The notes beneath the pieces were generated by a model. It was not told where the DNA came from, made no database searches, and saw only the letters and a program-made list of their open reading frames with translations. From the NCBI GenBank assembly GCA_021162935.1, contig JAGGXR010000154.1, positions 1 to 60,644 on the forward strand: a stretch of 60,644 nt of DNA, read 5' to 3'. The translations under genes and the position numbers were made by a program. The first letter of the stretch is position 1. Every line of letters begins with the position of its first letter. Source of the DNA: Deltaproteobacteria bacterium (GTDB lineage: Bacteria; Myxococcota_A; Polyangia; HGW-17; SLPX01). Shown piece after piece: positions 1 to 60,644 of this stretch.

Positions 1-327
1 CCCCCGGATGAGATGGTTAGCGAAATTTCGGCTTGGCCGTCTGCCTTGCGTACAGGTTACGACGCATTGCGTTACGACGGAGAATCCCACGACTGGTTCC
101 TTCTGTCAAGCATTGGATTAGCAGATGGGGCGAGGGTTGGTGCCGCTTGTTGAAATATTTTTTACGAGTCGTTCGTCTCAAGAGAAGATTTTGCGGCCAG
201 ACTGCGTATCTTGGGTTGTATTGTGGATGTCGGTCGGGTGAGCGCGTCTGGCTGTCGTCTCGGGTATGTGAGGAACGTGAGGCCGGGAAAGCGGCGGACT
301 GTGGCGAGGCGAACGACAGGAAAAGTG
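1..327. other. Non-coding stretch upstream of the YxD operon
   Basis: Open frames here (for example 33-392 plus and 17-418 minus) give basic, low-complexity translations without domain character or a good ribosome-binding site, and they overlap one another. I see no tRNA, repeat or mobile-element end. The 3' end of a gene lying outside the window cannot be excluded. Confidence 0.4.
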
Positions 328-357
328 TTGACCGGCAGGGCAAAAAAGAGGTATACA
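328..357 (+). promoter_or_regulatory. Sigma70-type promoter of the YxD peptide operon
   Basis: TTGACC at 328-333 and TATACA at 352-357 are separated by 18 nt, close to the housekeeping consensus. Transcription would start near 364 and leave an untranslated leader of about 110 nt before the precursor ATG at 473. No other promoter this good is visible upstream, so it probably drives the whole locus. Prediction by eye only. Confidence 0.6.
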
Positions 358-365
358 TAAAATCT

Positions 366-442
366 GGTTCTAGGAACCGACCAAGAGGGTGATGGCTCAC
401 AGGGCAAGAAAATGGCAAGGATTTAGGTGATCGTAGGTGAGC
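366..442 (+). promoter_or_regulatory. Structured 5' leader of the YxD operon
   Basis: Two inverted repeats lie in the predicted untranslated leader. GGTTC-TAG-GAACC at 366-378 sits almost on the predicted transcription start and could be an operator or a small hairpin. GCTCAC at 395-400 is complementary to GTGAGC at 437-442 and encloses a purine-rich 36-nt interval. The string CACAGGGCAA inside resembles one conserved strand of the c-di-GMP-I riboswitch, but the rest of that consensus is missing. Pairing is seen; function is speculative. Confidence 0.3.
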
Positions 443-472
443 ATTGTGGATTTTGAAAGAAAGAGGTGTGTC

Positions 473-691
473 ATGGACCGACGGAATTTTCTGAAGAAGT
501 TGGGAGGCTTTTCCGCAGTGGTCGGTGGCCTGGCGCTTTTCGGCGCAACAGCGTCGAGTGGTTGCTACGATGACTATGCCGACTACAGCGACGCCTATGG
601 CGACTACGGCGACGCCTACTCGGACTACAGCGACTACAGTGACTACAGCGACTACAGCGACTACGCCGACTACGCTGACTACGCTGACTGA
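473..691 (+). CDS. Tat-leader RiPP precursor with Tyr-X-Asp repeats
   Basis: A 72-residue peptide. The start at 473 is chosen over the upstream GTG at 437 because AGAGGTG lies about 6 nt before it and it puts the twin-arginine motif at the N-terminus. Residues 2-9 (DRRNFLKK) match the Tat consensus RRxFLK. Residues 13-27 are hydrophobic and end at Ser-Ser-Gly-Cys31, a weak lipobox-like site. Everything after Cys31 is 13 Tyr-X-Asp triplets (X is Asp, Ala, Ser or Gly) with only two single-Ala interruptions, ending exactly on Asp72. The core is encoded by tandem 9-bp units. A radical SAM/SPASM gene follows 74 nt later, so I infer a ribosomally made, modified peptide. Three-residue cyclophane (triceptide) enzymes act on aromatic-X-X motifs, and YxD would fit. 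An unmodified acidic Tyr-rich Tat protein is the alternative. Confidence 0.8.
   Translation: MDRRNFLKKLGGFSAVVGGLALFGATASSGCYDDYADYSDAYGDYGDAYSDYSDYSDYSDYSDYADYADYAD
570..691 (+). repeat. In-frame 9-bp minisatellite encoding YxD triplets
   Basis: Near-identical 9-bp units (GACTACAGC and GACTACGCC variants) run to the stop codon of the precursor gene. Because the unit is a multiple of three, slippage would change the number of Tyr-X-Asp triplets without breaking the frame. The five consecutive serine-type units and the three closing alanine-type units look like recent duplications. Confidence 0.85.
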
Positions 692-765
692 GCGTCTCTT
701 CCCAATTTTTGGTCGATCACTGACCGGCCGTCTTCCGTGGGCCGAATCCGGCCAGGAGCGCGTTC

Positions 766-1923
766 GTGCTCTTTATCGTCAAGCCTACAGCTGCCTGTAA
801 CGGCGCCTGCATCTATTGTAGTGCGTACAAGGATGATCCATCCAAGCTGAGAAAAATGAGCATGGAGGAACTCCGGTTCCTGTATGGTCGATTGACCGAG
901 TACGTCGAGGCGACCGGTCTGAAGAAGATGTCCATTCTGTGGCATGGCGGGGAACCCCTATTGATGGGGCCGAAGTTTTTCGCTGAGGCTGCGGATTTGT
1001 CCGACGAATTGAAGAAACGAACCGGGGTGGCCGTTGGGCACCTGATTCAGTCGAACATTACTCTTGTGTCGGACGCGCTCGTTTCGGTTCTACGCAGGCT
1101 CCTCGGGGATCGCCGTCTGGGTACCTCTTATGATCCCATAGCCGGTATCCGGTTACTCAAAGGCAATCGATCGTACGAGGCCATGTGGCATGCCGGCCTG
1201 GACAAGTTGCAGGCTGGTGGCCTCAACGTGGGCGTCGTTTACGTGGTGCATGCCCTGAGCCTCAATAAGGCTCGCGACATCTATCAGCAGTTCAAGGCCA
1301 TGGATTTGAGGGGCGGTCTGAGATTCAATCCGCTCTATTCCGAGGGACTGGCCAAGCGTTCCGAGCATCTCCATATTTCTCCGCAGCAGTGGGGTGAGTT
1401 CCTTTTGGATCTCAGGGAGGCCTGGGACGAGGACGGCCGTACCATTCCCGTGGCTCCCCTCGATGGATGGGAGGCGTTGGCCGAGGGTCGGAAAGCCCGC
1501 TTGTCCTGCGCCTTTTCGGGAACCTGCACGAGGGGGTTCACCGGGATCGAGGCAGACGGCACCGTGTATTCATGCGGTCGTTCTCTGGACGGAGAACTGA
1601 AGCCGTTCGGCAACATCCACGATGCTCCGCTTGCCGACATCCTTGGAGGTGACGCGAGGCGCGCCTTTTTGAATCGCCAGGAGTGGTTGCTGATGGGGGA
1701 GTGCGCCGGATGCCGTTGGTGGAACTTCTGTCATGGCGGATGCCCGAACGATGCCTACCTGGCCTTCGGGGACATGATGCGAAAGACGTACTGGTGTGAG
1801 GGGCGTAAGCTGTTTCTGGACCGGGTATACGGGGAGCGCGCCGGAATCGCGATCGCCCCTGAGCAAACTCACGAGGAAGCCGGGTACGAATTCGACCTGC
1901 CCGATCCGGAGGTGACACGGTGA
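766..1923 (+). CDS. Radical SAM/SPASM peptide maturase
   Basis: A 385-residue enzyme starting at GTG 766, with AGGAG seven nt upstream. Residues 11-18 contain the CxxxCxxC motif (CNGACIYC) that binds the SAM-cleaving 4Fe-4S cluster, and WHGGEPL follows near residue 65 as in anSME-like and peptide-modifying enzymes. The C-terminal third is a SPASM domain with cysteines around SCAFSGTC, YSCGRS and CAGCRWWNFCHGGCP plus a final YWC, enough for two auxiliary clusters. It is the obvious candidate to modify the Tyr-X-Asp peptide encoded just upstream. No sulfatase gene is in view, which argues against a sulfatase maturase. Its stop overlaps the next start (GTGA), so the two are translationally coupled. 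Radical SAM/SPASM assignment is firm; reaction and substrate are inferred. Confidence 0.9.
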   Translation: MLFIVKPTAACNGACIYCSAYKDDPSKLRKMSMEELRFLYGRLTEYVEATGLKKMSILWHGGEPLLMGPKFFAEAADLSDELKKRTGVAVGHLIQSNITLVSDALVSVLRRLLGDRRLGTSYDPIAGIRLLKGNRSYEAMWHAGLDKLQAGGLNVGVVYVVHALSLNKARDIYQQFKAMDLRGGLRFNPLYSEGLAKRSEHLHISPQQWGEFLLDLREAWDEDGRTIPVAPLDGWEALAEGRKARLSCAFSGTCTRGFTGIEADGTVYSCGRSLDGELKPFGNIHDAPLADILGGDARRAFLNRQEWLLMGECAGCRWWNFCHGGCPNDAYLAFGDMMRKTYWCEGRKLFLDRVYGERAGIAIAPEQTHEEAGYEFDLPDPEVTR

Positions 1924-2798
1924 CGGCTCATTTGGTGGACTGTTCCTGCATGGAACCGGATGCATCATGGGGGCAGGTCGCGTTGCGGATACCCTGGTCC
2001 GAGGTGGGGGCAGTCCAGTCGTTTGCCGTTCCGGTTCGGCTCGTCCGACTCTCCGGAGAACTGCCGACTGGACATCGGGACGGCGATGATTCGTCCGAGA
2101 TGAGTCGTTTGCTCGGCCAATTGCCTGCTGGGATTCGAATTATCGTGACCGGGGAGCATCCTGCCGGGTTGGTTTCAGAATTGCCTCGCGCGATGGAATC
2201 AGAGCACAAGAATCTTTGGTTCGAGGTGTCAGGTGAGGCGAAGGACCTAGTGGCAACTGTGCGCCAAGCGGGCCTTTCTGGATGGCCGGTGCTGCTCCCT
2301 AGGGATTCGGCGGCATTGTGGCAGTCACCTGACTTGCTCGACTTGCTTGACTTGTATCTGTTCGAGGAAACCCTGCAGGTTCCGATCGAGCCGTTCCATT
2401 CCATGCTCGTGTCTTTGTTGTCCCGGTCCGGACGCACCCTGTGGAACATGTGGTTTGGCTGGCCTCTGGATTTCTTTTTCATAGACGAGGACCATCACGT
2501 GAGCCTCTGTGCTTCTTGGGCATCGGATTCGAATCGATGCTATGGTTCGGCGACGGATTCCGTTTCGGTATGGCGAGCCTCGGAGGCGCACGATTCACTG
2601 GCCGCGATGCTCGATGAGCGGAAATCTTGCTCGGACTGTGAGTCCTGTCCAATTCGACATCTGTGCGGCGGTGCGCTGCGTGCGGTGCACTCCGATGTGG
2701 ATTGTTCGACCTGGGTCGAGATCGTGGAACGGTTGCGGCTCGCGGCAGCAGCCCTTGGTCGAACGGCGGGTGATCGGAACCATGGGAATCAAAGCTGA
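1920..2798 (+). CDS. SPASM-tail partner protein lacking the radical SAM motif
   Basis: 292 residues from GTG 1920, which overlaps the maturase stop by four bases and has GGAGG seven nt upstream. The N-terminal two thirds match no family I recognise and contain no CxxxCxxC. The C-terminus (about residues 215-275) has a cysteine cluster CSDCESCPIRHLCGG followed by HSDVDC, laid out like the second auxiliary-cluster half of a SPASM domain; Cys in SLCASWA may be the preceding ligand. I interpret it as a degenerate radical SAM/SPASM paralogue, perhaps a precursor-binding or electron-transfer partner of the maturase. Coupled translation supports joint function. A plain zinc protein is the alternative. 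Confidence 0.65.
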   Translation: MTAHLVDCSCMEPDASWGQVALRIPWSEVGAVQSFAVPVRLVRLSGELPTGHRDGDDSSEMSRLLGQLPAGIRIIVTGEHPAGLVSELPRAMESEHKNLWFEVSGEAKDLVATVRQAGLSGWPVLLPRDSAALWQSPDLLDLLDLYLFEETLQVPIEPFHSMLVSLLSRSGRTLWNMWFGWPLDFFFIDEDHHVSLCASWASDSNRCYGSATDSVSVWRASEAHDSLAAMLDERKSCSDCESCPIRHLCGGALRAVHSDVDCSTWVEIVERLRLAAAALGRTAGDRNHGNQS

Positions 2799-3330
2799 GG
2801 TTGCCAAGAACGGCGTGATGGGCCGGCAGGAGGTGGATGAGCCTCCTTGGGGGAGCTATCATCCCTATCTGGCAGCCCTGTCAGTATGGATGTGGATCGA
2901 GGCCCTCAGGGCTGGAATCGGAGGGGGCATTGCGGGGCATGGACTGTTTGGGAGCCGCGTGGTGGTGTTTGCCTTGTTCTGTGACGCTGCGATTGCAGGG
3001 GTGGGAGCGGTCCTGGTTCTTTGTTCGGGGCAATGGACGAGATGGGCGGCCTCGGCCGTCCTGTTTGCAGGCTTGGTGGTTCGCGCCATTTTGGGATTCA
3101 TGCTGGCCTCTTCGCATCGTCTTGTCGAGACGGCGGTGTTTCTAAGCCTGGGCCTTGCCATCCTGTCTCAGGTTTGGTCCATGTCCGACGAGGACAAGGG
3201 TTTTTCGGCGATCGGCATCCCCAGATACGTTGCTGCGCTTCATGTGCTGCTGACCGCAATCGGCTTGGCGACCCTGTCCGCGCTCCTGTTGATTCTCGTA
3301 GAGCCCTACCTACCCGCTTTCTTGACGTAG
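2782..3330 (+). CDS. Small multi-span membrane protein of the YxD locus
   Basis: About 182 residues from ATG 2782, overlapping the preceding gene by 17 nt; ATG 2818 (170 residues) is the alternative and neither has a strong ribosome-binding site. The translation has four clear hydrophobic segments (around VVVFALFCDAAIAGVG, AASAVLFAGLVVRAI, VFLSLGLAILSQVW and LLTAIGLATLSALLLI) and a Trp-rich amphipathic stretch before them. No family recognised. Position at the end of the peptide operon suggests a role in export, immunity or anchoring of the modified peptide; that is inference. Its 3' end overlaps the convergent gene on the other strand by 25 nt. Confidence 0.65.
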   Translation: MGIKAEVAKNGVMGRQEVDEPPWGSYHPYLAALSVWMWIEALRAGIGGGIAGHGLFGSRVVVFALFCDAAIAGVGAVLVLCSGQWTRWAASAVLFAGLVVRAILGFMLASSHRLVETAVFLSLGLAILSQVWSMSDEDKGFSAIGIPRYVAALHVLLTAIGLATLSALLLILVEPYLPAFLT

Positions 3331-4409
3331 GCCTGGAGCCGACTGCAGGTGGGGTCCATGGGGACGGTGATGGTCATATGGTGGGACGATGCGACGATTT
3401 TGCCGCGGTTCAGGAAAAAATGGAGACCAGCCTTTCTGGCCCACAGGGAGTCGCGCAGTTCCTTGAGACATTGGTTGACGTGCCGGCGCCAAGTGGAGAA
3501 TCGGTTTCCTCCTGAGAGCCGCGCCTTCAAAGTGACGGTTTTTTGTTGGGTATGCAGCCCGATCTTGAAAATGGTCTGATTGCTGCCGGCGCCCGAGCGG
3601 AGTTCTGCAAGAAATGGTTCGGATTGATGGGACATGGCCATGGTTTTGCCGGTGATGTAGGGTGCAATGGGCGTCTGATACGCAGCGAGCACCAGTCCCG
3701 GCCCAAGGAGAGCCAGGCTCGTTCCGTCATCGCGTCGGTAGATGAGCACCCCGTGGATGGAGACCTGTGCGATCGTTCCTCGCAGCGCATAGCGCTTCAA
3801 GATAGACAGGAGTGACTGACGAGTTTTTGCGAGGATGACCGTCTTGGGCCCAAAGACCCGACGATATCGCGTCACCATGCGCCAGAGGGGGAAGGAATCC
3901 CAGTCCTGCAGGTCATGTCCGGCCATTGCAGCTTCGACCTCGACCGCTTTCGTCTCATCGATGCCGAAGTGGGACAGCGCTGGGTCCACGAGTTTTTTCT
4001 TCAGAATCGGCCAGATGTTTCCAACACACGGGATTGCCTTGAGTCGAGACACATTTATCTGAAACAGGACCCATGACCCAGGGGGAAGTTTGGGTGCAAG
4101 GGAACGGATGGACAGTGTGTTGTGCCGTGGAGTCGGGGGCCTCAAATTCTTTGGAATCGGGTCGAAATCTCCGTCCGTGTTTACGATGGGGCCATCGATG
4201 GGAGGGTAACGGACCACGGTCGTGCCATCGGGGCGCATGGGGCGGGTTTGATCCACGATGCGACGCGCAGCCATGCTTCGATTGGCATGTCTGGGACCGG
4301 AACTGAACAGATACCAATAGGCGCCAGCGACGACGGCAATCCAGATAGCGATGCTCCAGGATCGTCCCTGCTGTCTTGATGGATGGTGCGGTCGATCGTC
4401 GTGACTCAT
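3306..4409 (-). CDS. Hypothetical membrane-anchored protein
   Basis: 367 residues if it starts at ATG 4409; the longer frame to 4454 adds a non-conserved-looking stretch. After a His/Arg-rich cytoplasmic tail, residues of about 19-36 form one transmembrane helix (SIAIWIAVVAGAYWYLFSS), then a Pro-rich linker and a globular region of about 270 residues that would lie in the periplasm. I recognise no catalytic motif. LPPGSWVLFQINVSRLKAIP opens a domain that resembles proteins of unknown function in myxobacteria, but I cannot name it. It is last in the minus-strand run, 183 nt after the permease gene, so membership of that operon is uncertain. Confidence 0.65.
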   Translation of the reverse strand: MSHDDRPHHPSRQQGRSWSIAIWIAVVAGAYWYLFSSGPRHANRSMAARRIVDQTRPMRPDGTTVVRYPPIDGPIVNTDGDFDPIPKNLRPPTPRHNTLSIRSLAPKLPPGSWVLFQINVSRLKAIPCVGNIWPILKKKLVDPALSHFGIDETKAVEVEAAMAGHDLQDWDSFPLWRMVTRYRRVFGPKTVILAKTRQSLLSILKRYALRGTIAQVSIHGVLIYRRDDGTSLALLGPGLVLAAYQTPIAPYITGKTMAMSHQSEPFLAELRSGAGSNQTIFKIGLHTQQKTVTLKARLSGGNRFSTWRRHVNQCLKELRDSLWARKAGLHFFLNRGKIVASSHHMTITVPMDPTCSRLQAYVKKAGR

Positions 4410-4592
4410 GTGCTTTTTTCGTATCGGGATTTCGATGCCAAAGCCAACGAGCATCGTTTCCGACGCTTCTACCGTACTTGTTTACCGTACCTGTGTGCGA
4501 CATGCAAGAATCGCCCGGCCGACTCTGACGCCCGGAGCAGAGGCCTGCGTCCTGTCACGTGGTTCGATCGGCGGGGCGCGAAGCCTGTTTCC

Positions 4593-5651
4593 CTAGTGCT
4601 TCAGTTCCCTATGTCGCATGAGCAGGATGATCGTGAATGGACCGCCGATGAGCGCGGTGAGGACGCCGACCGGGAGTTCTGCTGGTGCGAAAACAGTTCG
4701 TGCCAGGGTGTCGCATGCGATCAAAAAGACGCCGCCCGCCCCGGAGGCGGCGGGGAGGAGAATCCGATGGTCCGGCCCGGTGATGGATCGGACCACATGT
4801 GGAACGATGAGGCCGACGAACCCAATGGGCCCGACGACCGCAACCACGGCGGCGGTCGCGAGCGATGCTCCGAAATAGGCGATTTTTTGGGTCCAGGCGA
4901 CATCGACCCCCCTTGTCCGCGCCAGGTCCTCGCCACCTGCCAACACGTTCAGGTCTGCGGTGATCACGAACTGGAATGCCAAGCCCGTGGCTGCAAAGGG
5001 AAGGATCTGGAACAAGGAGCGGTAGCCCGTGACGCCCAGTCCTCCCATGAGCCACCGCAGCATGCGGTAGCTGTTGCCGAAGTCTGCAATGTAATGAGCG
5101 AGTAGGATCAGGGCGTGGAAGGTCAAAGCGAGACAGATTCCTGCCAGGAGCAAGGTCGTGGAATCGATGCCCCGACTGGCTCGGGACAGGGATTTGGCCA
5201 ACAGGTACACCACGCCAATGGCAATCAGGGCGCCGGCCAGGGCGAATAAGGGCACCGAACTCATACCGAACACGGTGACATTGGCACCGGTCAGGATGGC
5301 CAGGACAGCGCCGGCCGACGCACCGGACGAGACGCCGAGCGTGTACGGTTCAGCGAGGGGATTGCGCAGAAGTCCCTGGAGGACGACCCCGGATGCGGCC
5401 AGGACGACTCCGGTCAGGCCGGCCATGATGGCCCTGGGCAGACGGGCGGCGAACAAAATCCTTCGGGCGATCGGGTCGGAGCCGGACAAGGCGCCGGCCA
5501 AGTCGAGATGGTATGGTCCAATGAGCGAAGCGCCCAGGATGGCCACGACCAGAGATACGAGACTGACCAGGGTTGCCAAGACGACTTTGGTCGCGACCCT
5601 TGGTCGGCGAGGAATCTGCGATGTCCTGTCATGCGTCCTACGATCGGTCAT
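4593..5651 (-). CDS. FecCD/BtuC-family ABC transporter permease
   Basis: 352 residues from ATG 5651, one base after the ATPase stop. The protein is strongly hydrophobic with the spacing of the FecCD family, which builds the inner-membrane channel for iron-siderophore, haem or cobalamin import. Family hallmarks visible are ARLPRAIMAGLTGVVLAASG in the second helix region, the PLAEPYTLGVSSGASAGAV stretch, and GPIGFVGLIVPHVVRSITGP, the coupling helix that meets the ATPase. Works with the next two genes upstream (ATPase and binding protein). Substrate cannot be read from the sequence; cobalamin or a ferric chelate is most likely for this family. An unrelated-looking tail to 5693 was not included. 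Confidence 0.92.
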   Translation of the reverse strand: MTDRRTHDRTSQIPRRPRVATKVVLATLVSLVSLVVAILGASLIGPYHLDLAGALSGSDPIARRILFAARLPRAIMAGLTGVVLAASGVVLQGLLRNPLAEPYTLGVSSGASAGAVLAILTGANVTVFGMSSVPLFALAGALIAIGVVYLLAKSLSRASRGIDSTTLLLAGICLALTFHALILLAHYIADFGNSYRMLRWLMGGLGVTGYRSLFQILPFAATGLAFQFVITADLNVLAGGEDLARTRGVDVAWTQKIAYFGASLATAAVVAVVGPIGFVGLIVPHVVRSITGPDHRILLPAASGAGGVFLIACDTLARTVFAPAELPVGVLTALIGGPFTIILLMRHRELKH

Positions 5652-5652
5652 G

Positions 5653-6522
5653 TCAGCTCCTGCCTGCGATGGGGAGGACCAACGGGGCCTCATCGAGGAA
5701 CGATGTGGATACGTCCTGGCCGAAGAGGGTTTCGATCAGCGAAGCCGTCACGACGTGAGCGGGTTTTCCCTGTGCAAGAAAGGCACCCTTGTCAATGACC
5801 CAGATGTGTTGGGCCCACCGAATGGCGAGGTTCCAGTCGTGGAGTGCTATGATGGCGGCGATTTGCCTACGGGCGCAGGTGTCCCGTAGGATCCGCATGA
5901 CCGCAACCTGATGCGACATGTCGAGATTCGAAGTGGGCTCGTCCAGGACGAGGAGCTTGGGCTGTTGGGTCAGTGCGGCGGCCAGCATGACGCGTTGGCG
6001 CTCTCCCCCTGACAGGGCTATGTAGGGTCGTTGAGAGAGATGGGAGATGGACGTTGCGTCCATAACCGTCCTGGCGATGTCGAGGTCTCTGTCCGAAGCG
6101 AATGCAAGGGGCCCCTGATGGGGGCGGCGGCCGGTCAGAACGACTTCCTCGACGGAAAATGGCAGGTTCACCGGGATGTCCTGGGGAACGTACGCCACCA
6201 GCCTGGCCAGTCGTCTCGTTCCCAATTCGTCCAGGGGCTGGCCGTCCACGAGGAGGGTTCCAGCATCGGGTTTTTCCAGTCCACAGATGAGTTTGAGCAG
6301 GGTGGATTTTCCCGCGCCGTTCGGGCCCACCAGACCCACGACCTGTCCGGGAAACAATGAAAAGTCCAGATGATCGATCACCCGATGATCGGAATACCCG
6401 AAATCCAGAGATCGGGCCTGCACGATGGAGACCGGCGAATCGGATTCCCCGGAAGTTTGGGTAGCTTGCCGATTTTTGTTTCGCGGCGGCTCATGCATCG
6501 GCGACTTGGTGGCGTCGTTCAT
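5653..6522 (-). CDS. ABC transporter ATP-binding protein, BtuD/FhuC type
   Basis: 289 residues from ATG 6522. Walker A is GPNGAGKST, the Q-loop lies in AYVPQD, the signature is LSGGERQR, Walker B is LLVLDEPTSNLD and the switch histidine is in IALHDWNLA. This is the arrangement of ATPases that serve FecCD/BtuC-type importers. The 10-nt gap to the binding-protein gene and 1-nt gap to the permease indicate one transcript. An N-terminal extension of about 40 charged residues precedes the nucleotide-binding domain. The longer open frame to 6855 runs into the binding-protein gene and is not used. Confidence 0.93.
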   Translation of the reverse strand: MNDATKSPMHEPPRNKNRQATQTSGESDSPVSIVQARSLDFGYSDHRVIDHLDFSLFPGQVVGLVGPNGAGKSTLLKLICGLEKPDAGTLLVDGQPLDELGTRRLARLVAYVPQDIPVNLPFSVEEVVLTGRRPHQGPLAFASDRDLDIARTVMDATSISHLSQRPYIALSGGERQRVMLAAALTQQPKLLVLDEPTSNLDMSHQVAVMRILRDTCARRQIAAIIALHDWNLAIRWAQHIWVIDKGAFLAQGKPAHVVTASLIETLFGQDVSTSFLDEAPLVLPIAGRS

Positions 6523-6532
6523 GGTACAGGCC

Positions 6533-7510
6533 TCACGGGACACTTTGTGGAGACGTTGGATTCCGAAGCCGTTCGGCGACTTCGGGATGGATCCAGACCG
6601 CCAGTTGCCTCGCCGCATCGACGAGCCTCGGTCCTGGGACCAACCAGTAGGTTTGCCTGGACACGTGGAGTCGACAGGCCAAAGATCCTGTTTCGAAGAA
6701 CCCTCGCCAGCTTTTTTCGACGTCTGCGATGGACCAAGGGCTTGGCGGCGCCGAGATTTCGATGACGACCTTAGGTTTGTTGTGTAACAAGGCCTCCTTG
6801 TTGATGACAGGGTAGGAGACAGGGGCTTGGGCGAGCACGTTGCGTCCGCCGGCAAGGGTGATGAGTCGGTCTAAGACGGTGTGTCTACCCACACCATACA
6901 GGGAACGGAGGGTTGCGTCCGCTCGACCCACGATGATGAGGGTGGGCACCAACGGGCGTTTGGAAACGAGCCGTCGTATTTGGTTGAGCTCTGCGCGCAT
7001 TCGGTCGGAAAGTGCTTTTGCTCGGCGTGACTGTCCCACGCTGGATCCGATGATGATGATGGACGTCAACACGTCGGCCAGAGACTTGTCCGGGACCCTG
7101 AGTACGGACAGGCCACTGTCTCGAAGTTTTTCTGCGAGTTCACGTTGGTCCGATCGGCAGACGACAAGATCGGGATCCAGGGTCAAGATGCGCTCGAAGC
7201 TGGGGGAGAAGAAGCCTCCGATTCTGGTTTTGTGTACGATGGCCCTTGGGGGATAGGTGGTGTTATCGGTAATGCCGGCGACTTGGGGCCCCATCTGCAA
7301 GGCGAAGAGGATTTCAGCAATGCCTGGAGACATGGCCACGATTCGCGTAGGCCTGCCATGATGCAGGGATTTGGGACGTGCGTGCATGAAATGGAGGCCG
7401 AGCACGGCGATCACGGTGGACAGGATTGCTGTGGCGATCGGCGCCGCAAGGATGTGTGATTGCTGCTGCTGCCCAGGTGAGGTCACGCCGCCTCTTTTTG
7501 CCCATTCCAT
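6533..7510 (-). CDS. Periplasmic binding protein, BtuF/FhuD-like
   Basis: 325 residues from ATG 7510, which overlaps the stop of the Omp85 gene as TAATG, so translation is probably coupled. A hydrophobic segment near residues 17-36 is a signal peptide or anchor. The mature part begins RIVAMSPGIAEILFALQMG and later has VVCRSDQRELAEKLRDSGLSVL, VGQSRRAKALSDRM and a C-terminal TYWLVPGPRLVDAARQLA, all characteristic of the TroA/BtuF fold (PF01497). It would deliver a metal chelate or corrinoid to the following permease/ATPase. No TonB-dependent receptor is in the window. Confidence 0.88.
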   Translation of the reverse strand: MEWAKRGGVTSPGQQQQSHILAAPIATAILSTVIAVLGLHFMHARPKSLHHGRPTRIVAMSPGIAEILFALQMGPQVAGITDNTTYPPRAIVHKTRIGGFFSPSFERILTLDPDLVVCRSDQRELAEKLRDSGLSVLRVPDKSLADVLTSIIIIGSSVGQSRRAKALSDRMRAELNQIRRLVSKRPLVPTLIIVGRADATLRSLYGVGRHTVLDRLITLAGGRNVLAQAPVSYPVINKEALLHNKPKVVIEISAPPSPWSIADVEKSWRGFFETGSLACRLHVSRQTYWLVPGPRLVDAARQLAVWIHPEVAERLRNPTSPQSVP

Positions 7511-10500
7511 TAGAAAATAAACCCAAAATTGAAGTGGATCCTGCCGCTGCGCGAGGTGCCATATGATGGCTCGAACGGGACGCCATAGGCGACGCTGATG
7601 GCTCCGACAGGCGTCACCAGGCGCAGGGCGAGCCCCATCGAATGTTTGAATCCGGTGATGAAATGGACGAAGCCCTTGCCACCGAATGTGTTCACGATGG
7701 AACCGGCATCGAAGAATATAGCGCCCCAGATGGGCAGACCAGCCAGAATGGATCGCTTCCAAATGGGGAACTGGATTTCCAGATTGTAGATCATTCGGAT
7801 GTTGCCCCCCTGGGGGACCACTCGGTAGACGAGCGGCCCCTTGGTTCCCGGAACCAGGGGGAGGGTCTCGACCGCGGTGAAGAGTTGGTCTCGTTCGTAA
7901 CCGCGAACCGTCGTATCACCGCCAGCGTAGAACCGTTCCGTATCGGGCAGCATCACGGTTTGTCCCAGTGGAAATCCGTGATCGTAACGGACCCCTTGTG
8001 CGATGACCAAGCCGAAGGGCAAAGGGATGAAGGCCTGGGCTGCCAGACGGAGGTGGATGAACCGGGCTGCCGGCAGAAGGTCTGCAAGGAGATAGCGGGA
8101 CGACCACAGGACCGAGGCGGTCAGTTGGAAGCCCTTGCGGGGCACCAGGGGGTTATCGCGGTGGTCCCAGATGATGGTCGGCCCCAGGGACGCCGTGTTC
8201 GTGTAGATGTCCACCGAATTCGCTTCATCCATTGCGGCCGCTGTGCGGTAGAGGGGTTCTCGGTGCCTGGCTCTCTTGAGAATGTAACGACCAAACAGTT
8301 GGATCCGTTCGGTGAAGCGCTTGATGACGCTGATCGAGAGGCCATAGGTCAACAGGGGCCCAAGCCGGGCTGTGTCTTCGTTGCGAACGAAGCCAGTCAG
8401 GTCGAAAATGAGGTGTGTGCGGATGAACCGGGGGTCTCGGAACGTTAACCGAGCCTTTTGGATCCGCTCGCCGTATTCACCTGTCAGTTCGAATTGCTTC
8501 GCCCAACCGAAGAGATTTCTGTTTCGGTACATGAGACTGACGAACCACAGGTTGTCCGTGGAGGCGCCGACGCCCACCTCGATGGTGCCGCGATCATTGA
8601 ATCGCTCGGAAACCTGGACGATGACATGGACGGTCTTCTGTTTGCTCCTCAGGCCCATCAGGCCGATGGATGCACTCTTGAAGACACCGAGGCTGGCCAG
8701 GTTCCTGCGGGACCGTTGTATCTTGGCGAGGCTGAATCGTTGCCCGGTTTTGAAAACCAACTCGTGCAGGATCGTGCTCTTGGACGTCTTGAGGTTTCCC
8801 TTGACGAAAATTTGGCCGAAGCGAACCACCGGGCCAAGTTTGACCCGATAGGTCATATCGACGCCGGTCCGGTCCCTGGACGGTTTGGCCTCGTACGCCA
8901 CCTGGACGTAGGGATGGCCTCGGTCCGCACACAAACGCTTCATGCGAGCCAGGTCTTTGGCCATGGCGGATTCAGTGAAGGGTTTTCCTTTCTTGAGAGA
9001 GATCTTGTTCAGCAAGGCCTTACGAAAGTGGGGATCGTCCACAACGAGTTTGACGGATACGACCCGTACCTGCCGGCCTTCGTCAACCTGAAATTGGATC
9101 CAGATCCATCCCTTGAGGCCGCGAGGCAACCCGAGCGCTTCGGTGAGGGCAATAGCCGCCGGATGCTCGAGTGTCTTTGGATGCCGTGCGACGGACGCCC
9201 AGACACGTGCATATCGATAGCCCTTCGACCGATAGTAGGTGCGGATCCGTCCGATATCCTGCGCCAACTGGACCGAGGTGACGTATCCGCCCGATCCGAG
9301 TCCGATGTATCCAAGCAATGGATAAGGCTTGGTCTTGATGACCTTGCGGAGACGGGCCGACGAGATGAATCGGTTTCCTTTGAAAAGAACCTCACGAATT
9401 TTGAGGCGGGGTCCCTCGAAGATATGGAACGTCATGACGTTGTCGAGGCGACTCTTACGCTGACTGTCCACGTAGACACGTGCTTCGAGGTATCCCTTTT
9501 TTTGGTAGGCTCGCTGCAGGGACGTGACCGACTGGGCAACTTCATAGTCATCGCACGAGCCCTGACGGTAGATGGTCAAGAATTTGGTGAGATCCTTTTT
9601 CCCCAGGCCATGGTGGCCCAACAGTCGAATCTGGTACCTGCGTCCTTCTCGAACCACGAGATGGATATTCACACGGCGACGCTTTCGATCGAGACTGGAA
9701 GCCGGATGAAAGTCGCTTCTGATACGGACCTCGATGTAGCCGAGGTTTTGGTATTTCTTTCGAAGTCGCTTCAGATCCGTGCGGAACAACTTGATGGAAA
9801 ACGGCCTGTGATAGAAGAGTAACTTGTGGGTAAACAGCCGCTGGATAGCCCTGTTGGAGAGTGCCCTGTTTCCTTCTGCCGTGACTTTGCCGATTCGGTA
9901 TAGGTAGGGATTCCAGATGAAGAGCGGGCTGATTTTCCACAGAGGACGCAGCAGGATCAAAATGTCCACGACGTGGCGTTTCTTGGTCTTTTCCACAACG
10001 ATTTCGAGATCACCGTCAAAGTAGCCTTCCCGTTGGAGGTACTTCAAAATACGCTTCTTTTGTCGGTCGAACTCTTTTTTTCGGATTTCAGGGGGCGGCA
10101 GACGCGAGCCGTTTCGGTAACGAAAGTGGCGGAGGATCTCTTCCTCGAACAGGGGCCAATTTCCACGCACGTAGACGTATCGAACCACGGGAATGGGTTT
10201 GAGGGTCACTTTCACCACGATGGATGTGCCGTGCCATTTTTCATGGACCGAGACGTAGTATCCGAGACGATCGAGATCCTGTTTGAGTAGGTCCAGGGCT
10301 TTGAGGAGCTGCGCAGCACGCCACCGACTGCCCTTCCGCACCGGCAGGGTCGCCATGATGTGCTTGTGTTTGTCCTCGATTCGACCGGAAACCGTGATGG
10401 CGGAGACGGTCACGATGGTATTTTCCGTGATCATGTGCTGAACGGCTGGTCGCTTGGACAGCGCCCCATGAGGAGGTGTGCCTCCAGGCGGGACGTGCGC

Positions 10501-10767
10501 CGTTCCGGTTGTTTGAGAGTTTGTGGTCGTGCGCTCCAGTCGAACCGAAGGAGACACCAATGGGGCACCTGTCGATCCATCGGTTCGAGGGGCCGGTTTG
10601 CTGATTCGGCGAGGTGCCGAAGACATGGCCTCAGGAGGCCGAGGACCGGCGGATGGACGCTGGGCGGACAGGGACGGCGACCAGACGCTGCTGACCAGTG
10701 CAACGAGGACAATGGCCCTGACAGGCCCTTGTCGTTGTTTCCATTGTATCGACTTTGACCGTTTCAT
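7510..10767 (-). CDS. Omp85/BamA-family outer membrane protein with about seven POTRA domains
   Basis: 1085 residues from ATG 10767, giving a basic N-terminus, a hydrophobic core and Ala-X-Ala-like cleavage near SPSLSAQ. After a Pro/Ser-rich linker come repeated POTRA signatures; I count seven, opening near ITVSAITVSG, VVRYVYVRGNW, IGKVTAEGNRALS, YQIRLLGHHG, IREVLFKGNRFIS, VRVVSVKLVVDD and FGQIFVKGNLKTS. The last 400 residues are a 16-strand-type Omp85 barrel with the conserved VRGY loop motif (GGDTTVRGYERDQ) and a C-terminal phenylalanine (FNFGFIF). BamA has five POTRAs and about 800 residues, TamA three. It sits between DUF58 and an ABC importer rather than with lpxD/skp, so it may be a specialised assembly or secretion protein instead of the housekeeping BamA. 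Confidence 0.9.
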   Translation of the reverse strand: MKRSKSIQWKQRQGPVRAIVLVALVSSVWSPSLSAQRPSAGPRPPEAMSSAPRRISKPAPRTDGSTGAPLVSPSVRLERTTTNSQTTGTAHVPPGGTPPHGALSKRPAVQHMITENTIVTVSAITVSGRIEDKHKHIMATLPVRKGSRWRAAQLLKALDLLKQDLDRLGYYVSVHEKWHGTSIVVKVTLKPIPVVRYVYVRGNWPLFEEEILRHFRYRNGSRLPPPEIRKKEFDRQKKRILKYLQREGYFDGDLEIVVEKTKKRHVVDILILLRPLWKISPLFIWNPYLYRIGKVTAEGNRALSNRAIQRLFTHKLLFYHRPFSIKLFRTDLKRLRKKYQNLGYIEVRIRSDFHPASSLDRKRRRVNIHLVVREGRRYQIRLLGHHGLGKKDLTKFLTIYRQGSCDDYEVAQSVTSLQRAYQKKGYLEARVYVDSQRKSRLDNVMTFHIFEGPRLKIREVLFKGNRFISSARLRKVIKTKPYPLLGYIGLGSGGYVTSVQLAQDIGRIRTYYRSKGYRYARVWASVARHPKTLEHPAAIALTEALGLPRGLKGWIWIQFQVDEGRQVRVVSVKLVVDDPHFRKALLNKISLKKGKPFTESAMAKDLARMKRLCADRGHPYVQVAYEAKPSRDRTGVDMTYRVKLGPVVRFGQIFVKGNLKTSKSTILHELVFKTGQRFSLAKIQRSRRNLASLGVFKSASIGLMGLRSKQKTVHVIVQVSERFNDRGTIEVGVGASTDNLWFVSLMYRNRNLFGWAKQFELTGEYGERIQKARLTFRDPRFIRTHLIFDLTGFVRNEDTARLGPLLTYGLSISVIKRFTERIQLFGRYILKRARHREPLYRTAAAMDEANSVDIYTNTASLGPTIIWDHRDNPLVPRKGFQLTASVLWSSRYLLADLLPAARFIHLRLAAQAFIPLPFGLVIAQGVRYDHGFPLGQTVMLPDTERFYAGGDTTVRGYERDQLFTAVETLPLVPGTKGPLVYRVVPQGGNIRMIYNLEIQFPIWKRSILAGLPIWGAIFFDAGSIVNTFGGKGFVHFITGFKHSMGLALRLVTPVGAISVAYGVPFEPSYGTSRSGRIHFNFGFIF

Positions 10768-10931
10768 GAATCCGGGATGATACCGATGGTCACCGATGCC
10801 AATATTGTGAGCCAGTGTACTTGGACGGTCGAAAGCGCGCAAGTTGAGTGAGGGCTTGCGCCCCATCTGATGTTCGCGTCGGTCTGCTGCGGCAAGTGGG
10901 ATCCGCGGCGCTACGAACAGGGGGCAGTTCT

Positions 10932-12773
10932 TCATTCGGCCATTCGTTGTGACGCCCTGCGGGACGGCACATCCAAAGGGTATCCAGATGGCTGTCTGCT
11001 GGTCCTGCGTGGACTGACGACCGTACGAATGCCCAGACGCGCCAGATGGATCCATGTGGCGGTCATCTCTTCTTTTTCATGCTCGCTGAACACCCGATGC
11101 AAAATCGACTGTTTGGGACCATTTGGCGCCCACAGATTCGGGGCGTACGGGGAGACGACGGTCAGGTGATGGCCTCGGGATTGGAGGTGCCTGATGGCGT
11201 TGTCGAGGTTCCTGTTCATTTCGATCCCCATCAGGTCGCTGACGAAGATCACGGACATGGCCGGCCTCCTGGTGGCGAGGATGCGTAGTGCGGACGTGAC
11301 GCCTTGGGTCTTCGCATCCGGCAACAGAGCCGTTCGGTATGGGAGTGCGATGCCCACGGTCCGGCAGCATTGGCGAATTTCTCGCTCGAGGAAGCTGGTG
11401 ATCGTCGGCGGATACGACGTTCTGTCCTGCGATGCGTCTTTGATTCGTTCGACCGAGATTTCTGACTTGGGGGCGGGGCTCATCGGGCGTGGATCACGCC
11501 CTCCCTCCGCCTTGATTTTCGCCTGTCTGGAGGGCGATGGAATCCGTCCCGGTCCCGGCACCGTCCATGCCGCGCGAGCGCTCCTCTTGATCTGCTGGTT
11601 CCTGCAGCGTTCCATCCAGGATTCCAGGATGGCTCGGGAGTACAGCCTTCCTGTCGCACCGGCCACGAGAGCAGGATCCAGCGGGTCGGCAGCGACCACG
11701 ACACGGCAATCGAGGCCCTTTTGGAATCGAAGGTACTCGGCAAGGGCGTCGATGAGCTCCGGGAGCGTGGCATCCACGTACCCCTCTTCGACCACCGAAT
11801 GGAGGCCCGCCAGGAGTTCGGTGATGCGCATGAGTTGCTTGCGTCCTTCGTCCGGGCCGAGGTGCTGGTAGACCGCATGGTCGACCGACATATATCCTAC
11901 GCGGAATCCGGATCGGATGGCTTGAGCCGCGTACCAAGATACCCAGTCGATGCCGTGGTCCAGCTTGGCGAATCCAGGTGGCCCGTCGCGCATGGAAGGA
12001 GAGATGTCCAGCAGCAGATAAAATGTACTGCTCGATGAGTCCTCCAGGTCTCTCAGCATGAGACGTCCCGTGCGGGCCGTGGCCTTCCAGGCGATTCTCT
12101 TGAATGGATCTCCGGGATGGTACTGTCGAATTTCTCTGAGATCCCCGCCTGGACCAGGGCTCCGAAGCCGTCTTGGGCGCACGTCGAGGTCGGGAGAGCC
12201 CATGACGTTCGAAGCGACGACCTGGGCCTGCACCGATGACTTGGGAAGGACCCGCAAAGGCGTTGGTGAGGGGAAGTAAGCCTGGTGCGTAAACAGTGTT
12301 CCCCGTAATGTCATGCTCAGTCCGTGGATGAACCAGGTTCCCACCGCCAGTGTCTTGATCCGCAGGTGCGTCTCCACCGTGGATCCGGCGAATATTTGGA
12401 GCAGGAGTCCATTCGTGGCGGTCAGTCCATCCGACAGAATGGGATGCAACTCTACCTGGCCCACGTCATAGACGGACGCGTTTCGAATCACGACGTGCAG
12501 TGGAAGGTCCAGGTCGGGAACGAGTGCGCCACGGTGGGTCGTGGGATGCCCGGGCCAGAGGGCCACGCGGATGAGGTGGCGACGGACTGCCCCCGCCGCT
12601 TTCCAGGCATGGATCCAGGCCGCCAGGACGACGGCCAAGACGATGACCCCGCACAGGACGAGTGCCGGATGGACGGTCACGACGCCAGCCATGGACAAGG
12701 AGCCGGCCGTAATGACGATCCACAGACCGTTTCGCGTCAGGGTCGGGTGCACGGCGTCCTCGTTCTCATCCAC
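10932..12773 (-). CDS. DUF58-domain membrane protein
   Basis: 613 residues from GTG 12773, which overlaps the stop of the MoxR gene by eight bases. Two adjacent hydrophobic helices lie near the N-terminus (LWIVITAGSLSMAGVV and ALVLCGVIVLAVVLAAWI). The middle carries the DUF58 signature GGDLREIRQYHPGDPFKRIAWKATARTG followed by LLLDISPSM, a von Willebrand A-like metal-site sequence. MoxR AAA+ and DUF58/vWA proteins are a known chaperone pair, often tied to cell-envelope processes. There are long charged insertions in the C-terminal part. 164 nt separate it from the Omp85 gene. Confidence 0.88.
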   Translation of the reverse strand: MDENEDAVHPTLTRNGLWIVITAGSLSMAGVVTVHPALVLCGVIVLAVVLAAWIHAWKAAGAVRRHLIRVALWPGHPTTHRGALVPDLDLPLHVVIRNASVYDVGQVELHPILSDGLTATNGLLLQIFAGSTVETHLRIKTLAVGTWFIHGLSMTLRGTLFTHQAYFPSPTPLRVLPKSSVQAQVVASNVMGSPDLDVRPRRLRSPGPGGDLREIRQYHPGDPFKRIAWKATARTGRLMLRDLEDSSSSTFYLLLDISPSMRDGPPGFAKLDHGIDWVSWYAAQAIRSGFRVGYMSVDHAVYQHLGPDEGRKQLMRITELLAGLHSVVEEGYVDATLPELIDALAEYLRFQKGLDCRVVVAADPLDPALVAGATGRLYSRAILESWMERCRNQQIKRSARAAWTVPGPGRIPSPSRQAKIKAEGGRDPRPMSPAPKSEISVERIKDASQDRTSYPPTITSFLEREIRQCCRTVGIALPYRTALLPDAKTQGVTSALRILATRRPAMSVIFVSDLMGIEMNRNLDNAIRHLQSRGHHLTVVSPYAPNLWAPNGPKQSILHRVFSEHEKEEMTATWIHLARLGIRTVVSPRRTSRQPSGYPLDVPSRRASQRMAE

Positions 12774-13788
12774 GCCTCGTTCGTGCGAAGACCGGAACAG
12801 TCTGCAGCCCCTCGGAGACCACGTGGGCGCCGTTGATGCCCTCGAGTTCCGCTTCGGGTACCAGGATGATGCGATGCGCCAGCACAGGGATGGCCAGACT
12901 TTTGACGTCGTCGGGAAGAACGTGGTCTCGTCCCTGGAGCAGGGCCAGGGCTCTGGATGCAAATAAAAGGTTGAGTCCGGCCCTGGGTGAACAACCCAGG
13001 TACACGTGCCGACTCGATCGCGTGTGTTGGACGAGGCTCAACAGATAGGTGCGCAGCTCGTCGGAGACATGGACCTTCTCTGCGGTCCGTTGGAGCCAGA
13101 TGATGTCGTCGGGGTTGCAAATCGCTTCCGTCGGGGCGATGGGCGACCCGTAGGTCGTGATCATCCTCTCTTCTTCCTGCGGGGTGGGGTAGCCGAGAAG
13201 GAGTTTTGCCAGAAATCGATCGATCTGTGCCTCGGGCAAAGGATAGGTGCCTTCCTGCTCGATGGGGTTCTGCGTCGCGAGCACCATGAAAGGCGAGGGC
13301 AGGGGGCGCGTGTCCCCTTCGACCGTCACCTGCTGCTCCTGCATGGCCTCCAGCAGGGCGGATTGGGTTTTTGCCGGTGCCCGGTTGATTTCGTCCGCCA
13401 GGACGATCTGGGCGAACACGGGCCCTTCATGGAGTTCAAACTGGTTCTTTGCCGCGTTCCAAACATGGGTGCCGGTGATATCCGTCGGAAGTAGGTCCGG
13501 CGTGAACTGGACGCGGCTGAAGCGGCAACCAGCCGCTGCTGCGAAGGTCTTGATGAGCGTGGTCTTGGCAATCCCCGGAATGCCCTCCACGAGCACGTGT
13601 CCTCGTGCTGCCAGGGCGGCCAGGAGCAACCGCGTATTGTCCGTGGGCCCGATGTACCGTTTGGCGACTTCGCGGCACAGGGCATCGCCCAGCCTGGATG
13701 AGCGTTCCAGGTCGTCGCGACCCAACGAAGGGGATTGCTGTCCCTGTGATGACGTTCCCGTGGATTCCATGCCACGTTCTGCGGGCAT
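12766..13788 (-). CDS. MoxR-family AAA+ ATPase
   Basis: 340 residues from ATG 13788, preceded by AAGGAGG at ideal spacing; the longer frame to 13884 is therefore rejected. Walker A is GIPGIAKTT (variant: Gly-Ile-Ala before Lys-Thr), Walker B is IVLADEINRAPAKTQSALLEAM, sensor 1 lies in VLATQNPIEQEGTYPLPEAQIDRF, a diagnostic MoxR stretch, and SPRAGLNLLFASRALAL marks the lid. MoxR ATPases act as chaperones for vWA/DUF58 partners; the partner gene follows with an overlap. First gene of the minus-strand run. Confidence 0.95.
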   Translation of the reverse strand: MPAERGMESTGTSSQGQQSPSLGRDDLERSSRLGDALCREVAKRYIGPTDNTRLLLAALAARGHVLVEGIPGIAKTTLIKTFAAAAGCRFSRVQFTPDLLPTDITGTHVWNAAKNQFELHEGPVFAQIVLADEINRAPAKTQSALLEAMQEQQVTVEGDTRPLPSPFMVLATQNPIEQEGTYPLPEAQIDRFLAKLLLGYPTPQEEERMITTYGSPIAPTEAICNPDDIIWLQRTAEKVHVSDELRTYLLSLVQHTRSSRHVYLGCSPRAGLNLLFASRALALLQGRDHVLPDDVKSLAIPVLAHRIILVPEAELEGINGAHVVSEGLQTVPVFARTRRG

Positions 13789-14260
13789 CGACTGCCTCCT
13801 TGCTGCTTCTACGCTTCTACCGAAGGCGTGGCCTGGCATATCCGATTGTATCGCCAAGCCACGCTTGCTCTCACTGCACGACAAAGTTCTTTTGCGCTTG
13901 GATTCCTATCGAAGAATCATTTCGTGACTATACCTGCCTGTCAGTGGTTTGACAAACCTCCATCGTTTGGAGACGAGGGGCGAACATCATTCGTATCGAT
14001 TCGTGGCAGTTTCTGCCAATGCGACGATGTTTGTGAGGGTGCTCGACGGAATTTCTCTTCTTCTGGTGTTGGTCGCTCTTTTCATCCGACGTTCGTCAAT
14101 GAGGGGGGACACGTTGGTGGCCCTCTTGGTGCAACAGAGCCTTTGGGATGACTGATTCGTTTCGCGTCAGGGTATGGGCCGTGAGGCCTGTTGGACGGAC
14201 AGGGCGCCCTCATGGAAATTGTAGCGCGAGGAACCGGTTGGTTGGACGCCAAACTCTTGA
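13789..14260. other. Gene-free stretch upstream of moxR
   Basis: Short overlapping open frames on the plus strand (13828-14151, 13949-14155) lack a ribosome-binding site and any recognisable composition. No tRNA or repeat seen. It should hold the promoter of the moxR operon on the minus strand. Confidence 0.4.
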
Positions 14261-14611
14261 TCAGCGCAGCCCGGCGGCGATGGAGAAGAGCCTCCGTCGC
14301 AGATTGGAAAGGCTGTCTTCCAGATATTCGGTGTCTCGGGTCACCGATGCGTCCATGGCGATAGTTTCGAGCTTGGACGGATCCAGGTCCGGCTCTTCGA
14401 GCGCCTGGAGCGCTTTGACCAAGAACGATTCGATGTCCCCGAGTACTTGGGCCGTCTCGCGGAGGTCGTCGTCGGCCAGCAATACGTGATTGCGGAGCCT
14501 CCCGTTGCTCATCAATGTTTCGTTGTCCGTGCCTTCTCGGGAAATGAGCCGGTCACGGATCCTTCTTTTGGCAGGAACACGGGAAGAGGGGTTACTGTCT
14601 GATGGTTGCAT
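14261..14611 (-). CDS. Small hypothetical protein, helical
   Basis: 116 residues from ATG 14611, with AGGAGG eight nt upstream. The sequence is hydrophilic: a basic N-terminal third (RVPAKRRIRDRLISREG), then predicted helices rich in Leu, Asp and Glu (LADDDLRETAQVLGDIESFL, LEEPDLDPSKLETIAMDA) and a basic end (LRRRLFSIAAGLR). No membrane segment, cysteine motif or known domain. It is transcribed divergently from tatA, 155 nt away. The good ribosome-binding site and coherent composition argue that it is a real gene; function unknown. Confidence 0.6.
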   Translation of the reverse strand: MQPSDSNPSSRVPAKRRIRDRLISREGTDNETLMSNGRLRNHVLLADDDLRETAQVLGDIESFLVKALQALEEPDLDPSKLETIAMDASVTRDTEYLEDSLSNLRRRLFSIAAGLR

Positions 14612-14766
14612 GTTCGTTGCCTCCTGGTTCGGGATTCGATGTTCCCGTATCATCAACTGTAGGCAGGGGGCGAAGACCTGTCAAAAAAAGTTCCCATCCG
14701 GGCGTCGCACTGTTATGTTCAAAGCGCAATAGGGATTCGACCGACTTTCCGAAATGGAGTGTTTCC

Positions 14767-15048
14767 ATGCCTGGTTTCACCGAACTCTTTCTTATTTTGG
14801 CCATCGTTCTCGTTGTGTTCGGGGCTCGGCGAGTGCCTGAAATTTTCGAGGCGCTCGGTCGCGGCGTGCGCAGTTTCAAGCGAGCCGTCCATGAAGACGA
14901 GCAGATTGACGTGACGCCTGGAGATCAGGCGAAGCTGGACAACAAGGGGGAAGGCGCGAAACCGGCCGAGACGGTCCAGGTCAAAGAGAAAACGGTCGAT
15001 GCCTCGAACGACGCGTCCCAGGCCAAGACGGACAAGAAGGAAGACTAG
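14767..15048 (+). CDS. tatA: Sec-independent translocase subunit TatA/TatE family
   Basis: 93 residues from ATG 14767; GGAG lies seven nt upstream. The N-terminal helix FTELFLILAIVLVVFGARRV, the Phe-Gly hinge and the following amphipathic helix VPEIFEALGRGVRSFKRAV are the TatA signature. The tail is long, charged and disordered (Asp/Lys/Glu-rich), as is usual. TatA oligomers form the pore that exports folded twin-arginine substrates. No tatC or tatB is adjacent, so those must be elsewhere. The precursor at 473-691 carries a twin-arginine-like leader and would need this pathway. Confidence 0.92.
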   Translation: MPGFTELFLILAIVLVVFGARRVPEIFEALGRGVRSFKRAVHEDEQIDVTPGDQAKLDNKGEGAKPAETVQVKEKTVDASNDASQAKTDKKED

Positions 15049-15108
15049 CCGGGAGAAGTTGGACGCCGCGCGCGTGCAATCGGTGCTCCGGGGCAGGGAT
15101 GATCCTTT

Positions 15109-16017
15109 TCATGTTTGATCGGGGGGTGACGTTTCAGGATTTTTCCGACATTCCTCAGTGTCTGCGGCGCTGCCCCGCAATTCTTCGCGTGCGGTATCAT
15201 CGAGCCCCATGGCTCGGATCATGGCCGTCAGTTCTCGATCCGTTGCGTCCACGAGTTCCGCGATGTCCTGACGGCGGAGGTGGGGCAGAAGGCGCATTTT
15301 GCTTTCGGCCGGGGTGTTTGGGTTGAAGAGGAGGGCGCGGATCACGGCATGCCGATTCTTCCAGCGAGATGATCTGGCGATTTCGGACAAGACGGCAGGG
15401 GCTGCGTTGCGGCTCGCGGCAATGCGTATCACGTCGCGTTCCACGGTCTTCGGATTCGTCAGAACGATGCGGACCACCCTGGGATCCGGGTCCTGGGCCA
15501 GTCGATCCAGGAGTCGCCGATCGGTTTTGCGGGCGAGTGCTTTGCGTTCTCCAAGGGTCAGCATGCGGCCTCCAGGCGTAATGGGACGCATCTGGCCACG
15601 CCCCTTCCACGATTCTTGGACGAACATCCGAGCGAGATGGGACAAGCCCTGGTGTCGAAGTCGTTCCGTAGCCGCGTCCAGAAGCGCGTGGTCCAGGAGG
15701 TCATCGTCCAGGATTCGGCAGAAGGCACTCCACAGTTCGTGAAAATGCGGGTGGGAGGACCGATGCTCATAGAGCACCTGAACGAAATGGCTCAACATAT
15801 CAGGAGATGCCTGCTGCAGACGTTCGCGAAGGATGGCTGCGCGCATCTGGACTTCCGGGTATCGGTGGAGGCTCCTGGCGAGTCGTGCGAAATCATCATC
15901 GGGCGCAGGTTGAAGGTTTGGGGCTGACGGAGAAGGAGCACGGGAAACCCGGTCGGTGACATCGACCGTTGGCTGTTCGTTTGGAGCATTTGGCGTTCGA
16001 TGTGGATCGTTGGCCAT
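15109..16017 (-). CDS. Conserved-looking repeat protein, HEAT/LRV-like
   Basis: 302 residues. A Pro/Ser-rich disordered N-terminus of about 40 residues is followed by helical repeats. LDRLAQDPDPRVVRIVLTNP, VIRIAASRNAAPAVLSEIAR and HAVIRALLFNPNTPAESKMR have the short two-helix periodicity of HEAT or leucine-rich-repeat-variant proteins, which are binding scaffolds. No catalytic residues are seen. Ends with a hydrophilic tail. It lies 24 nt downstream of the zinc-ribbon/DUF3426 gene on the same strand, so the two are likely cotranscribed. Function unknown. Confidence 0.7.
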   Translation of the reverse strand: MANDPHRTPNAPNEQPTVDVTDRVSRAPSPSAPNLQPAPDDDFARLARSLHRYPEVQMRAAILRERLQQASPDMLSHFVQVLYEHRSSHPHFHELWSAFCRILDDDLLDHALLDAATERLRHQGLSHLARMFVQESWKGRGQMRPITPGGRMLTLGERKALARKTDRRLLDRLAQDPDPRVVRIVLTNPKTVERDVIRIAASRNAAPAVLSEIARSSRWKNRHAVIRALLFNPNTPAESKMRLLPHLRRQDIAELVDATDRELTAMIRAMGLDDTAREELRGSAADTEECRKNPETSPPDQT

Positions 16018-16041
16018 GGGCTGGTTGGTTGGCGTTGCCTC

Positions 16042-17601
16042 CTAATTGACCGGGACCAGAATGGTCTTGTCCTGGTCAATGTTCAATTCAATCCTGTAAT
16101 GGGACTTGTCCGTGCGTGACGATGGGCCGAATAGGACAATCTGACAGACAATGCTTGCGTTGGGCGACAGGGTTTTGGGGTTCTGTTGCCGCTTGAGTCG
16201 TTCTGCGATGCTCATGTCCACGCCTTGCCTGCCGCGGAGTCGTACGACGTTGGCAATTTCATGCTTCGATAGGACCCAGCCACAGGGGGCGAGGCCGCTG
16301 TCCATCTGATTGGCGCCGACGTACAGGGCACCCCGGATATATGGGTTGTTGAACTGATACTGCTTGAGTGGATTCGTCAGGGTGGCTTGAATCACCACGA
16401 TGCTGGGGGCATCCGCTCGGGGCAGGACGGTCACCTTGTCTTTATGGATGGTCAGTTTCGACCAGACATTTTCCGTGGCGGGCTTCGTCGACTTTGTCTT
16501 GTGGTCGGTTCCCGTCGAACGGCGAATGAACACGTAGCCTCCGGCGATTCCGCCGACGACCACGACAGCCAGAAGGAGCCACATCACCCAATGCGTGTTG
16601 GATGTAAACGGATCATGCTTCTGCGGCTCATCGTCTGACCCGAGGGCGGGTTGATTCCACCCGCCCCCCTGTCTCGCCATTGACGGTGCCATGCGCCCAG
16701 CCATGCCCGCGGCATTCGACTGCGCCTGGGCCGCCATTTGCTGTGCCTGGACGAATTTGGCCTGAGCAGCCTGGTATTGAGCCATGGCAACCTGCAATTC
16801 CGTCTGGGCCGATGCAAGGTGTGCCTGGTATTGGGCGGCGTCGGCTTGTGCCGCTTTGGCCTGCTCGAACGCTGCCTGAGCCGATTCGGCCCTGCGTTGG
16901 GCCGCCTGGAGCTTCATGTTCTGGAGTTGGTCCTCAGGGGTCTTGGCTTGCTTGTCGATCACCTGCGGATCGACCAGGACCTGCACCTTCATCGTGGACT
17001 TGCGTCCGAAAGACGTCAGTGCAGGAGCGGCATCGTCGGTTTCATCCTCCTTCTGGTCCCCCTCTTGGGGGGAGAGCGTGTCGTCCACGATGATGCTGGG
17101 CCACTGTCCGGCAGCTTCGGCTTCCGCCCTGGGGGAGGAATGGTCCACGGCTTCGGTTTCTCCAGCCGTTTCCGAGACTTGAGCCAAATCGTCAGCGTCG
17201 ATGATCTCGATGTCCTTGAGTTTGGCAAGTTCTTCCGGCGACAGGATCTTGGCATCCGGTTCCACTTCGTTGAGTTCGATACCCAACTCGGCGGCGGTGG
17301 TGGGAGCATTCTGAATGGCTTCTTTCCGGATCTGCTCCGCAAGGTTGGGGTCGATATCCACGTCTGTGGAATCGGGGCTGTCTGCAGCGGCTTCCTCCTG
17401 CATCAAAGCGGCCACGTTGGCCGAGATGGCGGGATCCGTGTCCGAGGGAGAATCGGTTTGTTGCTGCTGCTCTTCGTTGGTTTGTGGACGAATGATGAAG
17501 GTGAAACGGCACTTGGGACAACGAATTTTAGTGGCTGGTCCCTTGATTTGTTCGTCGGGAACGCTGAACCTGGCCTGACAAAGTGGGCAAGGCAAGATCA
17601 T
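16042..17601 (-). CDS. Zinc-ribbon, coiled-coil, DUF3426-type membrane protein
   Basis: 519 residues. The N-terminus (1-40) is an MJ0042-type zinc ribbon: CPLCQARFSVPDEQ...IRCPKCRFTF, two Cys-X2-Cys knuckles. A long acidic low-complexity region follows, then an Ala/Gln-rich coiled coil of about 80 residues (QAAQRRAESAQAAFEQAKAA and on). One transmembrane helix near WVMWLLLAVVVVGGIAGGYVF separates it from a C-terminal domain of about 150 residues with DUF3426 character (IQATLTNPLKQYQFNNPYIR, VCQIVLFGPSS). This architecture recurs in deltaproteobacteria, with the ribbon in the cytoplasm and the beta domain outside. Role unknown. Confidence 0.8.
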   Translation of the reverse strand: MILPCPLCQARFSVPDEQIKGPATKIRCPKCRFTFIIRPQTNEEQQQQTDSPSDTDPAISANVAALMQEEAAADSPDSTDVDIDPNLAEQIRKEAIQNAPTTAAELGIELNEVEPDAKILSPEELAKLKDIEIIDADDLAQVSETAGETEAVDHSSPRAEAEAAGQWPSIIVDDTLSPQEGDQKEDETDDAAPALTSFGRKSTMKVQVLVDPQVIDKQAKTPEDQLQNMKLQAAQRRAESAQAAFEQAKAAQADAAQYQAHLASAQTELQVAMAQYQAAQAKFVQAQQMAAQAQSNAAGMAGRMAPSMARQGGGWNQPALGSDDEPQKHDPFTSNTHWVMWLLLAVVVVGGIAGGYVFIRRSTGTDHKTKSTKPATENVWSKLTIHKDKVTVLPRADAPSIVVIQATLTNPLKQYQFNNPYIRGALYVGANQMDSGLAPCGWVLSKHEIANVVRLRGRQGVDMSIAERLKRQQNPKTLSPNASIVCQIVLFGPSSRTDKSHYRIELNIDQDKTILVPVN

Positions 17602-17716
17602 GGTGTGCGTCGTTTCCGTTTCTTCAGCGCCGAAGACCCTGTCTCGTCGCGTGATTTCTTCGTCTCGTTTCGTCAGTGAGGTATTATGCCGTCACAAGTT
17701 GCAATAATCAAGGTTT

Positions 17717-17730
17717 CTGATCGGGATCAG
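17717..17730. repeat. Inverted repeat CTGATC-GG-GATCAG
   Basis: A perfect 6-bp inverted repeat with a 2-bp centre, 116-129 nt upstream of the zinc-ribbon gene start and between it and the end of dnaE2. It could be an operator; the stem is short and no poly-T follows, so a terminator is unlikely. Confidence 0.25.
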
Positions 17731-17842
17731 CGGACAGGTGATCGAAAACTCGCTGGTGATTTTTTCCAGGAGAGGCGGGCACGCACGGACCCTGGTTTGG
17801 GGCTTGGGTGGAGTGGTCGTGCTTGCACGAATCCATGGAAGA

Positions 17843-20800
17843 TCATTTGAAATTTCGGCTGACGGGCTTGGCGCCGACCAGCCAGGTCGGCTTCCAGACG
17901 GATTCGGCCAGGAGGCTGACGGCGCCGTCGAAATGTTGAAGAATGCCTGAAATTCCCAAGATGGGACTCATCCGGATGAGGTATTGATATTTTTGATAGA
18001 CATCTGGGACGAAAACCACGTCGACGAATCCGGTTTCATCCTCCAAGGTCGCAAAGACCATTCCAGAGGCGGTCGAAGGACGTTGGCGGCAGATGACGAG
18101 GCCCACGTATCGGATGTGTGAGCCCGGCCGAGTCGCTTTGGCCGTGGCAGCGTCGGGCAAGCCGGCCCGTGCGAGCTCACCTCGCAGTGGGACCAGCAGG
18201 TGGCCCTGCGGACTGTGGGCCGTGGCCAGGTGATCCCACAGGATCGTTTCGGCGGCGGTGAGCGGGGTGAATCGCGGTGACTGCGAGGCGAGTGGCAGGC
18301 GGCTCGTGGATGCATCGAACCGGCTGGTTGCCTCCCACAGGGCCGTTCGGCGGTTTTCCTTCAACCCGGATAGCGCTCCTGATTGCGCCAAAGCAGCCAG
18401 CTCTTTTCGGTCGAGCCGGCAGCGTTGGGCCAGATTTTCGATCGATGCAAATGGGTGGGACTTCCGCTCACGAGCCATGTTCCGGCCCGTTGTCGCGGAC
18501 AGCCCCTTGATGCTCCGCAGCCCCATTCGGAGGGCGAACAAACGGTGCGCGGGCCGTGGGCGACTCGTTGCCGACGATGTCGGATTCGAGGCGGGCCGTG
18601 GGCCAGTCCATGCCTCCGAGATGGGCTCCAAGGTGGCGTCCCAGTCGCTGTATCGGACATCGACGCCCAAAATGGTCACGTCATGGCGTCTGGCATCTTC
18701 GACGATGGTGGCAATCGAGTAGAATCCAAGGGGTTGGGCGTTGAGCAGGGCGCAGGCGAACAGGGCGGGATAGTGACACTTGATCCAGGCAGTTGCATAG
18801 CTGATCAAAGCGAAGCTGGCCGCATGGCTCTCCGGGAAGCCGTATTCTCCGAATCCTTGAATTTGCTCGAAGACCTGGAGGGCGAATTCTGTGGGAATAC
18901 CCTTGGCCATCATGCCGGAAACGAGCCGTTCACGGTGCCGGTCCATGGATCCTTGCTTGCGCCATGCCGCCATGTCCCGACGGAGTTGGTCCGCCTCTCC
19001 AGGCGTGTAGTCGGCCGCCACCATGGCAAGGCGCATGACCTGCTCCTGGAACAGGGGGACCCCTAGGGTCTTCGACAGCACTGGTTCCAAGTCGGGGTGC
19101 GGATATCGGACCTGTTCCAACCCGGCCCTCCGGCGCAGGTATGGATGGACCATCTGCCCCGCGATGGGGCCTGGGCGCACCAGGCTGATCTCGATGACCA
19201 GGTCATAGAACCGACGCGGCTTGAGGCGGGGCAGCATGGCCATCTGGGCTCGGCTCTCCACCTGGAACACGCCCACCGTGTCGGCGCGGCAGAGCATGTC
19301 GAACGTTCGTGGATCTTCGGCGGGAATCCGGGCCATGTCCAACTCGATGTCGTACTTTGCACCGAGCAGCGCAAAACTCTTGGACAGAAGGGTCAAGGCG
19401 CCGAGTCCCAGCAGGTCCACCTTGAACAGCCCCATGGCCTCCACGTCGTACTTGTCCCACTGGATGATGGTTCGGCCCTCCATGGCCGCGGTCTGGGTTG
19501 GGACCAATCGGTCGAGGGGAGCGGCACCGAGCAGGAAACCTCCTGGGTGGGTCGAAAGATGCCTGGGCGTGCCCAGAATTTCGGCGGCCAGACGGAGCAA
19601 GAGCTTCGTGCTGTGGGCTTCGGTGGGCAGACCGGCTCGTTGTAGGGCCTCGTCGTCGGGCAGGTCGTGATGCCCTGTGAGTTTTGCGAGATGTTCCAGG
19701 GCCAAGATCGGGATCCCCAGAGCCTTGCCCACGTCTCGAATCGCCGATCTGGGCCGGTACCGGATGACCGAAGCCACCATGGCGGCACGTTTGCGGCCGA
19801 ATCGCTCATAGACGTGTTGGATCACCTCTTCGCGACGCTCATGGCTGATGTCTAAGTCGATATCCGGTGGCTCCTGACGTTCCTTGGACAAGAAGCGCTC
19901 GAAGAGCAGGTTGGATCGAACGGGATCGACCGCCGTGATCCCCAGACAGTAGCAGACGGCCGAGTTGGCCGCAGACCCTCTGCCCTGGCACAGGATGTCT
20001 TCTTTGCGGCAGAACTCGACGATTTCGTACATGGTCAAAAAATACCCTTCGTATTCGAGTTCGGTGATGAGCCGTAGTTCTCGATCGAGTTGTCGGAGCA
20101 CGTCCGGCGGGATGGTGCCCTGGTAGCGTCCCTTCGCTCCCTCGATGGTCAGCGCACGGAGCCATGTTTTCGCGTCGCGACCGTCCGGTCCCCGTTCCAC
20201 TGGATAACGGTAATGGAGTTGGGACAGACGGAACCGGCAACGGTGGGCGACCTCCAACGTACGGGCCAACGAGTCGGGATCGTCTGCGTAGAGCGCTTGG
20301 ATCGCCTGAGGCGAGGGCAGGACATAGCGATCGTTCGCCTTGGTGTATGCCGAGGCCTCGAACAGAGGGACGCCGTGGCGGATGCAAGTCAGCACATCCT
20401 GGAGTGGTCGCTTGGAAGCATCGTGGTAGAGAACCTCGATGGCCGCCACCGTGGCAATGCCCAGTCGCTTCGCCGCGGAGCGGACCAGGTATTCCTGCTC
20501 GGGATCCCGGTCGAGGAGATGGCGGGTAATCATGGCGTAGAGGCGGCCTGCGAAGCGGCGGGCGAGTCGATCCAGGTGGCCCTTCGACCAGAGGACGGGA
20601 TTCCACCACAGGGCGATGAGTCCGTCGGCGAGTTTATCCAGGTCGCTCCATGCGAGATGAAAATTCCCATGGGGGCCGCTGTGCCCCAGGCTCAGAAGTC
20701 GGCAGAGATTTTGGTACCCATCGAGGCTTTGGACCAGCAGGAGCAGATCGCGATCCTCGATGCGCACCTGGCTGCCCACGATGACTCGGGTTTCGGACTC

Positions 20801-20992
20801 CTGAGCGGCCACGTGGGCCCGCACCACGCCGTAGAGCCCGTTTCGATCGGTCAGGGCGAGAGCGGGATACTTGTATGTGCAGGCCTGTTCGACCAGTTCT
20901 TCGGGATGGCTCGCCCCCTCTAGGAACGAGTAGTTGCTTTTACACCACAGGGGAACGAACGGAACCATCGGTGTGCCTCGTCGTCCAGTCAA
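17843..20992 (-). CDS. dnaE2: Error-prone DNA polymerase III alpha, DnaE2/ImuC
   Basis: 1049 residues; ATG 20968 would give 1041 and a better match to the usual MVPFVPLWCKSNYSFLEGAS opening. A PHP domain occupies the first 250 residues, then the polymerase core with GRGSAANSAVCYCLGITAVDP, EPPDIDLDISHERREEV (catalytic aspartates in PDIDLD) and FQVESRAQMAMLPRL, followed by a helix-hairpin-helix region and a C-terminal OB fold. Length and gene context mark the ImuC/DnaE2 branch, the non-replicative enzyme for SOS mutagenesis, rather than replicative DnaE. It starts 7 nt after imuB, as last gene of lexA-imuA-imuB-dnaE2. Confidence 0.96.
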   Translation of the reverse strand: MTGRRGTPMVPFVPLWCKSNYSFLEGASHPEELVEQACTYKYPALALTDRNGLYGVVRAHVAAQESETRVIVGSQVRIEDRDLLLLVQSLDGYQNLCRLLSLGHSGPHGNFHLAWSDLDKLADGLIALWWNPVLWSKGHLDRLARRFAGRLYAMITRHLLDRDPEQEYLVRSAAKRLGIATVAAIEVLYHDASKRPLQDVLTCIRHGVPLFEASAYTKANDRYVLPSPQAIQALYADDPDSLARTLEVAHRCRFRLSQLHYRYPVERGPDGRDAKTWLRALTIEGAKGRYQGTIPPDVLRQLDRELRLITELEYEGYFLTMYEIVEFCRKEDILCQGRGSAANSAVCYCLGITAVDPVRSNLLFERFLSKERQEPPDIDLDISHERREEVIQHVYERFGRKRAAMVASVIRYRPRSAIRDVGKALGIPILALEHLAKLTGHHDLPDDEALQRAGLPTEAHSTKLLLRLAAEILGTPRHLSTHPGGFLLGAAPLDRLVPTQTAAMEGRTIIQWDKYDVEAMGLFKVDLLGLGALTLLSKSFALLGAKYDIELDMARIPAEDPRTFDMLCRADTVGVFQVESRAQMAMLPRLKPRRFYDLVIEISLVRPGPIAGQMVHPYLRRRAGLEQVRYPHPDLEPVLSKTLGVPLFQEQVMRLAMVAADYTPGEADQLRRDMAAWRKQGSMDRHRERLVSGMMAKGIPTEFALQVFEQIQGFGEYGFPESHAASFALISYATAWIKCHYPALFACALLNAQPLGFYSIATIVEDARRHDVTILGVDVRYSDWDATLEPISEAWTGPRPASNPTSSATSRPRPAHRLFALRMGLRSIKGLSATTGRNMARERKSHPFASIENLAQRCRLDRKELAALAQSGALSGLKENRRTALWEATSRFDASTSRLPLASQSPRFTPLTAAETILWDHLATAHSPQGHLLVPLRGELARAGLPDAATAKATRPGSHIRYVGLVICRQRPSTASGMVFATLEDETGFVDVVFVPDVYQKYQYLIRMSPILGISGILQHFDGAVSLLAESVWKPTWLVGAKPVSRNFK

Positions 20993-20998
20993 TGGCCA

Positions 20999-22639
20999 CT
21001 ACTCGACCCAACCGATGATTCTGGGAACATGGTCGTCCTCGCGGTCGATCGGACCGTCGGCCACGACCCATAAGATTGCGTCGCGATCCGTCTCAACGAA
21101 AAAATAGCGCCGTTGGCGCTCGTGGCTCCACCAGCCTCCAGAGACCAGGTAGGGGCCATGCAGATCGTCTGTTCGTCCATGACGTTCGTTGCGTCCGACC
21201 TGCAGGTCATGTCCACCACGTCCAGCATATGCGTAGGGATGATGGATGCGCAGCATGGAACGCCATCGCTCAAGGGATATGGGCAGAACCACGGGATCGC
21301 TCGTGACCCGGCGCACGAGGCCGGGTCGCATCAGCGATTCGGGCTGCGCCGGTTCGAGCCGACGGAGACGTTGCCACTCGAATCGGTATTCGGGCAGATG
21401 GGCGGCCTTCGGTTCGGCCCGTACCACGGCGTCGTTTCCGAGTTCCGCCCGGATCCTAGCGAGGGCGGCGTTGCTCCGGTCCAGGTCGCGTTGCCAGCCG
21501 CTTCGCAGCAACGGAGGTTGGTGCGGCGTGACCGATTCGGGCTGAACCACGATAGTCACGGTGCGCAGCGGTCCTTGGAACGTGATGTGTTCCAGACGCA
21601 GACGAACGAGATCGAGCAACACGGACACGGATCTGGTGGGCCTGGCAGGACGGATGGTCTCGACCTGCGCATTGCCTCCGTCGAAGAGCAGGGTCACCTC
21701 GACGGCACCGATCTCCTTGCCCTGGAGGGCTCGTCCGAAAAGAAGGCCGTGGAGCAGTCGCTTGACGAGGAAGAGCGTGGCGGTGACGGACACCTCCTCG
21801 GCATCCACCTCGATGGAGGCCGAGGGCGGCACCACGGGACGATACATGGAGATGGGCCGGTCATCGATGCGTGCGAGTAGTGGGGCCTCGTCCATGGAGA
21901 GACAGTGACGCGCCTGATGGTGGAGGGTTTGGCAGGTCGTGTCGAATCGGGCGGCGACTTCCGCCGCTGGGAGACGCGCGAGGTCGTCCAAGGTTTGGAC
22001 CTGGAGGGCATCGAGGAGCGGGTCTGGGACTGGGAGGAGCCTGGAGACGGCAATACGCCGGCAGGTGGTGATTTCATCGATTTGGGATTCGAATACGCAG
22101 ATCCGTCGCGTCTGGGTCATGGCCAGGGCGAAGGTGGAAAACCGGTGCGATCCGAGGACGATTCGAACCAGGTACCCCATTGGCTCGATGGCTTGGTAGA
22201 TGGCTTGGGCCAGCCGTTCGTCGGGCGGATCCCGCAGACCGTCCAGACCGATCCAGAACAGCCCCGGCATGTCTGGGTGCGGTTCGATCTGTGGTGAGAT
22301 CGTATCGAGTATGGCGAGGAGGCGCTCGATGACTTGATGGATGGCGGCGTCGGGGACCACGTCCACCCGGAGTTCGGGCGTCAGTCGCAACGCTGCATGG
22401 TAGGACATGCCGGGGCGGATCGACTGATCGGCCGCCCTTCGATTGACCCACGAAAGGGGCGCGCCCGGATCGATGTGCGCCAGAACACCCACTGGAAGCG
22501 AGTGCCAGTCTTCGTCGGCGTGCATGGTCAGCAGGATCTGGAGGGGCAGGGCGGGAAGATGCACGCAGGCGATGTGCGCCTGATGCGTCGGTGGCCCGGT
22601 GTTGTTGTTCCGTGGTGCCATCAATGCCGCCCTCGTCAT
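20999..22639 (-). CDS. imuB: ImuB, inactive Y-family polymerase-like mutagenesis factor
   Basis: 546 residues from ATG 22639, which overlaps the imuA stop as ATGA; the longer frame to 22714 would sit inside imuA. The N-terminal half follows the Y-family fold (ACVHLPALPLQILL, RPGMSYHAALRLTPELRV, FWIGLDGL, VRIVLGSHRFSTFALA) but lacks the paired acidic catalytic residues, as ImuB proteins do. It acts as a hub joining the beta clamp, ImuA and DnaE2. The tail (about residues 440-546) is the extended region found only in ImuB. A clamp-binding motif was not pinned down by eye. Confidence 0.93.
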   Translation of the reverse strand: MTRAALMAPRNNNTGPPTHQAHIACVHLPALPLQILLTMHADEDWHSLPVGVLAHIDPGAPLSWVNRRAADQSIRPGMSYHAALRLTPELRVDVVPDAAIHQVIERLLAILDTISPQIEPHPDMPGLFWIGLDGLRDPPDERLAQAIYQAIEPMGYLVRIVLGSHRFSTFALAMTQTRRICVFESQIDEITTCRRIAVSRLLPVPDPLLDALQVQTLDDLARLPAAEVAARFDTTCQTLHHQARHCLSMDEAPLLARIDDRPISMYRPVVPPSASIEVDAEEVSVTATLFLVKRLLHGLLFGRALQGKEIGAVEVTLLFDGGNAQVETIRPARPTRSVSVLLDLVRLRLEHITFQGPLRTVTIVVQPESVTPHQPPLLRSGWQRDLDRSNAALARIRAELGNDAVVRAEPKAAHLPEYRFEWQRLRRLEPAQPESLMRPGLVRRVTSDPVVLPISLERWRSMLRIHHPYAYAGRGGHDLQVGRNERHGRTDDLHGPYLVSGGWWSHERQRRYFFVETDRDAILWVVADGPIDREDDHVPRIIGWVE

Positions 22640-23400
22640 GAAGTTTTGGACATTTGCCCTCGGGGCGGCCCTTGGAGGCCGGGAACCAGGGCGAGCGAGA
22701 GGCCGTGATTCCAAGTCGGTGCCTGGCGGCGATCCCTAAGGGGGCGAATCACGACGGACCAGGATCGGAGCGTTCGTTGCTCGACGTGACTGGAGACCCG
22801 CAGCGAAATGGGGGCGTCGGGCAGGGCACGACGGCTCGTGTGATCTCGATCGGCGTTCCGTCGACCATCGGTGCTTTTGCCAGCGTTGTTTCGGCTGGCG
22901 AGACGTTGGTCATCCGTCAAGAGGACCACGGCGGTTCCGTGTCGGCGGGCATAGCCTTGGAGCCGCTGGAGGGAGGCGGCGCCCCGGTATCCGGTCTCGA
23001 AGGTGGCCTGGCCCAGGTCCAGAACGACCAGACCGAACCCTCCTGATTCCGACAGAATCTCGGCAGCCCGGAAGGCCGCAGGGATCGTCTGTGCCCGAAT
23101 CACTGCTAGGGCGCGCAGATCGACGCCCACGGCCGCCGCGTCCGGCGGGTAGAAGGAGGTTGCCCCGCAGGTGACCCACCCGACGGGTTCGCTGTGGGTT
23201 TGAGCCTCGAAGACCAGGCTCATGGCCAGGGCGAGCCGGGCCGTATGCCCCGTGATCTCGACGAGCCTGCCTTCCAAGGCGTCCAGGCCCCACCGCGGTC
23301 TGGCGGACTGGGACAGGTTGGATGCCACCTGGAGCAGCGACGGCTTCAGGTGCTTCGCTCTGGCCTGAGCGAGCAGGCGACGGATGGGATCCGATGGCAT
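22636..23400 (-). CDS. imuA: ImuA, RecA-like mutagenesis cassette protein
   Basis: 254 residues from ATG 23400, with GGAG six nt upstream, 19 nt after lexA. The RecA-like core shows in RWGLDALEGRLVEITGHTARLALAMSLVFEAQ, VGWVTCGATSFYPPDAAAVGVDL and GFGLVVLDLGQA. The Walker A loop is not recognisable, consistent with the degenerate nucleotide site of ImuA/SulA-like proteins. ImuA is needed with ImuB and DnaE2 for damage-induced mutagenesis. The C-terminus is basic and Arg-rich. The last residues overlap imuB by four bases. Confidence 0.85.
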   Translation of the reverse strand: MPSDPIRRLLAQARAKHLKPSLLQVASNLSQSARPRWGLDALEGRLVEITGHTARLALAMSLVFEAQTHSEPVGWVTCGATSFYPPDAAAVGVDLRALAVIRAQTIPAAFRAAEILSESGGFGLVVLDLGQATFETGYRGAASLQRLQGYARRHGTAVVLLTDDQRLASRNNAGKSTDGRRNADRDHTSRRALPDAPISLRVSSHVEQRTLRSWSVVIRPLRDRRQAPTWNHGLSLALVPGLQGPPRGQMSKTS

Positions 23401-23419
23401 GACGTTCTCCGTTTTTCGA

Positions 23420-24055
23420 TCAATCAGCCGAGAGGTCCGCCAGCCATGGGGGCGTTGCATCCAGGAATCGTCGGACCTCGATGACTTTGCCTAGGATGGT
23501 CACGGACTGGGGGTCGGGCCGCAAGATCGCGAATTGTTGGTTTTCGGGATGGAGTTCCACCCTGCCGTGGCGCAGGCGGAGGCGTTTGATCGTGGCCTCG
23601 TCATCGACCAGGGCCACCACGATATCACCCGAGTTCGCCGTGGCCTGGCGTTGGACCACCACGATGTCGCCTGGCATGATGCCGACGCCCTCCATGCTTT
23701 CGCCTTGGACGCGCAGGGCGAAGTATTCGCGATCCTCGCTGCGTACCTGGATGGGCAGGGTGCCTTCGTGCTGCTGGATGGCCGTGGTGAAGTCGCCGGC
23801 CTGGACCCGGCCGAGCAGGGGCACCAGCACCGTGGGTCCGACGCCGGGCAGGCTGTATCCGCGGGCCTTGCCGGACGTCTTCACGAGGCGGCCTTCTGCG
23901 ACGAGGGTTTCGAGGTGCTGCATGGCGGTTTGGACCGCCGAAAAGCCCATGGCCCGTTGCACCTCGCGCACCGTGGGCGGCATGCCGGCTACGATGCGTT
24001 GTTGGACGAAGCGAAACACACGCTCTTTCGTTTGGCCTGGAGGGGTGGGACCCAT
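23420..24055 (-). CDS. lexA: LexA SOS repressor
   Basis: 211 residues from ATG 24055; the longer frame adds a non-homologous tail. The N-terminal winged helix shows in RVFRFVQQRIVAGMPPTVREVQRAMGFSAVQTAMQHLETL, although the recognition helix differs from the usual LexA sequence, so its operator should differ too. The cleavage site is the Ala-Gly in RVQAGDF. The catalytic serine is in GESMEGVGIMPGD and the lysine in DEATIKRL. Being first in a lexA-imuA-imuB-dnaE2 run, it matches the second LexA (LexA2) that controls this cassette in many proteobacteria; a second, general LexA may exist elsewhere. Confidence 0.95.
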   Translation of the reverse strand: MGPTPPGQTKERVFRFVQQRIVAGMPPTVREVQRAMGFSAVQTAMQHLETLVAEGRLVKTSGKARGYSLPGVGPTVLVPLLGRVQAGDFTTAIQQHEGTLPIQVRSEDREYFALRVQGESMEGVGIMPGDIVVVQRQATANSGDIVVALVDDEATIKRLRLRHGRVELHPENQQFAILRPDPQSVTILGKVIEVRRFLDATPPWLADLSAD

Positions 24056-24182
24056 GGCGCGACTCCTATCGACAGGGGTGGTCGTCCGGACGAGTGGCCC
24101 AGGCGGTTCGATCGAGGCTCGTTTCAGGGGCCTGTTTTTTGTTTGCCTGCGATCGGACCTCGATTCGTTTGGTTCATTTGGA

Positions 24183-24212
24183 AGCGTACCAGACAAATGT
24201 CTGTCACGTCAA
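24183..24212 (-). promoter_or_regulatory. lexA cassette promoter
   Basis: Reading the minus strand, TTGACG (24212-24207) and TACGCT (24188-24183) are 18 nt apart. The -35 is good and the -10 poor. The leader to the lexA ATG would be about 120 nt. The palindrome at 24191-24202 falls in the spacer, the right place for repression. Confidence 0.45.
24191..24202. promoter_or_regulatory. Candidate LexA operator AGACAAATGTCT
   Basis: AGACA-AA-TGTCT has 5-bp perfect arms around a 2-bp centre. It sits between the predicted -35 and -10 of lexA, as expected for autorepression. It does not match the E. coli CTG-N10-CAG or the Gram-positive GAAC-N4-GTTC boxes, which fits a divergent recognition helix. 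A second inverted repeat TTTCGA-C-TCGAAA at 24227-24239 is an alternative site. Confidence 0.5.
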
Positions 24213-24409
24213 GGGCGAATTGGTCGTTTCGACTCGAAATTTGTGTCTGACGACTTCTTCGGTGGGGCCATTGTGAGACCGCCCCTCGCAACTTGGTCGA
24301 TCGACTCACGATCTTGCTTCAGTTTCGCCGCTTTTTTCAGTACGATTGTCGCGTTTTCTGCCTCCATACGCGAACGCGCAGGGAGGATGCCCACTGAGGA
24401 GGTCTCGTC

Positions 24410-25246
24410 ATGGCACAGGCCAACCAGATCCAGGTGAAGTTTTCCTTGCTCAATTCTGGCAACATTCGTTCCTTCGAGCGATTCTTGCAGTCTTCGGGGC
24501 GCTTTCGATTGGTGGACATGCCCGTGACCTTCGGGCTCATCGAGCACCCGGTCCATGGGGTTGGCCTGTTTGATACGGGCATGACCGCTCGGTTCAACTA
24601 TCTCACCCAGGGGCTGCAGCCTCGGCGGTTGTATCGGTTGGTGACGCCCATGAAGTTCAATCCCGAGTGGTCGCCCGTGAACCAACTCAGGAAACGAGGC
24701 ATCGAACCCGAGCAGGTGGACTGGATCGTGCTGTCGCACTTCGACTACGACCATATCTGCGGCCTGCCGGATTTTCCCAGGGCGCGAATCTTTTGCCACG
24801 ACGAAGGATGGCGTGCGGTACGCGGAAAAACCGGTTGGGATGCCGTCAAGGTTCGGGTCCTCCCGGAGATGCTTCCTTGGAACATGGCGGCTCGGATCGA
24901 GCCAATCGCCCATTTTTCGACTCCGCTACTCGACGAGTTGCCTCCGGGACACGACCTCTTCGGTGACGGTTCGGTCGTCCTGGTTCCGCTCTTGGGCCAT
25001 GCGGCTGGACACATCGGGGCGTTGCTCGCCACGGACCAGGGCCCCGTGCTCCTGGTCGGCGACGCCTGCTGGAATCTCGAAGGCCTGCGCAACGGGGACA
25101 GCACGCCCCACCAGATGATTGCCTGGAATCGCGAGGACCAGCATCAGACGAGCGTGTTGCTCCAAAAATTGATAGAGCAAAGGCCCGATTTGCCCGTTAT
25201 TCCCACCCATTGCATTGAGGCCTGGACGAGGTGGGGGCAGCTCTGA
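24410..25246 (+). CDS. Metallo-beta-lactamase-fold hydrolase, lactonase-like
   Basis: 278 residues from ATG 24410, with GAGGAGG seven nt upstream. The metal site reads SHFDYDHICGL, that is His-X-Asp-X-Asp-His rather than the usual His-X-His-X-Asp-His: the second histidine is aspartate. Other ligands are His in LLGHAAGH, Asp in VGDACW and His in PTHC. The order of elements and the size are those of N-acyl-homoserine lactonase/quorum-quenching and related hydrolases, but the N-terminal FGLIEHPVHGVGLFDTGM only fits that group loosely. Substrate unknown. It is transcribed away from lexA across a 354-nt gap. Confidence 0.85.
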   Translation: MAQANQIQVKFSLLNSGNIRSFERFLQSSGRFRLVDMPVTFGLIEHPVHGVGLFDTGMTARFNYLTQGLQPRRLYRLVTPMKFNPEWSPVNQLRKRGIEPEQVDWIVLSHFDYDHICGLPDFPRARIFCHDEGWRAVRGKTGWDAVKVRVLPEMLPWNMAARIEPIAHFSTPLLDELPPGHDLFGDGSVVLVPLLGHAAGHIGALLATDQGPVLLVGDACWNLEGLRNGDSTPHQMIAWNREDQHQTSVLLQKLIEQRPDLPVIPTHCIEAWTRWGQL

Positions 25247-25369
25247 TCGATTTTTCTTAAGGGGGCATCTTGACATTGTGGTTATATAGGCCATGTTAAA
25301 AATGAACTATCAAGATAAACAAAGAGTAATCACTCTTCATGGACGAATCGAGAAAAGGAATGGTGCCCG

Positions 25370-25663
25370 ATGACAGAGGAAACCAAACAGGAGCATGGAA
25401 CGCATGAGGCCACGGCGGTGCCCGAGGGCATCCACGACAAGGTGGAGTTCATCCTGGAGCGGGTGCGTCCTGGGTTGCGGATGGACGGTGGCGACGTGGA
25501 ACTGGTGGACGTTACGGACGATGGGACGGTCAAGCTTCGTCTCCAGGGGGCCTGCCATGGCTGTCCCATGGCCGTGATGACACTGCACGGCTGGATCGAG
25601 AAGGAACTCAAGGCGAACATTCCAGAGGTCAAGAACGTGGAGGCGGTGCCCGACGGGATGTGA
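25370..25663 (+). CDS. NifU C-terminal-type iron-sulfur scaffold (Nfu)
   Basis: 97 residues. The Nfu core is complete: VEFILERVRPGLRMDGGDVELVDV, then LQGACHGCPMAVMTLHGWIE with the Cys-X2-Cys that holds a 4Fe-4S cluster between two subunits. It carries clusters to target enzymes, which could include the radical SAM maturase in this window (inference). The A-type domain of longer NfuA proteins is missing; the first 20 residues are acidic and disordered. TTGACA at 25270 and an AAGAGT-AATC-ACTCTT hairpin at 25322-25337 lie in the 123-nt leader and may be regulatory. Confidence 0.92.
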   Translation: MTEETKQEHGTHEATAVPEGIHDKVEFILERVRPGLRMDGGDVELVDVTDDGTVKLRLQGACHGCPMAVMTLHGWIEKELKANIPEVKNVEAVPDGM

Positions 25664-25735
25664 GAAGCGGGGGGAGCCTCCTTGGGCTGGGGATTCTTAT
25701 AGGGAGAGATGTAGAGAGAGATGGGGGGCCGGCTG

Positions 25736-26605
25736 TCAGGGCTTTTGCTGCTGGCCGTTGCCACCCTGGCCGGTCTCTTCCTGCTGATCTTTGGTGGGAT
25801 GACGAGAGATCGACTGGATCAAGGGGTTCACTGTCGGTTCGTGGGTCGTCATGCTTGCAACGAGCTTGCGGCCTTCTTTGAGCTGACCTAGGACCGACTT
25901 GTCCATGACCACGAGGCAGAGGTTGCCGTACACCTCGGTCTTGTTCAACGCCCACAAGATGCTGTGGCTCGAACCTTCCCATTCCACATGATGCAGCTTG
26001 TTGATGCCTGCTGCATCGGGCAAAAAGACTGGTTTGCCCTGGCCATAGGCCTGGATCAAGACGGAGACGAACTTCGGAAAGGTCAGCCCCTTGTACTTGG
26101 GATGATCGTTGTTGAAGGCGATCATCACCTTGTACAGGCGGTCGTGGAAAAAGAAGAAAAAGCGCTGTTGGTCCCGGTCCAGGACCACCAGCATGGACTC
26201 GTTGTTCTTGTGCACGAACTGATCGTCCACGATGGACCCATCCCAGTTGGACTTGCGGCCGTCGAAGCGGATGAAGCTCTTCCTCATACTTCGGATGTCT
26301 TTGGTCAGTTCGTTGCGGAGCCGGTCCTGGCGCAGGCTGTTGCCATGTGCCTTGTGAATCAACGGGTAGTACCGCTTACGGAGCTGCTTGATGAGGAGAT
26401 TTTCGACCCGACTGTGGGACATCCCCCACTTAAAGGGAAGTACGAGCTTCTTGATGGCCGCGTTCGCCCGCGGCTGGGGTGCCTGTCGGGCGGCGTGACG
26501 CCTCCGATGCCTGTGCCGTGCAGACGCTGGGAGAGCGACGAGAAGCGCACAGAGGGCCATGAACCCCTTGTACCGAAATGCGATGTGTGCGGTCCTGCCG
26601 AGCAT
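25736..26605 (-). CDS. Secreted hypothetical protein
   Basis: 289 residues from ATG 26605, with AAGGAGG about six nt upstream. Residues 10-29 form a signal peptide (FMALCALLVALPASARHRHR). A His/Arg-rich spacer follows. The body opens LVLPFKWGMSHSRVENLLIKQL, a layout often seen in exported proteins that compare calcium-like or substrate loads, and contains VVLDRDQQRFFFFFHDRLYKVMIAF with five consecutive phenylalanines. The end is Gln/Lys-rich. No family or catalytic motif recognised; function unknown. Confidence 0.75.
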   Translation of the reverse strand: MLGRTAHIAFRYKGFMALCALLVALPASARHRHRRRHAARQAPQPRANAAIKKLVLPFKWGMSHSRVENLLIKQLRKRYYPLIHKAHGNSLRQDRLRNELTKDIRSMRKSFIRFDGRKSNWDGSIVDDQFVHKNNESMLVVLDRDQQRFFFFFHDRLYKVMIAFNNDHPKYKGLTFPKFVSVLIQAYGQGKPVFLPDAAGINKLHHVEWEGSSHSILWALNKTEVYGNLCLVVMDKSVLGQLKEGRKLVASMTTHEPTVNPLIQSISRHPTKDQQEETGQGGNGQQQKP

Positions 26606-26936
26606 GAGGGCCTCCTTCCTGAGCCTATGGACACCATGTGATGAGCATGTTTGCTTGCGCCTTTTTTCTACCTGCGCCTTCTCGCTAAAACAAGCAAAAA
26701 GAAACGACTCTTTGCAATTCAGATCGGTCGTTCGGTCGATGATTCGGATGCGTCATCGATCGCGCCAAGGGCGGCAGCGCCCAATAATTGAGGGGGTGTC
26801 CGCCATGTACCCAGTCAGACTGACCGACCCATCGTCCTATTCAATCGAAAAAATGGCTCTGGCTGGCATGGCGTCGCCATCCAGATATTTGAGATTTCGC
26901 TTGACACACTTGCCATGATCTTACAAGTTTTCGTAC
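26606..26936. other. Divergent intergenic region upstream of the TPR lipoprotein
   Basis: 331 nt between divergent genes, more AT-rich than its surroundings. TTGACA at 26901-26906 with TACAAG at 26922-26927 (15 nt apart, short) is the best promoter for the plus strand; transcription would then begin close to ATG 26937, so a leaderless or nearly leaderless message is possible. No repeat or RNA gene seen. Confidence 0.35.
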
Positions 26937-27878
26937 ATGACGTATTTTCCGTCACGACGGGTTTCTTTGTCCATGTCGATCTATGCTGCTCTGACCCTCT
27001 GGGTCGCTGGCTGCAGTGACGGCACGACGAACGTGCGTTATTCCAAGAAGCTCTATTGGCTGGGCCAGGATTATTATTCGAAGGCGCTCAAGGCGAAGAC
27101 CCAGGCGGAACGAACCAAGTTTCTCGATGAGGCGTTGTCCAATTTGAAGCGAGCAGTCCATCAGAATCCGAAGAATTACTTGGCGCGGAATCTCTTGGGA
27201 TATCTGTATCTGAATCGAGCGGACTTGGAATTGGGCCTCGTCGAGGTGGCGCAATGCATCAAGGGTCCCGATAGCACCGAGAGCCGGCACAGTGCGGACC
27301 AACTGTTCCACATGGCGAAAGAGCAGTTTGTGGCGGTGACCCATATCGAGCGGCGCTGCACCAATGCCTGGCTGGGCCTGGTGAGCATTTCGATGCATTT
27401 CGAGCGATACGATGAGGCCATAGCCCTGTCGCGCAAGGTGATCGACCTCATGGTGACCGAACCCGTCAAGACGAGTTGCAGTTCTCAGGGCGACAAGGCC
27501 GTTGCCTGGGCGAACATGGGGTGGGCCACGTTTCGAAAGCGAAAGCCACAGACAGCACTCAAGAATTTGAAGCAGGCCTTGTTTTTGGCCCCCAAGCTCT
27601 ATTTGGCTCGCTACTGGCTGGGGCGGGTCTGGTATAATCTCGGCCATTACGCCGAGGCCGTGCGTGAGTTGAGGAGGACGACACGTCGTTTCGGGCTTCC
27701 GCAGGCCGCTTTTCAGTACTTGGGGCTGGCCTACCTGCGAATCGGCAGGAAAGCGGACGCGCTGGTTGCCATGCAGCAGTGCCTGAAGTTGGCACCGGCA
27801 AGCTGCGCCGCCCAGGAGTGTCGTCGTTATGTCAAGTTGATGACGGGCAAAAAGTCGCCCACCGTGGAGGCACGATGA
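26937..27878 (+). CDS. TPR lipoprotein, PilF/Tgl-like
   Basis: 313 residues. The N-terminus SRRVSLSMSIYAALTLWVAGC is a lipoprotein signal with lipobox Val-Ala-Gly-Cys26. Tetratricopeptide repeats follow: ALSNLKRAVHQNPKNYLARN, AWANMGWATFRKRKPQTALK, LARYWLGRVWYNLGHYAEAV and AFQYLGLAYLRIGRKADALV. PilF/Tgl pilotins, which put the PilQ secretin in the outer membrane, share this size and arrangement, and a CAP-like cysteine pattern appears (CIKG, RRCTNAW, KTSCSSQG). No pilus genes are adjacent, so the role is only suggested. The next gene overlaps by four bases (ATGA). Confidence 0.85.
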   Translation: MTYFPSRRVSLSMSIYAALTLWVAGCSDGTTNVRYSKKLYWLGQDYYSKALKAKTQAERTKFLDEALSNLKRAVHQNPKNYLARNLLGYLYLNRADLELGLVEVAQCIKGPDSTESRHSADQLFHMAKEQFVAVTHIERRCTNAWLGLVSISMHFERYDEAIALSRKVIDLMVTEPVKTSCSSQGDKAVAWANMGWATFRKRKPQTALKNLKQALFLAPKLYLARYWLGRVWYNLGHYAEAVRELRRTTRRFGLPQAAFQYLGLAYLRIGRKADALVAMQQCLKLAPASCAAQECRRYVKLMTGKKSPTVEAR

Positions 27879-28495
27879 AAGGGAAACGATCGCGGAATCA
27901 GAAAGCTCGCAAGCAGACGCCCCCCGCTGAGTTTGGAGCCTATCTTCGCGCAGCCCGACTGGAGCGGAACCTGGCCGTGGATGACCTCCACGTGAAAATC
28001 CGGGTTTCGATCACGATGATCGAGGCGCTCGAGAACGAGGATTTCGAGGCTCTGCCCGCGGATGTCTATGCCAAAGGATTCGTCAAGTCCTGCGCCTCGG
28101 CGCTGGAGCTGGACGATGTGGACCTGCTGCGCCGCTATGAGGCCGCCAGGGGCCGGCATGAGACGAAGCGACTCCAGTTGGCGATCGATGATCCACAGGA
28201 GGTCAAGCGGGGCGAGCCGCCGGTGACGCCTGAGGCTGCGGTGCAGGCTTGGAGCGCGGCGGCCGAACGCAAGGCAAGGGAAAGCGGTACCCCGGGCAAG
28301 GAGCGCCGTGCGGGCGCCATGAGGCAGATCTTTTCCGGTCAGCCTCGTCGGGTGAGCCTCGGGTTGGTGGTCCTGCTCATCATCATCGTTTTGACATTGA
28401 CCTTGTCCTACGTGTTCAATAGACCTTCCTCTGCGAGTTCGCCGTCGTCAGGTCCCGCCGCAAACGAAACGGCGAACGTTGATTGGACCGGCTGA
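27875..28495 (+). CDS. RodZ-like HTH membrane protein
   Basis: 206 residues from ATG 27875, overlapping the TPR gene. Residues of about 20-90 are a helix-turn-helix of the RodZ/HTH_25 type: FGAYLRAARLERNLAVDDLH, TMIEALENEDFEALPADVYAKGFVKSCASAL. A basic stretch precedes one transmembrane helix near SLGLVVLLIIIVLTLTLSYVF, and a short Ser-rich tail lies outside. RodZ links MreB to the membrane in rod-shaped cells, but this one lacks the large periplasmic domain. Pairing with a Tgl-like TPR lipoprotein resembles the PilF-RodZ order of proteobacteria. Confidence 0.85.
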   Translation: MKGKRSRNQKARKQTPPAEFGAYLRAARLERNLAVDDLHVKIRVSITMIEALENEDFEALPADVYAKGFVKSCASALELDDVDLLRRYEAARGRHETKRLQLAIDDPQEVKRGEPPVTPEAAVQAWSAAAERKARESGTPGKERRAGAMRQIFSGQPRRVSLGLVVLLIIIVLTLTLSYVFNRPSSASSPSSGPAANETANVDWTG

Positions 28496-28565
28496 CCCGT
28501 TCCTTTTTTCCATTACTTCTCGATTATTTGGTATGCATGGTTCAACTGTCTGCTAGGGAGTCGTG

Positions 28566-29933
28566 ATGCTCACGCCTAGACTGCAACTCCTCTCCTCGAC
28601 CGTCACTCGGCTGGTCCGCCGGGGGGCCAAGGCATCACTGACGAAAATCATGCGCAAGTATCGGCCCGAAGAATTGGCCGTCGCGTTTCTCCACCTGACC
28701 CTGGCAGAGCGGATGCAGCTCTTCCAAGCTTGTCCCGATGACGAGTATCAGACCGACCTCCTCTCGGAGTTGGAGGTCGACATCGCTGCGGAACTCATCT
28801 TGGGCATGCCGCCACAGGGCGCGGCTAAGTTTTTACAGCACATGGACCCGGATGACGCGGCGGACATCATCGGCGAACTGCCCGAGGAACGACAGACCGA
28901 ACTGCTCCAATTGATGCAGTCCGGGGGGCAGGAGCACCTCGAAGAACTCCTTCGCTACGACGAATCCACGGCCGGCGGCATCATGAACCCCAACGTGTTC
29001 GCGCTGCCACGCGGCATGAAGGTCCATGAGGCGATCGAAGCGCTCCAGGATGCGGAAGATGCCGAGATCGTGTTTTACGTGTACGTGGTGAACGATCAGG
29101 AGCAGTTGGTGGGGGTCGTGCCCTTGCGACGACTGGTCACATCGAAACCGAACGTCGCTCTCGATGGCATCATGACGGCGGACGTCATTTCCGTGCAGCC
29201 CGAGGAGGACCAGGAAGAGGTGGCTAAGCTTGTGTCGCGGTATGGCTTCCTCTCCATTCCCGTCGTGGATCAGTCGCGGCGCCTCTTGGGGATCGTGACG
29301 GTCGACGACGTGATTGACGTCATCCGAGAAGAGGCGACCGAAGACATCTTGAAGATGGCAGGTGCCGGCCACGCCCTGATGGAGAGCCACTCCGTCTGGA
29401 CGTCGGTGCGGGTGCGTCTTCCCTGGTTGCTCGCCACGGCGGTCACCGGCAGCGTCAACGCATTGGTCATCAGCCATTTCCAGGCGTCTCTGAGCCAGGT
29501 GCTGGCCTTGGCCTTCTTCATCCCAGTCGTCCTCGGGATGGGCGGCAACGTGGGCACCCAGTCCGCATCCATCGTGGTGCGAGGCCTGGCCATGGGGCGC
29601 ATCAGCCTGGGCCAATTCTGGACGGTCCTCAAGCGGGAGATGTCGGTTGGATTTATCTTGGGGTTCATCTACGGCGCCATGGTGGGAGGATTCGGGATCC
29701 TCAAGCTCTCGTCGACCGGCTGGCACAACGCCCTGTTGGTGGGCGGTACGGTGGGGACTTCCATCGCCGCATCCATGACGCTCGGCTCCATGGTCGCCGC
29801 CATGTATCCCATGTTGTTCGAGCGGCTGAACGTGGATCCAGCAGCGGCATCCGGGCCCTTTGTGACCACGACGACGGACCTACTCGGCACCCTGACCTAT
29901 TTCCTGGTGGCCAAACACATGCTGGGTCTGTAG
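28566..29933 (+). CDS. mgtE: Magnesium transporter MgtE
   Basis: 455 residues from ATG 28566, with AGGGAG five nt upstream; the GTG at 28563 is too close to it. The N domain (about 1-130) contains LILGMPPQGAAKFLQHMDPDDAADIIGELPEERQ, then two CBS domains (residues of about 130-260; IMTADVISVQPEEDQEEV, RRLLGIVTVDDVIDVIREEATED). Five transmembrane helices complete the protein, with the pore signature VVLGMGGNVGTQSASIVVRGLA. MgtE is a gated Mg2+ channel that closes when cytosolic Mg2+ is high; no leader riboswitch is visible in the 67-nt gap. Confidence 0.96.
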   Translation: MLTPRLQLLSSTVTRLVRRGAKASLTKIMRKYRPEELAVAFLHLTLAERMQLFQACPDDEYQTDLLSELEVDIAAELILGMPPQGAAKFLQHMDPDDAADIIGELPEERQTELLQLMQSGGQEHLEELLRYDESTAGGIMNPNVFALPRGMKVHEAIEALQDAEDAEIVFYVYVVNDQEQLVGVVPLRRLVTSKPNVALDGIMTADVISVQPEEDQEEVAKLVSRYGFLSIPVVDQSRRLLGIVTVDDVIDVIREEATEDILKMAGAGHALMESHSVWTSVRVRLPWLLATAVTGSVNALVISHFQASLSQVLALAFFIPVVLGMGGNVGTQSASIVVRGLAMGRISLGQFWTVLKREMSVGFILGFIYGAMVGGFGILKLSSTGWHNALLVGGTVGTSIAASMTLGSMVAAMYPMLFERLNVDPAAASGPFVTTTTDLLGTLTYFLVAKHMLGL

Positions 29934-30012
29934 AGACTGGTCGAGAATCTGCACGAACTGGAAGCGTGGGGGAAGACGGCGTCCTTTGGACGGCTCATGG
30001 AGAGGCGTGGCG

Positions 30013-30492
30013 TCAGACGACTCGATTGATGTCGCAGTACCTGGTGCCGCCGAACTCGGTCACGAGCACGTCGTCGTAGTAGTCAGCGTAGTGGCCCATG
30101 CGTTTGACCATGTCCCGAACCTCAGACAGGTCCAGATCCAGGGTGCTTCGCTCGGTCACCAGGACTACTTTGTCCTGGGCGATGCCAAAGGCGGCGCCGG
30201 CAATTTCGTTTTCATTGGCCTCCAAGAGGTGCCGAAAGAGCCGCATCTGGTTGCCGGGGTCAGCGGGGAGGGTGGACAGGTAGGCCCAGACGCGGATGAA
30301 GTTATTTCCGTCCTGGTTGCGCAGGGAGACGTGGACCTCGGCGGATCCCTTCATGAGTCCCCAGGCATAGGTGGCTCCGGGCCATTGCATGCGGGTTTCA
30401 CCAGGATCCAGGTTCAGTTCCCTGATGATTGTTTCCACCATTTTTGCACTGGATTTGAGGTTGGCCTCTTGCTTATTTCCGAACAAGGTCAT
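30013..30492 (-). CDS. YbjN/CesT-like small protein
   Basis: 159 residues from ATG 30492, with GGAG nine nt upstream. The pattern VETIIRELNLDP, MKGSAEVHVSLRNQDGNNFIRVWAYLSTLP, LFRHLLEANENEIAGAAFGIAQDKVVLVTERSTLDLDLSEV fits the YbjN/type III chaperone-like fold that binds other proteins. No membrane segment. It is 83 nt upstream of lon's 3' end side, in the opposite order of transcription from mgtE, which ends 79 nt away and converges on it. Partner unknown. Confidence 0.75.
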   Translation of the reverse strand: MTLFGNKQEANLKSSAKMVETIIRELNLDPGETRMQWPGATYAWGLMKGSAEVHVSLRNQDGNNFIRVWAYLSTLPADPGNQMRLFRHLLEANENEIAGAAFGIAQDKVVLVTERSTLDLDLSEVRDMVKRMGHYADYYDDVLVTEFGGTRYCDINRVV

Positions 30493-30575
30493 GGTGTCTC
30501 ACTCCGTTCAACTCGACACTCATGCTATCCGACCCGCCTCGAACGGGCAACCCATTCGTTGCAGGCCTGCCGTAC

Positions 30576-33215
<2,640 letters not shown>

Positions 33216-33322
33216 CTTTGTTCCGTTCTTTCTGAGTCCAACAGGGGGGCCGGTGGCTTCCATGCGCCCCATTTCTTATACATAGACGTCTTCTGTCCAG
33301 GCAGGCAAGTTTTGAACACCCG

Positions 33323-34591
<1,269 letters not shown>

Positions 34592-34708
34592 ACGTCGTTT
34601 CCGTTTCCGTCATCTATCGAGGGCCTCACAGCCCATGCGTTCTCCGCTTCTCGTTCTCGCCCAACCTATCGAGGGCTTTGCTCGGCCCTCTCGTTGTCGC
34701 CAAGTGTG

Positions 34709-35389
34709 TCACGACTTTTTCGTCTTCTTGGTCGCCTTGGCCGCCTTGGCGTTTTGGGGCGAGGCGGCTGGCTTTTCGTCTGTGTCTTCCCGTCGTTCGA
34801 GAACCGCATCCACGAGGCCATACTCCTTGGCTTCCAGCGAACTCATGAACCGGTCCCGGTCCGTGTCTTGGGCAATTTTTTCGATGGGCTGTCCCGTGTG
34901 CTTGGACAAAATCTCGTTCAGCCTTTGACGATTCTTGAGGATTTCGTTCGCCTGGATCTCAATGTCCGCCGCTGGCCCCACGGCACCGCCTCGCGGTTGA
35001 TGAATCATGATTCTGGAGTGGGGCAGGGAATAGCGTTTGCCCTTGGCGCCCGCCGCCAGCAGGACAGCTCCCATGGAGGCTGCCTGCCCCATGCAGATTG
35101 TGGATACGTCGCAGCGGATGTACTGCATCGTGTCGTAGATCGCGAGGCCGGACGTGATCACGCCGCCCGGCGAGTTCACGTAAATCATGATGTCCTTTTC
35201 CGGGTCTTCCGACTCCAGGAAAAGGAGCTGCGCGATGACTGTGTTGGCCACGTGATCGTCGATCTCCGACCCTAAAAACACAATTCGGTCCTTGAGTAGT
35301 CGGGAGTAGATGTCCCAGCCGCGCTCGCCGCGGTGTGTCTGCTCGATGACCGTCGGGATGAGCAGACTCTTGGTCTCCATTTGGGTCAC
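34709..35389 (-). CDS. clpP: ClpP protease subunit
   Basis: 226 residues from ATG 35389, overlapping the trigger-factor stop as ATGA. The catalytic triad is Ser in [15 protein letters not shown], His in [11 protein letters not shown] and Asp in DTDRDRFM. The C-terminus extends about 25 residues past the usual end and becomes Lys/Ala-rich ([14 protein letters not shown]), like the tail of the neighbouring trigger factor. Makes the tetradecameric proteolytic chamber for ClpX. Confidence 0.98.
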
Positions 35390-37119
35390 GACGCATCCTC
35401 CTCGTTCCTGCTCTTGGTCGCCTTTGTCTCTGCCGCCTTTGTCTTCGTGGTTGCGCTCTTGGTCTTCGTCGTCGTCTTCGTCTTAGTCGCCTTTGTCTTC
35501 ATGGTTGCGCTCTTGGTCGTCTTCGCCTTACTTGCCTTGTCTTCGCTCTTGGCAGCCTTGGACTTTGTGGCCTTTGTCTTGGTCGTCTTTGCCTTGGTGG
35601 CTTTCTTGGCCGCCTTCTTTTCGGCTTTGGCGTCCTTCGTTCCTTCGGCACTGGACGCACCATCGGCATGCTTTGCCTTTGGTGTACCATGCGCATGTTC
35701 CATGAGCAAGTCGATGGTTTTGCGCTCGCGCAACTCACTGCGTAAACCGTCCAGGGACCCGGACTGGGCCGCCTGGGCCTTGAGACGTATTGGATTCGCA
35801 TTCCGTTGCGCCGCCAGCTTCTCGAAGTGGGCGTCAATGTCCTCCTCGGTGACCTCCAACCGCTCCTTGTCCGCAATCGCATCCAGCACGAGGGCCCTGT
35901 GCACGCGCCGTATGGCCTGCTTGTCGAGGATATCCTTGGAAGAGGGCAGGGAGTCCACGTCCATGCCGAGCATCGACGAGAGGCTCTCTTTGAGCCGGGC
36001 CCGCTCCATGGCCACCACGTTTTCGGTGAGTTCCACTGGATTCCGCTCGCACACCTCGTCCAGGAGCTTCTCTTCCGCTTCCTGGCGATTGTTCCGCTCG
36101 CGCAGCTCCAACAGCTTGGTTTCCACCGCCTTGCGAAGATCTTTGACCGTGTCCGCCATGCCCGTGTCCTTGGCGAAGTCATCGTCGATTTCGGGCACCA
36201 TGGCGCGACTCAGTTTCGTGACCGTGATCAGAATGCGCGCCGTCTTGCCCGCAATCGCCTGGTCCTGGTCCTCTCCGAAGGTGAGCTCGAGGCTGATATC
36301 CGCGTCCTTCGTGTCCTTGCCGAGCAACGCAGCCGCCAGGCCGGGCAGGGGCTCTGTCGCTTGGGCGCCCTCGCCTTCTGGGATGGTGATGCTCGTATCT
36401 TCCATGTCCAGCGGCTGGTCGCCCAGCTTACCCATGACGTCGCAGTTCACCACGTCTCCCGGCTCGATCACCGTCCGGTCCTCGACCGGCACGTATTGGG
36501 TCAACTGCTGCTGCTGGCGCTGGATGTACTCGTCGATTTCTTCCTCGCGGATCGAGGACACCTCCTGCTCCATCTCGATGCCGAAATAGTCTTTGGGCTC
36601 AATGTCGGGCAGCACCTCCACCGGAGAGCGGAACTTGAGGGGTTGGTCCTTTTCGATGGGCTCGGTGGTCACATCCCAGTCGGAGGGCGAGGCCACCACG
36701 CGCAGCTTGTGCTTGGTCACCGCCTCGGCCACCGCCTCGCGAGCAAGCTGCTTGGACACCTCCTCGTGCACCTGCTTGCCGAACATCTTGGCGAGCAGTC
36801 CGCGAGGCACCTTACCTCGGCGGAATCCCTTGAGGTTGACCTGCTTGGAGAGTTCCTTGTAGGTGCTGTCCAGTCGGGACTTCACCTCGTCCCACTGCAC
36901 CTCGCCCTGGATCACCTTTTCGGTCGGTCCAGACGTTTCGACCTCGAACGAAAAGATCGATTTCGTCTCCGCCTCGTGCTCGGTCTCTGCCGCGTCCTGT
37001 GCCCCCTCGGCAGCGTGCCCATCGTGGGCGCCTTGCGCCTCAGCGACGTGCTTCGCCTCACGAGCCTTCTGTGCCTCGACGGCCTCTTGCGCCTGATTCG
37101 TGCTTTCCGCCTGGTCCAT
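35386..37119 (-). CDS. tig: Trigger factor with extended acidic head and Lys/Thr/Ala tail
   Basis: 577 residues from ATG 37119, which has GGAGG ten nt upstream; ATG 37209 would add 30 His/Gln-rich residues. The head is an acidic Ala/Glu/His-rich stretch of about 50 residues. The ribosome-binding signature is [17 protein letters not shown], followed by the PPIase domain ([34 protein letters not shown]) and the helical C domain ([29 protein letters not shown]). The last 80 or so residues are Lys, Thr and Ala in KTKATK-type repeats, like a histone H1 tail. E. coli TF has 432 residues. It chaperones nascent chains at the ribosome exit. Confidence 0.96.
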
Positions 37120-37223
37120 GATTTCTGCGCCTCCAGCAGGTTGTCCATGACGATGGCCGGCATCTGTGGCCACCGGATGATCTTCATGATTGTGTTGAAT
37201 CATGAGCATTCAAAATCGGCTGT

Positions 37224-37251
37224 TTGATAGCATGGTAGGCTTCAAAGTCAA
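37224..37251 (-). promoter_or_regulatory. Promoter of the tig-clpP-clpX-lon operon
   Basis: On the minus strand TTGACT (37251-37246) and TATCAA (37229-37224) are 16 nt apart. Transcription would start near 37217, about 100 nt before ATG 37119 or only about 8 nt before ATG 37209; the short leader for the latter supports the inner start. Confidence 0.5.
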
Positions 37252-37496
37252 CAATGATGGAACATCAGGCCATCGGTTTCATCTTTCATTGTAGGTGGTT
37301 TCACAAAGGCGTGGTTTGGTTTCACATTGCCCCAGTGTACCGCATCTGGCTGCATTTGCGCCAGCTCCGTCTGTCGCTGGAATTTGTGGTGCGTCCCGAA
37401 GTGGGCCTGTGTCGGTCGCTAGCAACGAAGGACTGCACGGGACGGCGAGAGACGCAGGATACGACTCAGGGGCGGAGGAACGCCAAGGCTGAACGG

Positions 37497-38765
37497 TTAT
37501 GGCAGGACGCCCTGAACCACTTGGAAGGTGCGTTTCCTGGCTTTGATACGTGCATTGATCTCGTCGCGGATGGTGACGATGCGATCCATGCAGGAGGCGA
37601 GGGCTTCGATGGGGACCGAATCCAGTTTGCCGGCCTCGGCGTCTTTGCGGAGGAGGCCGATGACGTCTTGGTCGGGCATGGGACTCCGGTACGGGCGGTG
37701 CGCGGTGAGGGCATCAAAGATGTCGGCGACGGCCAGGATGCGGGCACCCATCGGAATATCGTCAGCGGTGAGGTGGTCGGGATAGCCTGAACCATCGAGT
37801 TTTTCGTGGTGGGCAGGGGCGAGGTCCACGGCTCGTCTGAGCCGTCTGGGAAAGAGGTGCTTGACGCCTTCGAGGATGACCTTGGTCTTGTAAGCGTGGG
37901 ACCGCATGAGGGCGAATTCCCAGTTGGACAGGCGTCCGGGTTTGAGCAGGATGTCGTCGGAGATGCCCAGTTTGCCCTGGTCGTGCAGCAGGCCGGCGTA
38001 GCGCAGGATTTCCAGGTCCTGTTCAGACCAACCCATGGTGCGGCCGATTTCCACGGCGTAGGCGGTGACGCGCCAGGTGTGGCCGCCTGTGACGTGGTCC
38101 CTGGCGTCGATGGCGATGGCCTGTCCCGTGATGAGATCTTCGAAGGTCTGTTTCTGTGCCTCCAACCAGCGGGCGTTTTCCACGGCAATGGCGGCCATGG
38201 TGGAGAAGGCGAGCAGGAGTTGCTCGTCTTCTGCATCGAAGGGACCTCCGTCGAGCTTGTTGAGCACCTGGACCACACCCACGACTGTGCCGTCTGGGCT
38301 CGTCATTGGAGAGGCGAGCATGGACTTCGTGCGGTATCCCGAGGTTTGGTCCACTTCGGCATTGAACCGCTCGTCGTGGTACGGGTCTTCGACGTTGCAG
38401 ATTTCACCGGACATGGCAGCGGTTCCGGCGATGGACGTCCGATCCAGAGGCAGGCGGATTCCGTCCATGCCCTGGGCGATCTTGCTGACCAGGTGCGGCC
38501 CGGCGTCTGAAGGATCGTCAATGAGGTACAGGGTGCTGCGGTCCGCGTCCAGCACCTGGTTCGTCCGGTTCAGTATCAGGTCGAGGAGCCGGTTTAGGTC
38601 GCGTTCCGATCCGAGCTCATGGCTGACCTGTTGGAGGAGTTCGAGACGCTGGACGCGCTTTTTCAGCCTCAAAAGCATTTGGTTCGTGTGATTCGTATTC
38701 GAATCCGAATCACTGGTGTCGTGAAACCCGATCGTGTTTCCAGTTTTCTCATTGTTGTTGGTCAT
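37497..38765 (-). CDS. GAF and HD-GYP domain protein (intact signature)
   Basis: 422 residues. A coiled coil near residues 30-45 leads into a GAF sensor domain (DADRSTLYLIDD, IAGTAAMSGEICNVEDPYHDERF, VGVVQVLNKLDGGPFDAEDEQ). The HD-GYP domain follows (LLHDQGKLGISDDIL for the HD pair, HHEKLDGSGYP for the GYP loop), the family that hydrolyses cyclic di-GMP. Core metal-binding residues look intact, though the usual HPxxG is RSHAYKT here. Start overlaps the preceding HD-GYP gene by 17 nt. No REC or membrane domain, so the GAF presumably binds a small ligand in the cytosol. Confidence 0.9.
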   Translation of the reverse strand: MTNNNEKTGNTIGFHDTSDSDSNTNHTNQMLLRLKKRVQRLELLQQVSHELGSERDLNRLLDLILNRTNQVLDADRSTLYLIDDPSDAGPHLVSKIAQGMDGIRLPLDRTSIAGTAAMSGEICNVEDPYHDERFNAEVDQTSGYRTKSMLASPMTSPDGTVVGVVQVLNKLDGGPFDAEDEQLLLAFSTMAAIAVENARWLEAQKQTFEDLITGQAIAIDARDHVTGGHTWRVTAYAVEIGRTMGWSEQDLEILRYAGLLHDQGKLGISDDILLKPGRLSNWEFALMRSHAYKTKVILEGVKHLFPRRLRRAVDLAPAHHEKLDGSGYPDHLTADDIPMGARILAVADIFDALTAHRPYRSPMPDQDVIGLLRKDAEAGKLDSVPIEALASCMDRIVTIRDEINARIKARKRTFQVVQGVLP

Positions 38766-39921
38766 CGTGTCCCTCCAGCTCTTCGACGAAAGCGCGTGCT
38801 TCCTGCCGCCATCTGGGCAGGTCGTCCCGGTGGGCCATCAGGACCTCGACGAGATGTGGATCGAACTTCGTGCCCGATTGCCGTTCGATGATGGTCAGGA
38901 TCGCTGCGTCGTCGAGGGCCTCGGCCCCCCAGCGTGGGATGGCCATGGCAGACAGGACGTCGGCGAGGGCCACGATGCGGGCCTCGATGGGCAAATCGCG
39001 ACCCGCGGGCAGGTCCTTTGGAAACCCGCCGTCTGTGAACCATCGATGGTGGGCTGCGGCGACGAGCGGCAGGTCGCGCAGGTCCCTGGCCAGGCCCATC
39101 TCTTCGAGGAGACCCTTGGTGTATCCTGCGTGGCGCTCGTACTCGACCCGCTCTTGGTCGTCGAGGGGCGCGTCCTTGTTCATGATGCTGTCCGAGATGG
39201 CCAGCTTGCCGATGTCGTGTAGCGCGCCCGCCCACTGGGCGAGACGAACGCGGTCTTCGTCCAGGTAGAGACATCGCGCCAGGTGCTCGGCCAAGGTCCG
39301 AACCTCGATGCTGTGGAGTTGCTCGGCGCGGAATCGCATGTCCAAGGTGGTCACCAAGGTCGTGATGACCGCTTCGATGGCCTCTTTCTGTTCTTCGACG
39401 AGTTGCAGGGTCTCGATGGCGACGCCGGCGATGGAGGAAAGGGCGTCGAGCAGATCCAGGTCCTGCTCGTCGAACGGTTTGCCGTCGCGACGGTTGAGTA
39501 CTTGGGTGACGCCGATGCAGTCGCCCGACGAGTTTTTCAGCGGGGCCGACATGATGGATCGAGTCACGAATCCAGTTTTGCGATCAACCTCTTGGTTGAA
39601 CCTCGTGTCCTTGTAGGCGTCCAGAACCAGCTCCGGTTTGCCCGATGACACGACCGATCCGGCGATGCCGCGGTCCTTGGGAAAACGGATCTCGTGCTCC
39701 TGCTGCGCGATCACCGAATAGAGTTCGTCGGTTTCGTCGTCGAGCAGGAACAGGGAACTCCGTTCTGCTTCGAGCACGTCGGTCAGCTTGGCCCAGACCT
39801 TGTCCAGGAGGCGTTGGAAGCTTCGTTCCGAATGAAATTCCGCTCCCAGATTCACGAGGAGCTCCAGTTTGCGGGCGCGTCGCTCCAGACGCTTCAGTTC
39901 ATGCCTTGGGTCTTGGTTCAT
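38749..39921 (-). CDS. GAF and HD-GYP domain protein with a degenerate GYP motif
   Basis: 390 residues from ATG 39921. Its GAF domain is close to that of the next gene (LEAERSSLFLLDDE, IAGSVVSSGKPELVLDAYKDTRFNQEVDRKTGF, VTQVLNRRDGKPFDEQD), indicating an old duplication. The HD motif is present (ALHDIGKLAISDSI), but the GYP loop reads HHRWFTDGGFP instead of HHExxDGxGYP: glutamate and tyrosine are changed. It may be a sensor or a partner with altered activity. Overlaps both neighbours, so the three genes are tightly coupled. Confidence 0.85.
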   Translation of the reverse strand: MNQDPRHELKRLERRARKLELLVNLGAEFHSERSFQRLLDKVWAKLTDVLEAERSSLFLLDDETDELYSVIAQQEHEIRFPKDRGIAGSVVSSGKPELVLDAYKDTRFNQEVDRKTGFVTRSIMSAPLKNSSGDCIGVTQVLNRRDGKPFDEQDLDLLDALSSIAGVAIETLQLVEEQKEAIEAVITTLVTTLDMRFRAEQLHSIEVRTLAEHLARCLYLDEDRVRLAQWAGALHDIGKLAISDSIMNKDAPLDDQERVEYERHAGYTKGLLEEMGLARDLRDLPLVAAAHHRWFTDGGFPKDLPAGRDLPIEARIVALADVLSAMAIPRWGAEALDDAAILTIIERQSGTKFDPHLVEVLMAHRDDLPRWRQEARAFVEELEGHDDQQQ

Positions 39922-40931
39922 GGTTGGCTCCCGGTCGTTCGATGTTTTGCCTGGGGCGAGGCCGGTCTGTGCGTGCCGCGACTCTGTGTGGCGGGGTTGT
40001 TCGCGGCGCAGCGAAATCCGATATCCCCATCCCGGTAGGTGCGCGGAAGGGGCAGCCGATTGGCACAGCGCGGCAGCAGGAACACCGAGCAGCAGCTTCC
40101 ACCCCGGGCCACGGCCAGGTCGGCCCTGAAGGTTTCCTGTTTGTCGTTGTCGTCGATTCGCTTGTCGTTGCCTTTGGCAACCACGGGCGTCGTCCATTCC
40201 CACACGTTGCCTGCCATGTCCATGATGCCGTAGGGACTGGCACCCTGCGGATAGGATTCGACCGGGGCGGGTCGCCCCGGGTTCTTGCCGTGGCAGGGAC
40301 CTTGATCCTGGAAGTTGCCGTAATTGGCTTTCTTGCAGTCCGCCTTGTTGCCCCATGGGAAGCGCAGTCCCCTCGGGCCGGCGGCGGCCTTTTCCCATTC
40401 TCGTTCAGTAGGGAGCCGCATGTGGATGTGCCCGCAGTAGGCGGCTGCATCGTCGAAGGAGAGACCGGTGACCGGCAGGTTCGGCCCGATGGGGCCATGA
40501 TGCGAGGGCGGCCTGCAGGCGTGGGCCTGCACGCAGGCGCAGTAGTCGGTCCAGGTGACCTCGTGGCGCTGCATCCAAAATTGCGGCAGGGACAGACGCT
40601 GGCGGGGTCGTTCGTCCCGTTGGTCCGTGTCGGAACCCATCCAGAACGGGCCGGCCGGGATTCGAATCAAGGGCGCGGATCCTTGGCCTCTGGCCTTCAT
40701 GGTGGCGCAGGGACCGGCCTGGTTGGATCGCTTGGAAGATGCGGAGTGCGCCGCACGGCTGGAACGAGGTTGTTCGAAGCGGGCGGCCAATCCGGAAGTG
40801 CCCTGGCCTTGGGCGGTGCTGGCTCGATCGTTTCGGGACGTCCGTTTGCCGCAGCCCGGGGTGCCGATGACGAGCCAGGTCAGCGAAACAAATGCCACCA
40901 TGGGGCGAGTCGCCGCGGGATGACTCGCCAT
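39918..40931 (-). CDS. SUMF1/formylglycine-enzyme-fold lipoprotein
   Basis: 337 residues from ATG 40931; ATG 40970 is an alternative. The hydrophobic stretch MVAFVSLTWLVIGTPGC ends in a lipobox-like Gly-Thr-Pro-Gly-Cys. The fold is clear: IRIPAGPFWMGSD, LPQFWMQRHEVTWTDYCACV, LPVTGLSFDDAAAYCGHIHM, RLPTEREWEKAAAG, MDMAGNVWEWTT, ARGGSCCSVF and DIGFRCA. The paired catalytic cysteines of true formylglycine-generating enzymes do not align, so I do not call it a sulfatase activator. Such lipoproteins are numerous in myxobacteria. Stop overlaps the next ATG. Confidence 0.88.
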   Translation of the reverse strand: MASHPAATRPMVAFVSLTWLVIGTPGCGKRTSRNDRASTAQGQGTSGLAARFEQPRSSRAAHSASSKRSNQAGPCATMKARGQGSAPLIRIPAGPFWMGSDTDQRDERPRQRLSLPQFWMQRHEVTWTDYCACVQAHACRPPSHHGPIGPNLPVTGLSFDDAAAYCGHIHMRLPTEREWEKAAAGPRGLRFPWGNKADCKKANYGNFQDQGPCHGKNPGRPAPVESYPQGASPYGIMDMAGNVWEWTTPVVAKGNDKRIDDNDKQETFRADLAVARGGSCCSVFLLPRCANRLPLPRTYRDGDIGFRCAANNPATQSRGTHRPASPQAKHRTTGSQP

Positions 40932-41208
40932 GGAAAATGAGCGGACCCTGGAACGTCGAGTGTGTTGCATCTCTTTGTGTATAGATGAACCAATGGGACT
41001 GCGCAACTTGTGCCGATCACCGGGTGGAGGGGTGTCGCATGAACACGAAGGGGACTGGGTCACTCGTGCAGACGTCCGGATGGGTGGAATGTCGAAAGGG
41101 GATTGCGCAAGGAACGGCTCTGGGGCATGCTTTCGCCCTGCATGGGTCGTTCCCGTTGTCGTTCGGTTCGCGGACCAGACAGAGACATGGCGATGTTTGG
41201 AGGTTTTC

Positions 41209-42108
41209 GTGAGGGTTTGGGCAAAAAGTGGCGTGGCGTTCAATGGAGTGATCGCCGTGGTGGTCGGGTTGGGTTGTGCCCTGTTTGCGCTCATGGCCGG
41301 GCTCGCGTGGCCCGCCATTGTGGCCACGAGTGTCGCCTTGGCTGGGATTGCCTGGCTCATGACCATCCGTCAGGATATCCGGCGCCATTTCGTCGTGAAA
41401 CATCCGTTTCCCGACGAGTGGCACGAGATCCTAAACCGTTCGGTTTCGTTCTACAGAAAGCTGGACGAACCGGCCAAGAGGCGGTTCGAGCGGGATGTGC
41501 AGATATTCTTGGGTGAGCAGCGCATCTACGGCGTCGAAGGGCAGGAGGTTCCCATCGAAACGAAGCTGCTCGTAGCTGCATCGGCAGCGACGTTGAGCCA
41601 CGGGCGTCCTGATTGGGAGTGGGGGAGGACCAGGGACATCGTGGTGTATCCCAAAGCGTTCAACGACGAGTACGACGTGGCCGATGGCGCCAAAATTGCT
41701 GGCATGGTCCAGGAGCACGGACCCATCCTGTTTTCGGATCGAGACCTCAAGTACGGGTACCAGCGATCGGCCGATGGCTACAACGTGGGACTCCACGAAC
41801 TGGCGCACGTTGTGGACCTCGAGGATGGCAGGGCGGACGGAATTCCAGGGGACCTGAATTGGATGGCCGCCATGCCCTGGACCGATCGCATCCACAAGGA
41901 CCTGACGAACAAACACGGAAGACACCTCAAGCGTCTGCTCGGCAACTACGCATATACGAACGAGGCCGAGTTTTTTGCCGTGTCGGTGGAGGCGTTCTTC
42001 GAGCGCCCCAAGAAACTCGAACAGCGGGACCCGGAGCTCTACCGCCTTCTCTCTCACTATTTCAACGTGGATCCCAGGACGGGAAGGGTCATCGAACCGG
42101 TCGATTGA
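41209..42108 (+). CDS. Membrane-anchored MtfA-like zinc metallopeptidase
   Basis: 299 residues from GTG 41209, which has GGAGG five nt upstream; the open frame continues to 40930 without plausible homology. Two transmembrane helices (GVIAVVVGLGCALFALMAGL, AIVATSVALAGIAWLMTI) precede the peptidase. Zinc ligands are in HELAHVVD and Glu in NEAEFFAVSVEAFFE. FERDVQIFLGEQRIYGVEGQEV and IVVYPKAFNDEYDV are typical of MtfA (M90), which cleaves the Mlc repressor in E. coli. No Mlc here. E. coli MtfA is soluble, so the two-helix anchor is unusual. Confidence 0.88.
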   Translation: MRVWAKSGVAFNGVIAVVVGLGCALFALMAGLAWPAIVATSVALAGIAWLMTIRQDIRRHFVVKHPFPDEWHEILNRSVSFYRKLDEPAKRRFERDVQIFLGEQRIYGVEGQEVPIETKLLVAASAATLSHGRPDWEWGRTRDIVVYPKAFNDEYDVADGAKIAGMVQEHGPILFSDRDLKYGYQRSADGYNVGLHELAHVVDLEDGRADGIPGDLNWMAAMPWTDRIHKDLTNKHGRHLKRLLGNYAYTNEAEFFAVSVEAFFERPKKLEQRDPELYRLLSHYFNVDPRTGRVIEPVD

Positions 42109-42109
42109 C

Positions 42110-42118
42110 GGGGGGGGG
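42110..42118. repeat. Poly-G tract after the metallopeptidase stop
   Basis: A run of about nine or ten G one base past the stop codon. Such a tract is slippage-prone, but as it lies outside the gene a length change would not alter the protein. Confidence 0.6.
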
Positions 42119-42186
42119 CGGCTTCGCCTCTTCGGTGAAATGGCGATCCCAGTCGGGAAGGGAGTGCGAGGAAAGAGGGGCGGCGT

Positions 42187-42447
42187 TCAGTCGATGACCT
42201 GGTCGGCAAGGATGCAGGCTCGATTGTCACCCACGTCGAGGATGCCTCCGGTGATATCCAAAGAGTACTCGGTTCCGTCTTGGTCACGATACGCCACAGA
42301 GCTGTCCCGGAGTTGGGCAATCAGGGAGATGTGGTGAGCCAAGATGCCGAGTTGGCCCATCACGGTCGTGGTCGTCAGGAAGACCACATCCTGGTCCACG
42401 ACCTGGCGTTCGGCAGTGGCGATGGTCAGGTGAAACGGGGTTGCCAC
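42187..42447 (-). CDS. atpC: ATP synthase F1 epsilon, truncated
   Basis: 86 residues. The N-terminal beta-sandwich is present (FHLTIATAERQVVDQDVVFLTTTTVMGQLGILAHHISLIAQL, GGILDVGDNRACILADQVID), but the protein stops where the two-helix C-terminal domain should begin; usual epsilon has about 130-140 residues. That domain is the ratchet that inhibits ATP hydrolysis, so this enzyme should lack epsilon inhibition. Last gene of the operon, 83 nt after atpD. Confidence 0.93.
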   Translation of the reverse strand: MATPFHLTIATAERQVVDQDVVFLTTTTVMGQLGILAHHISLIAQLRDSSVAYRDQDGTEYSLDITGGILDVGDNRACILADQVID

Positions 42448-42530
42448 GGGGCGCTCCTTCCTTCAGAGCATCATCAGGCGAAACAGGGCTGTCACGGGTT
42501 GCCCATTACTTCAAGTGTTTCTTGAAGAAG

Positions 42531-43997
<1,467 letters not shown>

Positions 43998-44103
43998 TTA
44001 TGCACGCTGTCGCCAGGAGCGTCGTCTGTACTCCAAACGTCTGTTCGTCTCAAGTTCCGTGGGCCTTTCGCCTCATTGTTTCCACTCGTGCTCCTTGACG
44101 CCA

Positions 44104-44970
44104 TCAGTCGTTCTTCGACCCCTTGAGGGCCTCGGCACCGGAGACGATTTCGAGCAGTTCCTTGGTGATGGATGCCTGACGCAGCTTGTTCAGTTGGATC
44201 GTCAGGCTATGCCGCAGGTCCATGCAGTTGTCGTAGGCGTCCGTCATGGCCACCATGCGAGCTGCGTGTTCGGCTGCAATCGCTTGGCTTACGGCCAGTT
44301 GTACGCGGGCGGACATATATCGATATAGGACAGCCAAAACCAGTTTCTGCGCCTCTGGTTCCACGATTGGCGACGTGGGGGGGGCCTGGCCCGACTCAGA
44401 TGAAAGGGGCAGCAGTGGATAGGCGTCAGTGTCGTAGGTCATGGCGTTCACAAATCGATTCTGCACGAACACGATTTGATCCACGTGTCCTCGTTCGAGC
44501 AGATTCTGCAGGTGCGCCGAGAGGCTGCGACTCATTTCCCAGTCAGCGAGGCTGCCGATTTCTTCGGCAAAATCATGCAGCAGTTCGGGTGCATGGCGCT
44601 CCATTCGACGGAGGGCCTTGCGGCCCAAGGTGCAGACTTCTGCCACATCATGGCTGTCGATGTACGCATCCGCCAGGTCCAGGACTCGCTGGTTGTACGA
44701 ACCGCAGAGGCCTCGATCGGCGGCCAACACCACCACGGCCGTGGGTACGTCTTCGCCTGGCGATTGGAGCAGCGGATGTGCGGATGTCTCGGGCAGAGCG
44801 CGGATCCTGGCGATCACATCCAGGAACGCATCGTGGTACGAGGTGGCAGCATCCAGGGCCTGCTCGGCCTTGCGCATTTTGGAAACGGACACTGCCTTCA
44901 TGGCCTTGGCGACTTTGCCCGTATCCAGAACCGTCTTGAGGCGTCTTTGAATGGCGCGACTCGAGAGCAT
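44104..44970 (-). CDS. atpG: ATP synthase F1 gamma
   Basis: 288 residues, usual size. The N-terminal helix AIQRRLKTVLDTGKVAKAMKAVSVSKMRKAEQ and ADRGLCGSYNQRV match the rotor shaft, and the C-terminal helix AARMVAMTDAYDNCMDLRHSLTIQLNKLRQASITKELLEIVSGAEAL is well conserved. Starts 8 nt after atpA. Confidence 0.97.
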   Translation of the reverse strand: MLSSRAIQRRLKTVLDTGKVAKAMKAVSVSKMRKAEQALDAATSYHDAFLDVIARIRALPETSAHPLLQSPGEDVPTAVVVLAADRGLCGSYNQRVLDLADAYIDSHDVAEVCTLGRKALRRMERHAPELLHDFAEEIGSLADWEMSRSLSAHLQNLLERGHVDQIVFVQNRFVNAMTYDTDAYPLLPLSSESGQAPPTSPIVEPEAQKLVLAVLYRYMSARVQLAVSQAIAAEHAARMVAMTDAYDNCMDLRHSLTIQLNKLRQASITKELLEIVSGAEALKGSKND

Positions 44971-44978
44971 GGTGTCTC

Positions 44979-46766
44979 CTACTCGTCCGAGTCCAGACGG
45001 GACTCAAGTCCGTCGTGACCCATGTTCGGCGTGACGTCGCGGCCGCCCGGGTATCGCATATGAACGTCCATTTGATGAGGCTCTTCCTTGTGTGCCTCCA
45101 CGAAGTCCTGCTTAGCCTTCTCGATGACTCCATTGAGTCGCTCCAGGAGTTCCTTGGAGAGTTTGTCGCCCTGCTGAAGGATCTCCACGAGTTCGGGATG
45201 GTCCTTTGTCATGGAATCGAACAGGCTGAGTTGGAACGGCTGGACCCAGGCCTGGTCCAGGTCGTCCAGGAAGCCGCCCACGCCCGTCTGGATACCCGCG
45301 ATCTGCTGCCACAGGGCGAGCGGCTGGTACTGGTCCTGTTTGAGGAGTTCCACCATGCGTTCCCCGCGGGTCAGTTTGGCCTTGGTGGAAGCGTCCAGGT
45401 CGGCGCCGAACTGGGCGAAGGCTGCCAGTTCGCGGTACTGAGCCAGATCCAACCTGATGCGGCCGCCGATCTGTTTCATGGCCTTGGACTGGGCGTTTCC
45501 TCCAACCCGGGAAACCGAAAGTCCCACGTTCACTGCGGGTCGGACGCCTGCATAGAACAGATCGGGTTCCAGGTAGATCTGGCCGTCGGTGATGGAGATG
45601 ACGTTCGTCGGGATGTAGGCGGATACGTCGCCTGACTGGGTCTCGATGATGGGCAGGGCGGTCAGGGACCCGCCTGTATCAGGAATTCTGCGGAGTTCCA
45701 GGTCGTCCTTGTCCGAGCGTTGCGCGAGCACCTCGGCAGCCTCGTCCTTACCGAGTTTTCCGCGGTAGACCTTGTCGTCGATGCCTTTCAAGTTCTCTTT
45801 GGACACGTCCTTCGAGAGGGTCTTCTTCACGATGACGTAATGCTCCTGCAGTTTGGACGCCCGCTCCAACAGGCGGCTGTGCAGATAGAACACGTCGCCC
45901 GGATAGGCCTCGCGGCCAGGAGGACGTCTCAACAGCAACGAGAGCTGACGATAGGCTGCCGCATGTTTGGACAGGTCATCATACACCACGAGCGCTGCCT
46001 CGCCCCGATCACGGAAGTATTCGGCCATGGTGCAGCCCGAATAGGGCGCAATGTACAGGAGCGAGGCCGACTTGTCGGCGGTAGCCGCCACCACCGTCGT
46101 GTATTCCATGGCGCCCTGCTCCCTGAGTCTTTCGACCACCATGGCCACACTGGAGGCCTTTTGACCCACGGCCACGTACACGCACCAAACACCTTTGCCC
46201 TTCTGATTCAAGATGGTGTCCACGGCGATGGCCGTCTTGCCGGTGCCACGGTCTCCGATGATGAGTTCACGCTGGCCACGGCCGATGGGAACCATCGAGT
46301 CAATGGCTTTGAGACCGGTCATCAATGGCTCGGTCACTGGTTGGCGGGCGAGTACGCCGGGCGCCTTGATGTCGAGCGGCATGCGAGGGCTCGCAATGTC
46401 CACCTCCGGGCCTCCGTCCAACGCTTGGCCGATAGGGTCCACGACGCGACCAACGAGGGCCGGTCCCACCGGAACACTTGCCACGAGGCCCGTTCGAGTG
46501 ACCGGATCGCCTTCTTTGATATGGCGGTCCGACCCGAGTAGGGCGACTCCCACCGAGTGTTGTTCCAGATTGAGCACCAGCCCTTCAACGTTTCCTGGAA
46601 AGCGCAACAGTTCACCGGCCATGGCCCGTTCCAATCCGTAGACCAGAGCGATGCCGTCGCCGACCTGGATCACCGATCCTTCTTCTTCCAGTTCGACGGG
46701 TTTGTCGAAATGTTCGATTTCTTGCTCAACGATGGACGCGATTTCTTCCGGTCGTATTACCGACAT
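44979..46766 (-). CDS. atpA: ATP synthase F1 alpha with a large insertion
   Basis: 595 residues against about 510 in most bacteria. Walker A is GDRGTGKTA at 171-179, and [21 protein letters not shown] is present. The excess lies mainly between LLERASKLQ (about 306) and GGSLTALP (about 365): 58 extra residues rich in Lys, Asp and Glu ([20 protein letters not shown] and following), with the rest in a C-terminal tail of about 35. The insertion follows the helix before the catalytic loop and should project from the F1 outside. Frame is uninterrupted and the flanking conserved parts are normal, so this is not a sequencing error. Confidence 0.97.
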
Positions 46767-46787
46767 GTTCTTCCTTCTGATCGGCTT

Positions 46788-47390
46788 TTACGCCGATTCT
46801 GGTTTTTGGGTACCCTGTGTCGAAGGGTTGCTCTCGCGAATTCTCGTGGCAATCTGATCGGACAGCAGATTGAGTCTGTGACGCAGGGTGGCATCCACGA
46901 CCACGTCTCCAAAAGAGACGCGAATCCCTCCGATCAGGTTCTCGTCCGTTTCATAGTCCAAGTCCAGGTCCAGACCTGTCTTAGATTCGAGCACTCGTTC
47001 GAGGCGCATGCGTTCAGCTTTGGACAGGGGCAGGGCGGAGGACACCACGGCAGGAATCCGTCCCAGCGCTTCCTTGGCCATGTCTCGAAATTCATCGAGA
47101 ATCCGACGCAGGTATTCGGCCCTGTGCCGCTCGATCAAGAGCAGGAGGAGATTCGTGAGCGAGAGCGGCAGGTAGGGAGCCAACGTCTTGCGAACGAGCG
47201 CTGCACGCTCGGCGACTCCAATGTGGGGTGCTGCCAGGAAGGGTTCGAATTTGGGTGCTCGGTCCAAGATCGTCATGAGGTCGCCTGCTGCCTCCAGCAT
47301 GCGTTCGAGATTGTGCTCCGTCTTGCTCGCTTCGAGCAGTCCTTCCGCATAGGCCACTGCTACGGGAGACTCCCATCGGGCACGACTCAT
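46788..47390 (-). CDS. atpH: ATP synthase F1 delta
   Basis: 200 residues. ESPVAVAYAEGLLEASK at the N-terminus and the C-terminal RIRESNPSTQGTQ-like end, with LLSDQIATRIRE and GGIRVSFGDVVVDATLRHRLNLL, match OSCP/delta. It links the peripheral stalk to F1. Overlaps atpF by four bases. Confidence 0.95.
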   Translation of the reverse strand: MSRARWESPVAVAYAEGLLEASKTEHNLERMLEAAGDLMTILDRAPKFEPFLAAPHIGVAERAALVRKTLAPYLPLSLTNLLLLLIERHRAEYLRRILDEFRDMAKEALGRIPAVVSSALPLSKAERMRLERVLESKTGLDLDLDYETDENLIGGIRVSFGDVVVDATLRHRLNLLSDQIATRIRESNPSTQGTQKPESA

Positions 47391-47890
47391 GATGGCGCTC
47401 CGAGGGGAGATTTTGCCTCAATCTCATCGAGGCTCTTGGCGACGAGTTTGCGGTGCAACGCCTGGTCCATGCTGTCGGCAAGCAGATGCTCGGCGGCGGC
47501 AAGGCTCAATTTGGCCACCTGTTGCTCCAACTCCTTGCTCATGCGTTCCTGCTCCACCTCGGCCTGTTCATGGGCATTGGTGAGGATCCGAGAGGCTTTT
47601 TGGCGGGCTTCCTGTTCGATCTGGTCGGCGAGGCGCCGCCCATCTTGCACCGCATTCCGGAGTCGATGCTCTTCGTCCGCTTTGATTTCAGCGAGTTTGT
47701 CCGCGAGTTCCTGCTCTCTGGTCCGGAAACGCTCGGTCGCCGCGCGCGCCTGGTCGATCTTTTCATCGATGATCTGGCGTCTGCGTTCCAACACAGCGAT
47801 GATCGGGGTCCATGCGTACCGTTTGAGGATCCACACGAACAGCAGGAACGAGACCACGTGGGTCAGGGTTTCAGCCAAAAGCTCGTACAT
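47387..47890 (-). CDS. atpF: ATP synthase F0 b subunit
   Basis: 167 residues. One N-terminal membrane helix (VVSFLLFVWILKRYAW) is followed by a long charged coiled coil with the family's RRRQIIDEKIDQARAATE. A second b-prime gene is absent, so the stalk is a homodimer. Overlaps atpH. Confidence 0.95.
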   Translation of the reverse strand: MYELLAETLTHVVSFLLFVWILKRYAWTPIIAVLERRRQIIDEKIDQARAATERFRTREQELADKLAEIKADEEHRLRNAVQDGRRLADQIEQEARQKASRILTNAHEQAEVEQERMSKELEQQVAKLSLAAAEHLLADSMDQALHRKLVAKSLDEIEAKSPLGAPS

Positions 47891-47903
47891 GAATCAATCC
47901 CCA

Positions 47904-48143
47904 TCAAGTGAACAGTTTCCACAGAACAATGGACACCAGGGCGTAGATACAAAGCGATTCGATGAACGCCACGCCGATGACCATGGTCGTCCGGATCATG
48001 CCAGACGCCTCTGGCTGCCTCGCCATGGACTCCAGGGCGGATTCCACGGCCCGGCCCATGCCGATGCCGGTGCCCAGGGCTGCCAGACCAATTCCTAAGA
48101 AGTAGCCTAGTGCGATAAAGCTTTTTGCGTCGATGTGTTCCAT
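47904..48143 (-). CDS. atpE: ATP synthase F0 c subunit
   Basis: 79 residues in two helices joined by a polar loop ARQPEASGM. The ion-carrying glutamate is in GVAFIESLCIY. At the site of the Na+-binding glutamine of sodium enzymes (GVGQG) this protein has Met (GIGMG), so a proton-coupled ring is more likely, although Ser and Tyr of the Na+ site are present. Strong AAGGAGG before the start suits its high expression. Confidence 0.95.
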   Translation of the reverse strand: MEHIDAKSFIALGYFLGIGLAALGTGIGMGRAVESALESMARQPEASGMIRTTMVIGVAFIESLCIYALVSIVLWKLFT

Positions 48144-48181
48144 ATATCATCCTCCTTTACTTGGGCATTGGTTCCCATGCC

Positions 48182-49603
48182 TCATGGACGCGTCTTTTCG
48201 TCCGGTTCTTCGATGACGAGCGCCAGATAAATTGTTGCCAAAATCGAAAATACGAGGGCCTGCACCGATCCTGTGAGCAGAGCCAGGAACAGGAAGGGTA
48301 GTTCCAGGGGCACGCCCACGGGAAAATGCACGAACGCCACCATCATCAGCCCCATGACCATCATCACGCCCAGGAGCACGTGTTCGCCAAGCGTATTTCC
48401 ATAGAGTCGAATGGCCAGGGTCAAGGGTCTGGTGAATTCTTCGATCAGGTGTATCGCAAACATAAGGGGGCTCAGCGCCCAGGTTACGGCGTCGACCGGC
48501 TCGCCAGCCAAGTGATACAGGGCGCCCCAGACCCCCAGCCTCGACCATGTGACGTACTGCACCATCAAGAATACGCAGATGGCCAATCCACCCGTCAGGG
48601 CGATGAAGGATGTCGATGGCATCACCAATGGAATGAGCCCCGAGATGTTGATGGTCAGAATGTACAAAAACAGGCCTCCCAGGAAGGGCGCGAACTTCAT
48701 GGCTTCCTTGCGTGGCAGGATGCTCGTGATTTGGTCCAGGGTCCAACTCCCGATGAGTTCGATGGCGGATTGGAGCTTGTCGGGTCGGAGTGCAGCCCGT
48801 CGGGCCACGAAAGCGAAGAGAAAGGCGACGGCGAGGGTAAAAATGAGGGTAAACAGGCAACGCTGCACAGGTGGGCGAGCCAGGAACTTGGCCACCGGAC
48901 TGTGGGGCGCCAGAGAAACGATCCAACCGCCCAGAGAGGGGAGTTCGACCTTTCGACCCTCCTTCTTTTTTTTGTTTTCTGCGTTCTTCTTTTCCTGGGG
49001 CGCATCGTGTGGCTGCGTTGCAACCCTGTGCTCGTCTGCAGCCCGGGTGGCGGCGGAAACAGACGATGCGGATCGGAGGCTGCCCGGCATTGTCGGCCGC
49101 CCGGTGGCCATTGCCTGACCAGACAAGAAAAGGACGCCAATCAGACTCAAGGTGACCAGCCTGCGCCTCGATGCGAACAGGGCCATTGCGAAAAGCACGA
49201 CGGTAAAACCGGCGATGAGCCAGATGGCGAAAACGGGAGCAAACAAGCCCGACACGACCAAGGGCGTATAGATGAAAAGGAGCTTGGCTCCCACGATGGT
49301 CCAAACGAGCAGTGTGGCTGCGCTCTTGTTTCGACGCAGGCCTTCGGCCAGTACGCCCCACAGACCCACGTGTGCAGCTCCCATACCCACACCGAGGGCC
49401 AGGCCGAGGCCCCAGACCCAGTTGAGTGTAGCAGCAACTCCAATCGATAGGAGCAACCCGACGACGATCGGCCCTGCCAACAGATTTCGAAAGATGCGCT
49501 CAGATTTCGGCGTGGCCGCGCGTCTGTCAGCAGCACCCTGGACGACCGGTGCTGCGGGAAGCTCGGTTTGTATGTCTTCGCTGTTGTCTATCGCCGTTGT
49601 CAT
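48182..49603 (-). CDS. atpB: Fused AtpI-like and AtpB (F0 a) protein
   Basis: 473 residues from ATG 49603. Residues of about 30-150 hold four membrane helices (LLAGPIVVGLLLSIGVAAT, GLALGVGMGAAHVGLWGVLA, LLVWTIVGAKLLFIYTPLVV, FAIWLIAGFTVVLFAMALF), as in AtpI. Then RRRLVTLSLIGVLFLSGQAMA looks like a signal peptide, followed by a charged linker of about 70 residues and subunit a (QSAIELIGSWTLDQI, FLGGLFLYILTINISGLIP, EFTRPLTLAIRLYGNTLGEH with the essential arginine). Usually atpI and atpB are separate genes. The internal AMA site could let signal peptidase split the product. atpE follows. Confidence 0.9.
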   Translation of the reverse strand: MTTAIDNSEDIQTELPAAPVVQGAADRRAATPKSERIFRNLLAGPIVVGLLLSIGVAATLNWVWGLGLALGVGMGAAHVGLWGVLAEGLRRNKSAATLLVWTIVGAKLLFIYTPLVVSGLFAPVFAIWLIAGFTVVLFAMALFASRRRLVTLSLIGVLFLSGQAMATGRPTMPGSLRSASSVSAATRAADEHRVATQPHDAPQEKKNAENKKKKEGRKVELPSLGGWIVSLAPHSPVAKFLARPPVQRCLFTLIFTLAVAFLFAFVARRAALRPDKLQSAIELIGSWTLDQITSILPRKEAMKFAPFLGGLFLYILTINISGLIPLVMPSTSFIALTGGLAICVFLMVQYVTWSRLGVWGALYHLAGEPVDAVTWALSPLMFAIHLIEEFTRPLTLAIRLYGNTLGEHVLLGVMMVMGLMMVAFVHFPVGVPLELPFLFLALLTGSVQALVFSILATIYLALVIEEPDEKTRP

Positions 49604-49809
49604 GGTGACGGACGACCTCCATCTGCTGTCGCCGTGAGAACCGAACGGTCCTTGTCTGCCCGCATGGCGAGCTGACCAAACAAACACTGTGTCCGCAGAC
49701 TTAGTACCATCATTTCCGGCCTGCAACTGAAAATGGTCCCTGGTTGACCAGTGTCAAGCTCTGCCCAGCCGGTTCGTCCCGTCCAGTGGCCGCCAAATCC
49801 ACGGATCGT

Positions 49810-50166
49810 TCACTTGAACGCACGGTAGACGCTGAGCCCTCCCGTGACAAAACCGAGCAGACCACCGACGACCATAAGCACCGGCCCTGTTCCTAAATGC
49901 TCATCGGCCAGGTAACCGAGATAGAATCCCAAAACAGGGCCGATGGCGAGTTCCATGGGAGCCACCAAGGCATGTGCCGCTTGGCGATACTCGCGGCGCG
50001 ATTCTTTGCGCCGTTGTTCTCGTTCGTCGAACCAACGGACTGGATCGGCCTGAGGCTTCGTATCTGCACAGTGGCCTGGATTCGTCGAACTGTCCGTGGT
50101 TTCCTTCGTGTCCTTGACGTCACTGTCCGTCCGCACGCCGTTCGAGTCGTTTTCAGATGCTGACAT
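49810..50166 (-). CDS. AtpZ/AtpQ-like small membrane protein
   Basis: 118 residues from ATG 50166; a longer frame to 50895 overlaps the divergent gene and is not real. A long acidic tail, then two helices (MELAIGPVLGFYLGYLADEHLG and GPVLMVVGGLLGFVTGGLSVYRA), the AtpZ signature. AtpZ sits at the head of F0F1 operons and with AtpI forms a magnesium/calcium-related assembly factor. 206 nt upstream of the AtpI-AtpB gene. Confidence 0.88.
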   Translation of the reverse strand: MSASENDSNGVRTDSDVKDTKETTDSSTNPGHCADTKPQADPVRWFDEREQRRKESRREYRQAAHALVAPMELAIGPVLGFYLGYLADEHLGTGPVLMVVGGLLGFVTGGLSVYRAFK

Positions 50167-50289
50167 CGCTGGTCCCGGTTGCTGTTTGTGATGGCCGACA
50201 TCCTTGCCAGTTCCATGCAGAGTTGATAGCATATTTTGTGTTCGCTGGACATGAGGGATCACGGGGATGGGGAACGAGGAGATTTCTGA

Positions 50290-51825
50290 ATGACAGATTC
50301 GAAGACCGCCAGAGGATATATGGTTTTTGGGGGAGGCTCCACGATGGGCATCGTGGGAGCCGGCCTGTTCCTGGTTTTTGCTGCCGCGTCGTGCTCCGAC
50401 AACTCGGGCGACAAGGCGAACGCCTGCGAAGGCGTGACCTGCAGCAGCCATGGGACGTGCAAGACGGCTTCGTCCGGAGGCGCTTTTTGTTCCTGTGACC
50501 CAGGATACGAGGCGGTGGGACTGTCGTGCAGTTCCATCGGCGACGGCGGGCAGCCACAAACCTGCACGCAGGATGGTCATTGCGACATGGAAGGCGGCGA
50601 AACCGTCTCGAACTGTCCTGAAGATTGCGCCTGGGTGGAGGTGGCCTGCGGCAGGATGCACACCTGTGCGCGCCGCAAGGACGGGTCGGTCTGGTGCTGG
50701 GGCGATAACACCTCGATGCAATTGGGTCGAGACTCCAGTGCCACGCCGGGCAGCAATAGGCCCGTTCGCGTGGACCTTTCTCATGTGCTGAATGCAGGCG
50801 ATGTGCCGGTGGGCATCCAGGCGGGAAACGATCATACTTGCGCGATCACGAGCGGAGAGCATGTCGTCTGTTGGGGGGATAACTCGTTTGGCCAACTCGG
50901 GACCGCCGACGGAGACGGAGCATCCTTGCCGTTGCAGGTCGCATTAGGGTTTCATGCCGGGAACGGGGCGGTCGGCGGAGACAATAGTTGCGCCGTGGAT
51001 GTGAGCAGCGGCAGCTTGTATTGTTGGGGAAACAATGGGTCCAGCCAGGTGAGCGGGGATGGCAGCAACGCTGTCAACCCCGTCTACACACCATCCGTGG
51101 TACATGGTGTCGACTGGTCGCAGAACCGAGTAGACTTCATCACGATCGGGGTGGGACACATCTGCACGATCATGCAGGATGGTGGGCTCCTGTGTTGGGG
51201 GCACAATTCCTTCGGACAAAGCAATGGTGCAGGAAGCACGGCCCCTATCGTGCCCACGTGGGTGGCGGCACTCCCCGGGGGGAGAGTCACCTGGGCGGCG
51301 GCGGGAAACGGGTACACCTGCGCTGTGCTCGAGCAACGGGCACTCTATTGTTGGGGCGACAACTCGGATGGGCAATGTGGCAACACGGACCATTTGGCGA
51401 CGACCTTACCTGCCGTGCTGGTCGCTCTATCGGGAAACAACATGGATCATGTGACCTCGGTCACCGCCGGTATGGCGCACGCCTGTGCCGTGGTCGGGCC
51501 GTCGGGCAACGACGGGCATGCCCACGGCAAGGTGTATTGTTGGGGTAGCAATGAGAATCATGCTTTGGGACGTGGTGAGGAGGAGGCCGGAGCCTGCGGG
51601 TCGACCGAGGTTGAGGCCGAAGACCCTGCGCCGATCCATGCACCGCCCGGTGATCCGGTCTTCGTCCAGGTGTCGGTTGGCTGGGTCCATACCTGCGCCG
51701 TGGACGACAAGGGCCAGATCTGGTGCTGGGGCTGCAACGACGCCGGAGAACTCGGATTTGGAGCGGTTGGAAGCATGTATGGCGTGCCGACGAAGATCGG
51801 CTCGCCAGCCACGGATGGTTCCTGA
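50290..51825 (+). CDS. Lipoprotein with EGF-like domain and seven RCC1 repeats
   Basis: 511 residues. The signal ends in a lipobox-like Ala-Ala-Ser-Cys near 35; ATG 50344 gives a tighter signal. An EGF-like Cys cluster follows (CEGVTCSSHGTCKT, CSCDPGYEAVG), then seven RCC1 repeats, each with CWG and a preceding Cys in HTCA-like form (CWGDNTSMQLG, CWGDNSFGQLG, CWGNNGSSQVS, CWGHNSFGQSN, CWGDNSDGQCG, CWGSNENHALG, CWGCNDAGELG). Seven blades close an RCC1 propeller. The paired Cys suggest one disulfide per blade, typical of the exported myxobacterial type. Binding partner unknown. Confidence 0.92.
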   Translation: MTDSKTARGYMVFGGGSTMGIVGAGLFLVFAAASCSDNSGDKANACEGVTCSSHGTCKTASSGGAFCSCDPGYEAVGLSCSSIGDGGQPQTCTQDGHCDMEGGETVSNCPEDCAWVEVACGRMHTCARRKDGSVWCWGDNTSMQLGRDSSATPGSNRPVRVDLSHVLNAGDVPVGIQAGNDHTCAITSGEHVVCWGDNSFGQLGTADGDGASLPLQVALGFHAGNGAVGGDNSCAVDVSSGSLYCWGNNGSSQVSGDGSNAVNPVYTPSVVHGVDWSQNRVDFITIGVGHICTIMQDGGLLCWGHNSFGQSNGAGSTAPIVPTWVAALPGGRVTWAAAGNGYTCAVLEQRALYCWGDNSDGQCGNTDHLATTLPAVLVALSGNNMDHVTSVTAGMAHACAVVGPSGNDGHAHGKVYCWGSNENHALGRGEEEAGACGSTEVEAEDPAPIHAPPGDPVFVQVSVGWVHTCAVDDKGQIWCWGCNDAGELGFGAVGSMYGVPTKIGSPATDGS

Positions 51826-51885
51826 GGATCACGCAGACTCGGAGCGATTCGGGTTCTCTTGTGGCCCGGACCCACACAGACGAGA

Positions 51886-53040
51886 TTATCGTCCACCCCA
51901 CGTACGGATGGGGCCGCTGTCCAGGTGGAAAAATCCTGATGATGGGTAGCGGCCCACGCCTCCCACGTGAAGATGTCGCAGGTATCGATAGACCACAGAC
52001 GGGGCAATGCCAGGCAGGATGAAATCGATGGCTCGGCCCTGCATGTGCATGCTGTGCCTGGCGACTTGGTGTCCCTTTTTGCGCAGACGATCGTTGAACT
52101 TGGGGTCTCGGTATCCCGAGACGATCAGGACGCGTCCGACCCGAAACGAGGCGGCGGCCGCCAACACGGCGCGAACGACCATACGGTCCATGTGGGTCGT
52201 GCGTCCCGTGTAGCGGCAGCGCAGGAAGTCATCCAGGATCCGACGGGGCGGAAGATGGTAGCCAAAGATGGGGAGTCGTTCCTTGGTGTGTCGATTGACG
52301 AATTGGATCAGGGGCGGCATGAACGCGGTTTCGATGGGCCGTGGGATCGGCTGGTGCGATCCGATCGCGGCTTTTGGACCGGCTGATTGGACCGAAGCGA
52401 CCGTCTTGCCGCGTCGGTCGAGGATCCGAGCCCGGCGCCCAACGCCTTGGAGCAGGATACGACCTCCGGGACGCGCCGCGGCCACGCCTGGGGCGTAGCC
52501 GCGTGATCGTCTCCGGACGCGCCACCTTCTGCGGCGTTTCGTCCAGTTTCCCTTGGCCCAAGGGCGGAGTCGCTTCCAAACGTTCTTTCGATGCCACAGG
52601 CAGGGGCGGCGCCTTGCGCGTCGTTTCGACGATTTGGCCTGGCGCGCGTTTTTGAGACAGAGCATGCGCGCCTTTTTCAGAGCAAGTTTTCGGCAACTCC
52701 TGGCGGCCGGTGGGTCACGGACGAGACAGGAAAAACGGGGCAAGGGAGACAGGACCGGATTGCCGGGGCGGATTCTTGGTTTGACCTTCGTCGTGTGCCA
52801 CACGGGCTGGCGCCGTTGTCGCATGCCGTCTACCGTCCACGGCGACGTCGTGACCCGGGCGGTTGGGTGGGGCGGAACCTTCGACCAAGGCTTCCGATCA
52901 GCAACCTCGATACCTCCCAGGGACAGAACAGACAGCAGAAGGAGACCGGACAGGGCCACAGACGCATCCATGCCAAGATGTCCGATCGGGTGATCCCGGC
53001 GATGCCTGGGTGAGCGTCGGAACCGAGGGGCATGCCTCAT
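51886..53040 (-). CDS. DUF882/M15-like peptidase with a long basic region
   Basis: 384 residues overlapping the recO stop as ATGA. A basic N-terminus and one hydrophobic helix (DASVALSGLLLLSVLSL) anchor it. About 120 very Arg-rich residues follow. The last 130 hold the peptidase: VGRVLIVSGYRDPKFNDRLR, HSMHMQGRAIDFILPG with the His and Asp zinc ligands, and GVGRYPSSGFFHLDSGP with the final His. This is the DUF882 (YcbK-like) layout of murein endopeptidases. The Arg-rich middle has no match I know. Confidence 0.85.
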   Translation of the reverse strand: MRHAPRFRRSPRHRRDHPIGHLGMDASVALSGLLLLSVLSLGGIEVADRKPWSKVPPHPTARVTTSPWTVDGMRQRRQPVWHTTKVKPRIRPGNPVLSPLPRFSCLVRDPPAARSCRKLALKKARMLCLKNARQAKSSKRRARRRPCLWHRKNVWKRLRPWAKGNWTKRRRRWRVRRRSRGYAPGVAAARPGGRILLQGVGRRARILDRRGKTVASVQSAGPKAAIGSHQPIPRPIETAFMPPLIQFVNRHTKERLPIFGYHLPPRRILDDFLRCRYTGRTTHMDRMVVRAVLAAAASFRVGRVLIVSGYRDPKFNDRLRKKGHQVARHSMHMQGRAIDFILPGIAPSVVYRYLRHLHVGGVGRYPSSGFFHLDSGPIRTWGGR

Positions 53041-54113
53041 GAAGCGCCTCCCTGGGAGGACGGAGGACGCTCCGTGTCATCCGTGTCGTCGGATGGAGCG
53101 CCGTCGGTCGAGATTGGCACCTGACCGGCTTGCTGCGATGGGGCATTCGCACCTTTGTGGCCCTCGTCGCTCTGTTCCATGTTCGCCTTCATCTTGTCCA
53201 ACTTGAGCTTTTCGATGAACAGGACGCTCTTGAGCGGGTGTCCCACGAGATCGAGGATTCGGTCCAACAGGGCCACGCGGAGCTGGCCGTTGACCGTTTC
53301 GGGCAGGTCCGGCCGCATGGTCGCCGCCTCGGCCATGGAGAGTCGATCGATGGACTGGAAGGCAAGGATCGCCTGGTCATCCAGCGGAATGCAGGGTTCG
53401 CGACGTGCACAATCGGGGCAGAGGAGTCCACCTCGGGCCGTGGAGAATCCGTATGGTCGAACGTCGGCAGATCCGCTTTGTTCAGGAGTAGAATATCCGG
53501 TGGGTTCTGTTTCACCGCCCGAAACGATGGGGCCGAGCAGGGCGCCGCAGGCCTGGTCGATGGTACCGACGCAATGGGTCACATTTGGGGCCAGGCCGAG
53601 GATTCGAAGGAGGGTCATCTCGAAAGCCCGTACCATGGCGCGCGTGGGTGTGCCCGTCTGCATGAGTTGGAACGACTGCCGAAGGAGTTGAAACACTTCT
53701 GGTTCAGGATGGTGCTCCGCCACGCTGTCGCGGCAGACCTCGGAAAAGTAACCTGCCAGAGCCAACTTGGGCAAAGACGCCTGGATGTTTGGGTAGGCCT
53801 CGATCGTGCGGCAGTCCCCCAGGTGCCACAGACGATTGTGCCCGACTCTGCCGGACAATCTGACCTTGAGCATGGAGTAGGGGGCGAGACAGCCCGCCTG
53901 CCGGCGTTTTGCCTTTCTAGCCCCACGTGCAATCACAGACACCTTGCCCAACGCGTTGGTGATCAGGGTGACGATTCGGTCCGAATCCCGGTAGTCCGTG
54001 CTCCGAACCACGAAGGCCTGCACGTCTACTGACGGAGCAGGCGCCTTTCCTGAGCGTCTCCTCCCGCCGCCGGGCTTCGTGGCCTTCTTGGAGCTGTTTC
54101 GTTCGCCCGTCAT
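53037..54113 (-). CDS. recO: DNA repair protein RecO
   Basis: 358 residues against about 240-270 usual. OB-fold VDVQAFVVRSTDYRDSDRIVTLITNALGKVSVIARGARKAK, YSMLKVRLSGRVGHNRLWHLGDCRTIEAY, and zinc-finger Cys (CGALLG, LLCPDCARREPC). The first 25 residues are Lys/Arg-rich, an insertion of about 30 lies before the last zinc ligands (SGGETEPTGYSTPEQSGSAD) and about 55 acidic residues form the tail. RecO loads RecA at gaps with RecR. Gene end overlaps the DUF882 start. Confidence 0.93.
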   Translation of the reverse strand: MTGERNSSKKATKPGGGRRRSGKAPAPSVDVQAFVVRSTDYRDSDRIVTLITNALGKVSVIARGARKAKRRQAGCLAPYSMLKVRLSGRVGHNRLWHLGDCRTIEAYPNIQASLPKLALAGYFSEVCRDSVAEHHPEPEVFQLLRQSFQLMQTGTPTRAMVRAFEMTLLRILGLAPNVTHCVGTIDQACGALLGPIVSGGETEPTGYSTPEQSGSADVRPYGFSTARGGLLCPDCARREPCIPLDDQAILAFQSIDRLSMAEAATMRPDLPETVNGQLRVALLDRILDLVGHPLKSVLFIEKLKLDKMKANMEQSDEGHKGANAPSQQAGQVPISTDGAPSDDTDDTERPPSSQGGAS

Positions 54114-54382
54114 GCGTTGATCACGTTCGTGCCTCGGTCGTTCATCCTGGATTTTGTTCTGTGGCCTTTCGGCTCGTTTATACCTGTGTGACGAGTTCGA
54201 TGCATCAGGAAAAAGCCCGGCAATTTATGGTGAGGAGGGACGAAGAAGCGCCCCATTGTGCTCTTGCCCCATGATATGGTATCTCCTTGGCCATGAAGCC
54301 AATCGATACGAAGACAGGAAACGGAACCATCAAGGGTACGACGAAGCCGAGTCCATCTCCGGCGGTGACGGATGGAGGTGCC

Positions 54383-55105
54383 ATGCGGATTATCAAACGG
54401 TATTCGAATCGTAAATTGTACGACACCACCGAAAGCCGATACGTGACCCTGGACAACTTGGCGCAGATGGTCCGGGATGGCGTGGAGCTTCAGGTGCTGG
54501 ACAACGCATCCAAAGACGACCTGACGTCGGTGACCCTGGCCCAGATCATCTTCGAGGAGGAGAAGAGGCGTCGGCTTCTTCCTTTGAGCGCTTTGAAGCG
54601 GATCATCCAGACGGGAGGCGAGTCCATCACTGGTCTCGTCTCGGCCATTGGCCGCGATTTGGACGAAACCGTGGGAAAAGTGCGTCGAGACCTCGATAAA
54701 ACCGTTGGAAAGGTCCGTCGGGACCTGGACGAAACGGTGGGTCAGGTCTTGGGGCGGGCAGACGAGGAATCAGGTCATCGGGATCAGGCAGACGAGGAAT
54801 CAGGTCATCGGGACCAAGCAGCCGAGGAAGGTCGTCAGGCCGAGGTGGTTTTCGATCCGGCTGCGGATGCGATGGACCAATCCAGCGACGAATCCGCTCC
54901 GGCGCTCCATGTTCTGCGCGAATGGCTTGCCGGCTCCCAGCAGGCTTTCGAGGAATGGCAGGGGCGCCTCGACGATCAGGTGAAAAAGGTGCTTGAAGGC
55001 TTGTCCCCGGTGACCAAGCTCCAACGTCAGGTGGCGGCACTCGAAGAACGGGTCCGGCGGCTGGAAGGCGGCGAAGAGGAAATAGGCAAGGACCGTTCTC
55101 AGTAG
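54383..55105 (+). CDS. PhaR-like polyhydroxyalkanoate regulator with amphipathic repeats
   Basis: 240 residues from ATG 54383, with GGAGG four nt upstream; a TTG start at 54287 is rejected. The N-terminal PHB/PHA accumulation domain is intact (RIIKRYSNRKLYDTTESRYVTLDNLAQMVRDGVELQVLDNASKDDLT). Then three 11-residue repeats (RDLDETVGKVR form) and two copies of a 10-residue unit (ADEESGHRDQ), encoded by 33-bp and 30-bp DNA repeats at about 54650-54817. The end is a coiled coil (LQRQVAALEERVRRLEGGEEE). No pha synthesis gene is next to it. 3' end overlaps the convergent gene by seven nt. Confidence 0.88.
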   Translation: MRIIKRYSNRKLYDTTESRYVTLDNLAQMVRDGVELQVLDNASKDDLTSVTLAQIIFEEEKRRRLLPLSALKRIIQTGGESITGLVSAIGRDLDETVGKVRRDLDKTVGKVRRDLDETVGQVLGRADEESGHRDQADEESGHRDQAAEEGRQAEVVFDPAADAMDQSSDESAPALHVLREWLAGSQQAFEEWQGRLDDQVKKVLEGLSPVTKLQRQVAALEERVRRLEGGEEEIGKDRSQ

Positions 55106-56154
55106 TCGAGTCCCACCGAAATGCCCCAGGTGTGCTGCATGGGCGCATCGTCCTTGAGAGGGAAGCTCGTTTGACCGATAGTCACCGAGTCGTTGGACAG
55201 CCCCTTGATGGTCATGCTGTATTCCGTGGTGAAGACCAACCTCAGTTTCGATGAGACAGTGAAGTAGAGGCGCATTCCAAAGAAGACTCGATGCCTCAAG
55301 ATGGCCTTTTGGTCGAAGAATACATAATAGCCGTTGCAGTCTGGGTCTTCGGACGTGTTGCAATAGGCTCCACTGCCCAGGGGTTGCCCCCAGGGATCTC
55401 CGGTGCCGTCGCAACGACCGTCCGAGCATTGCAATGCATCGTGATTGGGTGTGCCGTCGATCACGCCTGATTTAGCGATGATCCACATGATGTTGTAGCC
55501 CACGTAGGGCGTCAGGTTGAAGCTGCCTGCAATGCCGAACGCCTTGGAGATAGAGACGTCCGTGCTCAAAATCGTGAAGTCGACCTGATGGGTTCCAACG
55601 ATTCGCTGAAAGGTGCCTCGGACGGCGAGCGCAGGGGTGGGCCAATCCAAAAAACCTTCGTGGAGAGCGAACTTGGCGAAGAGGTTCACCGAAAACATAT
55701 GGCTGTCGACCAGATGGGTGAATCCGCCGCCCAACTCGAAGCTGGGCAGGGGCATCCAAATGCCCTTTCGCACCTCGAACGAAACGGTCGATGCCACTGG
55801 CTGGGGCGACCCATCAACCCCGTACTTCCAATAGTTGGCTTTGCTGTCCAGGGTGGTCAGCCCGTACTTGAAATTGAAGACGAAGCCATTCCATCCCGTG
55901 GTTTCGGACGGAGCCAAAAACTGGGGAGCAAAGATAACGCCCATCTGCGACATGAGGCTCCGCCACGCCGAGTTCATCACCGCCTGGCATCGCGGATCCT
56001 GCCAGTTGCCGCCGCACCCCCCCAGTATGGGGCCGGTGAACATTTTCTGCAGCGCGAAATCATACCGGTATGGGTTCGCTGCCGCCGTCCGGCCAGCCAG
56101 CAGCGTGGCCGCCATGAGCAGGGCGGCCGTTAGTTGCGCAAGACGCTTGCACAT
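55099..56154 (-). CDS. Outer-membrane beta-barrel protein, hypothetical
   Basis: 351 residues from ATG 56154, with GAGGAG eight nt upstream. Signal peptide 1-25 (LTAALLMAATLLAGRTAAA). The rest alternates hydrophobic residues in strand-like form (FVFNFKYGLTTL, FELGGGFTHLV, RVFFGMRLYFTVSSKLRLVFTTEYSM, GISVGLDY at the end with an aromatic terminus), which suggests a barrel. Cys pairs in loops (CGGNWQDPRCQ, CSDGRCDG, CNTSEDPDC) indicate surface disulfides. Family unknown. Confidence 0.75.
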   Translation of the reverse strand: MCKRLAQLTAALLMAATLLAGRTAAANPYRYDFALQKMFTGPILGGCGGNWQDPRCQAVMNSAWRSLMSQMGVIFAPQFLAPSETTGWNGFVFNFKYGLTTLDSKANYWKYGVDGSPQPVASTVSFEVRKGIWMPLPSFELGGGFTHLVDSHMFSVNLFAKFALHEGFLDWPTPALAVRGTFQRIVGTHQVDFTILSTDVSISKAFGIAGSFNLTPYVGYNIMWIIAKSGVIDGTPNHDALQCSDGRCDGTGDPWGQPLGSGAYCNTSEDPDCNGYYVFFDQKAILRHRVFFGMRLYFTVSSKLRLVFTTEYSMTIKGLSNDSVTIGQTSFPLKDDAPMQHTWGISVGLDY

Positions 56155-56170
56155 ATTGCCTACTCCTCGC

Positions 56171-56186
56171 TATAAACGCGTTTATA
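56171..56186. promoter_or_regulatory. 16-bp palindrome between divergent genes
   Basis: TATAAACGCGTTTATA is a perfect palindrome between the barrel gene and trmL, overlapping AT-rich -10-like sequence on both strands. It is the best operator candidate in the window outside lexA. No regulator gene is adjacent. Confidence 0.45.
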
Positions 56187-56211
56187 TATCAAACTTCGAC
56201 GTTGCAGGAGA

Positions 56212-56793
56212 TTGGTTTTCTTGTCAACCCCATCCCAACGCAGCATTGGCTCACCATCGCCCCTTTTCGGGTCGAGGCACGGCCTGGATCTCGCAACCCG
56301 AGGGCCATTTTCCATCGTGTTGGTCGAGCCGAAAATCCCCCCGAATCTCGGCGCCGTGTCCAGAACCTGTGCCGCAACCGGGGCGCCTCTCTACATCGTC
56401 GGGCCGGTGACCTTCCGGGAGGATCATCCAGCGAGACGTCGTGCCGGGCTCGATTATTGGGATCTGGCGGAAAAGATCCGCGTGGACGATTGGCCCGCGT
56501 TCGTCCGCCTCGTTGCAGAAAATCCGAGCAACGGACGCCTCGTCCTGTTCACGAAGAAGGCGGACTCCAGCCTCTTTGAGTATCGCTTTCGTCACGGAGA
56601 CTTCCTGGTCTTCGGCAGCGAGACCGACGGACTTTCGGATGAGGTTCTTGCGACCCCTGGAGTCGTGACCTGCCGCATCCCGATGCGGGAGGGGATTCGG
56701 AGTCTCAATTTGGCCACCGCGACGGGTATTGCGCTCTACGAGGCGATCCGCCAGGTCACGTTCGAAAACGGAGACGGCGAGGGGATGCCATGA
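56212..56793 (+). CDS. trmL: tRNA (cytidine/uridine-34 2'-O)-methyltransferase, TrmL-like
   Basis: 193 residues from TTG 56212; AGGAG lies only one nt before it, so TTG 56221 is equally possible. The SPOUT fold reads FSIVLVEPKIPPNLGAVSRTCAATGAPLYIVGPV, FGSETDGLSDEVL and the knot motif IPMREGIRSLNLATATGIALYEAI. TrmL methylates the ribose of the wobble base of tRNA-Leu. The N-terminal 25 residues do not match the family and may not be translated. Overlaps the next gene by four bases. Confidence 0.9.
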   Translation: MVFLSTPSQRSIGSPSPLFGSRHGLDLATRGPFSIVLVEPKIPPNLGAVSRTCAATGAPLYIVGPVTFREDHPARRRAGLDYWDLAEKIRVDDWPAFVRLVAENPSNGRLVLFTKKADSSLFEYRFRHGDFLVFGSETDGLSDEVLATPGVVTCRIPMREGIRSLNLATATGIALYEAIRQVTFENGDGEGMP

Positions 56794-58010
56794 CGCGATT
56801 TCCGGTATCCAAGGGGCGACGCTCGAGCCTGGGACGGGCCTGTTCTTGGTTCGGGGCGTTTGTCCTGCTTCTTTCCGGCTTGGCTGGAATCTGGACAGCC
56901 TGCTCGCCGCATCGGTTGCCGGCAGAGTTTCGTCGCGGCATGGCGGCCGAAGAACATGGGCGCCTCGACGAGGCGCTCCGTCACTACGAACACGTTTTTC
57001 ACTCTGGGAAACGTCTCGAGGATCGGGCGGCTGCAGGGATTCGTCGAGCCGGAATCTTGAGACGGATGGAGCGGTTTCGAAAGGCGGTGGATGCGTATCT
57101 CGCGGTGGAAGCCGGACCGGGACGTGGCACCAGGGACGGAGCCCGTGGGATGTATCGCGCAGCCGGTATCCTGGCAGGACCGCTCCATCAAGAGCGTCGC
57201 GCAATGCGTGTCTGGAAAAACGTCGTGGCGCGGTATCCCGATACGGTGTCCGCCGAGGACGCGCTTGCCAGGATCGTGGCCTGGTACCGAGGACACGACG
57301 CCGTACCCGCGCTCCTGTCCTACTTGCGTGCTACGCTGAGACGCTCGCCAGACAAGGCGGTCACCGTGCACGTGCTTTGGGAATCGGCCCGCATCGAGCA
57401 AAAGGTGCTCCATCGACCGGCAAGAGCGGTTCGTCTCTATGAACAGGTCTATCGTTTGCGCCCACGTGGTGCGCTGGCCGACGACGCCATGATAGCGGCG
57501 GCCAGAACATGGAGGAGACTGCAACGACCCGACCAGGCGCTCGTCTGGTACAAACGTCTGCTCGGCACGAAGACTGCCTCTTGGATCGTGGGTTCCTATC
57601 ACTCGGAATGGCTCGACGATGCCCTGTTCGAGTTGGGCCAGACGTACCTCGATGATTTGGGACGCATCGGACGGGCCAAAGATGCATTTCGCAAGCTCGT
57701 GAAAGACTTTCCTGACTCGGTGCTCCGCGACGACGCCCTCTGGTGGGTCTGCCTCTGCGATCTGCGGCAGGGCCACGCCGCCTGGGCCCGCAAGGCGCTC
57801 GCAAACCTGGTGCGCCGATTTCCAGAGAGTCGATTCCGACTCGAAGCCAAAGCCTTGGATGACTGGGCTCCTGTGGCGCAAACCTTGGCGGGCAGGAATG
57901 CACATCAGATCTGCGCCGCCCTCGGCGAGCACGCCAAGCTCCATCCTTTTTCGTGGTTTCGTAAGCGACGCAAGGTGTTGTCCAAACGCTTCGGGTGCAC
58001 ACAACCATGA
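56790..58010 (+). CDS. TPR lipoprotein
   Basis: 406 residues. Signal LGRACSWFGAFVLLLSGLAGIWTAC with Cys near 38 as possible lipobox. TPR-like helices: AEEHGRLDEALRHYEHVFHSG, RRMERFRKAVDAYLAVE, ARAVRLYEQVYRLRPRGALAD, ALVWYKRLL, RIGRAKDAFRKLVKDFPDS. Resembles BamD/YbgF-type repeat proteins of the outer membrane, but with longer spacing. ATGA overlaps with both neighbours suggest one operon with trmL and the DUF99 gene. Function unknown. Confidence 0.82.
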   Translation: MTRFPVSKGRRSSLGRACSWFGAFVLLLSGLAGIWTACSPHRLPAEFRRGMAAEEHGRLDEALRHYEHVFHSGKRLEDRAAAGIRRAGILRRMERFRKAVDAYLAVEAGPGRGTRDGARGMYRAAGILAGPLHQERRAMRVWKNVVARYPDTVSAEDALARIVAWYRGHDAVPALLSYLRATLRRSPDKAVTVHVLWESARIEQKVLHRPARAVRLYEQVYRLRPRGALADDAMIAAARTWRRLQRPDQALVWYKRLLGTKTASWIVGSYHSEWLDDALFELGQTYLDDLGRIGRAKDAFRKLVKDFPDSVLRDDALWWVCLCDLRQGHAAWARKALANLVRRFPESRFRLEAKALDDWAPVAQTLAGRNAHQICAALGEHAKLHPFSWFRKRRKVLSKRFGCTQP

Positions 58011-58582
58011 GCGACGGCCTGCATAAGCCGGGTCGGCGCCTGATCGGCATCGATGACGGTCCGTTCGACCGGAAGCGTGGCGCGAACGTGCTCGTGGTCG
58101 GGGTGGTGTGCCGAGGCGACCGACTCGATGGGGTGCTCACCACGCACGTGCGCAAAGACGGATGGAACGCCACGGATCGGCTCATCGCCATGATTCGGGA
58201 TTCGAAGTTCAGCGCTCAGCTCCACGGAATCCTTCTCGACGGCATCACCCTCGGTGGCCTCAATATCGTGGACTTGCCCAAGCTGGCTCGAGATACGGGG
58301 TTGCCCGCCATCGCCGTCATTCGTCGCAAGCCGGACCGGCAGGGCATGGAGGATGCCTGTGGGCGTCTGCCGAATCAAGGACGACGCGTGGCCATGCTGC
58401 GGCGGGTAGGGGAGGTGCACGAGGCGGAGCACGTGTTTTTTCAGGTGCAGGGACTGAGTCCCGACGAGGCGAGGCGCGTCGTGGATTCTACGGCTATTTT
58501 CGGATACATTCCAGAACCGATCCGAATGGCGCATCTCATCGGCGGTGGGGTGATCACGGGTCAGAGCGGGCACCGGGCCTAA
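58007..58582 (+). CDS. DUF99 family protein (endonuclease V-like fold)
   Basis: 191 residues from ATG 58007, overlapping the TPR gene as ATGA. Matches the DUF99 pattern: RLIGIDDGPFDRKRG, VLVVGVVCRGDRLDGVLTTHV, DGWNATDRLIAMIRDSKFSAQLHGILLDGITLGGLNIVDLPKLA, GLPAIAVIRRKPDRQGME. Mostly known from archaea; structures place it near endonuclease V, and an activity on deaminated DNA bases has been proposed for related proteins. Here it is bacterial and in a tRNA-modification operon. Acidic residues in IDDGPF and LDGITL are plausible metal ligands. Confidence 0.85.
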   Translation: MSDGLHKPGRRLIGIDDGPFDRKRGANVLVVGVVCRGDRLDGVLTTHVRKDGWNATDRLIAMIRDSKFSAQLHGILLDGITLGGLNIVDLPKLARDTGLPAIAVIRRKPDRQGMEDACGRLPNQGRRVAMLRRVGEVHEAEHVFFQVQGLSPDEARRVVDSTAIFGYIPEPIRMAHLIGGGVITGQSGHRA

Positions 58583-58680
58583 TGGCTCGAGGGTGGGATG
58601 CTGCATCGATTGACCGGGATCAACGACCGCAAGGCAATCTTGTGAAAATGCTCAGTCATGCTCAGTACTGATACACATGA

Positions 58681-58790
58681 CCGTGGAAGTTTGGACACAA
58701 CGGTGAAAGCATGGACACGACCGTGGAAGTTTGGACACAACGGTGAAAGCATGGACACAACCGTGGAAGTTTGGACATGATCGTGGAAGT
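58681..58790. repeat. 20/40-bp tandem minisatellite
   Basis: Two 40-bp units (58681-58720 and 58721-58760) plus a partial third. Each unit is two diverged 20-bp halves (CCGTGGAAGTTTGGACACAA and a GGTGAAAGC form). No spacers, so not CRISPR. It lies between DUF99 and the CDF gene; the minus-strand frame across it is an artefact of the repeats. Confidence 0.85.
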
Positions 58791-58811
58791 TGAAAAGACT
58801 CAGGCACGACC

Positions 58812-59780
58812 ATGACGAGAACCGTGTTGCTGCACCATGGCCACGCGGGGCGCGGGGCGGACGGGGCGGACGGCTCGCACGGCGCGCCTCCCAGCACCGG
58901 CCGGATGCTCGGGGCCCTCCTGCTCAACGTGGGCATCACGGCGACCGAGTTCGTCGTGGGGCTCATCGTGGGTTCGTTGGCGTTGATTGCCGATGCCTTC
59001 CATAACCTGTCGGACGTGGTGGCCCTCGGGTTGAGCTACTTCGGCGTCCGGGCCGAACGCAAGCCGCCGGACATGAGGCACAGTTTCGGTTTCGGCCGTA
59101 CTGAGGTCCTCGTTGGACTGGGCAACGCTCTGGCGCTCGTGGTCATCACGGCGTACATTTTCTACGAGGCGTATCGCCACATCCTACATCCCCCGGCCTT
59201 GCCAGGGGTGAGCCTGCTCATCGTCGGCGGGGTCGGGCTCGTGGGCAACGTGGCGTCGGTCTGGCTCCTGCACGGAGGCGGCGGACGCCAGAGCCTGAAT
59301 GTGCGCAGCGCGATTCTCCACCTTGCCTTGGACGCGCTTTCGGCCATCGGCATCATGATCGCCGCCCTGTTCATCATGGTATGGGGCTGGTCCCTGGCGG
59401 ACCCGGTCGTGAGTATTTTAATAGGCGTCCTGGTCCTTGCCGGCAGCGCTGGTCTGATTCGTGAGGGCATCCACATTCTCATGGAGGGAGTGCCCAAGGA
59501 CTTCGATATCGAGGCGCTCGCTCGAACCATGGAAGGGGTCGAGGGGGTCTGCAGCGTCCATCACATCCATGTGTGGAACGTATCATCCACCTCGACGGTC
59601 ATGTCCGCCCATGTGGTGATCGACGAGGCAAAGCGGGCCGACTTCCAGCCCGTGCTCGAGACGATTCGCCGGGCCCTGGCCGATACCCACCACATCCGTC
59701 ACACGACATTGGAACCTGAAATCGAGGCCTGCCAGGTCGATGGCCTCCTCTGCATTCCGCCTGGTACGGACGCTCCCTAG
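58812..59780 (+). CDS. Cation diffusion facilitator, CzcD/ZitB type
   Basis: 322 residues. His-rich N-terminus (HHGHAGRGADGADG). Six helices; metal site A is in IADAFHNLSD (helix 2) and HLALDALS (helix 5), giving the Asp/His/His/Asp tetrad of Zn2+/Co2+/Cd2+ exporters. The cytoplasmic domain after residue 215 (GVPKDFDIEALARTMEGVEGVCSVHHIHVWNVSS) is of the usual CDF kind. Extrudes divalent metal in exchange for protons. No metal-sensing regulator is adjacent. AGGxACGACC before the start is a poor ribosome site. Confidence 0.95.
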   Translation: MTRTVLLHHGHAGRGADGADGSHGAPPSTGRMLGALLLNVGITATEFVVGLIVGSLALIADAFHNLSDVVALGLSYFGVRAERKPPDMRHSFGFGRTEVLVGLGNALALVVITAYIFYEAYRHILHPPALPGVSLLIVGGVGLVGNVASVWLLHGGGGRQSLNVRSAILHLALDALSAIGIMIAALFIMVWGWSLADPVVSILIGVLVLAGSAGLIREGIHILMEGVPKDFDIEALARTMEGVEGVCSVHHIHVWNVSSTSTVMSAHVVIDEAKRADFQPVLETIRRALADTHHIRHTTLEPEIEACQVDGLLCIPPGTDAP

Positions 59781-59786
59781 TGGAGT

Positions 59787-59860
59787 GAGCGGGCCCTTGA
59801 TACGTCGTCATTGATCGGGCCTTGAGCGGGCCTTGATACGTCGTCACGTCGTCATTGAGG
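59787..59860. repeat. Direct repeats of the TTGATACGTCGTCA unit
   Basis: GAGCGGGCC(C)TTGATACGTCGTCA occurs at 59787-59810 and about 59824-59846, with a further CGTCGTCATTGA copy after it. Reads as a short tandem array in the intergenic region after the CDF gene. It also creates the repeated frames on the minus strand, which I do not treat as genes. Confidence 0.7.
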
Positions 59861-59950
59861 CCCGACCTTAATCGTCGGGTCGATTTCAAAAAAAAACGAC
59901 CAAGTGCGAGCAAGTGCTCGAAGGATGGGGGGCAAAGCCTCTGACGAGGC

Positions 59951-60105
59951 CAGGAAATCTTCAGTCAATGCAGGAAATCTTGACCCAATGGGTAAAAAAT
60001 GAGTGACAGGCATGCCACGACGTTGCGTTTTGTCACAACTTCGCGCAACAACTTCCTATAACCTGGAACTTCCTACAACGTGGAACTTCGTATAGCCTAC
60101 CAGCA
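59951..60105. repeat. Two further short repeat clusters
   Basis: CAGGAAATCTT-A---CAATG appears twice at about 59950-59990, and AACTTCCTA-AAC-TGG type units appear three to four times at about 60037-60101 with a period near 17. Their purine-rich GTGGAA core resembles the 58681 repeats. Nothing else recognisable in 59781-60228. Confidence 0.6.
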
Positions 60106-60228
60106 CCGCCTTCATTTGGTTGCGAACCCTGCCCATACTCTGCCTCGGGATCATGCGCAATCTCCATGACTACAGCAACCGTGATGCTATGTTTATCCAT
60201 GGCCGCGATCCTGTCCAGGTGCCTTTCC

Positions 60229-60240
60229 CAGGGTGATCGC
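60229..60240 (+). mobile_element. Possible left end of the ISAs1-family element
   Basis: CAGGGTGATCGC begins about 100 nt before the transposase start, as is typical of ISAs1-family ends, which start with CAGGG. Its partner end lies outside the window, so neither inverted repeat nor target duplication can be confirmed. Confidence 0.4.
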
Positions 60241-60328
60241 AAAGTCGCAGGACGCCGGGGTTGACGAGAGCGGTCGATCGTGATCTACGCTTCGTGTCGG
60301 GGCTTGCTGCTTCGACAGGAGGCGAAGG

Positions 60329-60644
60329 ATGTCGAAGCCATCTGCAGTGGATGAGGCTGGCCCCCAGCAGGTAGCTTCTTCCGAGTCGTTGTTGAGGGCG
60401 CTGGTCCGAAGGCTCTCGATTGTCACCGAACCCCGCAAGGCCCGCGGAATCCGGCATCCCTTGGTCAACGTCCTGACCATCGCAGTGCTTGGCTGCATGT
60501 GCAGGTGCGACGATGCTGAAGCGTTGGAGGACTGGGGCCGAAAGGAGGCCGCTTGGCTCTCCGACTTCCTCGACATGCCTCATGGTGTACCCAGCCAGGA
60601 CGTGTTTCTTCGCGTGTTGGCGGCTCTCGACCCGACCTGCTTCC
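60329..60644 (+). CDS. ISAs1-family transposase, 5' part (runs off the window)
   Basis: An open frame from ATG 60329, with AGGAGG six nt upstream, stays open for 105 codons to the window end. The translation has RKARGIRHPLVNVLTIAVLG, DDAEALEDWGRKEAAWLSDFL and MPHGVPSQDVFLRVLAALDP, the N-terminal DDE-associated domain of ISAs1/H-repeat transposases. The DDE catalytic part is beyond the edge, so intactness is unknown. Confidence 0.88.
   Translation, partial: MSKPSAVDEAGPQQVASSESLLRALVRRLSIVTEPRKARGIRHPLVNVLTIAVLGCMCRCDDAEALEDWGRKEAAWLSDFLDMPHGVPSQDVFLRVLAALDPTCF

Follow-up and report, generated by a model that had tools for sequence, protein, structure and literature searches.

A radical SAM/SPASM enzyme and Tyr-X-Asp repeat proteins with Tat-like leaders point to a possible triceptide-type system in a deltaproteobacterium

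At the left end of a contig of a deltaproteobacterial genome (G000), a short run of genes combines a repeat peptide with a radical SAM enzyme. The window, meaning the whole stretch of DNA that was analysed, is 60,644 nucleotides long (G000:C81:1-60644) and harbours the following features:

473..691, + strand: precursor, 72 aa, with leader MDRRNFLKKLGGFSAVVGGLALFGATASSG, Cys31, 13 YxD units and two Ala spacers
473..565, + strand: leader, with an RRNFL twin-arginine motif, a hydrophobic stretch and an ASSGC lipobox-like end
566..688, + strand: core with 13 YxD units, the 41 residues after Cys31
766..1923, + strand: radical SAM/SPASM maturase, 385 aa, GTG start, with CxxxCxxC at 11-18, eight SPASM cysteines and CGR at 270-272
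1920..2798, + strand: partner, a pseudo-radical-SAM protein without CxxxCxxC and with a reduced SPASM-like Cys tail
2782..3330, + strand: membrane protein, 182 aa, of no family, overlapping the partner gene by 17 nt

The 72-codon open reading frame 473-691 (+) translates into MDRRNFLKKLGGFSAVVGGLALFGATASSGC followed by 41 residues, in which 13 YxD units are interrupted by two single Ala spacers. The precursor that had been proposed in an earlier sequence-only reading of this DNA was thereby confirmed, with the spacers as an addition to a core described as YxD triplets throughout. The precursor contains no Tyr outside the YxD units, and a second run of at least three YxD units was not found elsewhere in the window. 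When the core was shuffled with its composition kept (n=100,000), the shuffles contained on average 3.9 and at most 10 YxD units, versus 13 in the real core. As described before, the last three genes overlap, by 4 nt (766-1923 and 1920-2798) and by 17 nt (1920-2798 and 2782-3330). The promoter previously placed at 328 was not supported. Our scan found no sigma-70-type site there; TTGACC-18-TATACA is present at this position but did not pass the -10 criterion, and chance alone would give about one site in the region. The gap between precursor and maturase gave an ordinary value when scanned for an RNA hairpin (z -0.84).

When G000 was searched at the DNA level, a second YxD protein emerged at L003:7471-7914 on contig C147. 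It is 147 aa long when counted from the ATG, carries 34 YxD units behind the same type of leader, and is encoded between a tRNA-Met and a tRNA-Ala gene with no maturase adjoining. G000 gave a single maturase match at E<=1e-20, so that the two precursors would share one enzyme. Tyr and Asp are invariant across the 34 units, while the codons vary (TAC/TAT 28/6, GAC/GAT 30/4) and the middle position is filled by 8 residues from 15 codons. Fixed Tyr and Asp despite silent codon changes, together with a variable x, indicate selection on the YxD register rather than a fresh DNA duplication. This second precursor, lying on a separate contig, had been overlooked in the sequence-only reading.

We also searched related genomes for YxD proteins. 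G001 belongs to the same family as G000 and is a deposited Deltaproteobacteria MAG, of which contig C415 is identical to JAABSF010000483.1. It harbours two loci, one with a maturase of 57% identity and a 78-aa YxD precursor, the other with a 240-aa YxE/YxD protein that ends in two Cys-rich modules. In G104, the precursor has YSD, YSE and YSN units and one Cys-rich module, and is found on the same stretch as the maturase, behind the same gene run. The precursor of G033 (YSN units and the same Cys-rich module as in G104) and that of G002 (147 aa, 30 units) are unlinked. In G193, the gene adjoining a more distant enzyme encodes a Tat-type protein with WSDYSDYSDYSDYWGNWMESW at its end. The Tat-type proteins of the relatives thus have YxD, YxE, YxN or WxD repeats, some of them with Cys-rich modules; Pfam models did not match the Cys-rich module, and its likeness to Notch-type LNR repeats was noted by eye only. 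The YxD pattern alone is no proof of a precursor, as the hits in G015, G042 and others were micro-tandem repeats without a Tat leader. Weak matches of the A3 profile (E 1e-4 to 1e-8), mostly to its Cys-rich part or to repeat stretches, were not counted. Plasmid-borne homologues of about 29% identity lie beside pilin genes and were set aside as a different system.

RR-x-phi-phi, a hydrophobic stretch and Gly-Cys are common to the eight precursors, with 25-30 residues between the first Arg and the Cys. The twin-arginine motif and the Gly-Cys had gone unremarked in the sequence-only reading. Scores of the Tat signal model TIGR01409 were borderline: the leader in the window reached 16.1 bits versus a cut-off of 16.7, two others 15.9 and 13.8 bits, and the remaining precursors were not reported by the model. 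When the lipobox pattern [LVI][ASTVI][GAS]C was applied, Gly at -1 and the Cys were present in all eight, and position -3 was mostly non-canonical and rarely Leu. With such a Tat- or lipoprotein-like leader, the likely product is no longer a released peptide but a protein that is exported and anchored, although lipidation is the less certain part, because position -3 is usually not Leu and the Tat scores are borderline. The same two weaknesses would fit another explanation, in which the cross-linked repeats sit behind an ordinary recognition leader of the RiPP kind that ends in a protease site, and the product is released without Tat export or lipidation. This explanation competes with the export part of our preferred reading, not with its chemistry. 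We consider it somewhat unlikely, as the leader architecture is kept in 8 of 8 precursors despite their differing cores, and both TatC and Lgt were found in all six precursor genomes. The Tat pathway moves folded proteins and requires RR-x-phi-phi (PMC10924467), which makes cross-linking before export a natural order.

The assignment of 766-1923 as a radical SAM/SPASM enzyme was confirmed by the CxxxCxxC motif and the SPASM domain (Pfam SPASM 2.3e-8, TIGR04085 2.1e-12), and its three radical SAM cysteines are retained, as are all eight of the SPASM domain. The profile search against SPASM families that had been proposed for this enzyme recovered the general SPASM domain model above its cut-off, but every NCBIfam maturase-family model stayed below. 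The best of these was DynA (2e-43, 148.7 bits versus a cut-off of 450), and the XyeB, GrrM, FxsB, YhhB and AmcB models all scored lower than required, with YhhB as the best of them (80.9 bits versus 445). The reaction can thus not be read from homology. Two marks of a triceptide system are nevertheless present, namely a SPASM radical SAM enzyme beside a precursor and aromatic-X-X motifs in the core (13 YxD and 34 YxD in G000; YxE, YxN and WxD in relatives). Moreover, YxdB, a triceptide enzyme already in the literature, links C3 of Tyr to C-beta of Asp within a YxD motif (PMC11002830). The earlier statement that no described family exists was therefore wrong for the chemistry, and the formation of three-residue cyclophanes by the maturase is plausible by analogy to YxdB. 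An alternative is that the maturase acts on YxD but makes another product, such as Tyr-O to C-alpha or C-beta ethers, Tyr-Tyr links, or oxidised or decarboxylated Asp or Tyr. The closest scored families are indeed mixed (dynobactin, sulfatase, TIGR04083 and darobactin maturases), and DarE is tied to both crosslinks of darobactin, one an ether and the other C-C (PMC9055067). We regard this alternative as unlikely, because the i,i+2 aromatic-x-D/N/E spacing kept in the relatives fits three-residue cyclophane motifs and YxdB yields the Tyr C3-Asp C-beta bond.

Precursor and maturase are neighbours at four loci besides the one in the window (two in G001, one in G104 and, with the more distant enzyme, one in G193). 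A maturase match at E<=1e-30 was obtained in 22 of the 318 genomes of the class, and all six precursor genomes fall within these 22 (p ~8e-7 with G000 left out, a value that is partly circular, since some precursors were found because they adjoin a maturase). A pattern search independent of the maturase, combined with manual reading, identified G001 and G002 besides G000, and both have a close maturase. In G002 and G033, no YxD gene was found next to the maturase, which by the sequence-only reading would have broken the pairing; both genomes carry an unlinked precursor, and the pairing can therefore work in trans. G005 and G013, both incomplete genomes, have clade enzymes, but the search found no precursor in them. 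Among 379 genomes sampled across the phylum, neither another convincing precursor nor another member of the tight maturase clade came to light, which makes the system look rare. The unlinked second precursor of G000 and those of G002 and G033, as well as the maturase genomes that show no precursor, could also mean that the YxD proteins stay unmodified, as acidic lipoproteins rich in Tyr with a metal-binding or spacer role, and that the adjoining radical SAM enzyme has another substrate. This is very doubtful given the linkage at five loci, the full co-occurrence at the genome level and the leader type shared by linked and unlinked copies.

The nearest solved structure to the maturase is an anaerobic sulfatase maturase (PDB 4k37, 7e-22), in which we take Asp277 to be the catalytic residue. 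Counting residues in the alignment with 4k37 places Asp277 at Gly271, and all nine clade members have Gly here, within Cys-Gly-Arg (CGR), whereas sulfatase-type homologues retain Cys-Asp. In the tree, the nine CGR-clade enzymes group together with 93/91 support, and the G193, G033b and G104b enzymes are found nearby. A formylglycine-producing anaerobic sulfatase maturase, suggested by the structural match, TIGR03942 (1.3e-41) and the conserved CxxxCxxC cluster and eight SPASM cysteines, is exceedingly improbable and was rejected, as the catalytic Asp is replaced by Gly across the whole clade, no sulfatase was seen adjoining, and the 143 bits fall far short of the curated cut-off of 349. Linkage at five loci, co-occurrence among genomes and the active-site motif of the clade together make it well supported that the maturase acts on YxD repeats.

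The partner at 1920-2798 was confirmed as a gene, but the SPASM tail attributed to it is weak (TIGR04085 6e-4, below the cut-off), although it aligns with the SPASM region of the maturase (hhalign E 1e-5). An AlphaFold model of the partner had a mean pLDDT of 45.6 and was too poor for a fold search. In G033 and G104, the partner is fused to the C terminus of the maturase, and apparently also in G001, where the contig terminates inside it. These fusions argue for joint function, and the data suggest that the partner is a dedicated pseudo-enzyme subunit. The membrane protein was found as described, with a C-terminal stretch of 130 residues that is largely hydrophobic and with the overlap into the partner gene, but it is not conserved: its absence from all seven other genomes searched rules it out as a core component.

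Taken together, we propose, with a probability of about 60%, a triceptide-type RiPP system in which the repeats are cross-linked in the cytoplasm and the product is then exported by Tat as a lipid-anchored poly-cyclophane protein. The identity of the cross-link, the role of the partner, Tat export, lipidation and the final role are what we infer from sequence. The maturase would recognise the Tat-like leader in the cytoplasm, with the partner as a putative substrate-handling or electron-transfer subunit, and would join a Tyr ring carbon to C-beta of the Asp two residues on, unit by unit. The linked precursor could carry up to 13 three-residue cyclophanes, and its unlinked counterpart up to 34. 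The stiffened chain would leave via Tat, be cleaved before Cys31 and lipidated, and end as a rigid, acidic, membrane-tethered rod. More tentatively, and as a possibility that we hold with less than even confidence, these proteins may be a structural class rather than secreted antibiotics. One maturase acting in trans would place 13 to 34 Tyr-Asp cross-links per chain to give a continuous poly-cyclophane rod, the preference of Tat for folded cargo would ensure modification before export, and the rod would be lipid-anchored at the envelope, sometimes with Cys-rich modules. If true, RiPP cross-linking builds stiff, exported, membrane-anchored proteins, beyond short diffusible peptides. With a repeat core and so few genes involved, the idea is cheap to test.

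Tyr-X-Asp cyclophane chemistry, repeat RiPPs such as TvgA, and RiPP precursors with Sec or lipoprotein signals such as bufferins are already known. The chemistry is thus known elsewhere, while novelty appears to lie in the export design and in the second genomic copy. A literature search, which had most subscription papers outside its scope and is weak evidence of absence, returned no Tat- or lipoprotein-type radical SAM RiPP precursor. To our knowledge, long YxD arrays on such proteins, unlinked precursors, the CGR clade and the partner have not been described.

In the GeoRSP type, a radical SAM/SPASM enzyme is paired with a SPASM-bearing pseudo-enzyme (a SPASM-only partner). The pair found here is similar, but the maturase is only weakly similar to the GeoRSP radical SAM model and the substrates differ. 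Dynobactin and darobactin have a short antibiotic core, in contrast to the long repeat cores observed here, and their maturases (DynA, DarE) include the best NCBIfam score, far from its cut-off. The cyclophane maturases GrrM/OscB, XyeB, FxsB, YhhB and AmcB are likewise SPASM enzymes that act on aromatic-containing motifs, with detectable homology, but our maturase is far under their family cut-offs. In TvgA/TvgB, a radical SAM enzyme also modifies the units of a repeat core, but forms cyclopropylglycine on Val in TVGG repeats and not Tyr-Asp links (PMC9062424). Bufferins (PMC12452194) share precursors with real export signals, some of the lipoprotein type, and partner proteins, but differ in using Sec rather than Tat, an MNIO rather than a radical SAM enzyme, and a Cys-based modification. 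For bufferins, the question has been openly raised of what keeps a precursor that carries an export signal inside the cell until its modification (PMC12452194); if our reading is true, Tat, which carries folded cargo, would be a simple answer to it. The closest parallel in chemistry is the YxdB system (3-CyFE; Sugiyama 2022, reviewed in PMC11002830), in which a Tyr-X-Asp precursor is likewise paired with a radical SAM enzyme of the SPASM/Twitch type. YxdB (WP_226048651.1) was likened by description only, through the product reported for it, and nothing in the description in PMC11002830 points to a leader of the Tat or lipoprotein type, to unlinked precursors or to a pseudo-radical-SAM partner. 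Compared with the sequence-only reading, the chemistry is less novel and the architecture is more novel.

The source genome carries a second YxD precursor gene, which is not linked to the window locus (L003:7471-7914, on contig C147) and is flanked by a tRNA-Met gene and a tRNA-Ala gene. Within the window, the genes downstream of the YxD locus look, on reading the sequence only, like those of an iron/B12-type ABC importer:

4593-7762 (-), ABC importer-like genes
4593-5693 (-), permease
within 5653-6855 (-), ATPase
within 6533-7762 (-), binding protein

In the related genomes G002 and G005, predicted membrane proteins were found with a YxD-containing C-terminal tail (L063:5353-6231 and L064:2505-3347; examples of the tails: RYNDYADYQDGG, RYGDYADYADYADAG). 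Since both genomes encode the maturase, these proteins may be further substrates. YxD/YxN repeats were also seen joined to a Cys-rich module of the type CxxTCxYxxDGxCDDxGxxSxxxxCDxGxDCxDCG (L021, L106, L101), and other proteins of the class gave weak profile matches to roughly the same module.

In G104, two additional radical SAM proteins, one of them B12-binding, are encoded between precursor and maturase (L106:9086-11764), which suggests extra modifications. Second SPASM enzymes, kin to the G193 enzyme, are encoded close to the first maturase in both G033 (G033b, L027) and G104 (G104b, C162:85053-86129, L094).

Two plasmids harbour tandem radical SAM/SPASM genes, on both immediately preceded by pilin-like genes:

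L138:3989-7864, three genes, plasmid pQBR57
L139:3986-7382, three genes, Vibrio vulnificus plasmid

On pQBR57, the gene following the trio encodes a 124-aa protein with the C-terminal end CHTACHGACHGACHGSRGWR, a possible precursor.
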